DNA from: Acidisoma cellulosilyticum
Lineage (GTDB): Bacteria; Pseudomonadota; Alphaproteobacteria; Acetobacterales; Acetobacteraceae
DNA length: 64,000 nt
Direction of reading: 5' to 3'
Assembly (NCBI RefSeq): GCF_020621385.1
Contig: NZ_JAESVA010000004.1
Location: forward strand, 248,001-312,000
Shown: one piece after another, positions 1-64,000 of the stretch
How positions within the stretch are numbered: position 1 is the stretch's first letter
Layout of the letters: every line of letters starts with the position of its first letter
Translations under genes and position numbers: made by a program
Notes under the pieces: model-generated
Told to the model about the DNA's origin: nothing
Databases searched by the model: none
The model's input: the letters and a program-made list of their open reading frames with translations, nothing else

Positions 1-136
1 ATTCGAGTTTCAGCAAGAGCGAGGCGCCGTCCGGCAAGGGCGACCGCTGCGCGAGGCTCGCGTCCATCAAGGGCGTGCGACGTACATAGCCTTTGATGCG
101 ATCGGCCGCCGTGCGAACGTCGTCCAGCGTGATCAT
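1..136 (-). CDS. PLP-dependent threonine/serine ammonia-lyase-like protein, N-terminus only
   Basis: Only the first 45 codons are in the window; the gene continues beyond base 1. The peptide begins MITLDDVRTAADRIKGYVRR and continues TPLMDAS...LLLKLE, the typical N-terminal helix plus the R-x-TPL and LKLE strands of fold-type II threonine dehydratases and serine racemases. The PLP lysine lies outside the window. The ATG overlaps the TGA of the upstream GMC oxidoreductase gene (ATGA), so it is the last visible member of the minus-strand operon that starts at the aldehyde dehydrogenase. The family call rests on a short stretch, so substrate cannot be assigned. Confidence 0.6.
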   Translation of the reverse strand, partial: MITLDDVRTAADRIKGYVRRTPLMDASLAQRSPLPDGASLLLKLE

Positions 137-1737
137 GCGGCGCCTGCCAGGAAAGCATCGGCCAATTTTTCGCCAATCATGATCGTCGTGAAATTGGTAT
201 TGGCCTTGCAGTCGCGCGGCATGATGGAGGCGTCGATGACGCGCAAACCCTGCATGCCATGCACGCGGCCAAGTGTATCCACGACGCTGAAGTTTTCGCC
301 GGCCCTGCCCATGACGCAACCGCCCGCGCCATGCTGCGCATCATTGCAATCGGTCATCAGCCAGTCATCGACCTGATCATCGGAGGCGGTGAGCAGTTCC
401 GCCAGCGGCAAGCCCGTATTGCCCATCTGAATGTCACGGCAAATCGCACGTGTGGACGGGTGATTGGCGACGAGGGCCAGATGCCGCGCACCGGCCCGCA
501 TGCGCGCGAGGTCGAAAGGATCGCTCATCATATTCTCGTCGATCTCAGGCTGCACACGCGGATCGGCGGACAGCGCGCGGACAGTGCCGCGACTTCTGCA
601 TTCGTAGAGCATGACATGCATCCCGGCCTCGCCGAATTGGGACATGTCCTGATCGACACCGATGCCGCCGTGATTGAAGGAGGCGAGCAGCATATCCTGC
701 TTCGCGGCGCCGGGCAGGCCGGAGCTGAACTTCACGCAGCAATTGGTGTGGCGCGTGTCCAGACCCTTCGCGCGGAATTCCGGCTTAAGCTTGAGTTCGA
801 TGCGCACGAAAGGATGATCGAAGAAACCCTGACCGACCGGCAGATCATGCACCTGCGCGATCCCGGCTTCGCCTAGCCAATCGGCCGGGCCGATGCCGGA
901 GCGGTGCAGAATGGCGGGCGAATGAATGGCGCCGGCAGAGAGAATGACATCCGGCGCAAAGAGGTCTTGCGCGCCCTCGGGAAGGATGACGCGTACGCCG
1001 ATGGCAACCAGCCCATCCAGCAGCACGCGGTCGACCAGAGCATCGCCGATGATGGTGAGGTTGGGGCGCCCGCGCGCAGGTTCCAGATAGGCGTCATTGG
1101 TGGAGACACGCTTCTGGTCACGACTATTGATCGCGAAACAGCAGACACCTTCTGCGGCGGGCGCATTGAGATCATCACACCAGGGATGGCCGAGACCCAT
1201 GGCGGCGTCGCGCAAGGCAAGATCGACCGGGCCCCAGGTCTCGACCGGCGCGCGATAGACGGGGATCGGTCCGCTGCTGCCGTGATAGGGGTAATTGCCG
1301 AGCGTCAGGTCATCTTCGAGTTTTTTGAAATAGGGCAGCACGTCGTCAGACGACCAGCCGGCGCAGCCATATTCTGCCCATTCGTCGAAAGCATCGAGCA
1401 CGCCGCGGATGGCGATCTGACCATTGACCGCCGTGCTGCCGCCGACGCCCTTGCCACGCCAGTACAGACGCGGCTCCTGACGATGCGTTCTGCGCGCCAT
1501 CAGGTCATCGAACATGAACTGCTTCTGAAAGTGTTCCGGCAGCAGCAGGTTGAAAGGATTGGGGCTGGCCATTTCCGGCGGCTGTTCGGCGCTGCGGTAA
1601 TTGGGGCCGGCATCCAGCAACAGCACTCGGCGGCTTCTATCGGCGGAGAGACGGTTGGCCAAAACCGCACCGGCCGCACCTGCTCCCACGATGATGACGT
1701 CGAACTGGCTTCCGGGCGCAGGCGGGTTCATGTCCAA
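133..1737 (-). CDS. GMC-family FAD-dependent oxidoreductase (choline dehydrogenase-like)
   Basis: This 534-residue flavoprotein has the length and motifs of glucose-methanol-choline oxidoreductases, which oxidise alcohols to aldehydes. The N-terminal Rossmann motif GAGAAG lies at about residues 18-23. The first GMC signature is GKGVGGSTAVNGQ near residue 95, the second is GAIHSPAILHRSGIGP near 270, and the C-terminal active-site region has QHGAGGC followed by NTNFTTIMIGEKLAD. It starts 5 bases after the end of the upstream M20 peptidase gene and sits in an operon with an aldehyde dehydrogenase, so alcohol-to-acid oxidation of an unknown substrate is a reasonable inference. No secretion signal is seen. 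Confidence 0.9.
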   Translation of the reverse strand: MDMNPPAPGSQFDVIIVGAGAAGAVLANRLSADRSRRVLLLDAGPNYRSAEQPPEMASPNPFNLLLPEHFQKQFMFDDLMARRTHRQEPRLYWRGKGVGGSTAVNGQIAIRGVLDAFDEWAEYGCAGWSSDDVLPYFKKLEDDLTLGNYPYHGSSGPIPVYRAPVETWGPVDLALRDAAMGLGHPWCDDLNAPAAEGVCCFAINSRDQKRVSTNDAYLEPARGRPNLTIIGDALVDRVLLDGLVAIGVRVILPEGAQDLFAPDVILSAGAIHSPAILHRSGIGPADWLGEAGIAQVHDLPVGQGFFDHPFVRIELKLKPEFRAKGLDTRHTNCCVKFSSGLPGAAKQDMLLASFNHGGIGVDQDMSQFGEAGMHVMLYECRSRGTVRALSADPRVQPEIDENMMSDPFDLARMRAGARHLALVANHPSTRAICRDIQMGNTGLPLAELLTASDDQVDDWLMTDCNDAQHGAGGCVMGRAGENFSVVDTLGRVHGMQGLRVIDASIMPRDCKANTNFTTIMIGEKLADAFLAGAA

Positions 1738-1742
1738 GGTCC

Positions 1743-2942
1743 TCAGGAACGTTTGAAGGTGCGGGCGATATCTTCGATCATGCGGGCGGCGCGGGTGACA
1801 TCGGCGATCGCGACGAACTCGTCGACCGCATGGGCCTGAGCGATGCTGCCGGGGCCAAAGACGATGGTCGGCACCCCGACATCCGTCATCTTGGTGGCAT
1901 CCGAGCCGTAAGCGACGCCCACCGGCGTATCGTCGAGCCCTTCGGCGCGGCAGACGGCGCGGGCGGCCTGGATGATCGGGTCATCGGCATTTTCGATCGC
2001 CATCGACAGGCTGTCGATGAAAGGCGGATGGACGATCATCTGAATGCCGTCCGGCAATCTTTCAGCGAAGGCTTCGGCGGCTTGCCTGGCCTGCATCCAG
2101 CTGTCCAGGCCGCTCTCCCCGGGCAAAGTGCGGCGGTCGAAGGTGAGAAGGCAGCGCTCGGCGATGGTATTGGGGCCTTGTCCGCCTTCGATCATGGAAC
2201 AGACAAGCGTCGGTGAGCCGACGAGGGGGTGACTGCGGGCCGCGAGCCTTGGCGCCAATTCCGCGCGCAGATGGGCGAGCAGATCGGTCGCCGCCGCAAT
2301 GGCGTCGAGACCACGCCATGGCTCGGAACTATGGGCCGCGCGGCCGACAACCTCGATGCGCCAGCGCACGCAGCCCTTGCAGGCGGTCACGACGCGCAGG
2401 CTGGTGGGTTCCCCGGCGATGCCGCCATCAGCCCGATTGCCGGCGGCGAGATAGGCGGAGATGCCGCGATACTGATATTCCTCGTCCATCGCGGCGAGCA
2501 GAATGACATCGCAATCGGCAGGGTTGGCAGCCAGCGCCTGCATGGCCAGCATCATGGCGGCGACACAACCGCCGTCATCCACGGCGCCGCGACCATGCAG
2601 CAGGCCATCCGTCACGACCGGGGTGAAGGGCGCGTCCATGCCCGCTACCTGCACGGTATCCAGATGGCATTCCAGCAGCAGGCTGTGCTGGCCCTTGCGG
2701 CCCGGCACGCGGGCGATGACGTTCGGCCGGTCTGGCAGCACGGCCTGAAACGCCACGGCTATGCCGGCCTCCCGCAGCCAACCAGCGACGAACTCGGCCT
2801 TGGCCTTTTCGCCGAACCATGACGGCGGATCGCCCTCCGCCCGGAAGGCCGGATTGATGCTCGGGATTTCGACAAGGCGGGAGAGCAGGCGCGCGGTCGC
2901 GTCGTCAGTATTCAGCGCAGGCGCGGCGGATAGCGTCATCAT
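1743..2942 (-). CDS. M20-family metallopeptidase/deacylase (ArgE/DapE-like)
   Basis: The 399-residue protein carries the dinuclear zinc motifs of the M20 amidohydrolases: HLDT at about residues 93-96, GRGAVDDGG at 118-125 with the bridging Asp, the MDEE pair at 152-155, and a late QAHAVDE histidine near 376. Family members hydrolyse N-acyl or N-carbamoyl amino acids, small peptides or succinyl-diaminopimelate. The start codon overlaps the stop of the aldehyde dehydrogenase gene by one base (TGATG), indicating translational coupling. Position between aldehyde dehydrogenase and alcohol oxidase genes suggests it releases an amino acid or alcohol that feeds them, but the substrate is unknown. Confidence 0.88.
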   Translation of the reverse strand: MMTLSAAPALNTDDATARLLSRLVEIPSINPAFRAEGDPPSWFGEKAKAEFVAGWLREAGIAVAFQAVLPDRPNVIARVPGRKGQHSLLLECHLDTVQVAGMDAPFTPVVTDGLLHGRGAVDDGGCVAAMMLAMQALAANPADCDVILLAAMDEEYQYRGISAYLAAGNRADGGIAGEPTSLRVVTACKGCVRWRIEVVGRAAHSSEPWRGLDAIAAATDLLAHLRAELAPRLAARSHPLVGSPTLVCSMIEGGQGPNTIAERCLLTFDRRTLPGESGLDSWMQARQAAEAFAERLPDGIQMIVHPPFIDSLSMAIENADDPIIQAARAVCRAEGLDDTPVGVAYGSDATKMTDVGVPTIVFGPGSIAQAHAVDEFVAIADVTRAARMIEDIARTFKRS

Positions 2943-4447
2943 CAGCGGGAGATATCGATCGTGATGGTTTTGAGGTCGGACATTTCGAGCAGCGTATGCC
3001 GCCCGCCGGTACGGCCAATGCCGCTGGCCGTGCCGGCGGCGCCCCCGGCGGGGATATGCGTCTCCCAGAAGGGGCTCATTTCATTGATATTGACGATGCC
3101 GACGCGCAGGCTTTCCGCCCAGCGGAAGGCATCCTTGATGGTATTCGTGAAGACGGCGGCCGAGAGGCCGAAACGGCTGCGGCCGATAATATCCCAGGCC
3201 TCGTCATCGTCGCGAAAGCGGATCAGCGGCGCGACCGGCCCGAATGTCTCGTGGATGTTGAGCTTGGACTCCGCCGTCAGATTGGTGACGACCGTCGGCT
3301 CGTAATGCAGGCTTGTCGGCATGCCCGCCATCCGCTTGCCGCCGAAGACGATGCCGGCCTGGCGCGCCCGCGCATCGTCCAGATGCTCGTCCATCTTGGC
3401 GGCCGTGGGTTCGTTATTGAGCGGACCCATGGTCGTCGCGGGGTCGAAGGGGTCCCCCATCCGCACCTGTCCGGCAGCCTTCACCATGGCCTCGGCGAAC
3501 CGGTCATAGACGCTGTCATGAACCAGCACGCGCTCCGTCGCCGTGCAGATCTGTCCGGCATTGGCGAAGCAGCCGGTGGCGATGCGGCCAGCCGCCATCT
3601 CCACATCCGCGTCGCGCAGAACAAGTGTCGGGCCATTGCCGCCGAGTTCCAGCATCAGCGGTTTGCCGGCACCGCGCGCGGCGATGATGGCACCCGTTTC
3701 GGAACTGCCGGTGAAGGCGATGGCATCGACGCCGGGATGCGTCACGACCGCGTCACCCACGACATGGCCTTCGCCGGTGACGAGGTTGATGATGCCATCC
3801 GGCACGCCCGCTTCGGCGAAGCATTCCATGAGTTTGGAGGCGATCAGCGAGGTCGTCGGTGCCGTTACCCAGACCATGGCATTGCCGGTCGCGAGGCCCG
3901 GCGCGAGGTAATAGATGCAAGGCTGGGAGGCCGGGAAATTCCATGGGGTAATGACGGCGAAGACGCCCTTCGGCTGCAGGAAATTGAAGGCGCGCTTATT
4001 GCCGTCCGCGAGCGGGAAGGCAGCGGTCTCCAACCATTTGATCTGCTCGGCGGCGTCGCGAAAGGCGGTGACGGCACCTGCGATTTCGCCCTTCGCCTCG
4101 GCATGGAAGGGCTTGCCTTGTTCCAGCGTCAGAAGGGTGGCGAGTTCCTCCGACCGCGCTTCGATACGGTCGGCGACCGCCTGGCAGAGTTTCGCGCGAT
4201 CCCAGACCGAGAGTTTGGAGATGAAAGGTTTCGAGGCGACGGCGGCTTCAACCGCACGCGCCGCATCCTCACGCGTGGCCAGGGGCACCGCACCGATGCG
4301 CGCGCCGGTCGCGGGGCTGACGATTTCGAGGAAGCGACCGGACGATCCATCGCTCCAGGTCTTGCCGATGCGCATGCGACCGATGGCCAGGCCATCCGGG
4401 CTATCCAGCACATGCAGTCCCTTGATCAGGTGCAAGCGGGCCTCCAT
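2942..4447 (-). CDS. NAD(P)-dependent aldehyde dehydrogenase
   Basis: This is a full-length ALDH-superfamily enzyme of about 501 residues. Visible motifs are VITPWNFPASQP, the catalytic Glu region LELGGNGPTLV, the catalytic Cys in NAGQICTATERV, and the C-terminal ETFGPVAPLIRF block. It oxidises an aldehyde to the acid with NAD(P)+. The frame stays open to 4768, but that extra part crosses the divergent regulator gene and promoter, so ATG 4447 is preferred; ATG 4375, just before IGKTWSDG, is an alternative and neither has a strong ribosome site. It heads the minus-strand operon and faces the IclR gene, which probably controls it through the palindrome at 4509-4548. Confidence 0.9.
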   Translation of the reverse strand: MEARLHLIKGLHVLDSPDGLAIGRMRIGKTWSDGSSGRFLEIVSPATGARIGAVPLATREDAARAVEAAVASKPFISKLSVWDRAKLCQAVADRIEARSEELATLLTLEQGKPFHAEAKGEIAGAVTAFRDAAEQIKWLETAAFPLADGNKRAFNFLQPKGVFAVITPWNFPASQPCIYYLAPGLATGNAMVWVTAPTTSLIASKLMECFAEAGVPDGIINLVTGEGHVVGDAVVTHPGVDAIAFTGSSETGAIIAARGAGKPLMLELGGNGPTLVLRDADVEMAAGRIATGCFANAGQICTATERVLVHDSVYDRFAEAMVKAAGQVRMGDPFDPATTMGPLNNEPTAAKMDEHLDDARARQAGIVFGGKRMAGMPTSLHYEPTVVTNLTAESKLNIHETFGPVAPLIRFRDDDEAWDIIGRSRFGLSAAVFTNTIKDAFRWAESLRVGIVNINEMSPFWETHIPAGGAAGTASGIGRTGGRHTLLEMSDLKTITIDISR

Positions 4448-4487
4448 CAGGCTTTGAGGCAGATCGGCAGGCTTTGAGGCAGATCGG
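4448..4487. repeat. Perfect 20-bp tandem duplication in the aldehyde dehydrogenase leader
   Basis: The 20-mer CAGGCTTTGAGGCAGATCGG occurs twice back to back with no mismatch, immediately upstream of the preferred aldehyde dehydrogenase ATG. It lies in the 5' untranslated region and moves the promoter 20 bp away from the start. It looks like a recent slippage duplication. Confidence 0.9.
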
Positions 4488-4508
4488 CAATTGTGACAAA
4501 ACGCTAGT

Positions 4509-4548
4509 GGCGTTTCGTCAGTGGTGTCAATACCACTAATGAAACGCC
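4509..4548. promoter_or_regulatory. Probable IclR operator between divergent promoters
   Basis: Two 17-bp arms (4509-4525 and 4532-4548) form an inverted repeat with only two mismatches around a 6-bp centre: GGCGTTTCGTCAGTGGT and its near reverse complement. On the minus strand a TTGACA -35-like hexamer (4525-4530) sits in the centre of the palindrome, with TAGCGT 18 bp downstream as a poor -10. Binding there would block the aldehyde dehydrogenase operon. The neighbouring IclR protein is the obvious ligand; this is inferred from position. Confidence 0.65.
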
Positions 4549-4570
4549 TCTCTCGCTTCGGAGTCCAGGA

Positions 4571-5326
4571 ATGAAAGCTAGCTATTCCGCGCCCGCCCTG
4601 GAGAAGGGGCTCGATATTCTGGAGGCGCTGTCCGTGCAGTCTGAGCCGCTGTCGCTGACGCGCCTGGCCGCCCAGCTCGGCCGGTCCAAAAGCGAAATAT
4701 TCCGCATGGTGATGGTGCTGCTGGAACGTGGCTATGTGGCGCGGGATTCGGACAGCGATACGCTGCAACTGACCGACCGGCTGTTCACCCTCGGCCTAAG
4801 AGCGCCAAGGGCGCGGGACCTGGTCTCCGCCGCCATGCCCTTGATGACGGATCTGGCCGACCGGACGGAATTCTCGCTGCATCTCGTCGTCGTGCATCAG
4901 GGCAAGACCGTGGTGTTGGGTGCCGCACCCGGCGGGCGGGATCTTGTGTTCAGCTTGCGCCTGGGCTTTCACCGTCCGGCGCTGGACGCCACCTCGGGCA
5001 AGGTCATCCTGGCCTTTCAGAAGCCGATCATGCAGGCGGCGATCATCAAGGAAGCCGCGCCCCTGATGCCGGGTGGTTTCGATGAGGCGCAACTGGCGCA
5101 GGATCTGGCGCGCATTCGCGCAGACGGCTTCGCCATTCATGAGAGCCGGCATTTCGTCGGTCTGGTCGATCTCTGCTGCCCGGTGCTGGACGGACGGGGC
5201 GAGGCCGTCGCCAGCATCCTGATGACCTGCCTGCGCCGTCCGGGCGAGCAGGTGGCGCTGAAGGATCATCTGCCGGCGCTGGCCGATGTTTGCGCGGGCG
5301 CCGCGCGCGCCGCCGGGCTGGCGTGA
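4571..5326 (+). CDS. IclR-family transcriptional regulator
   Basis: The 251-residue protein has the IclR architecture. An N-terminal winged helix-turn-helix spans roughly residues 10-70 (LSLTRLAAQLGRSKSEIFRM), followed by an effector-binding domain with the family's DATSGKVILAF stretch near residues 138-148 and a C-terminal GEAVASILMTCLRRP block. It is transcribed divergently from the aldehyde dehydrogenase operon, with a 34-nt inverted repeat between them. It therefore most likely represses or activates that catabolic operon in response to a pathway intermediate. Confidence 0.92.
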   Translation: MKASYSAPALEKGLDILEALSVQSEPLSLTRLAAQLGRSKSEIFRMVMVLLERGYVARDSDSDTLQLTDRLFTLGLRAPRARDLVSAAMPLMTDLADRTEFSLHLVVVHQGKTVVLGAAPGGRDLVFSLRLGFHRPALDATSGKVILAFQKPIMQAAIIKEAAPLMPGGFDEAQLAQDLARIRADGFAIHESRHFVGLVDLCCPVLDGRGEAVASILMTCLRRPGEQVALKDHLPALADVCAGAARAAGLA

Positions 5327-5369
5327 CAGGGTGGTGCAGCAAGACGATTGAAATCCTGACGCGCTGGCC

Positions 5370-5394
5370 GTCATCCGCGCGCTCGTTACGCGGA
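5370..5394. repeat. Degenerate copy of the GTCATCCGCGC hairpin repeat
   Basis: GTCATCCGCGCGCTCGTTACGCGGAC matches the core hairpin of the elements at 15206-15373 and 59194-59375 with a few changes (stem CCGCG/CGCGG). Like them it lies between two convergent genes, here IclR (+) and AraC (-). The rest of the element is not clearly recognisable. The gap 5327-5464 holds nothing else I can identify. Confidence 0.6.
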
Positions 5395-5464
5395 CCGACC
5401 CGGTGCGGCTGCTCCCGCCTTGTCGTCACCGATGCCGTCGCCGCAGCCGATTGATTGTTCGGGC

Positions 5465-6499
5465 TTACCGGTTCCTGATTTCGGTGGGCGTGCCGCCATA
5501 GCGGCGCTTGAACATACGGTTGAAGGTCGGGATATCGGCGAAGCCGTTGCGAAAACCGATTTCCTCGACAAAAAGATGCCGATGCTCGCACGCCGTCAGC
5601 ATCCGATGTGCGAGGTCCAGCCTTGTATTCCAAATGGTCTTGGCAATGCTTTCATCCCTTGCCGCAAAAATACGATAAAGGGTCGCGCGGGAACAGCCGA
5701 GGCCCAGGACCACGGCATGAGGGTCAAGATCGGCGTCCCAACAATTGCGCCGAATAAAGGTCATCGCAGCGGCATAAAGGCCGGTGGGGAATTGCGCCTC
5801 ATCGCTGGCTTTGGCGAATTCCGATTGCAGCGCCATGAAAGCCATTTCGGCCGCTGCCGCCAATGCGCCCGCCCGCTCGCTCTGCGAGAGTTGCGCCGAT
5901 TCCTCGGCCAGACAGCGCATATGGGAGCGCAGAAGAGAGGCGATTCCGGTGCGCGGCAGGCGTCGTCCAGCCAGGATTGATAGATCGCCCTTGATGATTT
6001 CTTCGATTTTCTGGCGGCGGAAGATGAGTGTGACATCGCGATGACGAGATCGCACATGTTCGATAGGCTTAGAAAAATCCGCGATACATAGATCGTTTCC
6101 GCGGAGGCGATGCTCGCCCGCATGGTTTAGACGCGTGCTGCCGCTTTCTCCGACAAGGCTGATAATAAGGTCGTCGCAGCCATCCCGCTGCAGACGCGTC
6201 AGATCCCGCCGCGTGTGGATTTCATCCGAAGCGTGATCGACGAAATCGCAGTTGGTACCGACGATATGCGTCATCCTGCCGCGAAACCCCTCAGCCGCAT
6301 CGGTCAGGCGGATGGGGTCCATACGGGCGAGGACGGCATGCCGCCAATAGTCCAACCGCTCCGCTGCCGGAATACCGAGGGTCGAACGAATGGTGAGACT
6401 ACCCGTCTGGCTAGGTCTGGCAGAAGTGTTTTTGAGCGGAGACGCAGGATCAAGTACTAACGGATGAGCCTGAGACGCCATGCCTATCAGTCTCCACAA
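5465..6499 (-). CDS. AraC-family transcriptional regulator
   Basis: The 344-residue protein has a C-terminal double helix-turn-helix of the AraC/XylS type over about residues 240-344, including GCSRATLYRIFAARD and FRNGFADIPTFNRMFKRRYG. The N-terminal half resembles the AraC_binding_2 type sensor (RMTHIVGTNCDFVDHAS region). It is divergent from the ABM/membrane gene at 6593 across a 93-bp gap, which is its most likely target. I could not define a binding site in that gap. Confidence 0.9.
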   Translation of the reverse strand: MWRLIGMASQAHPLVLDPASPLKNTSARPSQTGSLTIRSTLGIPAAERLDYWRHAVLARMDPIRLTDAAEGFRGRMTHIVGTNCDFVDHASDEIHTRRDLTRLQRDGCDDLIISLVGESGSTRLNHAGEHRLRGNDLCIADFSKPIEHVRSRHRDVTLIFRRQKIEEIIKGDLSILAGRRLPRTGIASLLRSHMRCLAEESAQLSQSERAGALAAAAEMAFMALQSEFAKASDEAQFPTGLYAAAMTFIRRNCWDADLDPHAVVLGLGCSRATLYRIFAARDESIAKTIWNTRLDLAHRMLTACEHRHLFVEEIGFRNGFADIPTFNRMFKRRYGGTPTEIRNR

Positions 6500-6592
6500 A
6501 ATTCGTCTAGAACACCCAGGCGAAATGATTACTCTTCAAATCGCTATCGCCCGCCAGTGTCAATGTTTCCTCTCGATGGATAGGGTGACGGC

Positions 6593-7561
6593 TTGATGAT
6601 TGCCGAAGAAGCAAAAGCGGCGGCTAAAGTCGCGTCCCTTGCGACGGCCATTATGACCAAGGTCATTCTGCGCGAAGGTTGCGAGACTTTGTTCGCTGGC
6701 TGGCAATCGCGCTTTACCCATGCTGCCAGTATGGCGCCGGGTTTTGTCAGCCTAGAAATGATTCCTGCCTTCGCGGGTGCAGCAGAGTGGCGCATCATCC
6801 AGCGGTTCCAAACCGTCGGGTTTCTGGAGCAGTGGCAGAACTCGCCGGCAAGAAAACAATTGCTTGTCGATATCAATCCGTTACTGGGGCGTAGCGAGGG
6901 CGATCTGCTGGACGAAGTCGCCCCTGATTTTCATTCGCTGTCCTGCGTGACCGAAGTCATTACGACCGAGATTGAACGCGGCCGCGAGGAAGCGTTTCAA
7001 AGTTGGGCGGAAAGCGTTCAGGCGGCGCAGGCGGCTTTTCCCGGCTACATGGGCACGCTGGTTCAAGCGCCGATTTCCTCGGATATCCCCTATTGGACGA
7101 CGCTCGTACGCTATTCGACGCCTGAGCAGCTTGAGGCCTGGCTTGCCTCCTCCGAGCGTCGCGCCTTGCTTGAACGATCCGACCCGACCGTCTCCCATTG
7201 GAAGAGCCAGCGGCTGGCCAACCCCTTCGGTGGTTGGTTCCCGACCGAGCCGGATCAGCCGCCGCCCGCCGCCTGGAAACAGACCTGTCTGGTTTTGCTG
7301 GTTCTATTCCCGGTAGTGATGCTGGAGATCCGCTTCCTCAGCCCGCTTCTGACCCATGTGCCGATGGCGATCGCCACCTTCATCGGCAATGCGATCAGCG
7401 TGTCCCTGGTCTCCTGGCCTTTGATGAAGATCGCGATTTCCTTCCTGGGCTGGTGGCTGACACCGGACCCCAAGCATAAGTCGCGTGTCGAGCTGCAGGG
7501 TGTCTGTACCATTGCCGCCCTCTACCTGGCGGAAATTGCTATCTTCATGCTGCTTTACTAG
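6593..7561 (+). CDS. Membrane protein with two antibiotic-biosynthesis-monooxygenase-like domains
   Basis: The 322-residue protein contains two consecutive ferredoxin-like ABM-type units: residues about 20-95 (GWQSRFTHAASMAPGFVSLE ... QRFQTVGFLEQWQNSP) and about 115-190 (FQSWAESVQAAQAAFPGYMG ... VRYSTPEQLEAWLASSE). Three hydrophobic segments follow, at about 228-250, 254-280 and 298-321, so the C-terminus is membrane embedded. Such ABM-plus-TM proteins are known as uncharacterised membrane relatives of heme- or quinone-modifying monooxygenases. No reaction can be assigned. Divergent AraC regulation is suggested by the upstream neighbour. Confidence 0.75.
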   Translation: MMIAEEAKAAAKVASLATAIMTKVILREGCETLFAGWQSRFTHAASMAPGFVSLEMIPAFAGAAEWRIIQRFQTVGFLEQWQNSPARKQLLVDINPLLGRSEGDLLDEVAPDFHSLSCVTEVITTEIERGREEAFQSWAESVQAAQAAFPGYMGTLVQAPISSDIPYWTTLVRYSTPEQLEAWLASSERRALLERSDPTVSHWKSQRLANPFGGWFPTEPDQPPPAAWKQTCLVLLVLFPVVMLEIRFLSPLLTHVPMAIATFIGNAISVSLVSWPLMKIAISFLGWWLTPDPKHKSRVELQGVCTIAALYLAEIAIFMLLY

Positions 7562-7629
7562 GCCAGATGGGTTATCCCGTCCTTGCCGATCAAAACGTCC
7601 CGATAACAAAGAACTGGAAGGACAGAGAC

Positions 7630-8115
7630 ATGCCCGACGATGACGACAGCAAGTTCATGGCTCGCGCGATCGAGCTTTCCCGCATCACCTCGATGGTCGA
7701 GAGCGCCGGCGGCGTCTTCGGCTGCGTGATCGTGCGGGACGGCAAGATCATCGGTGAGGGCGCCAATCGCGTCGTTGCCGAAAATGATCCGACCTGGCAC
7801 GGCGAGATCGAGGCGATCCGCAAGGCCTGCAAGGCCGAAGGCAGCTTCAAGCTGGAAGGGGCGACGCTTTATACCAGCGCCGAACCTTGCCCGATGTGCA
7901 TGGGCGCGACCTACTGGGCCGGGATCGAGAAGGTGTTCTACGCGGCGTCCGTCGAAGACGCGCTGGAATACGGCAATTTCGACGACAGCAAGATCTATGC
8001 GGAAATCCGCAAGCCCGTTGATCAGCGCGAAATGCCGATCAAGCAGATCATGCGCGCCGAAGCCGTCGAGATCTGGAAGATGTACAAGAACAAGACCGAC
8101 AAGGTTCAGTACTAG
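7630..8115 (+). CDS. Nucleoside/guanine deaminase (CDA fold)
   Basis: The 161-residue protein has the zinc motifs of the cytidine/guanine deaminase superfamily. HGEIEAI supplies the Zn-His and the proton-shuttle Glu, and AEPCPMCMGATYW supplies the two Zn cysteines. The C-terminal PIKQIMRAEAVEIWKMYKNK resembles guanine deaminases (GuaD), which convert guanine to xanthine, but tRNA adenosine deaminase-like or other aminohydrolase activity cannot be excluded. The start at 7630 is chosen because GGAAGGA at 7616-7622 is a strong ribosome site with 7-nt spacing; the frame is open back to 7567. It ends before a hairpin terminator. Confidence 0.85.
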   Translation: MPDDDDSKFMARAIELSRITSMVESAGGVFGCVIVRDGKIIGEGANRVVAENDPTWHGEIEAIRKACKAEGSFKLEGATLYTSAEPCPMCMGATYWAGIEKVFYAASVEDALEYGNFDDSKIYAEIRKPVDQREMPIKQIMRAEAVEIWKMYKNKTDKVQY

Positions 8116-8150
8116 TCTTTCGGCCTTTACCGACAGGCTGAGGTTTTGCG

Positions 8151-8178
8151 AACAGCGCCGTGCAAACGGCGCTGTTTT
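8151..8178 (+). terminator. Rho-independent terminator after the deaminase gene
   Basis: An 11-bp perfect stem (AACAGCGCCGT / ACGGCGCTGTT) with a GCAA loop is followed by a short T run (TTTT at 8175-8178). It closes the transcript of the deaminase gene 35 bases after its stop codon. Confidence 0.8.
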
Positions 8179-8225
8179 CAAAACCATCCCGTTTTTGATT
8201 TTACGATTTCCCATCAGGAGCATTC

Positions 8226-8576
8226 ATGCGCTGGCTTTCCCTTGCGACCGCGGGTCTTTTGACTGTCGTTCTCGCGCATCAGGCCGAGGCCGCGACGCCA
8301 CGCTCCATCGCCGCACTCCTCGGGGCGTCGGTCGGCTATTTTACCGCCGAAAGCAAAATCTGCGGCTGGAATCTTGATGAGCAAATTCACAAGGTCTATG
8401 CGCGCGATTTCGTCGTGATCGGGATGACCGACGAGCAGCAGAGCGACGCCTGGGCCAAGGCCAAAACGCATGAGGCAAAACTCATGAATCTGCCGGAGAA
8501 GGCAATGACGCCAATGAAGGCAAAGATCTGTTCATCGGCAGATCACGCTGATCTGCTTTATACTATCGGCGAATAA
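8226..8576 (+). CDS. Small secreted protein of unknown function
   Basis: A 116-residue protein with a clear signal peptide: a hydrophobic core LATAGLLTVVLAHQAEA ending in an AEA|AT cleavage site near residue 22. The mature part, about 94 residues, contains two cysteines (in SKICGWN and AKICSSADH) that could form a periplasmic disulfide. A CAGGAG ribosome site lies 5 bases upstream of the ATG. I do not recognise the family. It stands between the deaminase terminator and the molybdenum dehydrogenase operon and appears to be a separate small unit. Confidence 0.7.
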   Translation: MRWLSLATAGLLTVVLAHQAEAATPRSIAALLGASVGYFTAESKICGWNLDEQIHKVYARDFVVIGMTDEQQSDAWAKAKTHEAKLMNLPEKAMTPMKAKICSSADHADLLYTIGE

Positions 8577-8707
8577 GTATATCAGCCGCGGTTTGCAGAT
8601 AGCATCACCCGGCCGTTTTCGGCTCGTCTTGATGGTGTCTGCGAACCTGATGCGGCCCTGGCTGGGCTAACCAACAAAAGGAAGAGAATAGCAGAGCTAT
8701 TCGCCCC

Positions 8708-11518
8708 ATGAACAAAGCCAAACTCTCGCGCCGCGGCTTCGTCCTGGGGGGGATCGCGGCAGGCGTCGCCATCCGGGTCAATTTTCTGGCTGACGGCGCG
8801 CGCGCGGATGTCATCGACAATCCGCGTGACGCGCGGCCCGCCTGGATCGGGCCGAACGGCAAGCCGCGCTTTCGCATGGATGCCGTCGCCAAGGTGACGG
8901 GCGACAAGACCTTTACGCGCGATTTTCGCGCGAAGGATATGCCGGGTTGGCCGACGGCGCAAAGCAATGCCCTGTTCATTCGGGCGAACCGCGCCGACGC
9001 TGCTTTTGAAAGCCTCGACCTGTCTGTTCTGGGCGCTGACCTGCAACCGGATCGTCTCGTGCTCGGCGAGGAACTGGTGAGGGATGGTCTGATGCCACCG
9101 GACGGCGCGGTCGTCGTGGCGCCCGGTTTCTACGGCGACCGCTTTCTGGTGCTGAAGGGGGAAACGCCGAGATTGCTGGGCCAACCGGTCGCTTTGCTGA
9201 TCTATCACGATTTTCCGCAGTTTGCCGCGGCACGCCGAAAGCTCCGCTTCGCGGACGTCATCCAATGGGGCGCCAAAACGGGGTATCATCCGCCGCCGCC
9301 TTACGGTGCCGGGCGCAGCATTCGCGTCGGTGGCGCGACGCCGGCCGATGCCGATCTTTACGCGCCGCTGACGGGCACCATCGTCGGCGGAACATTCGAT
9401 GCGCAGGGTGTGGTTTGGCCTGCCGCCAATGCCAGCGGCAATGCGGCTGAGAAGGCCATGGCGGCAGCAGAGACGATCGCGGCAGGCATCGAAAACGCGG
9501 GCCCGGACGCGCTCGTTTTGCAGCGGCGCTTTTACTCGCAATCCGTCGATGCCTCCGCCATGGAACCCGATAACGGGCTGGTCTGGTACCAGGCCGATAG
9601 CGGCCGTCTGCATGCGATGATCGCGACGCAATCGCCCTATGAGGTAGCGACCGCGACGACCGCCATGGTCGCGATCTCAAAATTCAAGCTCACCGCCATT
9701 GATCTGTCGATCGGCTATACCGTCGGCTATGGCACCAAGGATCACTCGATCTTTCCCTATTACTGCATGATCGCGGGTTTGTACGGTGACGGCCGGCCGG
9801 TGCGTCTGGCCAATGACCGGTTCGAGCAGTTTCAGATGGGACTGAAGCGGCACGCGTTCTGGATCGACAATACCCTCGTTATCGACCGTAAGACCCAAAG
9901 CTTTGAGGCTATGAAGGGGGTCTTCCGCTGCGATGGTGGCGGGCGCCGGAATTTCTCGCCCGAGGTCGGTTTCGTCGGCATGGTCGCGGCACAAGGCATC
10001 TATTACCTGCCGCGCAGCGACTTCTCCTATGAGGCCGTTGCGTCACGTGCCGTCGACGCCGGTTCAACGCGCGGCTTTGGCACGCTGCAGACCATGTCCG
10101 CCACGGAAATCATGGTCGATGAGGCGGCAGAGATTCTCGGCGTCGATGCCATCGCGCTGCGCCTCAAAAACGTCCTGCGCACGGGCATGAAGAATTCCCA
10201 AGGTGCCATCGCCGGCGGCCAGCTGCGCGATGACGAGCTTCTGGTGCAGATGCAGACCCATCCACTCTGGACCGGCCGGGCCGAGCGGAAAGCCGTCTAT
10301 GAGGCAGCCAATCCCGGCAAGCGCTACGGCATCGGCTTCGCGCAGGTGCATAAGGATTTCGGCTCGGTCGCCGAGGGCGCTATCACGACCCTGACGCTCG
10401 ACCCGACAGGGCTGCTCAGCATGCGCCAGCACGGCAATGACATGGGTACGGGCATGACGACGTCCCAGGCCATGATCGTTGCTGCCGTGCTGGGCCGCGC
10501 GCCGGAGAGCTATACGTTCGGGATCGTCGATTGGCCTGAAATGCCGCTTTCGGACGAGGGGACGGTCGGGACCCAGGCGGATCAGGACGCTTTGGCGCAG
10601 AACCCGCGCTGGACACCCTGCTTTTTGACGTCGATGAGTTCCTCCAACAGTGCCTTCTTCATCGGCCATGCGACGCGGGAGGCTGCGCGCGCGCTGCTGC
10701 GTTTCAGCCTTTGGCCGGCCGCCGTTGCGATCTGGTCCGAAGGCGCGGGCGGCGGTCAATTCGGGCCATTGTCGGCGAATGCAGATGAAATCCGATTCGA
10801 GGACGGGCATCTGACGGCCGGCGGATTGGAACCCTTGAGTTACGCCCGTCTTGCCAAGGTGGCGCATGAGCGTGGCCTGATCACGGGCGTCAGCGTCCAT
10901 AGTTTCAACCGTTGGCAGTTCAGTCAGGCGATCTTCGATGTGCCGACGATCGGCACAATGCGCCTGCCGATCGATGCGCTGTCCCTGCGGTTCGGCGATG
11001 GGGCCGGCGGCTTTCGGTTCATTGACCGGCAACAGGTCTTCTACCCGGAGGTCGCGCGGATGAATGCCGGTGTCACCTACTATTCCGGCATGGCAACCCT
11101 GGTGGAACTGGCGGTCGATACGGCAAGCGGCCAGGTTGATTTGCTGTCACACCACTCCCTGCTGGAATGCGGCAATCAGATCGTCCCCGAACTGGTCTCC
11201 GGCCAGATTCAGGGCGGGCTTGCCATGGGCATCGGCCACGCCTTGCACGAAGACTTGCCGCTGTATGAGGACGGCCCTGGCAACGGCACCTGGAATTGGA
11301 ACCGTTACCGCCTGCCGCATGGCCGTGACGTCGCCGTCTGGACCCAGACGACCACCGTTTTGCCGCCGCTGTCGGAAACCGACCCGCCCAAGGGTATGGC
11401 GGAGGTCGTGATGATCGCCGTTGTGCCGGCGATCGCCAATGCCGTCACACATGCCATCGGCAAACGTTTCTATGCGACGCCGATCACGCCTGAGCAGATT
11501 CTGGAGGCGCTGTCGTGA
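8708..11518 (+). CDS. Molybdopterin-binding large subunit of a xanthine dehydrogenase-family oxidoreductase
   Basis: The 936-residue protein begins with a twin-arginine signal (LSRRGFVLGGIAAGVAI), so the complex is exported folded. The body has the xanthine dehydrogenase/isoquinoline 1-oxidoreductase layout: the Moco region near 430-470 with DAGSTRGFGTLQ, IRGGL-like GQIQGGLAMGIGHAL near 840, and a late KGMAEVVMI segment that probably carries the catalytic Glu. It forms an operon (4-bp overlap) with a [2Fe-2S] subunit and a triheme cytochrome c, the composition of periplasmic membrane-bound aldehyde dehydrogenases of acetic acid bacteria. Aldehyde or N-heterocycle oxidation is therefore inferred; substrate is not determined. 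Confidence 0.88.
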   Translation: MNKAKLSRRGFVLGGIAAGVAIRVNFLADGARADVIDNPRDARPAWIGPNGKPRFRMDAVAKVTGDKTFTRDFRAKDMPGWPTAQSNALFIRANRADAAFESLDLSVLGADLQPDRLVLGEELVRDGLMPPDGAVVVAPGFYGDRFLVLKGETPRLLGQPVALLIYHDFPQFAAARRKLRFADVIQWGAKTGYHPPPPYGAGRSIRVGGATPADADLYAPLTGTIVGGTFDAQGVVWPAANASGNAAEKAMAAAETIAAGIENAGPDALVLQRRFYSQSVDASAMEPDNGLVWYQADSGRLHAMIATQSPYEVATATTAMVAISKFKLTAIDLSIGYTVGYGTKDHSIFPYYCMIAGLYGDGRPVRLANDRFEQFQMGLKRHAFWIDNTLVIDRKTQSFEAMKGVFRCDGGGRRNFSPEVGFVGMVAAQGIYYLPRSDFSYEAVASRAVDAGSTRGFGTLQTMSATEIMVDEAAEILGVDAIALRLKNVLRTGMKNSQGAIAGGQLRDDELLVQMQTHPLWTGRAERKAVYEAANPGKRYGIGFAQVHKDFGSVAEGAITTLTLDPTGLLSMRQHGNDMGTGMTTSQAMIVAAVLGRAPESYTFGIVDWPEMPLSDEGTVGTQADQDALAQNPRWTPCFLTSMSSSNSAFFIGHATREAARALLRFSLWPAAVAIWSEGAGGGQFGPLSANADEIRFEDGHLTAGGLEPLSYARLAKVAHERGLITGVSVHSFNRWQFSQAIFDVPTIGTMRLPIDALSLRFGDGAGGFRFIDRQQVFYPEVARMNAGVTYYSGMATLVELAVDTASGQVDLLSHHSLLECGNQIVPELVSGQIQGGLAMGIGHALHEDLPLYEDGPGNGTWNWNRYRLPHGRDVAVWTQTTTVLPPLSETDPPKGMAEVVMIAVVPAIANAVTHAIGKRFYATPITPEQILEALS

Positions 11519-12060
11519 CGATCCCGCATCGCCCGATGTCACTCACGGTCAATGGCAAGCCCGTCGGGCCGATCGATGTGCCGAATGACATGATGATGCT
11601 CGATTTCCTACATGACTATCTGAACCTCACCGGCTCGCGCTTCGGCTGCGGGCAGGGAATTTGCCATGCCTGCACCATTATTCTCGACGATCCGGTTGAG
11701 GGCGCGGTTGAGATGCGGACCTGCGTCACGGGCGCGCATTTCTTCGCGGAGAAGCGCGTGCGGACGATCGAAGGCCATGCGACGCGGGACGCCAAGGGCG
11801 ATATCCTGCAGCTGACGCCGGTGCAGCAGGCGTTCATCGAGCATTTCGCCTTTCAATGCGGCTATTGCACGCCGGGCTTCGTGACCGGCACCCAGGTGCT
11901 GATCGAGCGCCTGCGGAAGACACCGATCGCCAGGGCGGATGTGGAAAAGACGATCGAACAGGCGCTGGCGCCGCATATCTGCCGCTGCACCGGCTATGTC
12001 CGCTATTACGAGGCGATCAGGGCCGTGATCCTGAGCACCCCCGGCCTGGTGAGCGGTTAG
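11515..12060 (+). CDS. [2Fe-2S]-binding small subunit of the Mo oxidoreductase
   Basis: The 181-residue protein carries both iron-sulfur clusters of the XDH/isoquinoline oxidoreductase family. An N-terminal plant-ferredoxin cluster is at FGCGQGICHACTII (about residues 42-55), and an all-helical C-terminal cluster uses CGYCTPGF and CRCTGYVRYYEAI. It passes electrons from the molybdenum centre to the cytochrome subunit. The GTG start at 11515 overlaps the stop of the large-subunit gene (GTGA); an ATG at 11536 (MSLTVNG) is an alternative. It has no own export signal and would travel with the Tat-targeted large subunit, as known for this family. Confidence 0.92.
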   Translation: MTIPHRPMSLTVNGKPVGPIDVPNDMMMLDFLHDYLNLTGSRFGCGQGICHACTIILDDPVEGAVEMRTCVTGAHFFAEKRVRTIEGHATRDAKGDILQLTPVQQAFIEHFAFQCGYCTPGFVTGTQVLIERLRKTPIARADVEKTIEQALAPHICRCTGYVRYYEAIRAVILSTPGLVSG

Positions 12061-12061
12061 G

Positions 12062-13303
12062 ATGCGCCTGTCCCGACGCATGAGGCTTGGCCTGCTGGCT
12101 GTCGGGCTTGTCTGCGTCATTGGGGCCGCCGGCGTGCTGGCGGTTCTGTTCGGGGTCTTTCAGCCGAGCGTCGTGAGCGATGCGGTCAACCAGCCGCTGA
12201 CGCCGGCCGAGATGGCGCAGTTGGTGCCGCGTGGTCGTTATCTGACGCTGGCGGCCGATTGCGCGGCCTGCCATACCGCGCCGGGTGGCGCGCCCTATGC
12301 CGGGGGCCTCGGTTTCGCGCTGCCGGTCGGCACGCTTTACGCCACCAATATCTCGCCGGACCCCACTTATGGCATCGGCCAGTGGAGCCGCGCCGATTTT
12401 CAGCACGCGATGCGTGACGGCATCGGTCCGGGCCATAGCTATCTGTTTCCGGCGATGCCCTACGTCTCCTACCGTCAGATGTCGGAAGGCGATGTCGACG
12501 CGGTCTATGCTTATCTGATGACAAGGCAGCCCATCCACCAGGCCAGCCCGCGTGACAGCTTTCCACTGCCTTATATGCGGCTGGGCATGGCTTTCTGGAA
12601 TCTCATCAATCTCCCGAGCCGCGGGTTTGTGACAGATGCGGCACTCTCCCCTACGATCAATCGTGGACGCTATCTGGTCGATGCGCTCGGCCATTGCGGC
12701 GAATGTCACACGCCGCGCGATATCAGCATGGGCATGATCCCCGGTCGTTATCTGCAGGGTGCGACGATCGAGGGCGTCGATGCGCCTGACATTACACCCG
12801 CCGGCCTCGCCAGGCTGGGCTTCGACGCGCCGACGCTCGCGCAATTCATGCGGGCCGGGTTGGGTCCGCAGGGTGTCACGACCTTCTCGATGTATGAGGT
12901 GATCGAACATTCGACGCGCTATCTGACGCCAGCGGATGCCGAGGCGATGGCGGATTACCTCATGCAGGGCGCACCGCCACCGGTGGTGGTCACCGTGGGC
13001 GCCGTCACACCCGGAACGGAGCATGGGCGGCAGAGCTATGTCGCGGTCTGTGCCGGCTGCCATGGGCTGAACGGGGTGGGCGTGCCGCATGTGGCGCCCG
13101 CGATGCGCACCAACGCGACGCTGCGGCTGCCGAGCGACCGCAATCTCATGCGCATCATGAGCGATGGCCTGCCGGCGCAGAGCTTTCCGGACGGTGAGGC
13201 CATGCAGCCTATGCCCGGCTTCGCGCATCTGCTGACGCATCAGGAACTGGTCGATCTGGCCGCCTATCTGCGCAGCACCTGGGGCGGTCATCCGCCACAC
13301 TAG
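12062..13303 (+). CDS. Membrane-anchored triheme cytochrome c subunit
   Basis: The 413-residue protein has an N-terminal membrane anchor (about residues 8-32, LGLLAVGLVCVIGAAGVLAV) and three CxxCH heme sites: CAACH near residue 70, CGECH near 214 and CAGCH near 333. Three-heme cytochromes of this length are the electron-transfer subunits of acetic-acid-bacteria alcohol and aldehyde dehydrogenases and deliver electrons to ubiquinone. It begins one base after the stop of the [2Fe-2S] subunit gene, so the three genes form one periplasmic dehydrogenase. Its stop overlaps the stop of the convergent antiporter gene. Confidence 0.92.
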   Translation: MRLSRRMRLGLLAVGLVCVIGAAGVLAVLFGVFQPSVVSDAVNQPLTPAEMAQLVPRGRYLTLAADCAACHTAPGGAPYAGGLGFALPVGTLYATNISPDPTYGIGQWSRADFQHAMRDGIGPGHSYLFPAMPYVSYRQMSEGDVDAVYAYLMTRQPIHQASPRDSFPLPYMRLGMAFWNLINLPSRGFVTDAALSPTINRGRYLVDALGHCGECHTPRDISMGMIPGRYLQGATIEGVDAPDITPAGLARLGFDAPTLAQFMRAGLGPQGVTTFSMYEVIEHSTRYLTPADAEAMADYLMQGAPPPVVVTVGAVTPGTEHGRQSYVAVCAGCHGLNGVGVPHVAPAMRTNATLRLPSDRNLMRIMSDGLPAQSFPDGEAMQPMPGFAHLLTHQELVDLAAYLRSTWGGHPPH

Positions 13304-14400
13304 CCCTGTATGAGCAGGAGCAGAAAGGCGCCGAACAGGATCAGGTGAACGACACCCTGAATGATATTCGTGCGACCGCTGGCGAAGGTAACGATGCTGA
13401 CGGCAAGCGTGACAAGCAGCATCACCTCGTCCGAATGCTCAACGCCCAGGATCAGGCTTCGGCCCGTGATATAGCTGACGACGATCATGGCCGGGATCGT
13501 GAGGCCGATGGTGGAGAGAACCGAGCCTAGAAAGATATTGAGCGAGCGCTGCACATGGTTGGCCATGGCGGCGCGCACGGCGCCGGTCGCTTCCGGTGTT
13601 GCGACGAGGATGGCTATGACCAATCCCCCGAGCGCATCCGGCGCGCCGAGCGTCTCGATGATGTAATCGACCGGATGGGCCAGTTGCTCAGCCAGAAAGA
13701 CCAAGGGCGCCATATAGGCGAAGAGCAGGATCACATGCGGGACGAGCGGTGGCTTGGAACCGGCATGAGACGCGTGACCGGCGACCTCGTCCCCCAAAGT
13801 GAAATAGCCGCGATGCCGCCCGCTCTGCATCGCCAGGAAGGTCATATAGAGACCGACGGCGACGAGGGCGACGAAGCTGCTTTGTGCTATGGACAAGGTG
13901 GGCCCTGCCGTCGCTTGCGTGAAATCCGGCAGAACCAATGTCAGCACGATCAGCGGAATGATGACGCTGAGATAGGCATTGGCACCTTGCAGATTGTAAT
14001 GCTGCTCGCGATGCCGCAATCCGCCCAGGAGCAGCGACAGTCCGACCATGCCGTTGAGGATGATCATGACGACCGAGAACAGCGTGTCGCGGGTCAAGGT
14101 TGGGTTGTTGGAGCCATGCAGCATGACGGCGGTAATGCTCATGACCTCGATAAAGGTTACCGACAGGGTCAGAATAAGCGTGCCGTAGGGTTCGCCAAGT
14201 CGGATCGCGAGTTGATCGGCGTGGCGAACCACCGACAGCGCGGAGCCTAGGATGACGGTCAGCAGCCAGATTGCGATCACCGCCAGCCCGAGCGGATGTG
14301 ATAGCTGGTTAAACAGGCTATGACCTGCGCAGAAGAAGCAAAGGCAGGTCGCAAAGCTTAGAACAAGCCAGGCTTCATCACGCAAGAATCGGCCTAGCAT
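13300..14400 (-). CDS. ChaA-like Ca2+(Na+)/H+ antiporter
   Basis: The 366-residue polytopic membrane protein has about 10-11 hydrophobic segments and the two repeated acidic motifs of the CaCA superfamily: SVTFIEVMSITAVMLHG near residues 80-96 and VATPEATGAVRAAMANHVQR near 265-285, followed by FLGSVLSTIGLTIPAM. Length and sequence match ChaA, which exchanges Ca2+ or Na+/K+ for protons across the inner membrane. It is convergent with the cytochrome gene, sharing stop-codon bases. The upstream 230 bp contain no partner gene. Confidence 0.82.
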   Translation of the reverse strand: MLGRFLRDEAWLVLSFATCLCFFCAGHSLFNQLSHPLGLAVIAIWLLTVILGSALSVVRHADQLAIRLGEPYGTLILTLSVTFIEVMSITAVMLHGSNNPTLTRDTLFSVVMIILNGMVGLSLLLGGLRHREQHYNLQGANAYLSVIIPLIVLTLVLPDFTQATAGPTLSIAQSSFVALVAVGLYMTFLAMQSGRHRGYFTLGDEVAGHASHAGSKPPLVPHVILLFAYMAPLVFLAEQLAHPVDYIIETLGAPDALGGLVIAILVATPEATGAVRAAMANHVQRSLNIFLGSVLSTIGLTIPAMIVVSYITGRSLILGVEHSDEVMLLVTLAVSIVTFASGRTNIIQGVVHLILFGAFLLLLIQG

Positions 14401-14630
14401 GACAATTATTGTTCCCTTTGATGCTTGGGTCGCGATCGTATCATTCAGCCAGCGCTTTTTCCAGTTGGACTTGCCGGACCATGACCGCTGCGCGGCTGCG
14501 CTTCACTGATTCGTAGCGCTGATTCCTTTGGGGCAGAGGATTCATATTATTCATGACCATCGCTTGATTCTGCGTTTGGCCTGCGAATCGCTGCTCGTTA
14601 GGATTCCTTCGCCCGTGAAGGACAAGGACG
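14401..14630. other. Intergenic region without a supported gene
   Basis: This 230-bp gap separates the divergent antiporter gene and the orphan gene at 14631. An open frame on the minus strand (14441-14656) overlaps the start of the plus-strand gene, has no ribosome site and no recognisable product. No convincing promoter or palindrome was identified, although both neighbouring promoters must lie here. Confidence 0.6.
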
Positions 14631-15161
14631 ATGCTCAGCGTTAAGGTCGAGACCACAAGGCTTGAACTGCAAGCGCCCTATCATCCTGCCTTGCCTCTCC
14701 GCGCCAGGGCGATCGGAGGGCGATGGATGGGCGCTGGGATTGGTTGGACTTTTCCGCTCAGCGCGGAAGCGGCATTGCGCGCCTTGTGCGAGGATATCTG
14801 GGCGGTTGATGGATCACCTGAAGCTTCGGCAGCGACTGTTGATCTGCAGATTGCCGTCGATGAGCGGGCGCCTGTTCGCAGGGTCTTTCTGGCCTATGAG
14901 GGGCCGATCTATCTCGTCGGGCGCGAAATTGCGGCGTCGCTCATCAATCGTAAGGCCGCGCGACCGGGGCGTGGTATCCGGTTTTTGGAGGGCAAGCCTC
15001 GCTGCGTCGAAACCCCGAGCAAGTGGAGCACGGTCATCCCCAATGGGTCTGTGTTTCTGGTGCGCGACGTGCCGACTATGGCTATCGCTCGCTTTCGGCA
15101 CGCGCTTGCCGGGGCAGGGGAGCTCGACGTCAGAGCAACAAAGCGGCCAGAGGAAAACTAG
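14631..15161 (+). CDS. Hypothetical protein, HARP-like N-terminal motif
   Basis: A 176-residue soluble protein. Residues about 11-43 read LELQAPYHPALPLRARAIGG then RWMGAGIGWTFP, resembling the short fold seen in HARP/SMARCAL1-type and plasmid-borne proteins (YNPELVxxxRxxGGRW...W.FP), which can contact DNA. The remainder has no motif I recognise. It is isolated, with a convergent Mo-fold protein downstream and a hairpin repeat element in the gap. An AAGGACAAGG stretch upstream could serve as ribosome site. Function unknown. Confidence 0.6.
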   Translation: MLSVKVETTRLELQAPYHPALPLRARAIGGRWMGAGIGWTFPLSAEAALRALCEDIWAVDGSPEASAATVDLQIAVDERAPVRRVFLAYEGPIYLVGREIAASLINRKAARPGRGIRFLEGKPRCVETPSKWSTVIPNGSVFLVRDVPTMAIARFRHALAGAGELDVRATKRPEEN

Positions 15162-15205
15162 CGCGATCTGTGGGGGCGATCGAGCGTACCGCTCGGGCCT
15201 GGGGG

Positions 15206-15373
15206 CTAGAGCCTGTCAGGTTTTAATAGATAATTGGTCATCCGCGCACTTGTTGCGCGGACCTATCCGCCGCGGCGCCCAGACGGCCATTTGCCTGGAC
15301 ATGGGTAGACCCGCGGAACAAGTCCGCGGGCGACGGATTTTTGGGCGTTTCCAACTAAGCTGACGGACGCTAG
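15206..15373. repeat. MITE/REP-like element with imperfect terminal inverted repeats and two hairpins
   Basis: The element begins CTAGAGCCTGTCAGG and ends with the near inverse CTGACGGACGCTAG. Inside are two strong hairpins: CCGCGCA-cttgt-TGCGCGG (about 15242-15260) and CCCGCGGA-acaag-TCCGCGGG (about 15310-15330). A second copy with the same order of parts lies at 59194-59375 and a degenerate core at 5370-5394. It occupies the gap between two convergent genes (14631 + and 15446 -) and may act as a two-way transcription terminator. No coding capacity. Confidence 0.7.
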
Positions 15374-15445
15374 GTCAACGAGGACCGGGTCGCGGCTTCG
15401 CAAACCCGATCCATTGCAGAAAAGCCCTGATCGCCGTCGCCACGG

Positions 15446-16018
15446 CTAGACGAGCTGCATTGTTTGCAGCTGCCAAGGGCAACGATTGTAAATCAGGTTG
15501 GATTGCCATTCGGGATGGCGGTCGAAGTCAAAAATGACGAAGAGCGGACCGAAATGATCGATCGGCATGTATTGGCCGTTGATCTTCGTCGCCATCAGCG
15601 GCTTGTCCTGCGCGATCATGTCGAGGGGAATTTCGCAGGCATAGTCGTTCAGCGCGGTGCAGACCAGTTTGGTGCCTGACGCCCCCAGATATTGCAAAAA
15701 TCTTTCCAGAAAGACCCCCTGGAACTCCACCCGCTTGGTCCAAGGCGTCAGGGTGGTGAAACTTTCGAGACCCAGCGCTTCGATGGAGGCCATATCGAAA
15801 ACGGCGGTATTGCCTTGATTATGCCGCGTGATCTTGCCGGAAACCGTCAAGATGGGGTCGCCTTTGGGCAGGCCGAGCGCTGGTGCTGCGTCATCCGCGA
15901 AAGCCGGGACAATCGCCGAAGCGGATGCCGCGACTGTTCCCAGAAGGAGCGATCGCCGCGTCACGGGGGCAATAATGTTCGACAAAACTGGTCTTCCTCG
16001 CTCTGGTGTCACGGACAA
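15446..16018 (-). CDS. Exported sulfite-oxidase-fold (molybdopterin-binding domain) protein
   Basis: A 190-residue protein with a twin-arginine-like leader (TRRSLLLGTVAASASAIVPAFA, cleavage near residue 41). The mature part resembles short stand-alone relatives of the oxidoreductase molybdopterin-binding domain: ILTVSGKIT, FDMASIEALG, TPWTKRVEFQGVFLERFLQ and NGQYMPIDHFGPLFVIFDF. The usual Moco-ligating cysteine of sulfite oxidases is not evident in the expected place, so enzymatic activity is uncertain. These proteins often act in periplasmic signalling or are of unknown role. It is a single gene, convergent to the orphan at 14631. Confidence 0.72.
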   Translation of the reverse strand: MSVTPERGRPVLSNIIAPVTRRSLLLGTVAASASAIVPAFADDAAPALGLPKGDPILTVSGKITRHNQGNTAVFDMASIEALGLESFTTLTPWTKRVEFQGVFLERFLQYLGASGTKLVCTALNDYACEIPLDMIAQDKPLMATKINGQYMPIDHFGPLFVIFDFDRHPEWQSNLIYNRCPWQLQTMQLV

Positions 16019-16156
16019 GTATCGCGGGTCAAAGATATAGATCTATTTTAGGAGGAAATTCAGCATCAGGATAGCGCCATTGTGACATGGGGTCAGGAAT
16101 GGAAACAGGCCCTTCGCCCAGGGCTACCCGGAACGCTATCGCATCACCGCAACAAG

Positions 16157-16729
16157 CTAGGGGATAAGGCCCGTGCCGCGATAGGCCCGAATGCTGCGGT
16201 CATAGATGCCGATATCCTGACAGCCGCGCGCGACCAGCTGCGCACCCTCAATGGCCGCGAAGATCGCCGTCGCCTGGTCGGTCAAAGCAGGTTTAGGCGC
16301 CTTGGGCTGGGCGATGACGAGGACGCGCTCAAGCCAGGCGAGATTAACGGCCGCGAATTTGTCGACCTCGACGCGAACCTCCTCCGGAAGATCGTCGAGT
16401 TCGGCGCTCATGATGCCGCAGAGGCACATGCGATTGTCATTGGCGAGGGCAGCCCGGAAGATCGCGACATAGCGGTCCATGATCTGCGCAGGATTGCTCA
16501 TTGTGGCCAGCAGCTCGTTCAGAGCGGCTGAACCTTCCTCGGTATAGCGCCGCGCCAAAGCTGCCCCCAGGTCCCCCTTGGTCGGGAAATGGTAATGCAC
16601 GCTCGCACTTTTGACGCCGACATCCTTGGCGAGTTCACGGAAGCTCAGCGCGTTATAGCCATGGGCCTGAACTGCGAGCCGTCCGGCCGTCATGATCGCT
16701 TCGCGGATATCCGTCTTGGTTTTGGCCAT
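16157..16729 (-). CDS. TetR/AcrR-family regulator
   Basis: The 190-residue protein has an N-terminal TetR helix-turn-helix (about residues 9-55, MTAGRLAVQAHGYNALSFRE ... ASVHYHFPTKGDLGAAL) and an all-helical ligand-binding C-terminus with CLCGIMSAELDDLPEEV, as in regulators of the YezE/AcrR type. It is divergent from the GST gene. Two identical-pattern palindromes CTATC-N4-GATAG in the 101-bp gap, one near each start, are probable binding sites, so it likely represses itself and the GST gene. Confidence 0.92.
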   Translation of the reverse strand: MAKTKTDIREAIMTAGRLAVQAHGYNALSFRELAKDVGVKSASVHYHFPTKGDLGAALARRYTEEGSAALNELLATMSNPAQIMDRYVAIFRAALANDNRMCLCGIMSAELDDLPEEVRVEVDKFAAVNLAWLERVLVIAQPKAPKPALTDQATAIFAAIEGAQLVARGCQDIGIYDRSIRAYRGTGLIP

Positions 16730-16742
16730 CTCTCATCCTTGT

Positions 16743-16756
16743 CTATCATTCGATAG
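16743..16756. promoter_or_regulatory. TetR operator copy 1
   Basis: CTATCATTCGATAG is a perfect 5-bp inverted repeat around 4 bases and lies just upstream of the TetR start codon. The same CTATC-N4-GATAG pattern recurs at 16800-16813. Confidence 0.7.
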
Positions 16757-16763
16757 ATAGCGA

Positions 16764-16792
16764 TTGACTCGCCGAAAAGGAAGCCCTATCTC
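16764..16792 (+). promoter_or_regulatory. Putative promoter of the GST gene
   Basis: TTGACT (16764-16769) and TATCTC (16787-16792) are separated by 17 bp. The transcription start would fall beside the second operator (16800-16813), in keeping with repression by the divergent TetR protein. Hexamer match is good for -35, weak for -10. Confidence 0.5.
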
Positions 16793-16799
16793 AGCGTCG

Positions 16800-16813
16800 C
16801 TATCTACCGATAG
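16800..16813. promoter_or_regulatory. TetR operator copy 2
   Basis: CTATCTACCGATAG repeats the CTATC-N4-GATAG palindrome of 16743-16756, 57 bp away, and lies at the probable transcription start of the GST gene. Confidence 0.7.
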
Positions 16814-16830
16814 ACAGGAAACATCGACAC

Positions 16831-17517
16831 ATGAAAATCTTCGACCGTCCGGGCTTCCCCAATCCGGCCCGTATTCGCATCGTTCTGGCCGAGAAGGGGC
16901 TGGACTCGCAGATCAATTTCGTCTCGGTCGATCTCATCGGGGCCGAGCACAAGCAAGCCGAATTCCTCGAAAAGAATCCGTCCGGCGTGCTGCCGGTTTT
17001 GCAACTTGATGACGGCACCTATATTGCCGAATGCACGGCGATCACCGAATATCTCGACAATCTGGATGGGGATCCGCGGCTGACGGGCAGAACGCCCAAG
17101 GAAAAGGCCTTGATCCATATGATGCAAAGACGCGCGGAGGCTGAGTTGCTTGATGCCGTCGGGAATTATTTCCATCATGCGACGCCGGGTCTGGGGACCG
17201 CGCTACAGGCTTTCAAAAGCCCCGCATGGGAAGGACGGAAGGATTGGGGCGATCGGCAGCGGGAAAAAGCGCTCGGCGGCCTGCGCTATTTCGATAACGT
17301 CCTGAAAGACTCACCCTTTATTGCCGGCGACCACTTCTCGCTGGCCGATATTACGGTCTATGCCGGGCTGATGTTCGGCGATGCTGCCGGGATCACCATC
17401 CCGGACGATCATGCCGCATTGAAGACTTGGCGCGAGACAGTCTCCGAAATTCCAAGCGTGAAGAACCGAAGCGGCCAGGCTTTCGGGTCCGAGGATCTGC
17501 GACGCCTCGGTTTCTGA
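16831..17517 (+). CDS. Glutathione S-transferase family protein
   Basis: The 228-residue protein has an N-terminal thioredoxin-like GST domain (residues 1-80: FDRPGFPNPARIRIVLAEKG, the cis-Pro segment NPSGVLPVLQLDDGTYIAE with the glutathione-binding ECTAI) and an all-alpha C-terminal domain ending near VKNRSGQAFGSEDLRRL, with the conserved FIAGDHFSLADITVYAGL motif around 160-180. It conjugates or uses glutathione, in the cytoplasm, for detoxification. A single gene controlled by the divergent TetR protein, judged by the operators between them. Confidence 0.9.
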   Translation: MKIFDRPGFPNPARIRIVLAEKGLDSQINFVSVDLIGAEHKQAEFLEKNPSGVLPVLQLDDGTYIAECTAITEYLDNLDGDPRLTGRTPKEKALIHMMQRRAEAELLDAVGNYFHHATPGLGTALQAFKSPAWEGRKDWGDRQREKALGGLRYFDNVLKDSPFIAGDHFSLADITVYAGLMFGDAAGITIPDDHAALKTWRETVSEIPSVKNRSGQAFGSEDLRRLGF

Positions 17518-17528
17518 TCGGCACTGAC

Positions 17529-17555
17529 GCAGCCAGGCGAGGTCAGCCTGGCTGC
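17529..17555. terminator. Hairpin between convergent GST and TetR genes
   Basis: GCAGCCAGGC and GCCTGGCTGC form a 10-bp stem with a 7-nt loop directly after the GST stop and overlapping the last codons of the convergent TetR gene. There is no T run, so termination is possible but not certain. Confidence 0.4.
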
Positions 17556-18124
17556 ATCAGCCGCGACAATTCCTTGCGGGTATCGTCGAGAATAGTTTCG
17601 GACATGTCAGGGTCGGTCATGATGCGTGACATGGTAACGGCGCCGACCATGGCCGAGACAGCAAGCACCGCGCGGGCCTTGGCCACCTCGGGTGGCATAT
17701 CATCGAACCGCTTTGATATGGCATCGACGAGGCTCAGGACGCGGGCGGAAGCAGCCGCACGCGTCTCCGTGCAGGCGCGGGCCAATTCGCTGCCGAGGGC
17801 TGCGAAAGTACAGCCGTCGGCGATATCGTCGCGATGCGTGGTCGAGAGATAGCTTTCGACGATCGCTGCCGCCCGGTCACGATCGCCCTGGCTGGTGCCG
17901 TCCAATTGCGCCTCGACCGATGTCAAAGTGCATTCGCTGCAGGCTTCGGCGACCAGCTGATCCTTGGACAAGAAATGCCGATAGAAAGCGCCATGGGTCA
18001 GGCCCGCCGCTTCCATCACATCGGCAATGCTCGTCTCATGAATCCCCTTGCGACGAAATTCCGCCACGGCGGTGAGGATGATCCGTCGTCTGGTCTCGGC
18101 CGTTTCGGCCTTTGATTTTTTCAT
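17543..18124 (-). CDS. TetR-family regulator of the RND efflux operon
   Basis: The 193-residue protein has a TetR DNA-binding domain (residues about 12-60: RRIILTAVAEFRRKGIHETS, AAGLTHGAFYRHFLSKDQLV) and a C-terminal domain with DGCTFAALGSELARA, typical of regulators adjoining multidrug pumps. It is divergent from the adaptor gene across 282 bp that contain a perfect TATAAT followed by a 16-bp palindrome. It most likely represses the downstream efflux operon and is relieved by a pump substrate. Confidence 0.9.
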   Translation of the reverse strand: MKKSKAETAETRRRIILTAVAEFRRKGIHETSIADVMEAAGLTHGAFYRHFLSKDQLVAEACSECTLTSVEAQLDGTSQGDRDRAAAIVESYLSTTHRDDIADGCTFAALGSELARACTETRAAASARVLSLVDAISKRFDDMPPEVAKARAVLAVSAMVGAVTMSRIMTDPDMSETILDDTRKELSRLMQPG

Positions 18125-18277
18125 CCCAGAGATCTCCCTGGCCAGGACTCGTCCGCAATCGGCGAATCGATTGCTTATGCCCGACAGCTAAAATCCTGTC
18201 GATTGTCCTCCGAGCTTAGCTCCCATCCGCCGGAGGCTGGTCATTGCGGCTTGACCTTTTAGCTGTCGACTGACCTC

Positions 18278-18304
18278 TATAATGACAATTAGATAGTGAT
18301 CTAA
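18278..18304 (+). promoter_or_regulatory. RND operon -10 element and overlapping TetR operator
   Basis: A perfect TATAAT (18278-18283) is followed 5 bp later by the palindrome TTAGAT-AGTG-ATCTAA (18289-18304), placed at the transcription start as expected for steric repression. A TTGACC upstream (18251-18256) is 21 bp from the -10, too far for a standard promoter. The rest of the 18125-18406 gap shows nothing else I can name. Confidence 0.6.
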
Positions 18305-18406
18305 CGACCCTGCCCGTGTCTGCGCAAGCCCCGCGCACCGGGGGCGGATAGCCCGATACGGCGTCTCCGACGCCTCTGCAGACAGACCGACACGAGGATG
18401 GAACCG

Positions 18407-19639
18407 ATGAGCAGACCAGATGAACCGGAGACGGATGGGCGTCGGAAGCGCCGATCTGGCGCCAAATATCTGCTGGGACTAACGACTTGCCTGGTGATCC
18501 TGGGTGGCACGGGGGTCGTCTATTTTCACGATTATAGCCGAGCGGATACGCCGCCGGCACCGGCCGCCGCGGCGGCAGCCTTGCCGCAAGTCGTCGCCAG
18601 CCACCCGCTTGAGCAGGACCTCGACAAGCGCCTGGGCTTTCTCGGTCAGTTCTCGGCCGTCGATCGGGTGGAACTACGCGCCCAAGTCGGGGGCACCTTG
18701 ACGGAGATCGATTTCAAGGACGGCGACATCGTCAAAGCCGGACAATTGCTGTTCGTCATTGACCCGCGCCCCTACCAGATCGAACTGGATGAGGCGAAGG
18801 CCGCGTATGAGACGGCGACGGCGCGCCTTGCCCTCGCCAACCGCGAACTCTATCGCGCCCAGGCCTTGGTGCGAGGCAGCGCCGGCACGGTGGAAGACGT
18901 CGACCAGCGTATTTCCGACGAACGCGGCGCTCAGGCTGCTGTCGATGACGCGAGTGCCCGTATCCGTGACGCCCAGCTTGACCTGGAACATAGCCGGATC
19001 ACCGCGCCCTTTACCGGACGGATCGGCGATCACCAGGTTTCCATCGGCAATCTGATCGCCGGCAGCCGTGCCGCCACCAGCCCGACGACGCTGCTGGCGA
19101 CGATCGTCTCGCTCGATCCGATCCATCTGGATTTCGACATGAGCGAGGCTGACTATATCGCCTTTTCAGCCTATCGCGCGCAGCAAAAGGGCGCGCTCAA
19201 CGATCAGGTTCAACTCGCCCTGACGGGCGAGACGCAATATGCCCATGACGGTGTGCTCGACTTCGTCGACAATGCGATCGACCGGTCCAGCGGCACCATT
19301 CATGCCCGCGCAACCGTGCCCAATCCGGACCTCATTCTGACGCCCGGCGAATTCGCCCGGCTGAGGGTCGCCGTCACGGCGCCAGCGCCGACCTTGCTGG
19401 TGCCGGATGCCTCCGTGCTGCCCGACCAGTCGAACTATATCGTGCTCACGGTATCGCCGGACGGGGTCGTGGTGCCCAAGCCCGTGACACCGGGCGATAT
19501 GCGCGGCGGGTTGCGCGTCATCCAGTCCGGCCTCAGCCCGAATGACCTCGTGATCACGGACGGTCTGGCCTATGCGGCGCCCGGATCCAAGGTCCGCGTG
19601 CAGAATGGCGATATCCGTTTCGCTTCGGCCCAGCAGTAG
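18407..19639 (+). CDS. RND efflux periplasmic adaptor (membrane fusion protein)
   Basis: The 410-residue protein has an N-terminal membrane anchor (YLLGLTTCLVILGGTGVVYF), then the adaptor domain order: beta-barrel, split lipoyl half-motifs (RVELRAQVGGTLTEIDFKDG and DLEHSRITAPFTGRIGDHQV) and a central helical hairpin. It bridges the inner-membrane pump and the outer-membrane channel encoded next. ATG 18407 is preferred over ATG 18398 because a GAGG lies 9-10 bases upstream of it. It resembles the MexE/AcrA class. First gene of a three-gene operon. Confidence 0.93.
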   Translation: MSRPDEPETDGRRKRRSGAKYLLGLTTCLVILGGTGVVYFHDYSRADTPPAPAAAAAALPQVVASHPLEQDLDKRLGFLGQFSAVDRVELRAQVGGTLTEIDFKDGDIVKAGQLLFVIDPRPYQIELDEAKAAYETATARLALANRELYRAQALVRGSAGTVEDVDQRISDERGAQAAVDDASARIRDAQLDLEHSRITAPFTGRIGDHQVSIGNLIAGSRAATSPTTLLATIVSLDPIHLDFDMSEADYIAFSAYRAQQKGALNDQVQLALTGETQYAHDGVLDFVDNAIDRSSGTIHARATVPNPDLILTPGEFARLRVAVTAPAPTLLVPDASVLPDQSNYIVLTVSPDGVVVPKPVTPGDMRGGLRVIQSGLSPNDLVITDGLAYAAPGSKVRVQNGDIRFASAQQ

Positions 19640-19654
19640 GATCGGGCTGGTATC

Positions 19655-22600
19655 ATGCGCCTTACGCATTTCTTTATCGATCATCCGCGCTTCGCGACCG
19701 TCCTCAGCATCTTCGTGACGCTGCTCGGTCTCGGCGCGCTCTTCGTTCTGCCGGTGGCGCAATATCCTGAGGTTGTGCCGCCAACCGTTCAGATAACCAC
19801 GACCTATCCCGGCGCCTCGGCCGAGACCGTGGCGCGCACGGTCGCCACGCCGCTGGAGCAGGAAATCAACGGCGTCGAGAATATGCTCTATATGGGCAGC
19901 GAATCGACCGGTGACGGCAAGCTGACCATCACGGTGACTTTCAGGATCGGCACCGACCTCAATGTCGCGCAGATGCTGACGCAGAACCGCGTCGAGGATG
20001 CGCTGCCGCGATTGCCGGAAGATGTGCAGCGCCTTGGCGTGCAGGTCCGCAAATCGACGCCCAGCATTCTGCTCGCCGTGCATGTCTTCTCGCCCGATAA
20101 ATCCCGCGATCTTCTCTATCTTTCCAACTACGTGACTTTGCATATCAAGGATGCGGTCGCGCGCCTGCAGGGTGTGGGTGACGTGCAATTCCTGGGTGGC
20201 CGCGAATATGCGATGCGCATATGGCTGGACCCCGACAAGGTCGCGGCCCATGACCTGGATGCGTCGGAGGTTCTGGCTGCCTTGCGGGCCCAGAATATCC
20301 AGGTCTCGGCCGGTATCCTCAATCAGCCGCCGGTCGCGGGCCAGGAAGCTTATCAGATCAATGTCGAGGCTTTGGGTCGGCTGACGACGCCGGATCAATT
20401 CGCCAATATCGTCGTCAAATCCGACGGCAAAGGCCGCATCACGCGGGTGCGGGATATCGGTTGGGTAGAGGTCGGTGCCGCCGATTACGGATCTTCCGCC
20501 TATGTCGACCGGACGGACGCGGCGTCGCTGCTGTTCTACGCCGAGCCTGGGGCGAATTCCTTGGCCGTGGAGCATGAAGTGCTCTCGACCATGAAGACGC
20601 TGAGTGCCGATTTCCCGCCCGGCGTGGCTTATGAGATCGTCTATGACCCGACCATCTTCATCGCCAAATCGGTGCATGAAGTCATCATCACGATCTTCAT
20701 CGCCATTCTGCTGGTCGTCGGCGTCGTCTTTGTCTTTTTGCAGACCTGGCGGGCGACCATCATTCCCGTCATCGCCATCCCGGTCTCGCTGATCGGCACC
20801 TTCATCATCCTCGCGGCCTGCGGCATTTCGCTGAACAACCTTTCTCTGTTCGGCCTTGTGCTTGCGGTCGGCATCGTCGTGGATGATGCGATCGTCGTCG
20901 TCGAGAATGTGGAACGGAACATTCGTGCGGGCATGTCGCCGAAGGAGGCGGCGCACCGGACGATGGATGAGGTCGGTGGCGCGCTGATATCCATTGCACT
21001 GACACTCTGCGCCGTCTTCGTGCCGGCTGCCTTTCTGTCCGGTATCGCGGGTCTGTTCTTCAAGCAATTCGCTGTCACCATCGCGGCCTCGACCGTTATT
21101 TCCTGCCTAGTTTCGCTGACGCTGAGTCCGGCGCTTTGCGCCGTGCTGTTCAAAGCCCACACCGTGCATGATGCGCATCGCCGCAATATTGCCCGGCGTG
21201 CGCTTGACGGCGCCTTCGGCGGTTTCAACACTGGCTTCGAGAAATTGTCGGCGGGCTATGCGGGTCTGACGCGACGTCTGATCCGCGGCATGGCGCTGGT
21301 TCTGGTTGCCTATGTCGCTTTGATCGGCCTTACCGGCTTTCAGTTCTCGCGCGCGCCGACCGGCTTCATCCCTGAGCAGGACCAGGGCTATCTGATCACC
21401 ATCATTCAGTTGCCGCCCGGCGCCACGCTCGCCCGCACCGAAAAGGTCGTGAAGCAAGCGACGGATATCATTCTGAACACGAAAGGGATCGAGCATGCGG
21501 CGCCCTTCGCGGGCCTGGATGCCATCACCTCGACCGTCGCGTCCAATTCCGGGACGATCTTCTCCGGCCTGCCTTCGCTGTATAACCACTCCCTCAAAGG
21601 CGTGACGGCCAATACCGTCCTGGCCGATCTGCGCCAGCGCCTGTCGGTCATCAAGGACGCCTATGTGCTGACCGTGCCGCCGCCGCCCGTGCAGGGCCTG
21701 GGCAGTTCCGGCGGCTTCAAGATGATGCTGGAAGATACAGGCGGCGTGGGGCCGGATGCGCTGGTCGCGGCTACGAAAAAGCTGGTCGCCGCCGCCAATC
21801 AGGACCCGGATTTCGCCGGCGTCTTCACGCTCTTCAATGCCGGCTCGCCGTCCGTCTATGCCGATATCGACCGCGAAAAGGTCGAAAAGCTTGGCCTGAC
21901 GCCGACCGATGTCTTCTCGACGCTGGAAGTTTATCTCGGCTCGCAATACGTGAATGACTTCAACTATCTCGGCCGTACCTATCAGGTCATCGTCCAGGCG
22001 GATGGCCAGTTCCGCCGTTCGGCCGATGATGTATCACGCCTGAAGGTGCGCAACATCGACGGAGAGATGGTGCCGATCGGCTCGGTCGCCGATCTGAAAC
22101 ACGACACCATCCCCTATCGCGTGCCGCGCTATAATCTATATCCGGCGGCGGAAGTGCAGGGTGTGGCCGCCCCTGGTGTCGCAACAGGCACGGCGCTGCA
22201 CCGTATGGAAGAACTCGCCCATCAGGTTCTGCCGCGCGGCGTGAAGTTCGAATGGACGGAACTCGCTTTCCAGCAGCAGGAGAAGGGCACGCCGACGCTG
22301 CTTGTCTTCGGTGCCGCCGCACTCTTCGTCTTCCTGGTCCTCGTCGCGCAATATGAGAGTTGGAAACTACCCCTGGCGATCGTGCTGATCGTGCCGATGT
22401 GCCTGCTCGCCTCCGTCACCGGGCTGCTCGGGCGGGGCATGCCGATCGATATCCTGGCGCAGATCGGCTTCGTCGTGCTGGTGGGGCTTGCCGCCAAGAA
22501 CGCCATCCTGATCGTGGAATTCGCGCGACAGAAGGAGGATGACGATAAGGCAACCCCGGCCGAGGCGGCGGTGCATGCGGCCCGCACCCGTCTTCGTCCG

Positions 22601-22795
22601 ATCCTTATGACCTCCTTTGCCTTCATCCTGGGTGTCGCGCCCTTGGCGGTGGCGACCGGGGCGGGGGCCGAAATGCGGCAATCGCTCGGCACGGCCGTGC
22701 TGTTCGGCATGCTGGGCGTGACCGTCTTCGGCCTGCTGTTCACGCCGACATTCTACACCGTCATACGCAAGCTTGGTCGGAGGGCGCATTCATGA
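19655..22795 (+). CDS. RND efflux permease, HAE-1 family
   Basis: The 1046-residue protein is full length for an AcrB/MexF-type pump. It starts with the family's MRLTHFFIDHPRFATVLSIF helix and shows QYPEVVPPTVQITTTYPGAS, the TM4 proton-relay region GLVLAVGIVVDDAIVVVENV with its two adjacent Asp residues, and TM10 LVGLAAKNAILIVEFARQ. It exports hydrophobic or amphiphilic compounds using the proton gradient. It follows the adaptor gene after 15 bases, and its stop overlaps the start of the outer-membrane gene (ATGA). Confidence 0.96.
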   Translation: MRLTHFFIDHPRFATVLSIFVTLLGLGALFVLPVAQYPEVVPPTVQITTTYPGASAETVARTVATPLEQEINGVENMLYMGSESTGDGKLTITVTFRIGTDLNVAQMLTQNRVEDALPRLPEDVQRLGVQVRKSTPSILLAVHVFSPDKSRDLLYLSNYVTLHIKDAVARLQGVGDVQFLGGREYAMRIWLDPDKVAAHDLDASEVLAALRAQNIQVSAGILNQPPVAGQEAYQINVEALGRLTTPDQFANIVVKSDGKGRITRVRDIGWVEVGAADYGSSAYVDRTDAASLLFYAEPGANSLAVEHEVLSTMKTLSADFPPGVAYEIVYDPTIFIAKSVHEVIITIFIAILLVVGVVFVFLQTWRATIIPVIAIPVSLIGTFIILAACGISLNNLSLFGLVLAVGIVVDDAIVVVENVERNIRAGMSPKEAAHRTMDEVGGALISIALTLCAVFVPAAFLSGIAGLFFKQFAVTIAASTVISCLVSLTLSPALCAVLFKAHTVHDAHRRNIARRALDGAFGGFNTGFEKLSAGYAGLTRRLIRGMALVLVAYVALIGLTGFQFSRAPTGFIPEQDQGYLITIIQLPPGATLARTEKVVKQATDIILNTKGIEHAAPFAGLDAITSTVASNSGTIFSGLPSLYNHSLKGVTANTVLADLRQRLSVIKDAYVLTVPPPPVQGLGSSGGFKMMLEDTGGVGPDALVAATKKLVAAANQDPDFAGVFTLFNAGSPSVYADIDREKVEKLGLTPTDVFSTLEVYLGSQYVNDFNYLGRTYQVIVQADGQFRRSADDVSRLKVRNIDGEMVPIGSVADLKHDTIPYRVPRYNLYPAAEVQGVAAPGVATGTALHRMEELAHQVLPRGVKFEWTELAFQQQEKGTPTLLVFGAAALFVFLVLVAQYESWKLPLAIVLIVPMCLLASVTGLLGRGMPIDILAQIGFVVLVGLAAKNAILIVEFARQKEDDDKATPAEAAVHAARTRLRPILMTSFAFILGVAPLAVATGAGAEMRQSLGTAVLFGMLGVTVFGLLFTPTFYTVIRKLGRRAHS

Positions 22796-24246
22796 TCGCT
22801 TCGTCCCTTCGTCTTTCCGGTCTCCTCCTTGTGCTCGGCGTCGCCGGGTGCATGGTCGGACCGGATTACAAGAAACCAGGCGTAGCATTGGCGCCGTTCC
22901 ATAATTCGCTGCCGGCTGGGGGGACGCAGCCTGCCCCTCAGCTCGATACCTGGTGGACGGGTTTCAACGACCCGATGCTGGTGACGGTGGTGCAGCGGGC
23001 GCTTGATCAGAATCTGGATCTGGCTGCGTCATTCGCCCGCGTGCAGCAGGCGCGGGCTTCCGCCAATGCAGCGGGCGCCCAGCTTCTGCCGACCTTCGAC
23101 CTGAATGCCAGTGCGACCGTGGAGCATCAAAGCACCGTTGGTGCGCTTGGCGCGCTGGGGGAAAGCCTGCCGGACTACAATCGCGATCAGCGGGAATACA
23201 ATATTGGTACCGGGGCCAGCTGGGAGATCGACCTTTTCGGCGGTCTGCGGCGTGGCGCGCGGGCGGCGAGGGCCGAGGCCCAGGCGGCGCGGGCTGAGCA
23301 GGACGGTACGCGCGTCACCGTCGCGTCCGACGCGGCGGATGCCTATCTGCAGATCCGCGCCTATCAGGCGCGGATTGCCGTGACCACCGATCAGATCGAC
23401 ACCGACACCAAGCTGCTGGGCATCGTGCAATTGCGCGAATCCCTCGGCAAGGGCGAGGATCGGGAGGTCGCTCAGGCGCAGGCGGTGCTGGAACAGGCGC
23501 AATCTATCTTGCCGCCGCTGCGCATCGGCTTGGAGGCGCAGCTCAATCGGCTGGATGTGCTGATGGGTGTGCAGCCCGGAACCTATGCGCATGAACTGGC
23601 CGTCGTGGCGCCCATTCCGGCCATTCCGGCCATCGGCGGCGACGACCAGCCGCTGGACGTGCTGCGTCGTCGTCCGGACGTGATCGCGGCCGAACGGCGG
23701 CTGGCCGCGAGCAATGAGCAGATCGGGGTTGCCGTCGCGGACTATTATCCGAAGATTTCGCTGTCCGGCGCTTTGGGTTTCGACAGTCTCAGCACCAATC
23801 AGCTGTTCACGGCCAAGGCCTTCCAGCCGATCGGCACAGGCTTGTTGCGTTGGCGGCTGTTCGATTTCGGAAAAGTCGATGCCGAGGTCGCGCAGGCCAA
23901 GGGCAGCAATGCCGAGGCCCTGGCGCAATACCGGCAATCGATCCTGAAGGCGACGGAGGATGTGGAAGACGCGCTCGTCACCTTGTCCCAGACCGAAGTG
24001 CGGGTGCAGACCTTGCAGCAGGAAGTGGCGTCGCTCGATAGGGCCAGAAAACTCTCCCAGACCGCCTATGAGGCGGGTGCCATACCGCTGACCGATGTGC
24101 TGGACGCTGACCGGCAATTGCTGATCACGCGGGACGAGTTGGACGCCGACCGTGGCGATGCTGCCCGCGCGGCGGTGAAAACCTTCCGCGCGCTTGGCGG
24201 TGGCTGGGATGTGCCACCCGGTTCAACGCAGATCGCGGAAAAGTAA
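22792..24246 (+). CDS. Outer-membrane efflux lipoprotein (NodT/OprM type)
   Basis: The 484-residue protein begins with a lipoprotein signal (LLLVLGVAGC lipobox, Cys near residue 20) followed by MVGPDYKKP, the hallmark of NodT-family factors. It contains two repeats of the TolC-like outer membrane efflux domain (WWTGFNDPMLVTVVQRALDQ and RRRPDVIAAERRLAASNEQI). It forms the trimeric channel of the tripartite pump. It ends 4 bases before a rho-independent terminator, closing the operon. Confidence 0.95.
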   Translation: MIASSLRLSGLLLVLGVAGCMVGPDYKKPGVALAPFHNSLPAGGTQPAPQLDTWWTGFNDPMLVTVVQRALDQNLDLAASFARVQQARASANAAGAQLLPTFDLNASATVEHQSTVGALGALGESLPDYNRDQREYNIGTGASWEIDLFGGLRRGARAARAEAQAARAEQDGTRVTVASDAADAYLQIRAYQARIAVTTDQIDTDTKLLGIVQLRESLGKGEDREVAQAQAVLEQAQSILPPLRIGLEAQLNRLDVLMGVQPGTYAHELAVVAPIPAIPAIGGDDQPLDVLRRRPDVIAAERRLAASNEQIGVAVADYYPKISLSGALGFDSLSTNQLFTAKAFQPIGTGLLRWRLFDFGKVDAEVAQAKGSNAEALAQYRQSILKATEDVEDALVTLSQTEVRVQTLQQEVASLDRARKLSQTAYEAGAIPLTDVLDADRQLLITRDELDADRGDAARAAVKTFRALGGGWDVPPGSTQIAEK

Positions 24247-24250
24247 GGGA

Positions 24251-24280
24251 ATGGCGGGGGATAATCCCCCGCCATTTTTT
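24251..24280 (+). terminator. Rho-independent terminator of the RND operon
   Basis: ATGGCGGGGG and CCCCCGCCAT form a perfect 10-bp GC-rich stem around a 5-nt loop, directly followed by TTTTT. It is located between the end of the efflux operon and the convergent ABC transporter ATPase gene. Confidence 0.95.
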
Positions 24281-24282
24281 CG

Positions 24283-25020
24283 TCAGTGACCCAGGATGCG
24301 GCTGACGAAAGCCTGGGTGCGGGGCTGCTGCGGTGCCCCGAAAATCTGCGCCGGCGGGCCCATTTCCTGGATCTTGCCGTCCGCCATGAAGGCGACGCGG
24401 TGCGACACCTCGCGCACGAAGCCCATTTCATGGCTGACGATGAGCAACGTCATATTGTCGGCCGCCAGCATCTTCACCGTATCCAGGACCTCGCCGACAC
24501 GTTCGGGGTCCAGCGCCGATGTCACCTCATCCAGCAGCAGGATATCGGGTTTCAGGCAAAGCGCGCGGGCGATGGCGACCCGCTGCTGCTGGCCGCCTGA
24601 CAGCTCATCCGGATAGGAGGTCAGCTTGTCGCCAAGCCCAACCTTGTCGAGCAGGGCGCGGGCTTCAGCCTCCACCGTCTTTTTGTCTCGCTTCTGGATA
24701 GTGACGGGTGCGACCATGACATTGCGCAGCACATTCATATTGCCGAACAGATTGTACTGCTGGAAGACGATGGCGAGCTTGTCGCGTGACCGGCGGAGCG
24801 ACCGTCGGTCGGCATAATTGATCGTCTCACCGGCCAGTGACACGGTGCCTTCGCGCGGCGGCAATAGCCCGCTGATGACGCGCAGCAGCGTGCTTTTGCC
24901 CGAGCCGGAAGGGCCGATCAGGCTGACGATCTCACCACGCTCGATAGACAGGTCAATCCCGTCGAGCACGGTGGCGTTGTTATATCGCGCGACGAGGCCG
25001 CGAATGTCGAGATGCGCCAA
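24283..25020 (-). CDS. Polar amino-acid ABC transporter, ATP-binding protein
   Basis: The 245-residue ATPase has Walker A GPSGSGKST, the Q-loop VFQQYNLF, the ABC signature LSGGQQQRVAIARAL, Walker B ILLLDEVTSALDPE and the switch VSHEMGF. Length and sequence match GlnQ/HisP-type ATPases that power uptake of polar amino acids. It overlaps the 3' end of the upstream permease gene by 41 bases and is the last gene of a four-gene minus-strand operon with two permeases and a binding protein. Confidence 0.94.
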   Translation of the reverse strand: MAHLDIRGLVARYNNATVLDGIDLSIERGEIVSLIGPSGSGKSTLLRVISGLLPPREGTVSLAGETINYADRRSLRRSRDKLAIVFQQYNLFGNMNVLRNVMVAPVTIQKRDKKTVEAEARALLDKVGLGDKLTSYPDELSGGQQQRVAIARALCLKPDILLLDEVTSALDPERVGEVLDTVKMLAADNMTLLIVSHEMGFVREVSHRVAFMADGKIQEMGPPAQIFGAPQQPRTQAFVSRILGH

Positions 25021-25690
25021 GCCGTCTCTCCAGATAGGCCCCGAAGCGGGCCAGAGGGTAGGAAATGATGAAATAGAGGATCAGCACCGCGCCATAGACG
25101 AGCGAGGCCGAGAACCCCTTGGTATTGAGAATCTTGCCGGCCTGGGTCAGTTCCAGCACGCCGACCTGGGAGGCGAGCGCGGTGTCTTTGATGAAGAGCA
25201 CGAAATAGCCGAAGACCGGCGGCAGGATCAGCGGCCAGGCCTGGGGCAGGCGCACATGCCAGAAGCTATGCCAGGCGGAGAAGTTCATGACAGCCGCTGC
25301 CTCCATCTGGCTCGGCTTCACGGCGCGCAATCCGGCACGCACGATCTCGGCCACGAAGGCCGTCGAAATGACCGAGGTGCTGATGAAGGCGATGGCCAGC
25401 GCCGAGATATTGAAGCCCAGAACCTGTGCGCCGAAGAAGAATATCATCAATGTGATGAGGAATGGCACGCGGCGCAGGATCTCGACATAGATCAGCGCCA
25501 GCGCCTTCAGCGGCCAGAAGATGGGACGGTGCGACAGGCGCGCGATGCTGAGCAGGAAGCCGAAGAACAGGCCGATGACACAACCGACGGCTGAAAGCGA
25601 CAGCGTGGTCAATGCCGCTTTCAGCAGCAGGATGACGTTATAGATGGTGAAAAGGCGGGGTATTTCCGCGATCAGAAAGCTCAGCATCAC
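24980..25690 (-). CDS. Polar amino-acid ABC transporter permease 1
   Basis: The 236-residue membrane protein has about five hydrophobic segments and the His/Glu/Gln permease signature. The EAA-like loop is AVKPSQMEAAAVMNFSAWHS followed by FWHVRLPQAWPLILPP. Together with the permease encoded just before it, it forms the membrane channel. The start overlaps the stop of the neighbouring permease gene by 4 bases. Confidence 0.92.
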   Translation of the reverse strand: MMLSFLIAEIPRLFTIYNVILLLKAALTTLSLSAVGCVIGLFFGFLLSIARLSHRPIFWPLKALALIYVEILRRVPFLITLMIFFFGAQVLGFNISALAIAFISTSVISTAFVAEIVRAGLRAVKPSQMEAAAVMNFSAWHSFWHVRLPQAWPLILPPVFGYFVLFIKDTALASQVGVLELTQAGKILNTKGFSASLVYGAVLILYFIISYPLARFGAYLERRLGASRHSRPRRAI

Positions 25691-26361
25691 AGCACCGGGA
25701 CGCGTGCGCGGAAGGCCCAGCGGCCGACAAGGGCCAGCAGGATCGTCGCGATGAAGGTGACGACCACATAAAGCACAGCAACGGTCGTGAAGATTTCGAT
25801 CGAGCGGAAGGTCGTGGAATTGATATTGAAGGCGCGGCCAGTCAATTCCTCCACCCCGAAGATGGAAGCCATGGAGGTACCGAGCGTCATGAGAATATAT
25901 TGATTGGTCAAGGCGGGCATCGCGACCCGGAACAGATGCGGCAGGGTGACATGGCGCAGCGTCTGCAGCCGGTTCATGCCGAGCGTCTCGGCCGCATCCA
26001 GCTCCTGCGCGTGAACGGTGCCAAGGCCGGCGCGGAGAATTTCCGTGAGATAGGCGGCGGCGTTCAGGGTCATGCCGATCAGCACGGCGGCGAAAGGCGA
26101 AAACAGAATGCCGAAATCCGGCAGCCCGAAATAGATCACATAGATCTGCACAAGCTGCGGGGTATTCGTGAAGAACGCGACATAGATGCGCACGAGGCGC
26201 GAGAGGATGGGATGGCCTTCATTGCGGATGACCGCGAAGAACAGCCCCAGCACCATGCCGCCTATGAAGGACAGCACGCTGAGGGCAAGGCTGATCGCCA
26301 TGCCCCCGATCAGATAGGGGAGATAGGGCGCTATCTGACCATAGTGCAGGACGTAATGCAT
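25687..26361 (-). CDS. Polar amino-acid ABC transporter permease 2
   Basis: The 224-residue membrane protein shows the same permease architecture, including YIGLPDF-type early region (YVIYFGLPDFGILF) and the coupling loop TVHAQELDAAETLGMNRLQT-LRHVTLPHLFRVAMP. It pairs with permease 1. It follows the binding-protein gene after 28 bases. Confidence 0.92.
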   Translation of the reverse strand: MHYVLHYGQIAPYLPYLIGGMAISLALSVLSFIGGMVLGLFFAVIRNEGHPILSRLVRIYVAFFTNTPQLVQIYVIYFGLPDFGILFSPFAAVLIGMTLNAAAYLTEILRAGLGTVHAQELDAAETLGMNRLQTLRHVTLPHLFRVAMPALTNQYILMTLGTSMASIFGVEELTGRAFNINSTTFRSIEIFTTVAVLYVVVTFIATILLALVGRWAFRARVPVL

Positions 26362-26389
26362 AGACCCGAAGCGCCCCCAGTCTCAGCTC

Positions 26390-27199
26390 TTAGAAATACG
26401 GCGTCGTCGGGATGGGATAGACGGGCGCCATGCCGAACCACTTCTTATAGGTATCGTTCAGGAAGCCGTCCGTCTCCAACTCATAGATCGCGACATTCAG
26501 CCAGGCCTTCAGCGGCTCGTTGCCGAAGGCGAGGCCGATGGCATCATAATCGACTTCCGCATTCTTGTCGGCGATCACGCGCGTCTTGGCCGGATATTGC
26601 TTGGTATAGGTGCCGAGATAATCGGTGACATCGACGATGGCATCGCCACGGCCCTGCTCGAAAGCGCGCACGGCGTCGGGATAATTGTCGAACAGCGTGA
26701 CCTGGGCCTTGGGCAGGTTCTGCTTCACGTAATCCACCGGCGTCGTGCCACGGACTTCGATCAGCTTCACATTTGATGCATTCAGATCCTGCATGGTCTT
26801 GAAGGGCGCGCTATCCTTGGTGAGCGCGCTGATCGCTTCCGTCTGGATGGGCAGCGAAAAGTCGATGACCTGGGCGCGGGCAGGGGTGCGGGTCAGTGCG
26901 CCCATCATCAGATCAGCCTTGCCGGTGATCAGGAAAGGCACGCGGTCGGCTGAATTCACCTGCACCAGCTGCACCTTTACGCCCAGCATGCTGCCGAGCT
27001 TATTGGCAATATCGACGTCGAAACCCTGAACCTGATTGGTGTCGCTGAAGGAGCCGAGCGGTGGCAGGTTGGGGTTGATGCCGACGACGAGCGTCTTGGC
27101 GGAGAGGATCTCATCCAGGCTATGCGCCTGCGCCAAACCCGGTGCGGCGAGCAGGCAGGCAAGGCCGGCGACCCGGCCGATCCACGTCAAGGCACCCAT
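26390..27199 (-). CDS. Polar amino-acid ABC transporter substrate-binding protein
   Basis: A family-3 solute-binding protein of about 269 residues with a Sec signal peptide ending in AQA (WIGRVAGLACLLAAPGLAQA). The mature part carries KTLVVGINPNLPPLGSF, GFDVDIANKLGSMLGV and GKADLMMGALTRTPARAQVI. ATG 27199 is preferred over 27208: AAAGGGA lies at the right distance from 27199 but abuts 27208. Specificity is not clear. It is the first gene of the importer operon and is divergent from the FeS/FAD dehydrogenase operon, suggesting that its cargo is oxidised by that enzyme. Confidence 0.92.
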   Translation of the reverse strand: MGALTWIGRVAGLACLLAAPGLAQAHSLDEILSAKTLVVGINPNLPPLGSFSDTNQVQGFDVDIANKLGSMLGVKVQLVQVNSADRVPFLITGKADLMMGALTRTPARAQVIDFSLPIQTEAISALTKDSAPFKTMQDLNASNVKLIEVRGTTPVDYVKQNLPKAQVTLFDNYPDAVRAFEQGRGDAIVDVTDYLGTYTKQYPAKTRVIADKNAEVDYDAIGLAFGNEPLKAWLNVAIYELETDGFLNDTYKKWFGMAPVYPIPTTPYF

Positions 27200-27238
27200 A
27201 TCAATCATCCCTTTGCGGTTGCATCATGTCGCTCATCA

Positions 27239-27255
27239 GTATACTTATTGTATAC
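27239..27255. promoter_or_regulatory. Palindromic operator candidate GTATAC-N5-GTATAC
   Basis: Two GTATAC hexamers, each self-complementary, surround TTATT in the 80-bp gap between the divergent ABC-importer and dehydrogenase operons. GTATAC-type palindromes are typical for FCD-class GntR regulators, and such a gene is encoded at 31084. The link is inferred. Confidence 0.5.
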
Positions 27256-27280
27256 CGTTCGTCGACAAAGAACCACCGGA

Positions 27281-27592
27281 ATGTCTGAAAGTCAATCATC
27301 GTCACCGCAGAGTTTTCATCGCGCAACGGATGTCGAGCGCGGCGGGCTGGTTCGCATCGTCTTCGATGGCAGAACGATCGAAGCCTATGCGGGTGAGTCG
27401 GTCGCGGCGGCGCTTTTGGCCGCCGGCATCCGCACGCTGAGGGCGAGCCCGCGCGCCGATGCGCCGCGTGGTGCCTTCTGCTGGATGGGTATCTGCCAGG
27501 AATGCGTCATCGTCGCCGATGGCGTGCGTCGGCCGGCCTGCCGGCTGGAGGTCCGCGACGGCATGGTGATTACACCCGGAACCGTACCATGA
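27281..27592 (+). CDS. [2Fe-2S] subunit of an amino-acid dehydrogenase (HcnA/hydroxyproline dehydrogenase type)
   Basis: A 103-residue ferredoxin-like protein with VRIVFDGRTIEAYAGESVAA and the cluster-binding FCWMGICQECVIVADGVRRP-AC. It matches the small subunits of hydrogen cyanide synthase, opine oxidase and D-hydroxyproline dehydrogenase complexes, which always occur with two FAD subunits as here. ATG 27281 fits the domain start. The stop overlaps the next start (ATGA), and the third subunit follows with another 4-bp overlap. Confidence 0.88.
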   Translation: MSESQSSSPQSFHRATDVERGGLVRIVFDGRTIEAYAGESVAAALLAAGIRTLRASPRADAPRGAFCWMGICQECVIVADGVRRPACRLEVRDGMVITPGTVP

Positions 27593-29013
27593 CCGACGAG
27601 ACGGATCTGATCGTCGTCGGCGGCGGCCCGGCGGGGGTCGAGGCTGCCTTGGCGGCGTCCGAGCGAGGATTGTCGGTGCGGCTGGTCGATGAAGCGCCGC
27701 AAGCGGGTGGGCAGGTCTATCGGGCGCCGCCACGCGCTTTTGGCGCGAAATCTCAGCAAAAGGCCGACCGGCTGGGCGTGGCGCTGCGCGACCGGCTATG
27801 TGCGAGCACTGTCCAAACTCATTTCGATCATATCGTCTGGTCGGTCTCGCCCGGCTATCGGATCGATGCGCTCGGCCCCAATGGTGCCGTCTCCTGGCGT
27901 GCGCGGGCGGTGATTGCCGCCACCGGCGCGCAGGAACGGGTGGTGCCTTTCCCCGGCTGGACCTTGCCCGGCGTCACCGGCCTGGCGGGCGCCACCATCA
28001 TGCTCAAATCCCAGGGTATGCTGCCGGGAGGGCTGACGCTGGTGGCGGGGCAAGGCCCGCTGCTGCTGGCTGTCGCCATGGGCATTCTGAAGGCCGGTGG
28101 CAAATTGGCGGCTGTCGTGGATCTGGCCTCCCAGGCGGAATGGCTGGCGGATTGGCCAGCGATCGCCAGCCGGCCGGATCTGGCATGGCGTGGCCTGTCC
28201 TGGCAGATGGCGTTGCGACGGGCCGGCGTGCCGATGCTCTATCGCCATGCCATTCGCGAAGCCGAGGCCAAGGGCGATCAGTTATTAGTCACTCTCGGGC
28301 CTGTCGATGCCGGTGGCGCGCCTATTGCAGGCCCGGAGCGGGAATTCCTGGTCGATGCAGTGACCGTCGGCAATGGGTTGACGGCCGCGACTGACATCAC
28401 GCGGCTACTGCGGGCCGGACATCGGTTCGAGGCTTTGCGCGGTGGCTGGGTGCCGGAACGGGATGAGGATTTCCGCACGACGCTTTCGGGGCTTTACGTG
28501 GCGGGGGACGGCGCCGGCATTGCGGGCGCGGCTGCCGCCGCGATCGATGGGCGGCTGGCGGCCCTGGCGGTCGCGCATGATCTCGGCAGGCTATCGGATG
28601 AGACCTATCAGCGTCTCACCATGCCGCTGCGGCGCAAGGCGCGGAAAGCAAAGCGGTTTGGCACGGCTATGGCGAAGCTGATGGCGCTGCGACCGGCACA
28701 GGTGGCGGCGATCGCGGCTGGGACCATCGTCTGCCGGTGCGAGGATGTGACGCGCGGCGAAATATGCGCGGCCGTTCGCGAAGGCGCGCGCGGCGTGAAC
28801 CAGGTGAAGGCCTGGACGCGCTGCGGCATGGGGCCGTGTCAGGGCCGTATCTGCGGCGATATCATCGGCCAATTGGTCACCGGCACAGGGAATGCGCGGG
28901 TGGAGGCCGGCTATTTCACCGGCCGCACGCCTTTCCGCCCGCTGCCGCTGGATGAGTTGGCGCCGCCGATCGCCTATGGGGATTTGCAATTGCCGCCCCC
29001 GGCGCCGCTATGA
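27589..29013 (+). CDS. FAD/NAD(P)-binding oxidoreductase subunit with [2Fe-2S] C-terminus (HcnB/OoxA-like)
   Basis: The 474-residue flavoprotein has a Rossmann motif VVGGGPAGVEAALAA at residues about 8-22, a second dinucleotide region LPGGLTLVAGQGPLLLAVAM, and an FAD signature LYVAGDGAGIAGAAAA. Its C-terminus carries a BFD-like cysteine cluster (CRCEDVTRGEIC ... TRCGMGPCQGRICG). This composition is that of the large alpha subunit of opine, cyanide-forming glycine or D-hydroxyproline dehydrogenases. Its ATG at 27589 overlaps the previous stop. It likely relays electrons from the DAO-type subunit to the respiratory chain. Confidence 0.9.
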   Translation: MTDETDLIVVGGGPAGVEAALAASERGLSVRLVDEAPQAGGQVYRAPPRAFGAKSQQKADRLGVALRDRLCASTVQTHFDHIVWSVSPGYRIDALGPNGAVSWRARAVIAATGAQERVVPFPGWTLPGVTGLAGATIMLKSQGMLPGGLTLVAGQGPLLLAVAMGILKAGGKLAAVVDLASQAEWLADWPAIASRPDLAWRGLSWQMALRRAGVPMLYRHAIREAEAKGDQLLVTLGPVDAGGAPIAGPEREFLVDAVTVGNGLTAATDITRLLRAGHRFEALRGGWVPERDEDFRTTLSGLYVAGDGAGIAGAAAAAIDGRLAALAVAHDLGRLSDETYQRLTMPLRRKARKAKRFGTAMAKLMALRPAQVAAIAAGTIVCRCEDVTRGEICAAVREGARGVNQVKAWTRCGMGPCQGRICGDIIGQLVTGTGNARVEAGYFTGRTPFRPLPLDELAPPIAYGDLQLPPPAPL

Positions 29014-30143
29014 GCGCCGACTTCGATATCGCCATCATCGGTGCGGGCGCCATGGGTGCGACGACCGCGCTGCATCTGGCACGCGGCGGCATGCGCGTGG
29101 CGTTGATCGATCGGGGGGAGATTTGCCGCGAGGCCTCCGGCGTCAATGCCGGAACCTTGACCCTGCATATGACGCGTGCGGCGCTCATTCCCTATGCCAT
29201 GAAGGGGCGGGAGCTTTGGTTGACGGCCGAGCAATGGCTGGGTCGCGATGTCGGGGCGCGGTCTGCCCCTGGCTTTTCCCTCGCCTTCACTGAGGCTGAG
29301 GAGGAGATGCTGGTCAAGCGCGCTGCGGCGCGGTCCGCCATGGGCGCGCCGATCCGGCTGATCAGCCCGGCCGAGGCTTGCGCCATCGACCCCGGCATCA
29401 ACCCTGCGATCAGGGCTGCTGCCTTCTGCGCATTGGACGGGCATGTCACCGCCTATTTGACGGGACGGGCCTATCGTCAGGCTTTGACCGCTGCCGGCGT
29501 CACCATGGTGGAAAAGATACCGGTGAGCGCGATTGAACAGCAGGGCAGCGGCTATCTCATTCACGGCACCTGCGGCACGCGGCTATCGGCCAAGCGGATC
29601 GTGCTGGCGGGCGGCGTCTGGCTGGAAAGCATGCTCGCCATGCTGGGCCTGCGCGCGGCCGTGAAATGCCTGATCAACCAGCTGGTCATTACCGAGCGCA
29701 TGCGGCCGGTCATGCGCAGCGTCGTCGGCATTGCCAATGGCCTGCTGTCGCTGAAGCAGTTCGAGAATGGGTCCGTGCTGATCGGCGGTGGCTGGCAGGG
29801 GCGGGGTGACCCGATCCGTGGCGGTGTGGAGCCGATCCCCGACAATCTCATCGGCAATATCCGGCTCGCCCGTCATGCCATTCCGGCGCTTGGGGAAACC
29901 CGTGTGGTACGGATCTGGCTGGGCCTGGAATCGGAGACGGCGGACGCTATGCCGATGATCGGTCCCCTGCCGGGGATGGAGGGCGCTTATGTCATCGGTT
30001 GCGTTCATTCCGGCTATACCAGCGCGCCCTATATGGGGCAGTTGCTGGCCGAGCTTATTCTTGGGGGGGAACCGGAGATGCCCTTGTTCGACCCTGCCCG
30101 ATTGATCGAAAACACAGCGTCTAGCGTAAGGACTGTAGCGTGA
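29010..30143 (+). CDS. FAD-dependent amino-acid oxidoreductase, DAO family (catalytic subunit, HcnC-like)
   Basis: The 377-residue DAO-fold flavoprotein begins FDIAIIGAGAMGATTALHLA and continues with the EASGVNAGTLTLHM segment that contacts flavin. The C-terminus reads GLESETADAMPMIGPLPGME ... GYTSAPYMGQ. As the third gene of the FeS/FAD/FAD set it should carry the substrate site that dehydrogenates the C-N bond of a D-amino acid or hydroxyproline. The DapA-like enzyme encoded next would deaminate or cleave the product. Confidence 0.9.
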   Translation: MSADFDIAIIGAGAMGATTALHLARGGMRVALIDRGEICREASGVNAGTLTLHMTRAALIPYAMKGRELWLTAEQWLGRDVGARSAPGFSLAFTEAEEEMLVKRAAARSAMGAPIRLISPAEACAIDPGINPAIRAAAFCALDGHVTAYLTGRAYRQALTAAGVTMVEKIPVSAIEQQGSGYLIHGTCGTRLSAKRIVLAGGVWLESMLAMLGLRAAVKCLINQLVITERMRPVMRSVVGIANGLLSLKQFENGSVLIGGGWQGRGDPIRGGVEPIPDNLIGNIRLARHAIPALGETRVVRIWLGLESETADAMPMIGPLPGMEGAYVIGCVHSGYTSAPYMGQLLAELILGGEPEMPLFDPARLIENTASSVRTVA

Positions 30144-31087
30144 TCCCATCGACCGAAACCCCCTTCCACGGTATTTACGTCGCAACGCTGACGCCCTTCC
30201 GCGCCGATGGGCAGATCGACGAGCCGGTGCTGGCCGCCCATTTTCGGTCCTTCGCGACAATGCCGGGCATTGTGGGCGTTCTCTGTAACGGTCATGCGGC
30301 CGAGAACTTCCTGCTGACGCGGGAGGAGCGGCGGCGCGTGACGGAAATCGCGCATGAGACGATCGGCGCGACGCATATCATCGTCTCGGGCGTTGTCGCG
30401 GAAGCGACCGAGGAGGCAGCGCTCCATGCCCAGGACGCCGCCAAGGCCGGGGCGGACGTGGTGCTGGTCTTTCCGCCCTTCTCCTGGGCCTTGTCGCAGG
30501 ACGACCATATGGCGGTGACGCACCATCGCCGCATCGGTGAGGTCTGCGGTCTTCCGTTGATGCTGTATCAGGCCGGCGTGGCATCTGCCCTTGCTTATAA
30601 GCCGGATGTGCTGGCGGAACTGGTGCAGATACCCAATGTCGTCGGCATCAAGGAAGGCAGTTGGGAAAGCAATGCCTATGACCGCAACCGCCGCCTGGTG
30701 CAGGCCGTCGCCCCGCATGTCGCGATGATGGCGTCCGGGGATGAGCATCTGCTCTCCTGCTTCGTGGTCGGTAGCGCGGGCAGTCTGGTCAGCCTCGCCG
30801 TGCTGATGCCGGCGGAGATTGTGGCGCTGGATCAGGCGGTGCGGGAGGGTGACCTCACCACCGCGCAGGCTTTACATGAACGCATCCAGCCGCTGGCCAA
30901 TGCCATTTACGGCCAGGCGCCGGGCGGGCTGGCGACGGCGCGGCTGAAGGCCTGCATGGTGCTGACCGGTGCCTGGGCCAATGGCAGTCCGCGCGCGCCG
31001 ATTTCGGATCTGCCGTCGGATGAAATCGCGCGTCTGCGCGGTGCTCTGGTCGCGGCCGGACTTGTGGAAGGAGCGACATCCAGGTGA
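30140..31087 (+). CDS. Dihydrodipicolinate synthase/N-acetylneuraminate lyase family protein (DapA-like)
   Basis: The 315-residue TIM-barrel protein has the Schiff-base lysine in VVGIKEGSW (near residue 172) and the catalytic tyrosine in LMLYQAG (near 143). It is not placed with lysine genes. In hydroxyproline degradation a DapA-like enzyme deaminates pyrroline-4-hydroxy-2-carboxylate after D-hydroxyproline dehydrogenase, so that role is a good candidate here given the gene order. Other aldolase or dehydratase reactions are possible. Coupled at both ends by 4-bp overlaps. Confidence 0.85.
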   Translation: MIPSTETPFHGIYVATLTPFRADGQIDEPVLAAHFRSFATMPGIVGVLCNGHAAENFLLTREERRRVTEIAHETIGATHIIVSGVVAEATEEAALHAQDAAKAGADVVLVFPPFSWALSQDDHMAVTHHRRIGEVCGLPLMLYQAGVASALAYKPDVLAELVQIPNVVGIKEGSWESNAYDRNRRLVQAVAPHVAMMASGDEHLLSCFVVGSAGSLVSLAVLMPAEIVALDQAVREGDLTTAQALHERIQPLANAIYGQAPGGLATARLKACMVLTGAWANGSPRAPISDLPSDEIARLRGALVAAGLVEGATSR

Positions 31088-31761
31088 CGGACAAGCATGA
31101 CGAAGGCAGTCTGGCCGAACGCGCCTATGAAGCGCTGAGCCGTCTTGTCCTGACGCGCCAGCTGCCCGGCGGCAGTCTGGTGGTGGAAGGCCGGCTGGCC
31201 GAGCAGTTGGAGATTTCCCGCACGCCGATCCGCGAGGCCATTCTCCGTCTCGCGGCCGAAGGGCTGCTGGTCAAGCAAGGTTCACGATCCTACGCCGTGC
31301 GGCAGGTGCAGCCGGTGGAATTCTTCCAGGCGCTCAAGGTGCGGGAATTGATCGAGGGCGAAGCGGTGGAACTCTCCATCGGTCGTGTGCCGCTGGAGGT
31401 GATCAAGGAGCTTCGTCGGGACGTCGAAAATCTCGGCAAGCTAGACAGGCAGGATGCTCTGCATTGGGAGATGGATGACCGTCTGCACCTGCTGTTCCCG
31501 GACGTGCTGAACAATGGCGTGATGGTGCGCATCATTCGTGAACTGCGCATGACGACGCGACTGTTCGAATTGACCAGTCCGGCAGGCAGGGTTGCGCGCG
31601 ACGCCAGCGAACATATGGATATTCTGGACGCGGTCGCGGAAGGCAATTCCCGCCGCGCGCGCGCCGCGATGGTGACGCATCTGCGCAATGTCGCGGCTGA
31701 AATGCTGGATGTGATGAGCGGGCGTGACACTGCGCCGCCGAAAAGGAGATCGCGCGCTTGA
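31084..31761 (+). CDS. GntR-family regulator (FCD effector domain)
   Basis: The 225-residue protein has an N-terminal winged helix (GSLAERAYEALSRLVLTRQL ... LEISRTPIREAILRLAAEGLL) and an all-helical FCD domain with the usual Asp/His metal-binding pattern (REFI-like VRELIEGEAVELSI; EHMDILDAVAEGN). GTG start overlapping the dapA-like stop. Because it lies inside the operon, it probably reports an intermediate and controls this cluster, perhaps through the 27239-27255 palindrome. Confidence 0.9.
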   Translation: MTDKHDEGSLAERAYEALSRLVLTRQLPGGSLVVEGRLAEQLEISRTPIREAILRLAAEGLLVKQGSRSYAVRQVQPVEFFQALKVRELIEGEAVELSIGRVPLEVIKELRRDVENLGKLDRQDALHWEMDDRLHLLFPDVLNNGVMVRIIRELRMTTRLFELTSPAGRVARDASEHMDILDAVAEGNSRRARAAMVTHLRNVAAEMLDVMSGRDTAPPKRRSRA

Positions 31762-33200
31762 CCCAGTTCGAGACCGTCATTCGCGGCGGCAAGGTGGTGA
31801 CGGCCGCCGATACCTTCATCGCCGATATCGGCATTACGGACGAGCGCATCGCGGCCATCGGCCTGTCGCTTGATGGGGCGCGCGTCATCGACGCGACCGG
31901 CAAGCTGGTGCTGCCAGGCGGGATAGACAGCCATTGCCATGTCGAGCAGTTGGAAAGTGACGGCTCGGTTCATGAGGAGACTTTCGGCACGGCTGGTCGC
32001 TCGGCCTTCGCGGGTGGCACCACAACGCTGATCCCCTTCGCGCCGCAGTTCAAACAGCAGACGATCGCGGCCCATGCCGAAAATTATCGCGCCCGCGCGG
32101 CGCGGTCGCCCATCGATTACGCGCTGCATCAGATCATCACCGACCCGACGGACGCAGTGCTGGACGGCGAACTGCCGGTGGTCATCGCGGGCGGCGTGCG
32201 CAGTTTGAAAATGTTCCTGACCTATGATCCTTTCCATGTCACGGACGGCGAGTATTTGCGCGTGCTGGCCGCCGCCAAGCGGTTCGGGGCGACCGTCTGC
32301 GTGCATTGCGAGAATTATGATGCGATCGGCTGGCGGTCGGAGGCGCTGCTGAAAGCTGGCCGGCCTGAGCCGGCCTCGCACGCGGTATCTCGTCCCAAGG
32401 TCGTGGAGCGGGAGGCGACTTATCGCGCTATCGCACTTGCCGAATTGGTCGATCAGCCGATCCATATCTTCCATGTCTCCTGCGGCGAAGTGGCCGAAGA
32501 GATCGCCCGCGCCCAGGCGCGCGGCGTGAAAGTGACGGGGGAGACCTGCCCGCAATATCTGGTTCTGACGGCGGCCGAGATGGCCCGGCCAGGGCGGGAG
32601 GGGGCGAAATTCATGTGCAGCCCCAGCCCGCGCGATGCCGGTGACGCGGAAGGCCTTTGGGCCGCGATCCGCGCCGGCACGCTGGACATCATCTCCTCCG
32701 ACCATTGCGGCTATAGTTTTGAGGGCGCAAACGGCAAGGCGATCAACGGCTTGGACGCGGATTTCACGCGGATTCCGAATGGTGTGCCAGGTCTGGCCGC
32801 GCGCCTGCCCATCACCTTCAGCGAGGGCGTGGCCAAGGGCCGTATAACCCTCAATCAATTCGTGGCGCTGACAGCGACGACACCAGCGAAGCGCTTCGGC
32901 CTCTACGGCCGCAAGGGCAGTATCGCCCCCGGCTTCGACGCCGATCTGGTCATCTGGGACGCTGCGCGGCGTGTGACGCTGACCAATAGCCTGATGCAGC
33001 ATGCGATCGACTGCACGCCTTATGAGGGGCTGGATGTTACCGGCTGGCCAGTGATGACCATCGCCCGCGGCGCGGTCGTGATGCAGGATGGCGTCGTGAC
33101 AGCAACCGCGGGGCAAGGGCAGTTTGTACCGGCATCGCTGTCGGATGACGCGAAGCCGCGCGGCGTGGTGCCGCATGATTTCGACGCGGCCCTGGTCTAG
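31758..33200 (+). CDS. D-hydantoinase/dihydropyrimidinase
   Basis: The 480-residue amidohydrolase shows the complete binuclear-metal set: [12 protein letters not shown] near residue 57, the carboxylated lysine in [10 protein letters not shown] near 153, HCENYD near 182, IFHVSCGE near 238 and SSDHCGY near 315. Such enzymes ring-open hydantoins or dihydropyrimidines to N-carbamoyl amino acids. The TTG start (31758) overlaps the GntR stop and has AAGGAGA 9 bases upstream. It ends in shared stop bases with the convergent aconitase-X gene. Confidence 0.92.
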
Positions 33201-34879
33201 GCATCGGCGAGCCAATCCGGGAGCCGCGCGGGCGCTCGTCCGGTCAAGGCGGCCGTCACGCAGTCCGCAAGAGAGCCAAAGCGCACAACGCGGCCGGACA
33301 GGCCCGGTCCATAATGCGCGTATTTGCCGGAATTGGTCATGACGCTGCGCGCTTGCGGCGGAAAGACGGGTTCGGAGATCGAACACCAGCAGAGATCGGG
33401 CAATACGCGCACACCGCTGGCCTGAAGCCGGGACAATGTGCCGTCGCGATGCGCCAGCGCGATGACGCCGCGACCGGCCGTGATGATGACATCGACATCC
33501 GGGCTTCGGTATCTGCTTCCGAAAGCATCGGCGATGGCGCGGCACTCGTCGAGAGACGCATGCGGACTGCCGAAAGCGACGAGGTCAATCTCCTCCGGGC
33601 CGCTGTTCAATGACGACCAGGCGGTTGCCATATGGCCAAGCGTGATCCGCCTATGATCGGCCTCTGTCGCCGCAGCAGTGTCGGCCTCGGGCGTAATGCC
33701 CGCTATATGCAGCATGGGCGCGGCGGATGTGGTGCCGAAGGCCGCGCAGAGCGCTTTCAGATCGTCCCGCGACGGCGCTGCAGTGGCGAACCCAAGGAGA
33801 AGCGGAATCCGGTCGGGCGAAGCTTTGCCGGCCAGATAGCCGATGAGCGGCCAAAAACTATCATCGATATTCTTGGGGCAATCGACGTCGATGACGCGGC
33901 GTGCCTCGCGATGCGCGTCGAGATAAGGACCGGACAAGGGCGCCCGTCCGGTGAGCGCGATGCAGAGATCCAGGAAATCCGGATGCTTCGCCGTGCGTGC
34001 GCCGAGCACGGTATTCGCGAAGATGACGGCATTGGATTCCGCCCAGGCGATGCAGTCCCCGGCGCTTGGCGCGCTGTCGAGCAGATAGGGCGCACAGGTG
34101 AAACTCGGGCTGCATCCCATGCTTATATAGGCATCCGCCAGTCGCGCTGCGGGCTCACCGAAGCCGGTCGGCACGCCTTGCGCGCGCCAATGGGCGCGAT
34201 CAACCGAAATGGCATTCGTCGTCGTCGGCACAATCACCTTGGCGCCGGCATCGGCCATCCGCTCAGCGAAGGTGAGATTGGCGGGGCTGGCGTAGATGCA
34301 GCCATCGATATGAACCTGCGTGACATCGACAAGCTGTGTCGCACCCTGCATCGCCGCCATGGCGCAGATGATGCGCATGGCCTGCTGGGCGGCTTCGCCG
34401 TGCAGGCCCGACAGCATGGCGCGGTCCTGCTCCGTCAGGTCAAGCGCCTGAGCGGCCAGTGGCGCCAGGGGGATTGTCAGATTGTCCGTCTCGATCAGCC
34501 TCTCGCTGATCCTGGCTGTCCTGGCATTCGACAGGTCACGAAACGCCTGCGGCGACAGGCGCAGGACGGGAACCGCTTTGGCGAACATCTCGGCCGCGAT
34601 GAGCGCGCCGAGCGTCAGGACGTCCTCCTCTTCGGAAAATACCAGCGCGGCCGGGGCTAGTCCCGTCAATGCCATGTCAAGCAGAACGCCGGACCCGGAA
34701 CAAGACCCTCGGCTTGTCGGCATCAGCAGAATGGCGCCGGTGAGGGAGACGCCGTGCAGGGGGTGATGGATATCGATGACGATACCGGTGGCAGGATCGA
34801 CGCCACCCCAAAAGCTCAGCGCTTCCTTTGTCGCGATGACAGGACCAAAAGCCTGACCGCTCAGAATGCGTAAGCTCAC
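33197..34879 (-). CDS. Fused aconitase X protein (cis-3-hydroxy-L-proline dehydratase family)
   Basis: About 560 residues joining the small swivelling AcnX domain (residues ~1-130: [49 protein letters not shown]) to the large AcnX domain ([58 protein letters not shown]). Characterised members dehydrate cis-3-hydroxy-L-proline to pyrroline-2-carboxylate, others act in the mevalonate bypass. GTG 34879 is chosen because AAGGA lies 8 bases upstream and the protein then begins directly at the domain; the frame is open to 34990 without support. It is convergent with the hydantoinase gene. Confidence 0.82.
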
Positions 34880-34992
34880 GGAAGAAATCCTTGCAAGGCA
34901 ATCCTCACCCGTATTGGATATAGACAAATTGATCTGGGACTGACCAGCGAGATCGCGTGACGGTCGCGGGTTCGCCCTGTCGGGAGACAAGC

Positions 34993-35748
34993 ATGCGCCT
35001 TAAAGGAAAGATTGCGGTCGTCACCGGCGGCTCACAGGGCATCGGGGCTGCGATCAGCGAGCGTTTTGCGGCTGAGGGTGCCAGCGTTTTCGTGGTCGCG
35101 AGTGCGAGCCTGGAGAAGGCGCAATTGGTTGTGGATCGGATCAAAGCCGCTGGCGGCGATGCGACGGCTGCAGCAGCCGATGTGGCGCAGGCGGCCGAGC
35201 TTGGGCAGTTGATGCAGAAGGTGGGCGACCGCTTGGATATCCTGGTGAATTCGGCGGGCGTCTTTTATCCGACGCCGGTCGGCACGCCGGAGAGCGACAT
35301 CGGCCGGATGATCGATATCAATCTGAAGGGCAGCTTTCTCGTGATATCCGCGGCGGCACCGGTCATGAAGGCAGCAAAATCCGGAAAGATCATCAATCTT
35401 TCGTCCTGCGCCGGGGTGATGGGGCTCAACACCTATTCGGTCTATTGCGCAACCAAAGCCGGCATCATGATGATGACGCGCGCCTTGGCCCTGGAACTGG
35501 CGCCCTTCGGGATCAACGTCAATGCGATTGCCCCGGGCAATACGGCGACGCCGATCAACGAGGATATACGCATGAAACCGGAATTTGCCGGGTTTCTGCA
35601 ATCGATGACCGAGCGCACGCCGAGCGGGCAAACCTATTCCAGCGTGGAAGACATCGCCAATCTGGCTGTATTCCTCGCCAGCGACGAATCACGGGCGATG
35701 CATGGCTCGACCGTATTGATGGATGAAGGATTTACCGCCGGACTATAA
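34993..35748 (+). CDS. Short-chain dehydrogenase/reductase (SDR)
   Basis: The 251-residue classical SDR starts [20 protein letters not shown], with NNAG-like VNSAGVF near residue 88, catalytic Ser in [20 protein letters not shown] with Tyr and Lys near 153-157, and a [11 protein letters not shown] loop. It oxidises or reduces a hydroxy/keto group with NAD(P). ATG 34993 follows GGGAGA at good spacing. It is divergent from the aconitase-X gene and ends at a hairpin facing the hyuB gene, so it may act on a hydroxylated cyclic amino acid, but the substrate is not known. Confidence 0.9.
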
Positions 35749-35759
35749 CGCTAAGCACG

Positions 35760-35790
35760 AACGGCCCGGCAATAGACAAGCCGGGCCGTT
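35760..35790. terminator. Hairpin between convergent SDR and hyuB genes
   Basis: AACGGCCCGGC and GCCGGGCCGTT form an 11-bp perfect stem around a 9-nt loop in a 49-bp gap between convergent genes. A short T-rich stretch follows on each side only weakly, so it is a probable bidirectional terminator. Confidence 0.65.
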
Positions 35791-35797
35791 GATTGGC

Positions 35798-37759
35798 TCA
35801 CCAGAAGGCGGCTGAGCGCTTCTTCATCATCTCCCGATGTTGCGCCGTCGATTTCGGCAGCACTTCGCCGGTCTGCCAATCGAGCAGCACGGCATAGTGG
35901 CGCACCACGTCCATGACATCGATTTCGCCGGCGCGGAAGCGTGCCGCGACCTGCTCGGGATCGGCGTCCAAGCGGGACGGGCGCTCCGCGCGGATCAAAG
36001 CGCGCTCAGCCTCGGTTGCTGCTTCATCCACCTCATACTCGGCCAGTTCTTCGTCGATGATGCGGATCACGACACCGTAGTCCTTGGCGGCGCGGGCGAC
36101 GGAGACATAACCGTCCGCCACATCCTCGCGCACCAGAAGCGGGTCGCGTAGCAAGGGATCACCGAAGCCGCCGCCGCCCGCCGTCGGGCGGCTGAACAGG
36201 TCCCCCGAATTGATTTTGACATCGGAGAAGACGGCGCCGAGCCATTCCGGCTCCTGATCGGCACGGGTCAGCGTCAAACCGTGCGGGATCGACGGCAATC
36301 CGCCCGCTATGCCCCAAACGACTGCACGCTCGCGGTCGCAGATATAGGAGATGACGGTGCCTTCGGCCTCTCGCAACAGCGCGCTTTTCCGCACCCCCGC
36401 GCCGCCGCGCCATTGTCCTGGGCCGGGGCTATCCGTCAGAATCTCGAACTCGGTCGTCAGCATCGGACTGGTCCGTTCCTGGCCCTCGACAGGTTGAGAC
36501 ATCATGCCACAACCGAAGGAGGATGTGGTGACGTTGCAACCGTCCTTGCCGTTGCGGCCGCCCCAGCCGCCCGGCAGCCAGTCGTAAAACATGAAAATGG
36601 GTTTTTCAGGTGTGCGGGTATCCCGCCCGCCCGTCAGCAGATATTCATTATTGAACACGCCGGCGATGGCCCGTTCCGGCATGATGGTCGACCAGATTTC
36701 ATAGATCGCGCCCATGATCTTTTCAAACGGCACGAGAAATCCGGTGACGGCCACCGGCCAACGGGCATTGACCACCGTATCTTCCGGCGCGATGACTTCA
36801 ATGGGTCGATAGAAGCCCGAATTGAGCGGCAGATCGGGGAAAAATGTCTTCATGCCGGCGACGACGGCTGAGAAGGTCGCGCCGAAGGCCGAATTATACA
36901 AGGTGCCGATGCAGGGATGGCTTCCCGTCAGATCGTAGATGACACGATCACCGGCGATGGTCAGCTTGACCTTGATGGGGATCATGCCTTCGCCCGTCGA
37001 GGGGTCCTGATCGATGAAATCCTGCGTCTCCCATGTGCCATCGGGAAGTGCGGACAGGCGCTGGCGCAGCACGCGTTCCACGAATGATTGCACATCCGCA
37101 AAGCCGGCCTGGACGGTCTCGCGCCCGTATTTGTCGACGAGGCGGAGAATTTCCCTCTCGCAAGCCCGCGTCGCTTCGGCCTGGGACTGCATGTCACCGA
37201 TGATCGAGGCTGGGTCGCGTGTATTGCTGGCGATCATATGCGCAACGTCACGGCGGAAGACACCCTTATCCCAAAGCCGGACGGGCGTGATGCGCAGACC
37301 CTCGCGGAACATATCCGTCGCCCGGACATCGAAGGAGCCAGGCACGCTGCCGCCGACATCGGACCAATGCCCGTTGGATTGTGCGAATGCGATGGGCTTG
37401 CCATCCGCGAAGATCGGCCGGATGAGGCGCACATCAGGGAAATGCGTGCCACCGGCGTAAGGATCATTGATGGCGAAGACGTCGCCGGGATGGATGTCGT
37501 CGCCGAAGAAACGGATGACGTCCTTGCAGGTCCAATGCAAGGTTCCGACATGCACGGCGATATCGCCATTGCCCTGCGCGATCGAATCGCCGTTCGCATC
37601 GTTCAAAGCATTGGAGAAGTCGCGGTTATAGATGACGAAGGAATAGCAGGTGCGGATCATCTGCTCCGCCATCTGATCGACTGCCGTGATGAAGGAGTTC
37701 TTCAACACTTCGAAGGTGACGGGGTCCAGCGTCGGGCCGCTTTGCATCTCGGTCATCAA
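35798..37759 (-). CDS. Hydantoinase/oxoprolinase family subunit B (HyuB-like)
   Basis: The 653-residue protein matches the HyuB/acetophenone carboxylase delta-like family: DPVTFEVLKNSFITAVDQMA, DIHPGDVFAINDPYAGGTHF, GHWSDVGGSVPGSF and a C-terminal RPTAGGGGFGDPLLRDP. With HyuA it forms an ATP-dependent enzyme that opens hydantoins, 5-oxoproline or lactams, or carboxylates ketones. It is longer than the copy at 48475 because of a C-terminal extension (about 570-653) resembling the extra segment of some acetone-carboxylase-type subunits. Translationally coupled to hyuA. Confidence 0.9.
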   Translation of the reverse strand: MMTEMQSGPTLDPVTFEVLKNSFITAVDQMAEQMIRTCYSFVIYNRDFSNALNDANGDSIAQGNGDIAVHVGTLHWTCKDVIRFFGDDIHPGDVFAINDPYAGGTHFPDVRLIRPIFADGKPIAFAQSNGHWSDVGGSVPGSFDVRATDMFREGLRITPVRLWDKGVFRRDVAHMIASNTRDPASIIGDMQSQAEATRACEREILRLVDKYGRETVQAGFADVQSFVERVLRQRLSALPDGTWETQDFIDQDPSTGEGMIPIKVKLTIAGDRVIYDLTGSHPCIGTLYNSAFGATFSAVVAGMKTFFPDLPLNSGFYRPIEVIAPEDTVVNARWPVAVTGFLVPFEKIMGAIYEIWSTIMPERAIAGVFNNEYLLTGGRDTRTPEKPIFMFYDWLPGGWGGRNGKDGCNVTTSSFGCGMMSQPVEGQERTSPMLTTEFEILTDSPGPGQWRGGAGVRKSALLREAEGTVISYICDRERAVVWGIAGGLPSIPHGLTLTRADQEPEWLGAVFSDVKINSGDLFSRPTAGGGGFGDPLLRDPLLVREDVADGYVSVARAAKDYGVVIRIIDEELAEYEVDEAATEAERALIRAERPSRLDADPEQVAARFRAGEIDVMDVVRHYAVLLDWQTGEVLPKSTAQHREMMKKRSAAFW

Positions 37760-39789
37760 ACCTGCCCCCCAAGGCGCATGATGATATTGCTCCAGCGATC
37801 GACCGTCATGGTCGCGCCCGGCGGTACCACTGTCGTCGAATCAAGCTGATCGATAATGGCCGGGCCGAGCAGTTCGGCCCCGGCCGGAAGGTCAGGCCGC
37901 CAATAGACCGGCGTGTCATAAGGCTTGTCGCCGCCGAAATAAACCGGCCGCCGACTGACCGGCTGCGGTATGCTGCCGTCAGGCTCGGAACTTTTCAGCT
38001 CCACCTTGGGCACGATGCCGATGGCTTTCAGATTGAGGCGGAATAGCGTCACTGGCGCATCATTGCGCCGGAAATTGTACTCGCGCTCATGCTGTTCGTG
38101 GAAGGACTGTACCAGATCCGCGATGCTGGCGATCTCGGCGCCGACCGAGACGGCGAGAGACCGCCACTGGCCTTGATACATCATGTCCACGCTGCGCTGC
38201 ATGAGCATATCGGTCGCTGCCACGCCTTCGTGAAGCAGTCGCTCGGCGGCGGTCTGTTCCAAGGCGATGAAGCGCGCCTGCAAGGCAGCCGGGTCCGCGT
38301 CCGCCGCCGGCACCATGTAACTTTCGGCGAGGTCATGCTGCAGGTCGACGAGCAGGCAGCCGAGGGCCGAGGTTATGCCGGGATTGGGTGGCACGATCAC
38401 CACGGGGATCGAGAGTTCCTGTGCCAGGGCCGCGCCATGCAGGGCACCGGCGCCGCCGAAGGCGACCAGCGCGAAATCTCGCGGATCATAGCCGCGGCTG
38501 ATGGAAATGAGCCGGACGGCATCGGCCATATTGGCATTGGCGACGTGAATGATCGCGTCAGCGGCTTCCGGGACGGAAACGCCAAGCTTATCGGCGACGC
38601 CGTCTCGGACCGCCTTTTCGGCGAGAGCGACGTCAAGCTTCACGCTGCCGCCGGCGAGACCGGCGCCCAGACGCCCCAGAACGATATTGGCGTCGGTATT
38701 GGTCGGCACCGTATTGCCGCCGCCGTAACAGGCGGGGCCAGGCCGCGCACCGGCCGATTGCGGCCCGTTCTTGAGCGCGCCATCTTCGATACGGGCAAGG
38801 GACCCGCCGCCGGCACCGATCGTCAGCACCTCGATGCTGGGGAAACGGATCGGATAGCCGAATTCGATACCCCAATCCTTGGTGACGCGTGACTGGCCTT
38901 CGTAGGCCAAGGAGACATCACAACTTGTCCCGCCCATATCGAGGCCGATGGAATTCGGGAAGCCGCAAAGCCCCGCGATGTGACGGCTGGCGATCGCCCC
39001 TGCGGCGATACCGGATCCGGCCAACCGGCCCGCGTAATCTTTGACGGTCGCGGGTGTCATGACGCCGCCGCCGCTGTGCAGCAGCAGCAGATCGGATGTA
39101 TAGCCGCCTTCCGCCAGTCTTTCGCTGAGGCTTTGTACATAACGGCCGACGACAGGGCTGAGAACGGCATTGACGACAGTTGTCGAGAACCGTTCATGCT
39201 CGAAGATTTCCGGCAGAACCTCGGAAGAAATGGAAACTGGTATTCCAGGCAGTTCGCGCTGCAGGATATCCCGCATCGCGCGTTCGTTCGCGCCATTGAC
39301 GAAAGCATTCATGAAGCAGACGGCAACCGCCGATACGCCTCTGCGTCCCAGGATGCGGGCCAGGTCAATGGCTTCCGCTTCGTCCAGCGGCGTCACGATG
39401 ACGCCCGCCGCGTCCACCCGTTCGGTGACAGGCAAGCGATCGCGGCGCGGCACATAGGGACGCGCGACATCCTTATAGGCGTCCCAGAGATCTTCCTTAT
39501 TGGCACGACGAATTTCGATGACATCGCGGAAGCCGCGCGTACAGACCATAGCGATGCGCGGCAGGCGACGCGTGATGAGCGCATTCGTCGCGACCGTCGT
39601 ACCATGCGACAGCAAAGTCACGTCCGGCAGCGCGACATCCGCGCGGGCGAGACCGGTCATGAACCCGTCGATCGGATCAGGCGTCGATGGTGTTTTTGCG
39701 ACCCGTAGAACGCCGGTGCTTTCGTCCAGAACGCAAACATCCGTGAAGGTTCCACCGATATCTATCGCGACGCGTAGACTTCCCATCAC
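37756..39789 (-). CDS. Hydantoinase/oxoprolinase family subunit A (HyuA-like)
   Basis: The 677-residue ASKHA-fold ATPase subunit begins VAIDIGGTFTDVCVLDESTG and has LLSHGTTVATNALITRR, GLDMGGTSCDVSLAYEGQ, TIGAGGGSLARIEDGALKNG and GPQSAGARPGPACYGGGNTV, all family hallmarks. It phosphorylates the amide oxygen of the substrate for ring opening or carboxylation. The frame starts at GTG 39789 with ATG three bases later. It is divergent from the GntR gene at 40003; the 213-bp gap holds two copies of GATGCATCAT. Confidence 0.92.
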   Translation of the reverse strand: MMGSLRVAIDIGGTFTDVCVLDESTGVLRVAKTPSTPDPIDGFMTGLARADVALPDVTLLSHGTTVATNALITRRLPRIAMVCTRGFRDVIEIRRANKEDLWDAYKDVARPYVPRRDRLPVTERVDAAGVIVTPLDEAEAIDLARILGRRGVSAVAVCFMNAFVNGANERAMRDILQRELPGIPVSISSEVLPEIFEHERFSTTVVNAVLSPVVGRYVQSLSERLAEGGYTSDLLLLHSGGGVMTPATVKDYAGRLAGSGIAAGAIASRHIAGLCGFPNSIGLDMGGTSCDVSLAYEGQSRVTKDWGIEFGYPIRFPSIEVLTIGAGGGSLARIEDGALKNGPQSAGARPGPACYGGGNTVPTNTDANIVLGRLGAGLAGGSVKLDVALAEKAVRDGVADKLGVSVPEAADAIIHVANANMADAVRLISISRGYDPRDFALVAFGGAGALHGAALAQELSIPVVIVPPNPGITSALGCLLVDLQHDLAESYMVPAADADPAALQARFIALEQTAAERLLHEGVAATDMLMQRSVDMMYQGQWRSLAVSVGAEIASIADLVQSFHEQHEREYNFRRNDAPVTLFRLNLKAIGIVPKVELKSSEPDGSIPQPVSRRPVYFGGDKPYDTPVYWRPDLPAGAELLGPAIIDQLDSTTVVPPGATMTVDRWSNIIMRLGGQV

Positions 39790-39811
39790 GGCAATTCCAT
39801 TCCCATAATAG

Positions 39812-39821
39812 GATGCATCAT
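39812..39821. promoter_or_regulatory. GATGCATCAT site 1 (operator candidate)
   Basis: GATGCATCAT contains the palindrome GATGCATC and recurs exactly 120 bp away at 39932-39941. The two sites bracket the divergent hyuA/GntR promoter region. The GntR protein encoded at 40003 is the likely binder. Apart from these sites I see no clear promoter elements in 39790-40002. Confidence 0.5.
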
Positions 39822-39931
39822 GGGCAATTGCCTCGCATCAGGTCAAGTCCGGAGTGTGGAAGACTTGAGTCGAATAGTCTTGGCGTACTTGCGGGCAAGT
39901 GAATGGGGTCATGCATATATTTTGCGCACTA

Positions 39932-39941
39932 GATGCATCAT
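39932..39941. promoter_or_regulatory. GATGCATCAT site 2 (operator candidate)
   Basis: Second exact copy of the 10-mer, 62 bp upstream of the GntR start codon, with flanking CTA-GATGCATCAT-CAG versus TAG-GATGCATCAT-GGG at site 1. Confidence 0.5.
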
Positions 39942-40002
39942 CAGAACCGCGAGAGAGCCGCTTGTCGTGCTTGTGCGGTCCTTCTCGTCGGCGTAATAAA
40001 AT

Positions 40003-40722
40003 ATGGCTATGAGCGACGAGACATTCAGCGAAAGCCTTGGGGAAGACATCTATCGGCAGCTATCCGATAGATTGGTGCAAGGTGTGCTGCGGCCCGGTGA
40101 GCGCCTCAAAATTCGTGATATCGCGATTGAAATGGGTACCAGCGTGACGCCGGTGCGCGACGCTTTGCTGCGTCTTGTCCAGGATCGCGCGCTTTATTTG
40201 CGCAGCCCGCGGGACATCCGCGTGCGAACCGTCGGCATGGATGAATATTTGGAGGTTCGCGAAATCCGCGTCGAGCTTGAAGGTCGCGCGGCGGCGGCCG
40301 CGGCGGAGCGCGCGACGGAGGCGGATCTGAAACGGCTGGACAAGCTGGTGCGCGAGAATGCGCGCGCGCTTCGTGCAGGGAATAAACGGCTGACGACCGA
40401 GCTTAATCAGCGGTTTCATTTCGAAATTGTGCGCATCGCGCAGATGCCCGTCCATGCTGAGATTCTCAGGCGGCTTTGGCTCAGCCTGGGGCCATGGATT
40501 TCCGAAAACTATGCGATGGCCTCGCCTTTGATGATCGATTTTCATTATGCCGCCGTGGAGGCGATCCGTCGTCGCGAGCCTGCGGCGGCTCGCCAGGCCT
40601 TGCGTGACGATATTGTGATCGGCGGCGGCGCGATCATGAAGAATTATCTGGGCCAGACGGAAGGCGCCGCGGGCTTTCCTGATCCTGGCATGTCCATTGC
40701 ATTATCCACCACGACCAAGTGA
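40003..40722 (+). CDS. GntR-family regulator (FCD domain)
   Basis: The 239-residue protein has a GntR winged helix (EDIYRQLSDRLVQGVLRPGE ... EMGTSVTPVRDALLRLVQDR) and a helical FCD effector domain (YLEVREIRVELEGRAAAAAA). ATG 40003 or 40009 may be used. It is divergent from one hyuAB pair and precedes the branched-chain-type importer and the second hyuAB pair, so it is well placed to control both sides in response to the imported cyclic amide or its product. Confidence 0.9.
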   Translation: MAMSDETFSESLGEDIYRQLSDRLVQGVLRPGERLKIRDIAIEMGTSVTPVRDALLRLVQDRALYLRSPRDIRVRTVGMDEYLEVREIRVELEGRAAAAAAERATEADLKRLDKLVRENARALRAGNKRLTTELNQRFHFEIVRIAQMPVHAEILRRLWLSLGPWISENYAMASPLMIDFHYAAVEAIRRREPAAARQALRDDIVIGGGAIMKNYLGQTEGAAGFPDPGMSIALSTTTK

Positions 40723-40738
40723 GCCGGTGTCACCGGCT
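40722..40738 (+). promoter_or_regulatory. Hairpin between GntR and the ABC binding-protein gene
   Basis: AGCCGG-tgtca-CCGGCT follows the GntR stop codon directly and has no T run. It may partially terminate or protect the mRNA of the highly expressed binding-protein gene, a common arrangement. Role inferred from position. Confidence 0.4.
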
Positions 40739-40767
40739 TCCCCGTGTTAAATAACAGGAGGATTGGC

Positions 40768-41988
40768 GTGAGGATTCGAACTAAAATCATCGGTGCGCTC
40801 GCGGGTGTTGCGTCAGCCGGAGTGCTGGCCGCAGCGGCGATGCCGGCGCAGGCTGCCGATAACGATATTGTGGTCGGTTTTGCGGTCGCGCTATCCGGCG
40901 GCATGAACGCCTATGACGGCGAAGCCACCAAGATGGCGCAGCTTTGGATTGATCAGACCAATGCCAAGGGCGGCCTGCTTGGCCGGCAGATTAAGGCGGT
41001 GTATGCGGATACCAAAAGCGATCGTGTTGAAGGTGCCCGCGCGGGCCTGAAGGTCCTGCAGGAGGGCGCGCAACTGGTCTTTGCGACGGCCGATTATGAT
41101 TATGGTGCGCCGGCGGCTTTGCAGGCGCAGAAGGCCGGTAAGATTTCCGTGTTTCTGGGCGCTTCAGATCCCAAGGCGGGTGTGATCGGCGTCGGCCCCT
41201 ATTCGTTCAGCGCCGAAAAGGCCGCCCAGCTTGAAGGGGCGACCATGGCCGAATGGGGCTATGAGAAGATGGGCTATCACAACGCCTATGTTCTGGACGA
41301 CACGGCGATCGAATACGACAAATCGACCTGCGCCGGGTTCAATTGGGCCTTCCCGAAGGAAGGCGGCACGATTGTTGATAGCGATACCTTCAAGAATGAC
41401 GATCCCTCGATCAGCTCGCAGGTGACGCGCATCGCCAATGCCGTGCGCGATCATAAGGTCGATGTGCTGATGCTTTGCACTTATCAGCCGGGCGGTTCCA
41501 GCGCTGTCCGCCAGCTTCGCGACGGCGGCATCACCATTCCGATCCTGAACGGCTCGTCCATGGACGGCACCTATTGGATCAGTGCGGTTCCGGGGCTTAA
41601 GGATTTCTACGTGCCCGTGCAGGCCGTCGTCTCCGGCGACCCGATGACGTCGGTTCAGGCTTTGACGAACGAATATGCGGCGAAATACGGCAAGCCGCCG
41701 ACCACGCAATATGCCTATCCGATCTATGCCTGGCTGCAACTCTGGGCAAAGGCGGTGACGGCGGCGGGCACGACGGATGCGAAGCCGGTTGTTGCCATCA
41801 TGCAAAAATATACCAATGAGCCGACGGCACTCGGGCCGCGCAGCTTCACGCCGAAAATGCATATCCAGACGAATATTCCGCTGACCATTGTCGATATCGC
41901 CGATGGCAAGCAGACGCCGGTTATGCAGTGGCGCATCAAGGAGCCGATCCCGGTCGCCGTTCTTTATCGCTTGAAGAAAGCCTCCTGA
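40768..41988 (+). CDS. Branched-chain-type ABC transporter substrate-binding protein (LivK-like)
   Basis: A 406-residue type-1 periplasmic binding protein with a Sec leader (IIGALAGVASAGVLAAAAMPAQAA, cleavage after AQA). The mature protein starts DNDIVVGFAVALSGGMNAYD and continues MAQLWIDQTNAKGGLLGRQI, both typical of the LivK/AmiC/UrtA group. GTG 40768 is preferred because AGGAGG lies 6 bases upstream. The ligand is unknown; linkage to hyuAB, pxp and cyclase genes argues for an amide, hydantoin or urea-like compound rather than leucine. Confidence 0.93.
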   Translation: MRIRTKIIGALAGVASAGVLAAAAMPAQAADNDIVVGFAVALSGGMNAYDGEATKMAQLWIDQTNAKGGLLGRQIKAVYADTKSDRVEGARAGLKVLQEGAQLVFATADYDYGAPAALQAQKAGKISVFLGASDPKAGVIGVGPYSFSAEKAAQLEGATMAEWGYEKMGYHNAYVLDDTAIEYDKSTCAGFNWAFPKEGGTIVDSDTFKNDDPSISSQVTRIANAVRDHKVDVLMLCTYQPGGSSAVRQLRDGGITIPILNGSSMDGTYWISAVPGLKDFYVPVQAVVSGDPMTSVQALTNEYAAKYGKPPTTQYAYPIYAWLQLWAKAVTAAGTTDAKPVVAIMQKYTNEPTALGPRSFTPKMHIQTNIPLTIVDIADGKQTPVMQWRIKEPIPVAVLYRLKKAS

Positions 41989-42002
41989 CGCGAGGATCGT
42001 CG

Positions 42003-42779
42003 ATGCAGACGGAGGAAAGCCTTCTGACCGACCGACCGGGGCTGCTTGCGCAGCCCCAGGCGGCGGAGCTGACGGCAGAGAATGTGGTTGTTCAATTCGG
42101 CGGGCTGGCGGCGATTTCCAAGGTCAGCCTGACCGTCCGGCGTGGTGACATCTTCGGGCTGATCGGCCCGAATGGTGCAGGCAAGACGACCCTGGTCAAT
42201 TGCCTCACCGGTTTCCAGGCTCCGACATCGGGGCGTGTTCTATTGGGCGGCGATGCGACATCCGGCTGGTCTCCGGATAAGTTTCGCAAGCAAGGGGTCG
42301 CACGCACCTTCCAAGCCGGTCGTCTGTTCAAGGAGATGACCGTATTGGAGAATGTGGAAGTGGCGGCGGTGGGGCTTGGCCTGACCCGCCGTGCCGCTCA
42401 GCTGCGTGCCATGGCCCTGCTCGATTGGGTGGGCCTGGCACCGCAGGCCAATCGGATCGCCGGAACCTTGGCCTATACCGACGAGCGCAGGGTGGGCATT
42501 GCCCGCGCGCTGATCCTGAGCCCCGCCTTCATTCTTCTGGATGAGCCGGCGGCGGGCATGTCCGACGCCGAATGCGAGGATCTCATCGAATGGGTTGCGA
42601 CGATCCCTGACCGTTTCAATTGCGGGGTCCTGCTGATCGAACACAATATGCGCGTGATCATGGGTGTTTGCGACCGCATCCATGTGCTCGACGGCGGACG
42701 CAGTCTGGCCGAGGGGACGCCGGCCGAGATTCAGGAAAACCCTGCGGTCATGGCAGCCTATCTGGGGATGGAATCATGA
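42003..42779 (+). CDS. Branched-chain-type ABC transporter ATP-binding protein (LivG-like)
   Basis: The 258-residue ATPase has Walker A GPNGAGKTT, the LivG-specific stretch GVARTFQAGRLFKEMTVLEN, Walker B-like FILLDEPAAGMSDAECEDLI and the switch VLLIEHNMRVIMG. The ABC signature is unusually altered: the family's LSGGQQR region reads LAYTDERRVGIARALI here, as is common for LivG proteins (LPYGxQR). ATG 42003 follows GAGGATC. It overlaps the livF-like gene by 4 bases. Confidence 0.92.
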   Translation: MQTEESLLTDRPGLLAQPQAAELTAENVVVQFGGLAAISKVSLTVRRGDIFGLIGPNGAGKTTLVNCLTGFQAPTSGRVLLGGDATSGWSPDKFRKQGVARTFQAGRLFKEMTVLENVEVAAVGLGLTRRAAQLRAMALLDWVGLAPQANRIAGTLAYTDERRVGIARALILSPAFILLDEPAAGMSDAECEDLIEWVATIPDRFNCGVLLIEHNMRVIMGVCDRIHVLDGGRSLAEGTPAEIQENPAVMAAYLGMES

Positions 42780-43537
42780 GCGCGATGCTCGAACTCTCCG
42801 ATGTCGAGGTGCGCTACGGGCGGCTGGTCGCGCTGCGCGGTCTGTCGCTGGAAGTCCATAAAGGCGAGGTCGTTTGCCTGATCGGCCCCAACGGTGCCGG
42901 CAAATCCACCGCCATGGCGGCTATCGCCGGCGGTGTGCCGCGCGTTGCAGGGTCAATCCGGCTCAACGGGCAGGAGCTGCCGGCCCGCAAGCCGGAGCAG
43001 ATCGCGCGCCTTGGCCTCTCCCTGGTGCCGGAAGGACGGCATGTCTTCGGCACCTTGACCGTCGAGGAGAATTTGCGCGTCGGTGGCTTTCTGCGCGGCA
43101 ATGCCCGCGAGAGTGCCGCAGCGCTTGAGCGTGTCGCCGGTTATTTCCCCCGTTTGAAGGAACGCTGGACCTCGCCCGCCGGCCGTCTGTCGGGTGGCGA
43201 ACAGCAGATGCTGTCGATCGGTCGTGCTTTGATGACCAATCCGCGCCTGGTGATGGTCGATGAGCCCTCGCTCGGTCTGGCCCCGCTCATCGTCGACGCG
43301 GTCTATGAAATTCTGCTGGAATTGCGCGAGCGCGAAGGGCTCACCCTGCTCATCAACGAGCAAAGCTCCCATCGCATTCTGCGCTTCGCCGATCGCATCT
43401 ATGTCATCCGCAATGGCACGATCCAGCTGCACGGCACGGCTGAGGCGCTGCGTGACGGCGAGGCGATCAAGGCGGCCTATTTCGGCTTCAAGGGAACGGG
43501 AGCCAACGCGAACGTCGTGGAGGGGGCAAAGGCATGA
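42776..43537 (+). CDS. Branched-chain-type ABC transporter ATP-binding protein (LivF-like)
   Basis: The 253-residue ATPase starts MSAMLELSDVEVRYGRLVAL and has GPNGAGKST, the LivF-type VPEGRHVFGTLTVEENLRVG, signature LSGGEQQMLSIGRALM and Walker B LVMVDEPSLGLAPLIVD. It pairs with LivG to drive the importer. The start at 42776 overlaps the preceding stop (ATGA) and the stop overlaps the LivH start. Confidence 0.94.
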   Translation: MSAMLELSDVEVRYGRLVALRGLSLEVHKGEVVCLIGPNGAGKSTAMAAIAGGVPRVAGSIRLNGQELPARKPEQIARLGLSLVPEGRHVFGTLTVEENLRVGGFLRGNARESAAALERVAGYFPRLKERWTSPAGRLSGGEQQMLSIGRALMTNPRLVMVDEPSLGLAPLIVDAVYEILLELREREGLTLLINEQSSHRILRFADRIYVIRNGTIQLHGTAEALRDGEAIKAAYFGFKGTGANANVVEGAKA

Positions 43538-44448
43538 TCAATTTTCTACAGAATTTGATTGATGCGCTGAGCCTGGGCAGTCTTTACGCCTTGGTCGCCC
43601 TCGGCATCGGCCTGCTGTTCGGCATTCTGCGCCTGGTGAATTTCGCCCACGGCGATTTCATCACGATCGGGGCCTATTCGCTGATTCTGCCCTCCGCCAG
43701 TGTCACCGCGACGATGGTGATCGGGTCCTGGCACTGGGAAGCGCTTATTCCCATGGTATGCGTCATCGTCATCATCGTTGCCATGGCGACCGATATATTG
43801 GTGTTCCGTCCGCTGCGGCGCAGTTCGGCGCCAACGCTGATGATCGCGTCCTTCGCCGTCAGCTATATGATCCAGAACGGCGTGCTGATGATCTATGGTG
43901 CGCGCCCCAAGGCCGTGAACCTATGGTCGGCTTTGACGACGCAGATCAATTTCTACGGCTTGCGTGAGCCGGTTCTGCAATTGGTGACGATCGCGACGAC
44001 GATCGTGCTGATGGTCGGCCTGTCGCTGTTTCTGAAGCGCTCGCGGTGGGGCATTCAGATGCGCGCCGCCGCCGAGGATTTCCGCATGGCGCAATATCTC
44101 GGCGTGCGCGGCAATTTCGTGATCGGCCTCGCCTTCGCCGTGAGTGGCATCCTGGCCGCCGCGGTCTCGCTTCTGTTCCTGGCGCAGACGGGGGCGCTGA
44201 GCAATGTCATGGGCGTGCCCTTGGCCTTGTTCGCCTTCGTCGCGGTCGTCGTCGGCGGCATGGGCAGCCTGCCCGGCGCCGTCGTGGGCGGATTTCTCGT
44301 CGGTATCGTGACGACGATGCTGCAGGCCTATCTGCCGCCGGATCTGCGCGTCTTCCGCGATGCCTTCACCTTTACTTTCGTCATCATCGTTCTGCTGGTC
44401 CGGCCTGCGGGTCTCATTCCCTCGCGGTCCATCGTAGAGCGCGTGTAG
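43534..44448 (+). CDS. Branched-chain-type ABC transporter permease (LivH-like)
   Basis: The 304-residue polytopic protein begins FLQNLIDALSLGSLYALVAL, then GILRLVNFAHGDFITIGAYS, the LivH hallmark, and has the cytoplasmic coupling segment FRMAQYLGVRGNFVIGLAFA. It forms half of the translocation path with LivM. Overlap with the livF-like gene and a 9-base gap to livM support one transcript. Confidence 0.93.
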   Translation: MINFLQNLIDALSLGSLYALVALGIGLLFGILRLVNFAHGDFITIGAYSLILPSASVTATMVIGSWHWEALIPMVCVIVIIVAMATDILVFRPLRRSSAPTLMIASFAVSYMIQNGVLMIYGARPKAVNLWSALTTQINFYGLREPVLQLVTIATTIVLMVGLSLFLKRSRWGIQMRAAAEDFRMAQYLGVRGNFVIGLAFAVSGILAAAVSLLFLAQTGALSNVMGVPLALFAFVAVVVGGMGSLPGAVVGGFLVGIVTTMLQAYLPPDLRVFRDAFTFTFVIIVLLVRPAGLIPSRSIVERV

Positions 44449-44457
44449 AGGCAATCC

Positions 44458-45519
44458 ATGTTCATTCGCACGGCCTTGCGCGGCCTGATCACGCCGCTGC
44501 TTCTGATCCTGGGCGTTGCCGTCATCACCTTTCTGGGCGTGTTGGGCGGCGACCAGGTGCAGACCTCCCTGACCGAGATGCTGATCCGCATGGTCGTCGT
44601 CGTCGGCATGTGGATTTTCGTCGGCAATTCCGGCGTCATCTCCTTCGGTCATGTCGGTTTCATGTGCATCGGCGGTTATGCGGCGGCTTGGGCGACGGTC
44701 GACCCGAACTGGAAAAGCATCATGCTGACCGGGTTGCCGGATTTTCTGCAGAACGGCCAATATCCTTTCCCCTATGCCGTCATCGGTGGCGCGGTCCTGG
44801 CGGCGGTCGTGGCGATCGTGCTGGGTGCGGCGATCATGCGTCTCTCCGGTATCGCCGCATCGATCGCGACCTTCGCCTTTCTGATGATCGTCAACAGCGT
44901 CTATTCCAATTGGGATAGCGTCACCGGCGGCACCAGCTCGATCATCGGCATTCCGACCGTGGTCGGGCCGTGGGTTGCCTTTGCCTTCGCGGCCGGCGCC
45001 ATTCTGCTCGCCTATGCCTTCAAATCCTCCCGCTTCGGTTTGATGCTGCGCGCGACGCGCGAAGATGAAGTGGCGGCCAAGGCATCCGCCATCAATGTCT
45101 TTCGCGTTCGCCTGGCCGCTTTTGTCTTGAGTGCCGGCGTCGTGGGCGTCGGCGGGGCGCTCTGGGCCCATTTCCTGGGCGTGCTGACGGCGGATAGCTT
45201 CTATCTCAGCCTGTCCTTCATCACGCTCTCCATGCTTGTCGTGGGCGGCCTTGGCAGCCTGACCGGCGCCGTCGTCGGTGTGGTGGTGGTGACGATCGTG
45301 GTGGAAGTACTGCGTGCGCTGGAGGGTGGGATTGCTCTGGGCAAGGCGACGCTGTCGCTGCCGCCCGGCAGTCAGGAGATCGGCCTTGGCCTTGTGCTCG
45401 CGCTCATCATGATCTTCCGGCCGAGCGGGCTGACCCGCGGCCGCGAGTTTCGCCTGCCTTGGCTGCAATCGCGCGCCGGCGTGGTGGTCAGCAATACCGC
45501 CCCTGCGACGGGAGAATGA
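44458..45519 (+). CDS. Branched-chain-type ABC transporter permease (LivM-like)
   Basis: The 353-residue membrane protein has about nine hydrophobic segments, the LivM motif GVISFGHVGFMCIGGYAAAW and the coupling region LMLRATREDEVAAKASAINV-FRVRLAAF, plus GGLGSLTGAVVGVVVV near the end. It completes the five-component importer. Its stop codon overlaps a possible ATG of the aminotransferase gene. Confidence 0.93.
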   Translation: MFIRTALRGLITPLLLILGVAVITFLGVLGGDQVQTSLTEMLIRMVVVVGMWIFVGNSGVISFGHVGFMCIGGYAAAWATVDPNWKSIMLTGLPDFLQNGQYPFPYAVIGGAVLAAVVAIVLGAAIMRLSGIAASIATFAFLMIVNSVYSNWDSVTGGTSSIIGIPTVVGPWVAFAFAAGAILLAYAFKSSRFGLMLRATREDEVAAKASAINVFRVRLAAFVLSAGVVGVGGALWAHFLGVLTADSFYLSLSFITLSMLVVGGLGSLTGAVVGVVVVTIVVEVLRALEGGIALGKATLSLPPGSQEIGLGLVLALIMIFRPSGLTRGREFRLPWLQSRAGVVVSNTAPATGE

Positions 45520-45521
45520 CG

Positions 45522-46436
45522 ATGCCAGATTATAGCGACGGCGCGGCCTATGTTGACGGGCGCTATATGCCCGTGGGTGAGGCGAGCGTGCCGATCCTTG
45601 ACTGGGGCTATCGGCGTTCGGACGTGACCTATGACGTCGTGGGCGTCTGGGACGGCGCTTTCTTCCGCCTCGATGACCATATCGCCCGCTTTCGGGCATC
45701 GATGACCGCGCTCAGGCTGCACCCGCAGGAGACGGATGCCGAGCTTCGTGAGATCCTGATGCAGGTCGTGCGTCTGTCCGGCCTGCGCGAGGCCTATGTC
45801 GCGATGGATTGTCTGCGCGGCCGCCCGAAGCCGGGCATGAAGCCGCATCCGGCGAATTGCAGGAACCGGTTGACCGCCTATGCCATTCCCTGGGTCTGGG
45901 TGGTGTCGCCCGACGTGCAGGCGCGCGGCGCGCATCTCATCGTCGCCAAGACGCCGCGTATTCCCGAGGAATCGATCGATCCTCGCGTCAAGAATTTCCA
46001 TTGGGGTGATCTGACACGCGCTTTGTTCGAAGCCCATGACGCGGGGGCGGACAACGCGGTCCTGCTCGATACCGCCGGGCTGGTGACTGAGGGACCGGGC
46101 TTCAATGTTTTCGCGGTGCGCGATGGCGTGGTGATAACGCCGGATCGTGGCGGCCTTGAAGGCATTACCCGCCGTTCCGTGCTCGAACTCTGCGCCGATC
46201 TGGGCCTGCCTTGCGAGGTACGCCCGCTGCCGCTCGCCGAGCTTCAGGACAGCGACGAGGTCTTTCTGGCGACCACGGCGGGCGGCATCATGCCGGCGTC
46301 TCGCCTCGATGGACGTATCATGAATAACGACCGGCCGGGGCCGATTTCCGCGCGGCTCCGTGCCCGCTTCTGGGAACGGCGGGCGGAAGGCTGGCACGCG
46401 ACCCCGGTCACCTATGCGGAGGTTGCCTTGTCATGA
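45522..46436 (+). CDS. Class IV PLP aminotransferase (BCAT/D-amino acid aminotransferase fold)
   Basis: The 304-residue enzyme has the fold-type IV pattern: VPILDWGYRRSDVTYDVVGV near the N-terminus, the PLP lysine in DPRVKNFHWGDLTRA near residue 160, LLDTAGLVTEGPGFNVFAV and GITRRSVLEL. Family members transaminate branched-chain or D-amino acids or eliminate from aminodeoxychorismate. ATG 45522 is chosen over 45516 for GGGAG 8 bases upstream. Between the transporter and hyuAB it probably transaminates the amino acid released by ring opening; substrate unknown. Confidence 0.88.
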   Translation: MPDYSDGAAYVDGRYMPVGEASVPILDWGYRRSDVTYDVVGVWDGAFFRLDDHIARFRASMTALRLHPQETDAELREILMQVVRLSGLREAYVAMDCLRGRPKPGMKPHPANCRNRLTAYAIPWVWVVSPDVQARGAHLIVAKTPRIPEESIDPRVKNFHWGDLTRALFEAHDAGADNAVLLDTAGLVTEGPGFNVFAVRDGVVITPDRGGLEGITRRSVLELCADLGLPCEVRPLPLAELQDSDEVFLATTAGGIMPASRLDGRIMNNDRPGPISARLRARFWERRAEGWHATPVTYAEVALS

Positions 46437-48478
46437 TCAGCGTCGGGATCGATGTCGGCGGAACATTCACGGATTTCGTCTCCTATGACCGTGAAACGGG
46501 CCAATTGACGGCTTGGAAAAACCTCTCCACGCCGGCCGACCCCACGGAAGGCATTCTGACCGGTCTTGAAAGCGGTGCGGCGGCCGAGCGCGGGCTTTCC
46601 GGCATTCGGCTGGGCACCACGGTCGCGACGAATGCCTTGCTGGAGGGGAAGGGGGCCGTCGTCGGCTACATCACGACCGCGGGCTTTCGCGATATTCCCT
46701 TCATCGGCCGGGGCAATCGCCGTCACCATTACGATCTTGCCTGGGTCAAGCCGAAGCCGTTCCTGAAGCGGCGGCATGCCTATGAGATCGCGGAGCGGAT
46801 CGGTGCCGATGGTCAGGTCATGCAAGCGCTTGATGAGGACAGCGTCCGAGCGCTCGCGCGCCAGATGCGGGCGGAGGGCGAGGTTGAGGCGGTCGCCGTG
46901 ATGTTCATGCATTCCTATATCGAGCCAGCGCATGAACGGCGGGTGCGTGAGATTCTGGCCGAGGAACTGCCGGAGATCCCGGTCTCTATTTCCTATGATG
47001 TGCTGCCGAAGTGGAAGGAACATTTTCGGTCCTCGACCACGCTATGCGATGCTTTCGTCAAACCCGTGGTGCGCAAGCAACTCGGCTCGTTGCGCGCGCG
47101 GCTGGACGGCGCCGGGGTGACAGCGCCGATCGTGGTGATGCGATCCAACGGCGGCGAGATGACGCTGGATGCCGCGGCCGGCGCGCCGATCCAGATGGCA
47201 GTCTCCGGCCCGACCGGCGGTGTCATCGCCGGCAAGCGTATCGCCGGACTGGTGGGCATCGGCAATGTCGTGACCCTCGATATGGGCGGCACCTCGACCG
47301 ACGTCTCGACCATCGTCGGCGGCGAGGAGCGGTTCACGACCGATTTCGAGATCGAATGGGGCAGGCCCGTGCAGATCCCGATGATCGACATCCGCACCAT
47401 CGGCGCGGGTGGCGGATCGCTCGCCCGCGTCGATGCGGGCGGCATGCTGACGGTCGGGCCGCAAAGTGCGGGCGCCCGTCCTGGCCCGGCCTGCTACGGC
47501 CGCGGCGGGACGGAGCCGACCGTGACCGACGCCAATGTCGTTCTGGGCCGCATCGCTGCCGATAATTTCCTTGGTGGCGCTATGGCGCTCGATACCGAAG
47601 CGGCGCGGGCGGCGGTCGCGCGGGTTGCCGATCAGATCGGGCTCGGCCTGGAACAGACGGCCCTGTCGATCATCCGCATCGCCAATAATACCATGGTCGG
47701 CGCCTTGCACACGGCTTTGACCGAGCAAGGCTTGGACCCGCGGGACTTCACCCTCATGCCATTTGGCGGGGCCGGACCCTTGCATGTCTGCGAATTGATG
47801 GAGGAGGCCGCCATTCCGCGCGGTCTGGTACCGAACTTCCCCGGCCAGTTCTCGGCCTTCGGCTTTATTCTGGCCGACGCGCGGGTCGATCGTCATCGCA
47901 CGGTGCAGTTGTCATCGCGGATCTTCGACCAGTCGCGGGCCGAGAAAGTCATCGCGGAACTTGAAGCGGAATGCCGCAGCGAACTGGCTGCACAAGGCCA
48001 TAGCGAGGGCGTCGTCATCCGCCGCAGCTTGGAAATGCGCTATGCCGGACAGAATTATGAGTTGGAGGTGCCGCTCGCCAGCCCGAGTTTCGGGCCGGAT
48101 GAGCAAACTGCTTTGTGGGAAGCCTATCATCTGCAGCATCTCGCCCGTTTCGGCTTTCGTCTCGGCGATGCTCTGGAAATCGTGACCTTCATCGTCACCG
48201 GTATTGCGGCGACAGCCGAGGTTGATCTGCCCCGCATCGCGAAGGCGGAGGCTTCGGCCGAGCCTTTGCGCAGCCGTCCGGTCTGGTTCGATGCCGCCTG
48301 GGTGGAGACGCCGGTCTATGACCGCGCCGCGTTGCGCGCCGGCCATGTCCTGTCCGGCCCTGCCTTGGTGGAGGAGGAGGCCTCCGTCACCGTCGTCTCG
48401 CCCGGTCATGATCTGAACGTCGACGACTGGGGCAATCTTCATATCGTCACCCTGCCATCGTCCGGGGAAGTCGCATGA
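46433..48478 (+). CDS. Hydantoinase/oxoprolinase family subunit A, second copy
   Basis: The 681-residue protein has VGIDVGGTFTDFVSYDRETG, LGTTVATNALLEGKGAVVGY, TLDMGGTSTDVSTIVGGEER, TIGAGGGSLARVDAGGMLTV and GPQSAGARPGPACYGRGGTE. It is clearly paralogous to the subunit at 37756 but divergent enough to indicate a different substrate rather than a recent duplication. It is coupled by 4-bp overlaps to the aminotransferase before it and to its B subunit after it. Confidence 0.93.
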   Translation: MISVGIDVGGTFTDFVSYDRETGQLTAWKNLSTPADPTEGILTGLESGAAAERGLSGIRLGTTVATNALLEGKGAVVGYITTAGFRDIPFIGRGNRRHHYDLAWVKPKPFLKRRHAYEIAERIGADGQVMQALDEDSVRALARQMRAEGEVEAVAVMFMHSYIEPAHERRVREILAEELPEIPVSISYDVLPKWKEHFRSSTTLCDAFVKPVVRKQLGSLRARLDGAGVTAPIVVMRSNGGEMTLDAAAGAPIQMAVSGPTGGVIAGKRIAGLVGIGNVVTLDMGGTSTDVSTIVGGEERFTTDFEIEWGRPVQIPMIDIRTIGAGGGSLARVDAGGMLTVGPQSAGARPGPACYGRGGTEPTVTDANVVLGRIAADNFLGGAMALDTEAARAAVARVADQIGLGLEQTALSIIRIANNTMVGALHTALTEQGLDPRDFTLMPFGGAGPLHVCELMEEAAIPRGLVPNFPGQFSAFGFILADARVDRHRTVQLSSRIFDQSRAEKVIAELEAECRSELAAQGHSEGVVIRRSLEMRYAGQNYELEVPLASPSFGPDEQTALWEAYHLQHLARFGFRLGDALEIVTFIVTGIAATAEVDLPRIAKAEASAEPLRSRPVWFDAAWVETPVYDRAALRAGHVLSGPALVEEEASVTVVSPGHDLNVDDWGNLHIVTLPSSGEVA

Positions 48479-50199
48479 CAGAGTCTCGCAAGCCACCGAT
48501 CGATATGGTGACGCTGAATATCATCAGCGGCATCCTGGTCTCGATCTGCCGGGATATGGGGGTGACGCTGATGCGCACATCCTATTCCACTATTTTCAGC
48601 GAATCGCTCGATTTCACCTGCGGCCTTGCCTTGCCGAGCGGTGAGCTGATCGCGACCGGCGATTTCTGCCCCTCGATGATCGGCGGCATGCCGCTGCTGC
48701 TGCGGTCCTGCGTGCAGGAAATTCCGATCGATACGCTGCAGCCGGGCGACGTTCTGGTCCATAACGACCCCTATCGCGGTGGGCTGCATACGCCGGAACA
48801 TACGTTCTTCAAGCCGGTTTTCGTCGATGACGAGGTCATCGGCTTCGCCGTGTCCATCGGTCATGTCTGCGAAGTCGGCGGCATGGCACCGGCCGGGTTT
48901 GCCGGCGAAGCGACGGAGGTGTTTCACGAAGGGCTGCGCGTGCCGCCCGTGAAGCTGATCAGGCAGGGCGAGGACGTGCCGGATATCTGGCGCCTGCTGC
49001 TCGCGAATGTGCGCACGCCGCGCTACAATTACGGGGATTTCCGGGCGCTGATCGCGGCCACCGATCTGGGTGAAAAGCGGCTTGCGGCTTTGGTGCGCAA
49101 ACACGGCAAGGCCAGTTTCCTCGACAATGTTCGCGAGCTGATGGCCTATTCGGAACGCCGCATGCGCGCCGAGATCGCGAAGATTCCCGACGGGAAATAC
49201 AGTTTCGAAGACTATATGGAAGATGACGGCATCGAGGACAAAGCCTATCGCATCAAGGCCACGGTCTTCGTGCAGGGCGATGAGTTGATCGTGGATTATA
49301 CCGGTAGCGATCCGCAGGCAAAGGGACCGATCAACGCGACGCTCGGCGTCGCCTGGGGTGCGTCCTACAATGCCGTGCTGCAGCTGACGGATTCCACGAT
49401 CCCGAAGAATTCGGGCTGCTTTCGCCCTATCCGGGTGCTGGCGCCGCCGGGCAGCGTGGTCAATGTCAACTTTCCCGGCCCTTCGGTGGGCGGCAATACC
49501 GAGACGCATTGCCGGATCGCCAATTGCGTGATGGGTGCGCTGGCACCTGCGGTCAAGGCAAGGTCGGCGGCGACGGATGGCGCCAGTCACAGCAACTTCC
49601 TGTTCGGGGGCCGCGACAAGGAAACGGATGAATTCTTCTGCTGCTATGACCTGACCCCGGTCGGCTGGGGTGGCCGCAGTTTTGCTGACGGCAATGATGC
49701 GGTGGGCGGTATCAACGGCAATTGCCCCCATACGCCGGTTGAAGTCTTCGAATACCGCTATCCCTGGCATGTCGAGGAATTCAAGCTGGTCAATGATTCC
49801 GGCGGTGCCGGCACATTCCGCGGGGGCCTCGCGCTCAGCAAAACGGTGCGCTCGCTCGATACCGAGATGACCTTTTCCTATATGAGCGACCGGCAGAAGC
49901 TGGCGCCTTGGGGATTGCATGGCGGCCTGTCCGGGGCGATGGCCGAGCTATTGATGATGCGGACCGGCAGCGCGGATTGGCTGACCATCACGCAGGCCTT
50001 CAACAAGCCGTCGCCGAGTAAATTTGCCAATGTGCCGATCCGTCCGGGCGATCGTATTCGCATCACCTCGCCGGCCGGTGGCGGTTGGGGGCCGCCGGAA
50101 GAACGCGACCGCGCCAGTGTGGCCGAGGATATCGCGGAAGGCTTTGTCTCGGTCGAGCAAGCGGTCGCGCTATACGGCTTCACACTCGCGGCCGAATAG
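48475..50199 (+). CDS. Hydantoinase/oxoprolinase family subunit B, second copy
   Basis: The 574-residue protein starts PPIDMVTLNIISGILVSICR and has MRTSYSTIFSESLDFTCGL, QPGDVLVHNDPYRGGLHTPE, GHVCEVGGMAPAGFAGEATE and the C-terminal ITSPAGGGWGPPEERD typical of HyuB. It is about 80 residues shorter than the copy at 35798, which is the usual N-methylhydantoinase B length. With the A subunit it should perform ATP-dependent ring opening of an imported lactam or hydantoin. Confidence 0.92.
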   Translation: MTESRKPPIDMVTLNIISGILVSICRDMGVTLMRTSYSTIFSESLDFTCGLALPSGELIATGDFCPSMIGGMPLLLRSCVQEIPIDTLQPGDVLVHNDPYRGGLHTPEHTFFKPVFVDDEVIGFAVSIGHVCEVGGMAPAGFAGEATEVFHEGLRVPPVKLIRQGEDVPDIWRLLLANVRTPRYNYGDFRALIAATDLGEKRLAALVRKHGKASFLDNVRELMAYSERRMRAEIAKIPDGKYSFEDYMEDDGIEDKAYRIKATVFVQGDELIVDYTGSDPQAKGPINATLGVAWGASYNAVLQLTDSTIPKNSGCFRPIRVLAPPGSVVNVNFPGPSVGGNTETHCRIANCVMGALAPAVKARSAATDGASHSNFLFGGRDKETDEFFCCYDLTPVGWGGRSFADGNDAVGGINGNCPHTPVEVFEYRYPWHVEEFKLVNDSGGAGTFRGGLALSKTVRSLDTEMTFSYMSDRQKLAPWGLHGGLSGAMAELLMMRTGSADWLTITQAFNKPSPSKFANVPIRPGDRIRITSPAGGGWGPPEERDRASVAEDIAEGFVSVEQAVALYGFTLAAE

Positions 50200-50211
50200 G
50201 GAGTTCTGCTC

Positions 50212-50397
50212 ATGCGCATTTCGCCGGACGGCTATTATGTCGAGCGTTATGTCAAATGCGATAATTGCGGCCTGCTGATCTACGGTTCCGGTTTACAGAC
50301 GGCATCGCGCAAGGCGCTGTTCTGTTCGGAATGGTGCATCGCTTGGGATGAAAAACGCCAGGCGGGCGAGCAGCATCCCGTGCTGCCGCTCAGCTAG
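50212..50397 (+). CDS. Small four-cysteine (zinc-ribbon-like) protein following hyuAB
   Basis: A 61-residue protein with CDNC at residues 16-19 and CSEWC at 38-42, a spacing suited to one tetrahedral Zn or other metal site. GGGAG precedes the ATG at good distance. It is in the same operon as hyuAB and may be a small third subunit; the related acetone carboxylases also have a small cysteine-containing gamma subunit, but similarity beyond that idea is not visible. Length, charge and operon position support a real gene. Confidence 0.72.
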   Translation: MRISPDGYYVERYVKCDNCGLLIYGSGLQTASRKALFCSEWCIAWDEKRQAGEQHPVLPLS

Positions 50398-50417
50398 GCC
50401 AAGGGAGGGCGGTTCGG

Positions 50418-51389
50418 ATGTGCGTCGCATGCTATGTTGACGAGGCGATGAAGGAGAAGATCATCGCCTATAACGCCCAGTTTCATCAGGTCACGAAAAG
50501 CCCTTACGGCAAGGGCGACGAAATCGGTATGCTCAATCTCATCGACGGAAAATCACGTTCCGCGATCATGAGCCGCGCCGATCCCTCGAAAGTTTTCGAC
50601 CTCTCGGTGGATCATTTCGTGGGCATGCCGGGCTGGTTCGGGGCCGGGGATCAGCCTTATCAGATCTGGATGACGCATACGCCGGCAGGCGAAATCGTCG
50701 ATAACAGCATGGGCGTCACGCTGGAAGCCAACCAGCTCATCAGCTATTCCGGCGACAGCATATCGATGTACACGCATTGCGGCACGCATATCGATACCTT
50801 TAATCATTTCGGCTATAATGGCCAGATTTTTAACGAGTTCAGTGCCGAGACGCATCTCGGCAGCCGCGCCTGGGACAAATGCGGGGCGGAGAAGCATCCG
50901 CCGATCTTCGCGCGCGGCATATTGCTTGATGTCGCGGGACTGCATGGTGTCGCGACATTGCCGCCAAGCCATGCGATCGGCGAGGCTGACCTCAAAGCCT
51001 GCCTCGCCAAACAAGATGTCAAACTCCTGCCCGGCGACGTCGTTCTGATCCATACCGGACAGATGAAGCTTTGGCCGAGCATGGCCTTCGTTGCCAATAC
51101 GCCCGGTCTCAATCGCGAAGGCGCGGAATTTCTGGCCAAGCACGGTGCGATCATGATCGGCGCCGACAATTTGACGCTTGAGCAGACGCCGAGCGCGCAT
51201 GAGCTTAATTTCTTTCCGGTCCATACCTATCTGCTTGCCGAGGCCGGTGTGCCGATCCTTGAGATGGCCTATCTCGACGAGCTTGTCAGCGAGCAGGTCT
51301 GGGAATTCGCCTTTTTCGGCGCATGCATAAAGCTGCGGGGGGCGACCGGCGCACCGATGCGGCCGGTGGCGATGCCGCTGGCGCATTGA
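50418..51389 (+). CDS. Cyclase-family hydrolase (kynurenine formamidase/isatin hydrolase fold)
   Basis: The 323-residue protein carries the metal motif HCGTHIDTFNHFGYNG near residues 122-137 (HxGTHxD-H) plus GDVVLIHTGQM and GADNLTLEQTPSA, which define the putative cyclase superfamily (kynurenine formamidase, isatin hydrolase, trihydroxytoluene hydrolases). It would hydrolyse an amide or lactam ring. ATG 50418 has GGAGGG 8 bases upstream and gives the unusual N-terminus MCVACYVDEA, with a CxxC at residues 2-5 outside the core fold. Confidence 0.87.
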   Translation: MCVACYVDEAMKEKIIAYNAQFHQVTKSPYGKGDEIGMLNLIDGKSRSAIMSRADPSKVFDLSVDHFVGMPGWFGAGDQPYQIWMTHTPAGEIVDNSMGVTLEANQLISYSGDSISMYTHCGTHIDTFNHFGYNGQIFNEFSAETHLGSRAWDKCGAEKHPPIFARGILLDVAGLHGVATLPPSHAIGEADLKACLAKQDVKLLPGDVVLIHTGQMKLWPSMAFVANTPGLNREGAEFLAKHGAIMIGADNLTLEQTPSAHELNFFPVHTYLLAEAGVPILEMAYLDELVSEQVWEFAFFGACIKLRGATGAPMRPVAMPLAH

Positions 51390-51432
51390 ACCGGCCCAAA
51401 TTTTGTCCAGGATGTGAAGAAGGTGGCTTAGG

Positions 51433-51906
51433 ATGGCAGAGCTCTCTCTTGAACAGCGCGTCGCGCGTCTGGAATCTCTGGAAGAGATTCGCACGCTGAA
51501 GGCGGTCTATTGCGATCTCTGCGACCGTGGATATGAGCCGGTCGGTCTCTCGGCCTTGTTCACCGAGGACGCGGTTTGGGATGGCGGCCCTTTCGGTAAG
51601 CATGAAGGCCGGCAGGCGATCCATGACTTTTTCGCGGGTGTTTCCAACTCCCTGGTCTTTGCCGCGCATCTGGTCATGAACCCGGTGATCAGCTTCATTG
51701 ACGATGATACCGCCGAGGGCAAATGGCGGCTGTGGGAGCCGGCGACCGTCAATGAAGACGGCAAGCTGGTTTCGAAAATTTTGCTTTCCGCCTATGAGGA
51801 TGTCTATGTCAGGCAGGATGGCAAATGGCTGGTCAAATCCCTGAAGCTGCATGTGAATTTCTTCGCACCGCTAGCCGACGGCTGGGCCGGCATCGCCGTT
51901 TCCTAG
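51433..51906 (+). CDS. NTF2/SnoaL-like fold protein
   Basis: The 157-residue protein matches the SnoaL_4 type cone-shaped fold: LEQRVARLESLEEIRTLKAV near the N-terminus, CDLCDRGYEPVGLSALFTED, VWDGGPFGKHEGRQAIHDFF and a late VYVRQDGKWLVKSLKL strand pair. Members include dehydratases, isomerases and dehydrochlorinases as well as non-enzymatic binders. It sits between a cyclase and an SDR in the same direction, so a small-molecule dehydratase/isomerase role in the pathway is plausible. No reaction can be fixed. Confidence 0.82.
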   Translation: MAELSLEQRVARLESLEEIRTLKAVYCDLCDRGYEPVGLSALFTEDAVWDGGPFGKHEGRQAIHDFFAGVSNSLVFAAHLVMNPVISFIDDDTAEGKWRLWEPATVNEDGKLVSKILLSAYEDVYVRQDGKWLVKSLKLHVNFFAPLADGWAGIAVS

Positions 51907-51973
51907 TCCTCGGCGGGCCAAAAACAATCTCAGCCGGGCAGACGCCCGGTCCGCATTCCGGAGACGCAAGGCT

Positions 51974-52729
51974 GTGAGCAGGACTGTATTGATTACGGGC
52001 GCCGGCATTGGCATTGGCCGCGCAACCGCCAAAGCCTTCGGCCAGATCGGTGCCCATGTCATGGTCACCGATGTGCTGGTCGCGGAAGGCGAGGCGGTTG
52101 CGGCGGAGATTGTCGCGGCAGGCGGAAGTGCGAGCTTTCACCTGCTCGACGTCAAAAGTTCGGAGGCCGTCGATGCCGTCTTCACCGAGGCGGAAACCCG
52201 CTACGGCGGTGTCGACACAGTTATTGCCAATGCCGGCATCGCCCATCGCGTGCCGCTGGACAAAATGACGGATGCGCTTTGGGACAATACGCTCGATATC
52301 GACCTGAAGGGCGTCATGCGCGTGTTCCGGCGCGCGGCCCCAGGCATGCGCGCGCGCCAGTCCGGTGTAATGGTCGCACTCTCCTCCATCATGGGCATCG
52401 CCTATGGATGGGATGAGCATGTCCATTACTCAGCCGCCAAAGCCGGCGTCGTCGGCCTTGTGCGCGCCATGGCGGTGGAATTGGCGTCGCAGGGCATTCG
52501 CGTCAATGGCGTCGCGCCCGGCTATATCCGCACGGCCCAGTTGCTGTCCGAGGAACATTCGCTCGGACCTTCAGGGGCCGAGCAGGCGCCTGCCTTTATC
52601 CCTATGGGCCGATTGGGTGAGCCCGAAGACATCGCCGATGTCATCCTGTTCCTGGCTTCCGAGGCTGCCCGCTATATGACCGGCCAAGTGATCGCGGTTG
52701 ACGGCGGCCTGCTGGTCGGTCGCTACTGA
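51974..52729 (+). CDS. Short-chain dehydrogenase/reductase (SDR)
   Basis: The 251-residue SDR starts (GTG) VLITGAGIGIGRATAKAFGQ, with VIANAGIAH near residue 84, ALSSIMGIAYG (Ser), YSAAKAG with Tyr-Lys near 155-159 and PGYIRTAQLL; the C-terminus MTGQVIAVDGGLLVGRY is typical. GGAGACGCAAGG precedes the start. It belongs to the long plus-strand block and would interconvert hydroxy and keto groups of a pathway intermediate with NAD(P). Confidence 0.91.
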   Translation: MSRTVLITGAGIGIGRATAKAFGQIGAHVMVTDVLVAEGEAVAAEIVAAGGSASFHLLDVKSSEAVDAVFTEAETRYGGVDTVIANAGIAHRVPLDKMTDALWDNTLDIDLKGVMRVFRRAAPGMRARQSGVMVALSSIMGIAYGWDEHVHYSAAKAGVVGLVRAMAVELASQGIRVNGVAPGYIRTAQLLSEEHSLGPSGAEQAPAFIPMGRLGEPEDIADVILFLASEAARYMTGQVIAVDGGLLVGRY

Positions 52730-52793
52730 TCTCAACAAGCCAATGCCCGGCAAGGGCCATTAACCAATAACAGGGTTCAGGAAAGCACAAAGC

Positions 52794-53675
52794 ATGGCGA
52801 AGGAAATTCTCTGCGGTTTCGGCATCGACGTCGATGCCGTCGCCGGTTGGCTCGGTTCCTATGGCGGTGAGGATAGTCCGGACGATATCAGCCGCGGGCT
52901 TTTTGCCGGTGAGGTAGGTAGCCCGCGCCTGCTGAAGATGTTCGAGCGCATGGGCATCAAGACGACCTGGTTCATTCCGGGCCATTCGATCGAAACCTTC
53001 CCGACCCAGATGCAAGCCGTCGCCGATGCGGGGCATGAGATCGGCATTCATGGCTATAGCCATGAGAATCCGATTGCGATGACCCGCGAGCAGGAAGAGG
53101 CCATTCTCGATAAATGCATCGAGCTCGTCACCACACTCGCCGGCAAGCCGCCCACCGGCTATGTGGCGCCCTGGTGGGAATTCAGCCCGGTGACGAATGA
53201 ATTGCTGGTCGAGCGCGGCATCAAATACGACCACAGCCTGATGCATAATGATTTCACGCCCTATTACGTGCGTGTGGGCGATAGCTGGACCAGGATCGAT
53301 TATTCGGCGCAGCCGGAAAGCTGGATGAAGCCGCTGGCGCGCGGGACTGAGACAGGGCTGATCGAGATTCCCGCGAATTGGTATCTGGATGATCTGCCGC
53401 CGATGATGTTCATCAAAAAGGCGCCCAATAGCCACGGCTTCGTCAATCCGCGCGATATCGAACAGATGTGGCGGGATCAGTTCGATTGGGTCTATCGCGA
53501 GATGGATTATGCGGTCTTCCCGATTACCATTCATCCGGATGTATCGGGGCGGCCGCAGGTTCTGCTGATGCTGGAACGGTTGTTCGACTACATGAAGGGT
53601 CATGACGGCGTCCGCTTCGTCACGATGAACGAGATGGCGGATGATTTCGCCAAGCGCTTTCCGCGCCAGGGCTGA
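52794..53675 (+). CDS. Polysaccharide-deacetylase-fold hydrolase, candidate cyclic imide hydrolase
   Basis: The 293-residue protein has the NodB-like metal Asp in [14 protein letters not shown] and the HGYSHENPI histidine pair near residues 80-84, plus [18 protein letters not shown]. It lacks a signal peptide, so cell-wall glycans are unlikely substrates. Cytoplasmic members of this fold include allantoinase PuuE and a bacterial imidase that, from memory, is also 293 residues long; in a hydantoin/lactam cluster, opening of cyclic imides is the best inference. AGGAAAG precedes the ATG. Confidence 0.83.
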
Positions 53676-53680
53676 GGCCG

Positions 53681-54001
53681 ATGTGCGGCCTTTGCGGTAT
53701 CGTGGGCAATGCGCCGCATTGGTCTGAAGGCGTGCCGGCCCCGTCCTTGCCGGACACGCCCGCCCGACGACGGGAACGGCAGGAGCGCGTGCGCGGCCTC
53801 AACCGCGTTTTGTCGCCCTTCGGCCTGACGGCGGCGGATTGGCAGGCGCATGCCTATGTCATCGCAACCCGCACGGGCCGATCCGAGATCGTCGATAATA
53901 CGGCGCATCTTTGGCCTGCCGCCGCCAGGCTTTGCGGCAAGCCCTGCGACCCTTTGGACCCCAAACTCATCGCGCGCCTGGAAGCTGAGGTGCGACGATG
54001 A
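53681..54001 (+). CDS. Hypothetical MCxxC protein preceding the CobW GTPase
   Basis: A 106-residue protein that starts MCGLCGIVGN, giving CxxC at residues 2-5, and has a second pair CGKPC at 85-89. The middle is Arg-rich and probably helical. It starts 5 bases after the deacetylase stop and its own stop overlaps the CobW ATG, so it is surely translated with them. The four cysteines and the neighbouring metallochaperone suggest metal binding. I do not recognise the family. Confidence 0.7.
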   Translation: MCGLCGIVGNAPHWSEGVPAPSLPDTPARRRERQERVRGLNRVLSPFGLTAADWQAHAYVIATRTGRSEIVDNTAHLWPAAARLCGKPCDPLDPKLIARLEAEVRR

Positions 54002-55002
54002 CCGAGCGCCTGCCGCTTCATCTCATCAGCGGATTTCTCGGCAGCGGCAAGACGACGCTGCTGCAGCGCATGCTCGGCGCGCCGGCGCTCGGTGACAGCG
54101 CCGTGCTGGTCAATGAATTGGGAGAAATCGGGCTCGACCATCATCTGCTGCGGCATATCGATGGCGAGACGGTTTTGCTGCGCAACGGCTGCGTCTGTTG
54201 CACCGTGCGGGACGATCTGGGCGCGGCGTTGAAGGACCTGCTGTCACGCCGCGCTCGGGGCGAGATTCCCGGTTTTTCCCGCGTGATCGTCGAAAGCACG
54301 GGCCTGGCTGACCCGGTGCCGATCCTCTCGACCATCGCGGCCGAGCCGTCGCTACGCCATCACGTCCGGATCGGGCGTGTCATCACGACGGTGGATGCGG
54401 TGAACGCTGGCTTGCAATCCCGGCAGCAGCCGGAATTCGCCAGCCAGATTGCGGTCGCCGACCGCATCGTGCTGACCAAGACCGATATCGCGGATGCCGG
54501 CACGATCGCAGCGGCGATGGCGCAGCTGCGCCTGATCAATCCCGGTGCCGCGATCGACCGCGCCATGGCCCCCGATCTCGATGTCGCTGATCTGCTGGCC
54601 GAGCCGCAGACATCGGCCGCACTCAGCGCCGAGGCCAGCGCCTGGACGCGGCCAAGCGCACGCTTCCAGGCGGTTGCGGCGCATGACGCCGGGGTGCAGA
54701 GTTTCTGCATGGTCTTTGATAGGCCGATCGACTGGGTGACGCTCGGCATCTGGCTGACCATGCTGCTCCATGCCCATGGCGAGCGGGTTTTGCGGGTCAA
54801 GGGTCTGCTGGATATCGCGGGCAGCGATTATCCCGTGGTCATCAACGGCGTGCAGCATGTCATGCATAAGCCTTTGCATCTGGATGCCTGGCCGGACGAG
54901 GATCATCGTTCTCGGTTGGTCTTTATTCTGCGCGATCTGCCCCGCGATCTGGTCGAGCGGTCCTGTCTCGCCTTTCTCGGTCTTGTTCCCGCCTATGCGT
55001 GA
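53998..55002 (+). CDS. CobW/COG0523-family GTPase (metal chaperone)
   Basis: The 334-residue G3E GTPase has the P-loop GFLGSGKTTLL at residues 12-22, the metal-binding CVCC at 65-68 (NGCVCCTVRDDL), VVEST-like VIVESTGLADPVP and the guanine motif LTKTDIADA. The C-terminal CobW domain includes WLTMLLHAHGERVLRVKGLL. These proteins load Zn, Co or other metals into client enzymes. Likely clients here are the metal-dependent cyclase, deacetylase-fold or hydantoinase enzymes; this is inference from operon position. Confidence 0.9.
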   Translation: MTERLPLHLISGFLGSGKTTLLQRMLGAPALGDSAVLVNELGEIGLDHHLLRHIDGETVLLRNGCVCCTVRDDLGAALKDLLSRRARGEIPGFSRVIVESTGLADPVPILSTIAAEPSLRHHVRIGRVITTVDAVNAGLQSRQQPEFASQIAVADRIVLTKTDIADAGTIAAAMAQLRLINPGAAIDRAMAPDLDVADLLAEPQTSAALSAEASAWTRPSARFQAVAAHDAGVQSFCMVFDRPIDWVTLGIWLTMLLHAHGERVLRVKGLLDIAGSDYPVVINGVQHVMHKPLHLDAWPDEDHRSRLVFILRDLPRDLVERSCLAFLGLVPAYA

Positions 55003-55014
55003 CGGAGGATTATG

Positions 55015-55740
55015 ATGCCTGCACTGCTCAATTGCGACATGGGCGAATCCTACGGGCTGTACAAGCTCGGCGAGGATGAGGCCTTGATGCCGCTGATCGA
55101 TGTCGCGAACGTCGCCTGCGGCTTTCATGCCTCAGACTTCAACCATATGCGCGCGACCGTCCGGCTGGCGAAGCAGCAGGGGGTCGCGGTCGGCGCCCAT
55201 CCGTCACTGCCGGACCGCCAGGGTTTCGGCCGGCGGGAGATGGCGATGAAGCGGGAGGAGCTGGCGAATTGCCTTATCTATCAGGTCGGCGCGCTGAAGG
55301 GCTTTCTGGAAGCGGAAGGCATGGTGCTTAATCATATCAAGCCGCATGGCTCGCTATTTGGCATGGCCGGACGGTTGGAGCATATCGCGCATGCCATCTG
55401 CGATGTCGCCGAGATCTTCAAAGTGCCGGTCTTCGGCATGCTCGGCACCTTGCATGAGACGATCTTCCCGGCCCGTGGCATCCCGTTTCTGGCGGAATAT
55501 TACGCCGATCTGGAGTATGACGACGAAGGTCGTCTGATCATCACGCAGGTGCATGACGCGGTCGACCCCGCTCTCGCCGCCGCGCGCTGCACGCGCGCGA
55601 TCAGGGAAGGGCTGACGCAGACGGTGGGCGGCCGGGATGTGCGGGTGGGGGCCGAGACCATCTGCATTCATTCCGATACGCCCAATGCCGTCGATATCGC
55701 GACGGCCGTGCGCGCGGCCATCCGCGCCGAGGCTGGCTGA
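55015..55740 (+). CDS. pxpA: 5-oxoprolinase subunit A / LamB-YcsF family protein
   Basis: The 241-residue protein shows the family start LLNCDMGESYGLYKLGEDEA, then VACGFHASDFNHM, GAHPSLPDRQGFGRREMA and LNHIKPHGSLFGMA. PxpA works with PxpB and PxpC in ATP-dependent cleavage of 5-oxoproline to glutamate. GGAGG is 6 bases before ATG 55015 and only 3 before ATG 55012, so 55015 is preferred. The next gene, a biotin carboxylase, overlaps its stop (TGATG). A second homolog is at 60941. Confidence 0.92.
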   Translation: MPALLNCDMGESYGLYKLGEDEALMPLIDVANVACGFHASDFNHMRATVRLAKQQGVAVGAHPSLPDRQGFGRREMAMKREELANCLIYQVGALKGFLEAEGMVLNHIKPHGSLFGMAGRLEHIAHAICDVAEIFKVPVFGMLGTLHETIFPARGIPFLAEYYADLEYDDEGRLIITQVHDAVDPALAAARCTRAIREGLTQTVGGRDVRVGAETICIHSDTPNAVDIATAVRAAIRAEAG

Positions 55741-57119
55741 TGCGCAAGCTGCTGATCGCCAATCGGGGGGAGATTGCGGTGCGTATCGGGCGCGCCGCGC
55801 GGGCGCTTGGCATCGCGACTGTCGCTGTCCATTCCGAGGCGGATGCGACAGCGCTGCATGTCACCTCGGCCGACGAAGCCGTCGCCATCGGCCCCGCCCG
55901 CCCGGCGCAGAGCTATCTGGTGGTGGAAGCCATCATCGCCGCCGCCCAGGCGACGGGCGCCGATGCCATCCATCCGGGTTATGGGTTCCTGGCCGAGAAT
56001 GCGGGCTTTGCCCAAGCGGTGGAGGCGGCAGGGCTTATCTTCGTCGGCCCGACGCCAGCGCAGATTGCCATGATGGGCGACAAAGGCCGCGCGCGCGAAG
56101 CGGCGGAGGCCGCTGGCGTGCCGGTGCTGCCGGCGAGCGGGCGCATTGCGCCCGGCGCCTTCGACGGCTTGGCGGAGGCCGGGGCCCGCGTCGGCTTTCC
56201 CTTGCTGGTCAAGGCGGTCGCCGGCGGTGGCGGCATCGGCATGCGCCTGGTGGCGAAATCCGAGGACCTGCTGCCCGCGGTGGAAGCCCTGCAATCCATG
56301 GCCGCGCGGGCCTTCGGAGACGGCACCGCCTATCTGGAGCGCTATGTCGCGGCAGCACGGCATGTCGAGGTGCAGGTTTTCGGCCTCGGCGACGGTCGCG
56401 CTGTCCATCTGTTCGAGCGGGAATGCTCTGTCCAGCGTCGGTTCCAGAAAATTGTCGAGGAGAGCCCATCCCCTGGCATTACCCCGGAAACCCGCGCTGC
56501 CATGTGCCAGGCCGCGCAGGCCTTGGCGGCGGCGGTCGGCTACCGCTCCGCCGGAACCATCGAATTCGTCGTCGATGACGAAACCGGTGCCTTCTATTTC
56601 CTGGAAATGAATACCCGCATTCAGGTCGAGCATCCGGTGACGGAGATGATCACGGGCGTCGATCTTGTGCAGGCGCAGCTGCGGCTGGCACAGGGGGAGG
56701 ATTGTTCCGCTGTGCTGGATGGGCTGACAGCGCAAGGCCATGCTATCGAATGCCGTCTTTGTGCCGAGAATCCCGAGCGCATGTTTCTGCCCTCGCCGGG
56801 CAAGATAACCCGGCTGGTATTGCCGGAGGCCGCTGGCCTGCGCATCGATACCGGTGTGCGGGAGGGCGATACCGTCACGCCCTTTTATGACTCCTTGCTC
56901 GCCAAGATCATTGTCCATGCGGCGGATCGCCCAAGCGCTATCGCGGGGATGCAGGCGGCTTTGGGCGCATTGACGATCGAAGGCATCATCACCAATCGTG
57001 AATTTCTTCTGCGTCTTCTGGCGCATCCAGCCTTCATGGCTGGCCAAACGCTGACAGGTTTTATCGACACCCATCGGGCAGCATTGTTTCCGCCCAAAAC
57101 CGGAGAGACAAGCGCATGA
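55740..57119 (+). CDS. Biotin carboxylase subunit (AccC-like)
   Basis: The 459-residue ATP-grasp enzyme starts MRKLLIANRGEIAVRIGRAA and has HPGYGFLAENAGFAQA, the glycine-rich loop KAVAGGGGIGMRLV, RHVEVQVFGLGDGRAVHLFE, FLEMNTRIQVEHPVTEMITG and an end region IITNREFLLRLLAHPAF. It carboxylates biotin on the 72-residue carrier encoded at 58978. Placement between pxpA and pxpB points to a pathway-specific biotin-dependent enzyme rather than fatty-acid synthesis. Confidence 0.93.
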   Translation: MRKLLIANRGEIAVRIGRAARALGIATVAVHSEADATALHVTSADEAVAIGPARPAQSYLVVEAIIAAAQATGADAIHPGYGFLAENAGFAQAVEAAGLIFVGPTPAQIAMMGDKGRAREAAEAAGVPVLPASGRIAPGAFDGLAEAGARVGFPLLVKAVAGGGGIGMRLVAKSEDLLPAVEALQSMAARAFGDGTAYLERYVAAARHVEVQVFGLGDGRAVHLFERECSVQRRFQKIVEESPSPGITPETRAAMCQAAQALAAAVGYRSAGTIEFVVDDETGAFYFLEMNTRIQVEHPVTEMITGVDLVQAQLRLAQGEDCSAVLDGLTAQGHAIECRLCAENPERMFLPSPGKITRLVLPEAAGLRIDTGVREGDTVTPFYDSLLAKIIVHAADRPSAIAGMQAALGALTIEGIITNREFLLRLLAHPAFMAGQTLTGFIDTHRAALFPPKTGETSA

Positions 57120-57985
57120 TCTATCCTGAACCGCGCTTCTTGCCAGGGGGGGATCGCTATATCCTGGTCGAGTTCGGCAATGAGATGAACCTGGAACTGA
57201 ATTTCCTTGCCCAGGGGCTGGCCGCCGCGATCGCCGAGGCGCGGATAAAAGGGGTGATAGAGACAGCGCCCTGCTTCGCCTCCATGCTCGTGCATTACGA
57301 GCCGGAGCTGATCGGTTTCGATGACCTGACGACCGAACTCTCCCGCCTGGTCGCCGGTCTGGGGCCATCGGACGCTTTGGAGCTGGAGAGCCGGCTTTGG
57401 TATTTCCCAGCGGTCTATCTCGATCCTTGGACGCGGGCCTGCGTCGATGACTATATCGCCAAGATCGCGCCCAAGACGCCGGATTGGGATTTGATGGTGG
57501 AATTGAACGGGCTGCGCGACACCGACCATTTCGTGCGCCTGCATTCGGGCACCGAATATTGGGTCGCGTCCCTGGGTTTCTGGCCCGGCCTGCCCTTCAT
57601 GATGGCGTTGGACCCACGGGCCAAGATGACGGCCCCAAAATACAATCCGCCGCGCACCTGGACGCCGGCTGGCGCCATCGGCCTTGGCGGCGCATCGACC
57701 TCGATCTATCCCGAGGCGCTGCCCGGCGGCTATCAGATCTTTGCGCGCACGCCCGTGCCGATCTGGGATCGGACGCAGCGATTTGCGGCCTTTGACGGGT
57801 CCATTTGTCTGTTCAAACCAGGCGATCGGGTGCGTTTCGTGCCTTGCTCGGTCGAGGAATTCGAGACGATCGAGCGTGAAGTGGCTGACGGGACCTATGA
57901 GTATAACATGGTCGGCTACGGCAAGTTCTCCGTCTCGCTCTATAATAAATGGACGGCATCGCTCAATGCAGGGAGGGTGTCATGA
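57116..57985 (+). CDS. pxpB: 5-oxoprolinase subunit B / KipI-AHS1 family protein
   Basis: The 289-residue protein contains the AHS1 (allophanate hydrolase subunit 1) domain: CFASMLVHYEPELIGFDDLT, VYLDPWTRACVDDYIAK, TEYWVASLGFWPGLPFMMAL and YPEALPGGYQIFARTPVPIW. It is longer than Bacillus KipI (about 240) but like urea-carboxylase-type AHS1 units with an extended N-terminus. It is coupled by 4-bp overlaps to the biotin carboxylase and to the AHS2 gene. Confidence 0.9.
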   Translation: MIYPEPRFLPGGDRYILVEFGNEMNLELNFLAQGLAAAIAEARIKGVIETAPCFASMLVHYEPELIGFDDLTTELSRLVAGLGPSDALELESRLWYFPAVYLDPWTRACVDDYIAKIAPKTPDWDLMVELNGLRDTDHFVRLHSGTEYWVASLGFWPGLPFMMALDPRAKMTAPKYNPPRTWTPAGAIGLGGASTSIYPEALPGGYQIFARTPVPIWDRTQRFAAFDGSICLFKPGDRVRFVPCSVEEFETIEREVADGTYEYNMVGYGKFSVSLYNKWTASLNAGRVS

Positions 57986-58962
57986 GCTTTGAGGTCATCA
58001 AACCCGGACTGGAAACCTCGGTTCAGGATTGGCCCGGGCGCTACGGTTATTGGAACCAGGGCTTTCCGCCTTCGGGACCTATGGATAGCTGGTCCTTCCG
58101 CCTCGCCAATCTGCTGGTGGGTAATCCGGTCGGTGCGGCCGCGTTGGAATGCCAGTATATGGGCCCGACATTGCGCTTTGACAGGGAAACCCTGTTTGCC
58201 GTGACGGGCGCCGATATGCAGCCGACGCTGGACGGTGTGCCGGTGCCGCTATGGGAAAGCGTTCTGGCGCAGCCGGGCCAGGTGCTGGCCATGGCCTTCG
58301 CCAAGCTTGGCACGCGCGCCTATATCGCGCTGGCCGGCGGAATTGAGGTGGCACCTTGGCTTGGATCGCGCGCAACCTTTCATAAGGCCGGTATCGGCGG
58401 CATGGAGGGCAAGGCGATAAAAGCCGGCCAGACCGTGCCGGTCGGCGCCGCGCCAGCGGCGGCCAAGCCGGGCCGCCAGGTAAAACCTGAGGCGAGACCT
58501 GTCATCGCGACCGATCGCCGGTGGGAGATCGAGGTGGTCGCCGGTCCCAATGATGATTGGATCGATGCGGCCGGGCATGAGCGGTTTCTCTCGACCGATT
58601 GGAAACTCTCCGGCAAGTCCGACCGCACGGGTTTCCGGCTTGATGGCCCGGAATGGAGTTTTACCGAGAAGGCGAAGAACAAGGCGCCGGAACACGGCTC
58701 CCTACCATCCAATATCATCGACCAGGGCTATCCTTTAGGTGCCATCAACCTTGCCGGCCAGACGCCGATTATCCTGGTCAATGACGGGCCTTCAATGGGC
58801 GGCTTCATCAACCCCTATACCGTGCCGCAGGCGGCTTTCTGGAAGCTCGGGCAATCCAAGCCCGGGGAATTCTATCGCTTCAAGGCCGTCAGCGTGACGG
58901 AAGCCCAGAGCATGGCGCGGGCTTTGAGCGCGATCTGCACCGACACCGCGATTACTGGTTGA
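57982..58962 (+). CDS. pxpC: 5-oxoprolinase subunit C / KipA-AHS2 biotin-dependent carboxyltransferase family
   Basis: The 326-residue protein starts MSFEVIKPGLETSVQDWPGR and has GFPPSGPMDSWSFRLANLLV, ALECQYMGPTLRFDRETLFA, GIEVAPWLGSRATFHKAGIG and PSNIIDQGYPLGAINLAGQT, all AHS2 signatures. In urea carboxylase the AHS1 and AHS2 domains carry out carboxyl transfer from biotin. The ATG overlaps the pxpB stop (ATGA). With accC and the carrier it reconstitutes a split urea-carboxylase-like enzyme. Confidence 0.92.
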   Translation: MSFEVIKPGLETSVQDWPGRYGYWNQGFPPSGPMDSWSFRLANLLVGNPVGAAALECQYMGPTLRFDRETLFAVTGADMQPTLDGVPVPLWESVLAQPGQVLAMAFAKLGTRAYIALAGGIEVAPWLGSRATFHKAGIGGMEGKAIKAGQTVPVGAAPAAAKPGRQVKPEARPVIATDRRWEIEVVAGPNDDWIDAAGHERFLSTDWKLSGKSDRTGFRLDGPEWSFTEKAKNKAPEHGSLPSNIIDQGYPLGAINLAGQTPIILVNDGPSMGGFINPYTVPQAAFWKLGQSKPGEFYRFKAVSVTEAQSMARALSAICTDTAITG

Positions 58963-58977
58963 GAGAGGGAGATAGGC

Positions 58978-59196
58978 ATGGTGACGGAAGTTCGCACCCA
59001 GACAGCCGGCAATGTCTGGAAGGTTTTGGTGCAGCCAGGGGATAACGTGGCCGAGGGCGATACGCTCTTCATCATGGAGGTGATGAAGATGGAGGTGCCG
59101 CATACCGCGCCCGTCGCGGGAACGGTCAAGGCCGTGCACGTCGCCAATGACCAGGAAGGGTTTGACGCCGACGTGCTGGCCATCGAACTCGAATAG
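58978..59196 (+). CDS. Biotin carrier protein (biotinyl domain)
   Basis: A 72-residue single-domain biotinyl protein with the attachment motif EVMKMEV (Lys near residue 39; usual form AMKME) and the flanking glycines of the hammerhead fold (QPGDNVAEGD, APVAGTVKAVHV). GAGAGGGAG precedes the ATG. It lacks the Pro/Ala-rich linker of acetyl-CoA carboxylase BCCP, as expected for a dedicated carrier of the accC-pxpB-pxpC enzyme. Its TAG stop is where the repeat element begins. Confidence 0.9.
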   Translation: MVTEVRTQTAGNVWKVLVQPGDNVAEGDTLFIMEVMKMEVPHTAPVAGTVKAVHVANDQEGFDADVLAIELE

Positions 59197-59375
59197 AGCT
59201 CTTCAGGGTTTGATAGAAGGCTGGCCGCCTTCACCTCGTCATCCGCGCACTGGTTGCGCGGAACTGCCCCTGGAGGCGCCTCGCCGGCCTCTTGCCTGCG
59301 GATGTGGGGAGATGCGCGGGTCGGGGCCCGCGCATGACAGATTTTTGCGCGCTTCCAATCCTGACAAATTCTAGA
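59194..59375. repeat. Second MITE/REP-like hairpin element
   Basis: This stretch repeats the organisation of 15206-15373: a TAGAGCTCTTCAGGGTTTGA left end, GTCATCCGCGC-actggtt-GCGCGG hairpin (59238-59262), a second hairpin ATGCGCGGGtcgggGCCCGCGCAT with GAC (about 59312-59337), a GATTTTTG stretch, and a right end whose reverse complement is TCTAGAATTTGTCAGG. It fills exactly the gap between two convergent genes and its ends overlap both TAG stop codons. Confidence 0.7.
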
Positions 59376-60738
59376 TAGCGGCGAGAGTCTTGTCGAGCGC
59401 GTCCAGAAGTTGGTCGCAATTCGCTTCGCTGAAAATCAACTGCGGCCGGATTTTGAGAACATTCGCATCCGGCCCGGTGGCGGAGATGAGGACGCGACGA
59501 TCCCGCAGGCCGTTCACGATCGCTAGCCCAACATCGATATCGGTTGTCTTGGCGACGCGATCCTTGACCAGCTCGACCCCGTAATAAAGACCGGTGCCGC
59601 GCACGTCACCGATCTGCTCATATCGCTGGCCGAGCTGCTGCAGACCCGCGAGCAGGGTGCCGCCGACCTTGCTGGCATTCGTCAGAAGGCCAGGGCTGAG
59701 GATTGTGTCGAGCGTGGCGCGGGCCGCCGCTATCGCCACCGTATTGCCACCGAATGTATTGAAATATCGCATGTCACGGCCGAAATCCTCAATGACTTCG
59801 GGGCGGAAAATGGCGCCGGCGACGGGATAGCCGTTGCCCATCGGCTTGCCCATGGTGACGATATCGGGATCGACGCCATGCCGGCTATAACCCCAGAGGT
59901 GATCGCAGGTACGCCCGAAGCCTGACTGCACTTCGTCCGCAATGAACAAGCCGCCGGCCTTGCGCACGATTTCGGCGACGGGGGCCAGAATATCCGTGGG
60001 ATTGACAAAGAGACCATCGGACGAAAACACGGAATCCACGATGAAGGCCGCAATTCCGTCACCGCGACGTTCAAGATCCTTGATCTGCTGAGCGACTTCG
60101 GCCGCCATGCGCGGACCGATCTCCGCCAGCGGAATCCGGTAGCTGTCGGGCGCCGATACCGTTCTCAGAGAGGGATCGAGCGTCGAATGCTTTCCGAGCG
60201 ATGGGGATATGGCCGCCACCGCGCCGGAATTGCCGTGATAGGCTTCCGAGGTGACGATGACACCGCGCTTGCCCGTGCGGTGGCGCGCCACGCGCAGCGC
60301 CAGGTCATTGGCCTCGGAGCCCGTGCAGGTGAACATGACGCAGCCGGTTCTGCCGATCTCACCGTCGAAGGTGGCGAGCAGACGTTCCGCATAATCCAGC
60401 AGGCCATCCTGCATATAGCGGCTATGGGTGCAGAGAATATCAAGCTGCTCTTTGATTGCGTCCACCACGCGCGGGGAGGAATGGCCGAGCGAGACGACAT
60501 TGTTATAGGCATCCAGATATTGATGGCCCTTGTCGTCATAGAGAAACACGCCTTCGCCGCGCGCGATCTTGACCGGTGTCCGGTAGAAGAGGCGATAGGC
60601 AGGGCCAAGCAGGCGTTTGCGGCGTTCGATGTGCCGGATGTCCTCGGCGTCGAGGCCGGATGCGCTGCTCGGGTCAAAACTATTGGGCATATCCCCACGA
60701 AACGCTTTGGTGAGCTTCGGGGTGCTGGTGGAGGTCAT
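59371..60738 (-). CDS. Class III PLP aminotransferase (AGXT2-like)
   Basis: The 455-residue enzyme has ARGEGVFLYDDKGHQYLDAY, NNVVSLGHSSPRVVDAIKEQ, TGSEANDLALRVARHRTG, FIADEVQSGFGRTCDHLWGY and the PLP lysine in TMGKPMGNGYPVAG. It belongs to the omega-aminotransferase group that includes alanine-glyoxylate aminotransferase 2 and beta-alanine or aminoisobutyrate transaminases, which would suit products of dihydropyrimidine or lactam opening. ATG 60738 has TAGGAT upstream; the frame runs to 60786 without support. It points toward the large plus-strand block. Confidence 0.88.
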   Translation of the reverse strand: MTSTSTPKLTKAFRGDMPNSFDPSSASGLDAEDIRHIERRKRLLGPAYRLFYRTPVKIARGEGVFLYDDKGHQYLDAYNNVVSLGHSSPRVVDAIKEQLDILCTHSRYMQDGLLDYAERLLATFDGEIGRTGCVMFTCTGSEANDLALRVARHRTGKRGVIVTSEAYHGNSGAVAAISPSLGKHSTLDPSLRTVSAPDSYRIPLAEIGPRMAAEVAQQIKDLERRGDGIAAFIVDSVFSSDGLFVNPTDILAPVAEIVRKAGGLFIADEVQSGFGRTCDHLWGYSRHGVDPDIVTMGKPMGNGYPVAGAIFRPEVIEDFGRDMRYFNTFGGNTVAIAAARATLDTILSPGLLTNASKVGGTLLAGLQQLGQRYEQIGDVRGTGLYYGVELVKDRVAKTTDIDVGLAIVNGLRDRRVLISATGPDANVLKIRPQLIFSEANCDQLLDALDKTLAAI

Positions 60739-60891
60739 CGTGATCCTAAATTTTTTCGATCTGATAGGGACGGAGTCTGACGGCAAAGCTTCCTGAAGCA
60801 GGTTGACGGATCATGAACAGGCGCGCGTCGCACCTTCCGGCTTAGCGCTTCCGCGCCTTGGTCGTGCAAGGCCCATAGGGCATTGCCAATA

Positions 60892-60910
60892 ATGGTATAT
60901 CATGTATCAT
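60892..60910. promoter_or_regulatory. Operator candidate ATGGTATA-N3-TGTATCAT upstream of second pxpA
   Basis: The 19-bp imperfect palindrome ATGGTATATCATGTATCAT is identical at 17 of 19 positions to the sequence at 63190-63208 upstream of the ABC transporter gene. It lies 31 bp before the GTG of the pxpA copy. The form is typical for FCD-class GntR regulators. The remainder of 60739-60940 shows no other element. Confidence 0.65.
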
Positions 60911-60940
60911 TGGCCATCTGCAGCGTCAAGGAATTGCCAA

Positions 60941-61663
60941 GTGAAGGTCACGATTAACTGCGACATGGGCGAAGCCTTCGGAATCTACCGCTTCGGAAGC
61001 GACGAAGCGCTGATGCCCTATGTTACCCACGCGAATATCGCCTGCGGCTTCCATGCTTCGGATCCGCGCGTGATGTGGCAGACACTGCGGACGGCGAAAG
61101 CGCATGGCCTGAATATCGGTTCGCATCCCGGACTGCCGGACCGGGAAGGGTTCGGGCGGCGCGAGATGAAGGTGTCGCGCGAGGAGGTCGCTGCCATGGT
61201 GATCTATCAAACCGGGGCGTTGCAGGGCTTCGCCGCGACGGAAGGCATCAAACTGTCCCATATCAAACCGCACGGATCGCTGATGGGCATGGCGCAGCGT
61301 CTGGACCATGTCGCGGAGGGGCTTGCGGATGCCGCGCTCGCACTCGGCCTGCCGATGATCGCCAATGCGGATTGCTGCATGTCGGACGTCTTCGCGCGGC
61401 GTGGCGTTCCCTTCACCTGCGAATTCTATGTCGACCTCGATTATGATGATGACGGTCGCCAGATCATTACCAAAGAGCATGAACCCGTCTCCGCCGATGT
61501 CGTCGGTGGTCTCGTTATCCGCGCCGTGACCGAGGGCCTGACCCGTTCGATCAATGGGCGGGATGTCGCGGTGACGGCGCAAAGCATTTGCGTCCATAGC
61601 GATACGCCGGGCGCGGCCGATGTGGCGCGCGCGGTTCATACTGCGCTGCGCGACAGGCTTTAG
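60941..61663 (+). CDS. LamB-YcsF family protein, second PxpA-like copy
   Basis: The 240-residue protein starts VKVTINCDMGEAFGIYRFGS and has ANIACGFHASDPRVM, GSHPGLPDREGFGRREMKVS and LSHIKPHGSLMGMAQRL, parallel to the copy at 55015. GTG 60941 is chosen since AAGGA lies 9 bases upstream and a longer frame would run through the operator. No pxpB or pxpC follows; instead a GroEL-like gene starts 10 bases after the stop, so this copy may act alone or with the distant pxpBC. Confidence 0.9.
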   Translation: MKVTINCDMGEAFGIYRFGSDEALMPYVTHANIACGFHASDPRVMWQTLRTAKAHGLNIGSHPGLPDREGFGRREMKVSREEVAAMVIYQTGALQGFAATEGIKLSHIKPHGSLMGMAQRLDHVAEGLADAALALGLPMIANADCCMSDVFARRGVPFTCEFYVDLDYDDDGRQIITKEHEPVSADVVGGLVIRAVTEGLTRSINGRDVAVTAQSICVHSDTPGAADVARAVHTALRDRL

Positions 61664-61673
61664 GCGTACCGCC

Positions 61674-63131
61674 TTGCCTCAGATCCTGATGGATGAGCAA
61701 GCGCGGCAAGTCCTCCGTCGCTCGCTTGACCGCAGCGTGCGCGCGGCGGCCGCGACCTGCGCGCCTCTGCACGGGACGCTTCTGTATGACAGAGGCGGCC
61801 AGGCCCGCGTTGCGCAAGACGGGTTCGAGGCCGTGCGGGAAAGTGCCGAGGATACGGGCGCCCTTTCCATCGGCGGTCGTATCCTGAAGGAAACGCTGGC
61901 GGAGGCGCAGCGGGATCTGGGCGACGGCACGGCCCGTCTTGCGCTTTTTATCGGTGCCGCGATGGAGGCCGGGCTGCGGCAGATTGCGGCCGGGGCCAGC
62001 CCCACGGCCTTTGCCGATGCCTTGCTCGCACAGCGCCCTGGCTTTGACACGGCCTTACTAAGGCAGTCGAGCCCGGCGCCGGCACCGCATGCTTTTGCCC
62101 TTGCACAGGGATTGGATGAAGCGCTGGCGGCGATCTTCGCCGAAGCGATCGCCCATGCCGGCCCGGACGGCGCGATCGACATGCGGGCCGGGCATCGCGA
62201 TGAAAGCGGCCTGGAGGTCGGGCAAGGCTTTTTGGTGAATCTGGAGCCCGTGTCGCAAGCCTTGCCGCCCGCCACGGGCGCCAGGCTGGAACTGGCCCAG
62301 CCCTATATTCTGGTCGCGAATGACAGGCTCTCCGCACTCGGGCGTCTGGCGCCGCTGCTGGACCAATTCGCGACGCGCGGTAAATCGCTCGCGATCATCA
62401 CGCGGGGTGCAGAGGGGCCGGCGCTTGATACGCTAGTCGTCAATGGCAGGCTGCCGGGCGCGACGCTGACGGCGCTGCAACCGCCTGCGGCGGGCTTGGG
62501 CGCGGTGGCAGTGCTGGAGGATTTGGCGGTCGCCACCGGGGCAATGCTGATCGACCCCGCCCTTGGCGTCAGTCTCGACCACGTCCGGCCGGCGATGCTG
62601 GGGCGAGCGGAGCGGCTGGTGCTGTCGCGCGGCGTCGCCTGCTTCGAGGGACCGGCCGGCGATGCATCGCGCATTGCGCAGCGGCAGCGCGACATTCATG
62701 CGGCTTTCGAGCGGCAACGCTATCTGTCGCTCGACAGAGAGCAATTGGCGCGGCGAGAGGCCCGGCTGTCCGGGCGTTGGGCGCGCATCACCCAGGCGCC
62801 GGTGCCGGGGGAAGGGCGCGAGGAGACCGAGGCGCGTGTTGCCGCTCTGCGCAAGCTATTGGCACAGATGCGCGCGGCGGAGACCGGCGGCGTATTGCGG
62901 GCGCCGCGCGACGGGATCCTGACCTTGGCCGGTTCCCTCGCGGCAGTGGATGCCGGCGGCACCAACGAAGATCGCGCGGCCCGCACGACATTCTCTGCCG
63001 GTCTGCTGGCCTTGGCAGCGGGATGCGGCACGGCACCGTGGGAAGCGATGCCGGTTCTGTCAGGGATTGTACGGAAAGGCGTCTCCGCGACAGCCACAAT
63101 GCTCAGAATAGCGGCAATCATCTCGGATTGA
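61674..63131 (+). CDS. Strongly diverged GroEL/Hsp60-like protein
   Basis: About 485 residues that align along the length of GroEL: MPQILMDEQARQVLRRSLDR (GroEL FGxxAR start), VAQDGFEAVRE (ITKDGVSVARE), LGDGTARLALFIGAAMEAGL with the nucleotide-binding GDGT at residues 83-86, IAAGASP (VAAGMNP), the apical part LELAQPYILVANDRLSALGR and KSLAIITRGAEGPALDTLVV, and LSRGVACFEGPAGDASRIAQ-RQRDI. Unlike GroEL it lacks the catalytic Asp398 region (RVEDALHA reads RVAALRKL), the GGG motif, and the GGM tail. TTG 61674 has AGGCG upstream and gives a GroEL-like N-terminus; ATG 61689 is the alternative. It follows pxpA by 10 bases. Function unknown; an assembly factor for cluster enzymes is possible. Confidence 0.72.
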   Translation: MPQILMDEQARQVLRRSLDRSVRAAAATCAPLHGTLLYDRGGQARVAQDGFEAVRESAEDTGALSIGGRILKETLAEAQRDLGDGTARLALFIGAAMEAGLRQIAAGASPTAFADALLAQRPGFDTALLRQSSPAPAPHAFALAQGLDEALAAIFAEAIAHAGPDGAIDMRAGHRDESGLEVGQGFLVNLEPVSQALPPATGARLELAQPYILVANDRLSALGRLAPLLDQFATRGKSLAIITRGAEGPALDTLVVNGRLPGATLTALQPPAAGLGAVAVLEDLAVATGAMLIDPALGVSLDHVRPAMLGRAERLVLSRGVACFEGPAGDASRIAQRQRDIHAAFERQRYLSLDREQLARREARLSGRWARITQAPVPGEGREETEARVAALRKLLAQMRAAETGGVLRAPRDGILTLAGSLAAVDAGGTNEDRAARTTFSAGLLALAAGCGTAPWEAMPVLSGIVRKGVSATATMLRIAAIISD

Positions 63132-63189
63132 CGGAATTTAAGGCGGTGGTTGCACGAATTGATGGTTGCCGCACTCTGGGCCCCATGCA

Positions 63190-63208
63190 ATGGTATAGCA
63201 TATATCAT
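63190..63208. promoter_or_regulatory. Operator candidate ATGGTATA-N3-TATATCAT upstream of the ABC transporter
   Basis: ATGGTATAGCATATATCAT is a palindrome with one mismatch between 8-bp arms and matches 60892-60910 at 17 of 19 positions. It lies 23 bp before the TTG start of the ABC ATPase, implying common control of both transcription units. Confidence 0.65.
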
Positions 63209-63230
63209 AGACCAAATGACGAGGTTAGTC

Positions 63231-64000
63231 TTGGCTAAGGCGGCAACCCAATCGGCGACAATGCTGGAGGCACGAGACATCGTGCATCGCTATGGGCCTG
63301 TGGTTGCGCTCGACCACGTCTCCATTACGGCCGCGCGGGGCGAATTCCTCACTATTCTGGGCGAAAGCGGCTCAGGCAAAACCACGATGCTGCGCGTCAT
63401 CTCCGGGCTCGAACGTCCGCATTCCGTGGGCGCCTTGCTTATCGGCGGCGAAGACGTCGCCAATCTTCCGGCGGCGCAGCGCAACTGCACGACCGTTTTC
63501 CAAAGCTACGCGTTGTTTCCCCATATGTCGGTGGAGGAGAATGTCGCGTATGGCTTGAAGATCCGCGGCGTGCCGATGGATGAGCGCCGTCGGCGCGTGG
63601 ACGAGGCGCTGAACCTGGTTCGCCTTCACCAGAAATCTGCCCGCCGCATTGGGCAGCTTTCGGGCGGCGAACGGCAGCGCGTGGCTTTGGCGCGCGCCAT
63701 CGTCACGCGGCCGGCGCTGCTTCTGCTGGACGAACCGCTCGGCGCGTTGGACGAACGGCTGCGCTATGACATGCAGACGGAATTGGTCGAGCTTCACAAG
63801 ACGCTCGGCATGACATTCATCTATATCACCCATAGCCAGGAAGAAGCGCTCACCATGAGCGACCGCATTTTGTTGATGCGTCATGGTCGGGTGGAGCAGG
63901 CGGGTCGGCCGGAGGAGTTGTTCGATCGGCCCGTCAGCCGCTTTGCGGCGTCCTTCATGGGTTTCGAAAATCTTCTGCCTTGCCGGGTGGAGCACAAACT
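63231..64000 (+). CDS. PotA-type ABC transporter ATP-binding protein, 3' end outside window
   Basis: About 257 residues are visible and the frame is open at the window end. Motifs: Walker A GESGSGKTT, Q-loop VFQSYALFPHMSVEENVAYG, signature LSGGERQRVALARAI, Walker B LLLLDEPLGALDERLRYDMQ, switch YITHSQEEALTMSDRI and the start of a C-terminal regulatory domain (FMGFENLLPCRV). This is the spermidine/putrescine (PotA) class. The TTG at 63231 has GAGG 7 bases upstream; ATG 63216 and ATG 63261 are alternatives. Permease and binding-protein genes are expected beyond the window. Confidence 0.9.
   Translation, partial: MAKAATQSATMLEARDIVHRYGPVVALDHVSITAARGEFLTILGESGSGKTTMLRVISGLERPHSVGALLIGGEDVANLPAAQRNCTTVFQSYALFPHMSVEENVAYGLKIRGVPMDERRRRVDEALNLVRLHQKSARRIGQLSGGERQRVALARAIVTRPALLLLDEPLGALDERLRYDMQTELVELHKTLGMTFIYITHSQEEALTMSDRILLMRHGRVEQAGRPEELFDRPVSRFAASFMGFENLLPCRVEHK

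Follow-up and report, generated by a model that had tools for sequence, protein, structure and literature searches.

A conserved, probably non-hydrolysing GroEL-like pseudo-chaperonin tied to a Pxp/biotin-carboxylase gene cluster

The GroEL-like gene and its neighbourhood

The window, by which we mean the whole 64,000-nucleotide stretch of Acidisoma cellulosilyticum DNA analysed here, contains an open frame on the forward strand (61674-63131, confirmed by our reading of the window's open frames) that a first-pass annotation had described as a degenerate GroEL-like protein coupled to a pxpA-like gene. Because of the comparison of ortholog N-termini and the 25-nt gap that it leaves after the pxpA stop at 61663, the ATG at 61689 (480 aa) is a more likely start than the TTG at 61674. 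The genes and motifs considered below are as follows (window coordinates).

55012..55740, + strand: pxpA1, of the first pxp set (Pfam, NCBIfam)
55740..57119, + strand: biotin carboxylase, accC-like (NCBIfam)
57116..57985, + strand: pxpB1; the urea carboxylase model scores above PxpB, both below cut-off (NCBIfam)
57949..58962, + strand: pxpC1; the urea carboxylase model scores above PxpC, and the match exceeds the cut-off set for the 5-oxoprolinase/urea amidolyase domain model (NCBIfam)
58978..59196, + strand: small biotin carrier protein, 72 aa (Biotin_lipoyl, 3.9e-15)
59371..60786, - strand: class III aminotransferase; best match PRK06148, the same family as for the APH kinase of the cluster (profile match)
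60902..61663, + strand: pxpA2 (LamB/YcsF family), directly upstream of the GroEL-like gene; alternative start GTG 60944 (Pfam, 1.2e-78; NCBIfam PxpA subfamily model over cut-off)
61689..63131, + strand: candidate GroEL-like pseudo-chaperonin gene, 480 aa (NCBIfam, PDB phmmer, ortholog alignment, AlphaFold)
61920..61937, + strand: GDGTAR motif, residues 78-83, with Asp87-Gly88-Thr89 kept and Thr91 replaced by Arg (alignment)
62853..62855, + strand: codon aligned with GroEL Asp398, here Lys389 (alignment)
63150..64000, running past the window end, + strand: polyamine-type (PotA-like) ABC ATPase, whose true start may be later (neighbour reading, profile matches)

Beyond the window, the ABC ATPase is followed on the forward strand by genes for a binding protein bearing a Tat-like signal and for two permeases, then by pxpB2 and pxpC2, and further on by an APH kinase (reverse strand) and a GntR regulator (forward strand). 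The assignment of pxpA2 to the PxpA family is clear from its scores (Pfam, 264.5 bits against a cut-off of 22; NF003814, 245.8 against 226). Besides the set that includes the GroEL-like gene, the window holds a second pxp set (the one numbered 1 in the list) at 53998-59196, made up of a cobW-like GTPase, pxpA1, the biotin carboxylase, pxpB1, pxpC1, and the biotin carrier.

The urea-carboxylase-like scores of pxpB1 and pxpC1, together with the adjoining accC and biotin carrier genes, make it likely that the cluster catalyses a biotin-dependent amide or lactam step, as predicted from these profiles. The class III aminotransferase and the APH kinase (L034:15204-16325) are encoded apart, and both match the fused PRK06148 family, each scoring under its full-length cut-off, which is to be expected of separate halves. 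They likely form one pathway step pair, and the shared match suggests a kinase plus phospho-lyase or transaminase acting on a hydroxy-amine.

Homology and predicted structure

By descent, the window protein is to be placed in the Cpn60 superfamily as a full-length GroEL homolog: the NCBIfam GroEL model matches residues 2-421 (E = 9.9e-47), and phmmer searches of the PDB reach 4.5e-36 against solved chaperonins, in agreement with the GroEL-like identity first proposed for it. None of its matches to eight NCBIfam models, that to GroEL included, attains the curated cut-off, and Pfam Cpn60_TCP1 gives an E-value of only 0.0087, under cut-off as well, so that automated annotation may leave the gene unnamed. 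The Pfam gathering score is passed by all four orthologs scanned (L046, L047, L050, and L053).

Structure prediction, which the first-pass annotation had set beforehand as a test of its reading, returned a chaperonin fold. The AlphaFold model of the window protein (20 sequences) has a pLDDT of 88.5 and a pTM of 0.82, and the 50 solved structures listed for it are all chaperonins; among these, the best TM-score by query length is 0.84, to the Thermus Cpn60 chain in its complex with Cpn10, and the top match by E-value is unliganded GroEL (5opw; TM, 0.57). Modelling the Shinella pollutisoli copy as well gave a pLDDT of 88.8 and TM-scores of up to 0.89 among the 50 listed. The equatorial, intermediate, and apical chaperonin domains are thus all present in the predicted models. 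By query length, the window model scores 0.74 to 0.84 against GroES/Hsp10-bound chains versus 0.54 to 0.62 against the others of its 50, and the S. pollutisoli model scores 0.81 to 0.89 versus 0.55 to 0.62 among the structures listed for it; this is no more than a hint, drawn from models of the GroEL-like family itself, that both prefer the GroES/Hsp10-bound shape.

Residues lost and retained

We compared 20 GroEL-like copies, including that of the window, with 32 canonical-type GroELs, of which the window's own genome supplied 2 and relatives the other 30. (The near-canonical GroEL of locus L063, described below, served for comparison only and belongs to neither group; a 21st copy, L085, was found after the table was compiled and is outside its counts.) The missing Asp398 motif noted at first sight in the window is a family-wide trait: the position is Asp in 0 of 20 copies (Arg in 14, Ala in 4, Lys in 1, and Ser in 1) versus 32 of 32 canonical-type proteins. 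Asp52, present in all 32 canonical-type proteins, is lost in 17 of the 20 copies and kept in 3, and Lys51 is kept in none. Alignment at the three Asp positions, as had been proposed, shows the window copy to be one of these 3, with Asp52 (its Asp44) and Asp87 kept and Asp398 gone.

The nucleotide loop itself persists, with Asp87 and Gly88 kept in all 20 copies and Thr89 in 18 (Ser in 2). Arginines have accumulated at several positions: Thr91, found in 32 of 32 canonical-type GroELs, is Arg in 19 of 20 copies (the exception being L047), and both Lys58 and Glu252 are Arg in all 20. The residues gripping GroES and substrate, Tyr199, Tyr203, and Phe204, each occur in 0 of 20 copies versus 32, 30, and 31 of the 32 canonical-type proteins, and Arg197, Lys327, and Glu386 are likewise each absent from all 20 (30 to 32 of 32 in canonical-type proteins).

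The equatorial stem-loop is lost in 18 of 20 copies: the 38 residues that a canonical copy has between Asn457 and the Asp-Pro preceding the last helix shrink to 6 to 18 in these copies (28 in L060, 39 in L047). The C-terminal GGM tail is absent from all 20, none of which has a tail of more than 7 residues. The initial report of a missing tail holds; the C-terminal equatorial helix is still present, most of the preceding stem-loop region having gone with the tail. The loss of the GGG loop, also reported initially, is correct for the window, which reads APR, but is no trait of the family: all three glycines remain in 12 of 20 copies and two in 7 of 20, and complete loss is, in this alignment, a local extreme peculiar to the window copy.

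Conservation is concentrated elsewhere. Of 23 invariant columns, 15 lie in the apical domain, the least variable of the three, and the residue before the last-helix proline is Asp in 18 copies and Glu in 2; this retained acidic residue and the invariant columns speak against simple total decay. Judged from its residues, the protein is probably non-hydrolysing toward ATP and may have given up ring formation as well.

Cluster organization and distribution

The first ortholog found, in Shinella sp. PSBB067, has 36% identity to the window protein (4e-45; tblastn of plasmid records). A pattern scan with the GroEL-like protein itself yielded 81 stretches that matched the pattern and 0 confirmed relatives, probably due to single-protein patterns being too specific. 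A second scan took aligned sequences of the cluster's binding protein as query against 84,980 species genomes and confirmed 27 loci from 42 pattern-matched stretches; it used two short patterns, and its counts are lower bounds. Of the 27 loci, 21 contain pxp genes; the stretch upstream of the transporter is readable in 19 of these (L042 and L056, cut by contig ends, were excluded), and 18 of the 19 have the GroEL-like gene. With the window, Shinella PSBB067, and genome G999 added, the gene is present in 21 of 22 readable pxp clusters. The sole exception is Halotalea (L057), a gammaproteobacterium with pxpA, transporter, pxpB, pxpC, kinase, and aminotransferase but without the GroEL-like gene. 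Among the carriers are Robbsia (Betaproteobacteria), Caballeronia, Pararobbsia, Shinella, Ochrobactrum, Roseovarius, Thioclava, Mesorhizobium, and Arboricoccus (Alphaproteobacteria); several hosts have culture-collection numbers, Shinella pollutisoli KCTC 52677 and Roseovarius pacificus DSM 29589 being examples.

Under strict thresholds, a search of 397 genomes of the window's family detected the gene in the window's own genome only, a phylum sample of 398 genomes gave two (again the window's own, plus G999), and the 160 genomes sampled from G999's family gave three; these searches scored only the best few candidates per genome and may have missed others. The same 3 of 160 genomes have the binding protein, 1.2 to 1.4 kb from the GroEL-like gene; two of them (L086 and L087) are the L046 and L043 copies and were not counted as new. 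In genome G001, of the window's own genus, 34 residues at a contig end match positions 445-478 at 71% identity and are followed by the same transporter. A class sample queried in the same way with the Shinella copy gave 2 matches in 385 genomes, the window's own and G682, the latter a nonortholog. The G682 best match, despite its ortholog-like score, was dropped: it keeps Asp398, groups with canonical-type copies, and is counted among the 32. This diverged paralog (L041:1249-2916), its Asp398 intact, has neighbours that look by eye like genes for a class IV aminotransferase and an FAD-type oxidase; it groups in the tree with the L063 GroEL (88/86), which is also near a class IV aminotransferase.

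Each of the 20 aligned copies, from Alpha- and Betaproteobacteria, belongs to a cluster that has the same ABC transporter, and in 19 cases pxpA comes directly before the GroEL-like gene. The typical alphaproteobacterial order is pxpA, GroEL-like gene, ABC ATPase, binding protein, two permeases, GntR (other strand), pxpB, pxpC, APH-type kinase, class III aminotransferase, and biotin carboxylase; in Burkholderiaceae, the kinase and aminotransferase genes are found upstream, on the opposite strand. Among the 21 clusters with the gene, the APH-type kinase is found in 19 and a biotin carboxylase is in view in 17; the class III aminotransferase belongs to the conserved unit, with only a weak match in L047. 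The pairing with pxpA seen in the window, whose conservation was the other test set by the first-pass annotation, is conserved in relatives, but the conserved unit is wider than this pair, extending to the four-gene ABC transporter, pxpB, and pxpC and to the kinase, aminotransferase, and biotin carboxylase. The original interpretation is supported in part: the degenerate chaperonin fold, the loss of catalytic residues (a family-wide trait), and the conserved pair stand, and failure to hydrolyse ATP, as the residues suggest, and PxpA as the client are predictions.

Spacing within the cluster is tight: in 7 of 19 loci the start of the GroEL-like gene overlaps the pxpA stop, any gap is no more than 25 nt in all 19 (the L054 start, which is not at a start codon, being taken from the alignment), and the aligned start of the ABC ATPase lies 46 to 196 nt downstream in all 19 loci measured. 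In L047, the gene is apart from pxpA, with another gene between it and the ABC ATPase. The window's binding protein scores 21.6 bits against TAT_signal, just under the cut-off of 22.7, and a twin-arginine-like pattern occurs in the binding proteins of 17 of 19 loci.

Of the six loci without pxp genes, L063 has a near-canonical GroEL before the same transporter (L063:7152-8810) and L062 the last 87 residues of one (L062:1-261); both are Alphaproteobacteria MAGs with no pxp genes in view, and the GroEL link may therefore be to the transporter as well, beyond the pxp genes. L063 has a hydantoinase B gene at a distance of ~6 kb and L062 a hydantoinase A gene at 10 to 12 kb, possibly a second association of a chaperonin with a lactam/hydantoin transporter. 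No GroEL-like gene is in view in L064, L065, and L067, and L068 comprises only 3.2 kb of sequence. In L067 (Rhizobium sp. 18055), which has no pxp or GroEL-like genes in view, the binding-protein gene is split in two frames (L067:10001-11130), and the transporter looks like a decaying copy.

Evolution

In a tree of 36 sequences, the 20 copies make up one side of a single branch (100/100 support), and the L063 protein falls with the canonical-type GroELs. Long branches lead to four sequences, the window among them (1.64), and the tree program warns of uneven composition in 15. The GroEL-like protein is much less conserved than its neighbours, with a median pairwise identity over 19 loci of 39.5% versus 71.4% for PxpA; the corresponding values are 63.8% (PxpB), 64.1% (PxpC), 64.4% (ABC ATPase), and 69.5% (binding protein). 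Six pairs were tried for dN/dS, of which the sixth was saturated; the five computable pairs, three with dS above 1, gave values of 0.225, 0.107, 0.169, 0.258, and 0.366 for the GroEL-like gene, above each of five neighbours tested in every pair. By these estimates, the gene is under purifying selection that is relaxed relative to its neighbours. All 20 aligned copies, which come from two classes, have an open frame and, on this evidence and the dN/dS values, we rejected a pseudogene.

Other chaperonins in the genome

The genome holds two more GroEL genes, both of which keep Asp398: one after groES on contig C7, the ordinary groESL pair whose presence elsewhere had been put forward for checking, and one on C14. 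The window, on C4, has no adjacent groES, as the first-pass annotation had stated, the genome's only Cpn10 matches being on C7 and C2. The C14 gene (L037:8364-10001) lies behind genes for a methane/phenol-type hydroxylase, a reductase, and a coupling protein; the full diiron-type monooxygenase set with its GroEL spans L037:2104-10001 (G000:C14) and has two hydroxylase subunits; genes for an FeS_assembly_P domain protein and for an amidohydrolase separate the monooxygenase genes from the GroEL. Its neighbours suggest a MimG-type chaperonin. MimG is described, in the part of the source consulted, as serving the maturation of MimAC (PMC7176365). The C14 protein, the one MimG-type copy examined, keeps Asp398, Asp52, and Asp87: a dedicated chaperonin need not lose its catalytic residues, but the GroEL-like family of the window did.

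Function of the GroEL-like protein

The protein is probably a conserved, non-hydrolysing group I pseudo-chaperonin tied to the Pxp/biotin-carboxylase cluster, and assembly or holding of PxpA(BC) is its likeliest role. Our tentative explanation, to which we give a little less than even confidence, is a client-dedicated pseudo-chaperonin that works independently of ATP for PxpA or for a PxpABC/biotin-carboxylase complex. Such a protein would keep the three-domain chaperonin fold and would have shed the residues for ATP hydrolysis, domain coupling, and the gripping of GroES and hydrophobic chains, along with most of the stem-loop. It would use the conserved apical domain to bind a client encoded in the same cluster, PxpA or the PxpABC/biotin-carboxylase complex being the likeliest, and would keep that client stable or order the steps of its assembly with no ATP cycle involved; the retained GDGT(x)R loop would hold a nucleotide or other anion as a fixed structural part. 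We favour an ATP-independent holding or assembly factor because of the stop-start overlaps with pxpA, the cluster-bound occurrence, and the conserved apical domain with its gripping residues replaced. Several observations weigh against this: Halotalea has the cluster without the gene, which is thus not strictly needed; the L047 gene is not beside pxpA and is followed by an extra gene before the ABC ATPase; near-canonical GroELs precede the same transporter in L062 and L063 with no pxp genes in view; the protein evolves much faster than PxpA; and the window copy sits on a long branch.

The arginines gained at positions 91 (19/20) and 398 (14/20) beside the kept Asp87-Gly88, with those at 58 and 252 in all copies, suggest a changed anion site and, together with the cluster-bound occurrence, would suit a subunit of the Pxp/biotin-carboxylase enzyme that stays in the complex in a structural or sensing role, its chaperonin fold holding a nucleotide or phosphorylated intermediate; but an evolutionary rate far above those of PxpA, PxpB, and PxpC is unusual for a core subunit, and with its absence from L057 we consider this reading unlikely, if the most serious of the alternatives. 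The near-constant proximity to the ABC ATPase, the GroELs of L062 and L063, and the Tat-like signals could instead mean that the protein serves the transporter, by holding or delivering the binding protein or by assembling the importer. We judge this unlikely too, and a shade more so, given that the stop/start overlaps are with pxpA, that L047 has a gene between the GroEL-like gene and the ATPase, and that four loci (L057, L064, L065, and L067) have the binding protein with no GroEL-like gene in view.

That the protein mixes into ordinary GroEL rings as a client adaptor is improbable: the genome does have groES followed by groEL, and hetero-oligomers are reported, in the excerpt consulted, to form on co-expression of GroELs from different species (PMC7844535), but loss of the stem-loop in 18 of 20 copies and of many contact residues lowers the chance that it enters a ring. 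An active but unusual ATPase chaperonin could be read from the retained Asp87/Gly88 (20/20) and Thr89 (18/20, Ser in 2), the intact predicted fold, and the window's Asp52, yet we think it highly improbable with Asp398 in no copy, Asp52 in 3 of 20, and Lys51 in none. Least probable of all is a decaying relic of a captured GroEL. Fast evolution, dN/dS above that of the five neighbours tested, and the window's additional loss of GGG point that way, against which stand frames open in 20 copies across two classes, dN/dS of 0.11 to 0.37, and 23 invariant columns.

Chaperonins are thought to act through an ATP-driven ring cycle. If our explanation is true, this lineage shows which part of a chaperonin is useful alone, and it points to an unrecognised component of the Pxp/biotin-carboxylase catabolic system.

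Comparison with known systems

In the parts of the PxpABC literature consulted (PMC8453981), a chaperonin is not named, and the word has 0 occurrences in the accessible portion of the C. glutamicum pxpTABC paper (PMC13274462). A literature search on a pxp-linked GroEL-like gene of this kind returned nothing on point, as judged partly from listings and abstract starts; two papers using both pxp and chaperonin-like words treat them, in the text so sampled, as unrelated genes. The cluster resembles the PxpABC 5-oxoprolinase in having pxpA, pxpB, and pxpC but differs in that a transporter is set between them and that genes for a biotin carboxylase, a kinase, and a class III aminotransferase accompany them.

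GroEL and other group I Cpn60 proteins share with the window's family full-length homology, fold, and the GDGT loop, whereas the family is without Asp398 (20/20), Asp52 (17/20), the gripping residues, the stem-loop (18/20), the GGM tail, and an adjacent groES. MimG-type GroELs of propane/acetone monooxygenase clusters are alike in being paralogs bound to one catabolic operon; they differ in that this genome's copy keeps Asp398, Asp52, and Asp87 and in having a diiron-type monooxygenase rather than a lactam enzyme for a neighbour, no diiron monooxygenase being found among the neighbours of the window gene that were read. The chlamydial GroEL2 and GroEL3 variants (NCBIfam) are likewise diverged bacterial GroEL paralogs, but the window protein reaches only 31 and 42 bits against their cut-offs of 600.

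A parallel in proposed working is with BBS6, BBS10, and BBS12, diverged chaperonin folds that are thought, in the portion of the source consulted, to take part in the assembly of one complex without ATP-driven folding and ring formation (PMC5534436). The likeness is an analogy and extends to the proposed working only, the BBS proteins being group II, eukaryotic, and of separate origin. With the same guarded confidence, not quite even, as for the dedicated assembly role, we propose that the GroEL-like family may be a counterpart, within bacterial group I, of the BBS pseudo-chaperonins: a lineage of Alpha- and Betaproteobacteria, bound to its operon and without ATP cycle, GroES, and probably ring, which would act as an ATP-independent assembly factor or a fixed subunit of a biotin-dependent lactam-opening machine.
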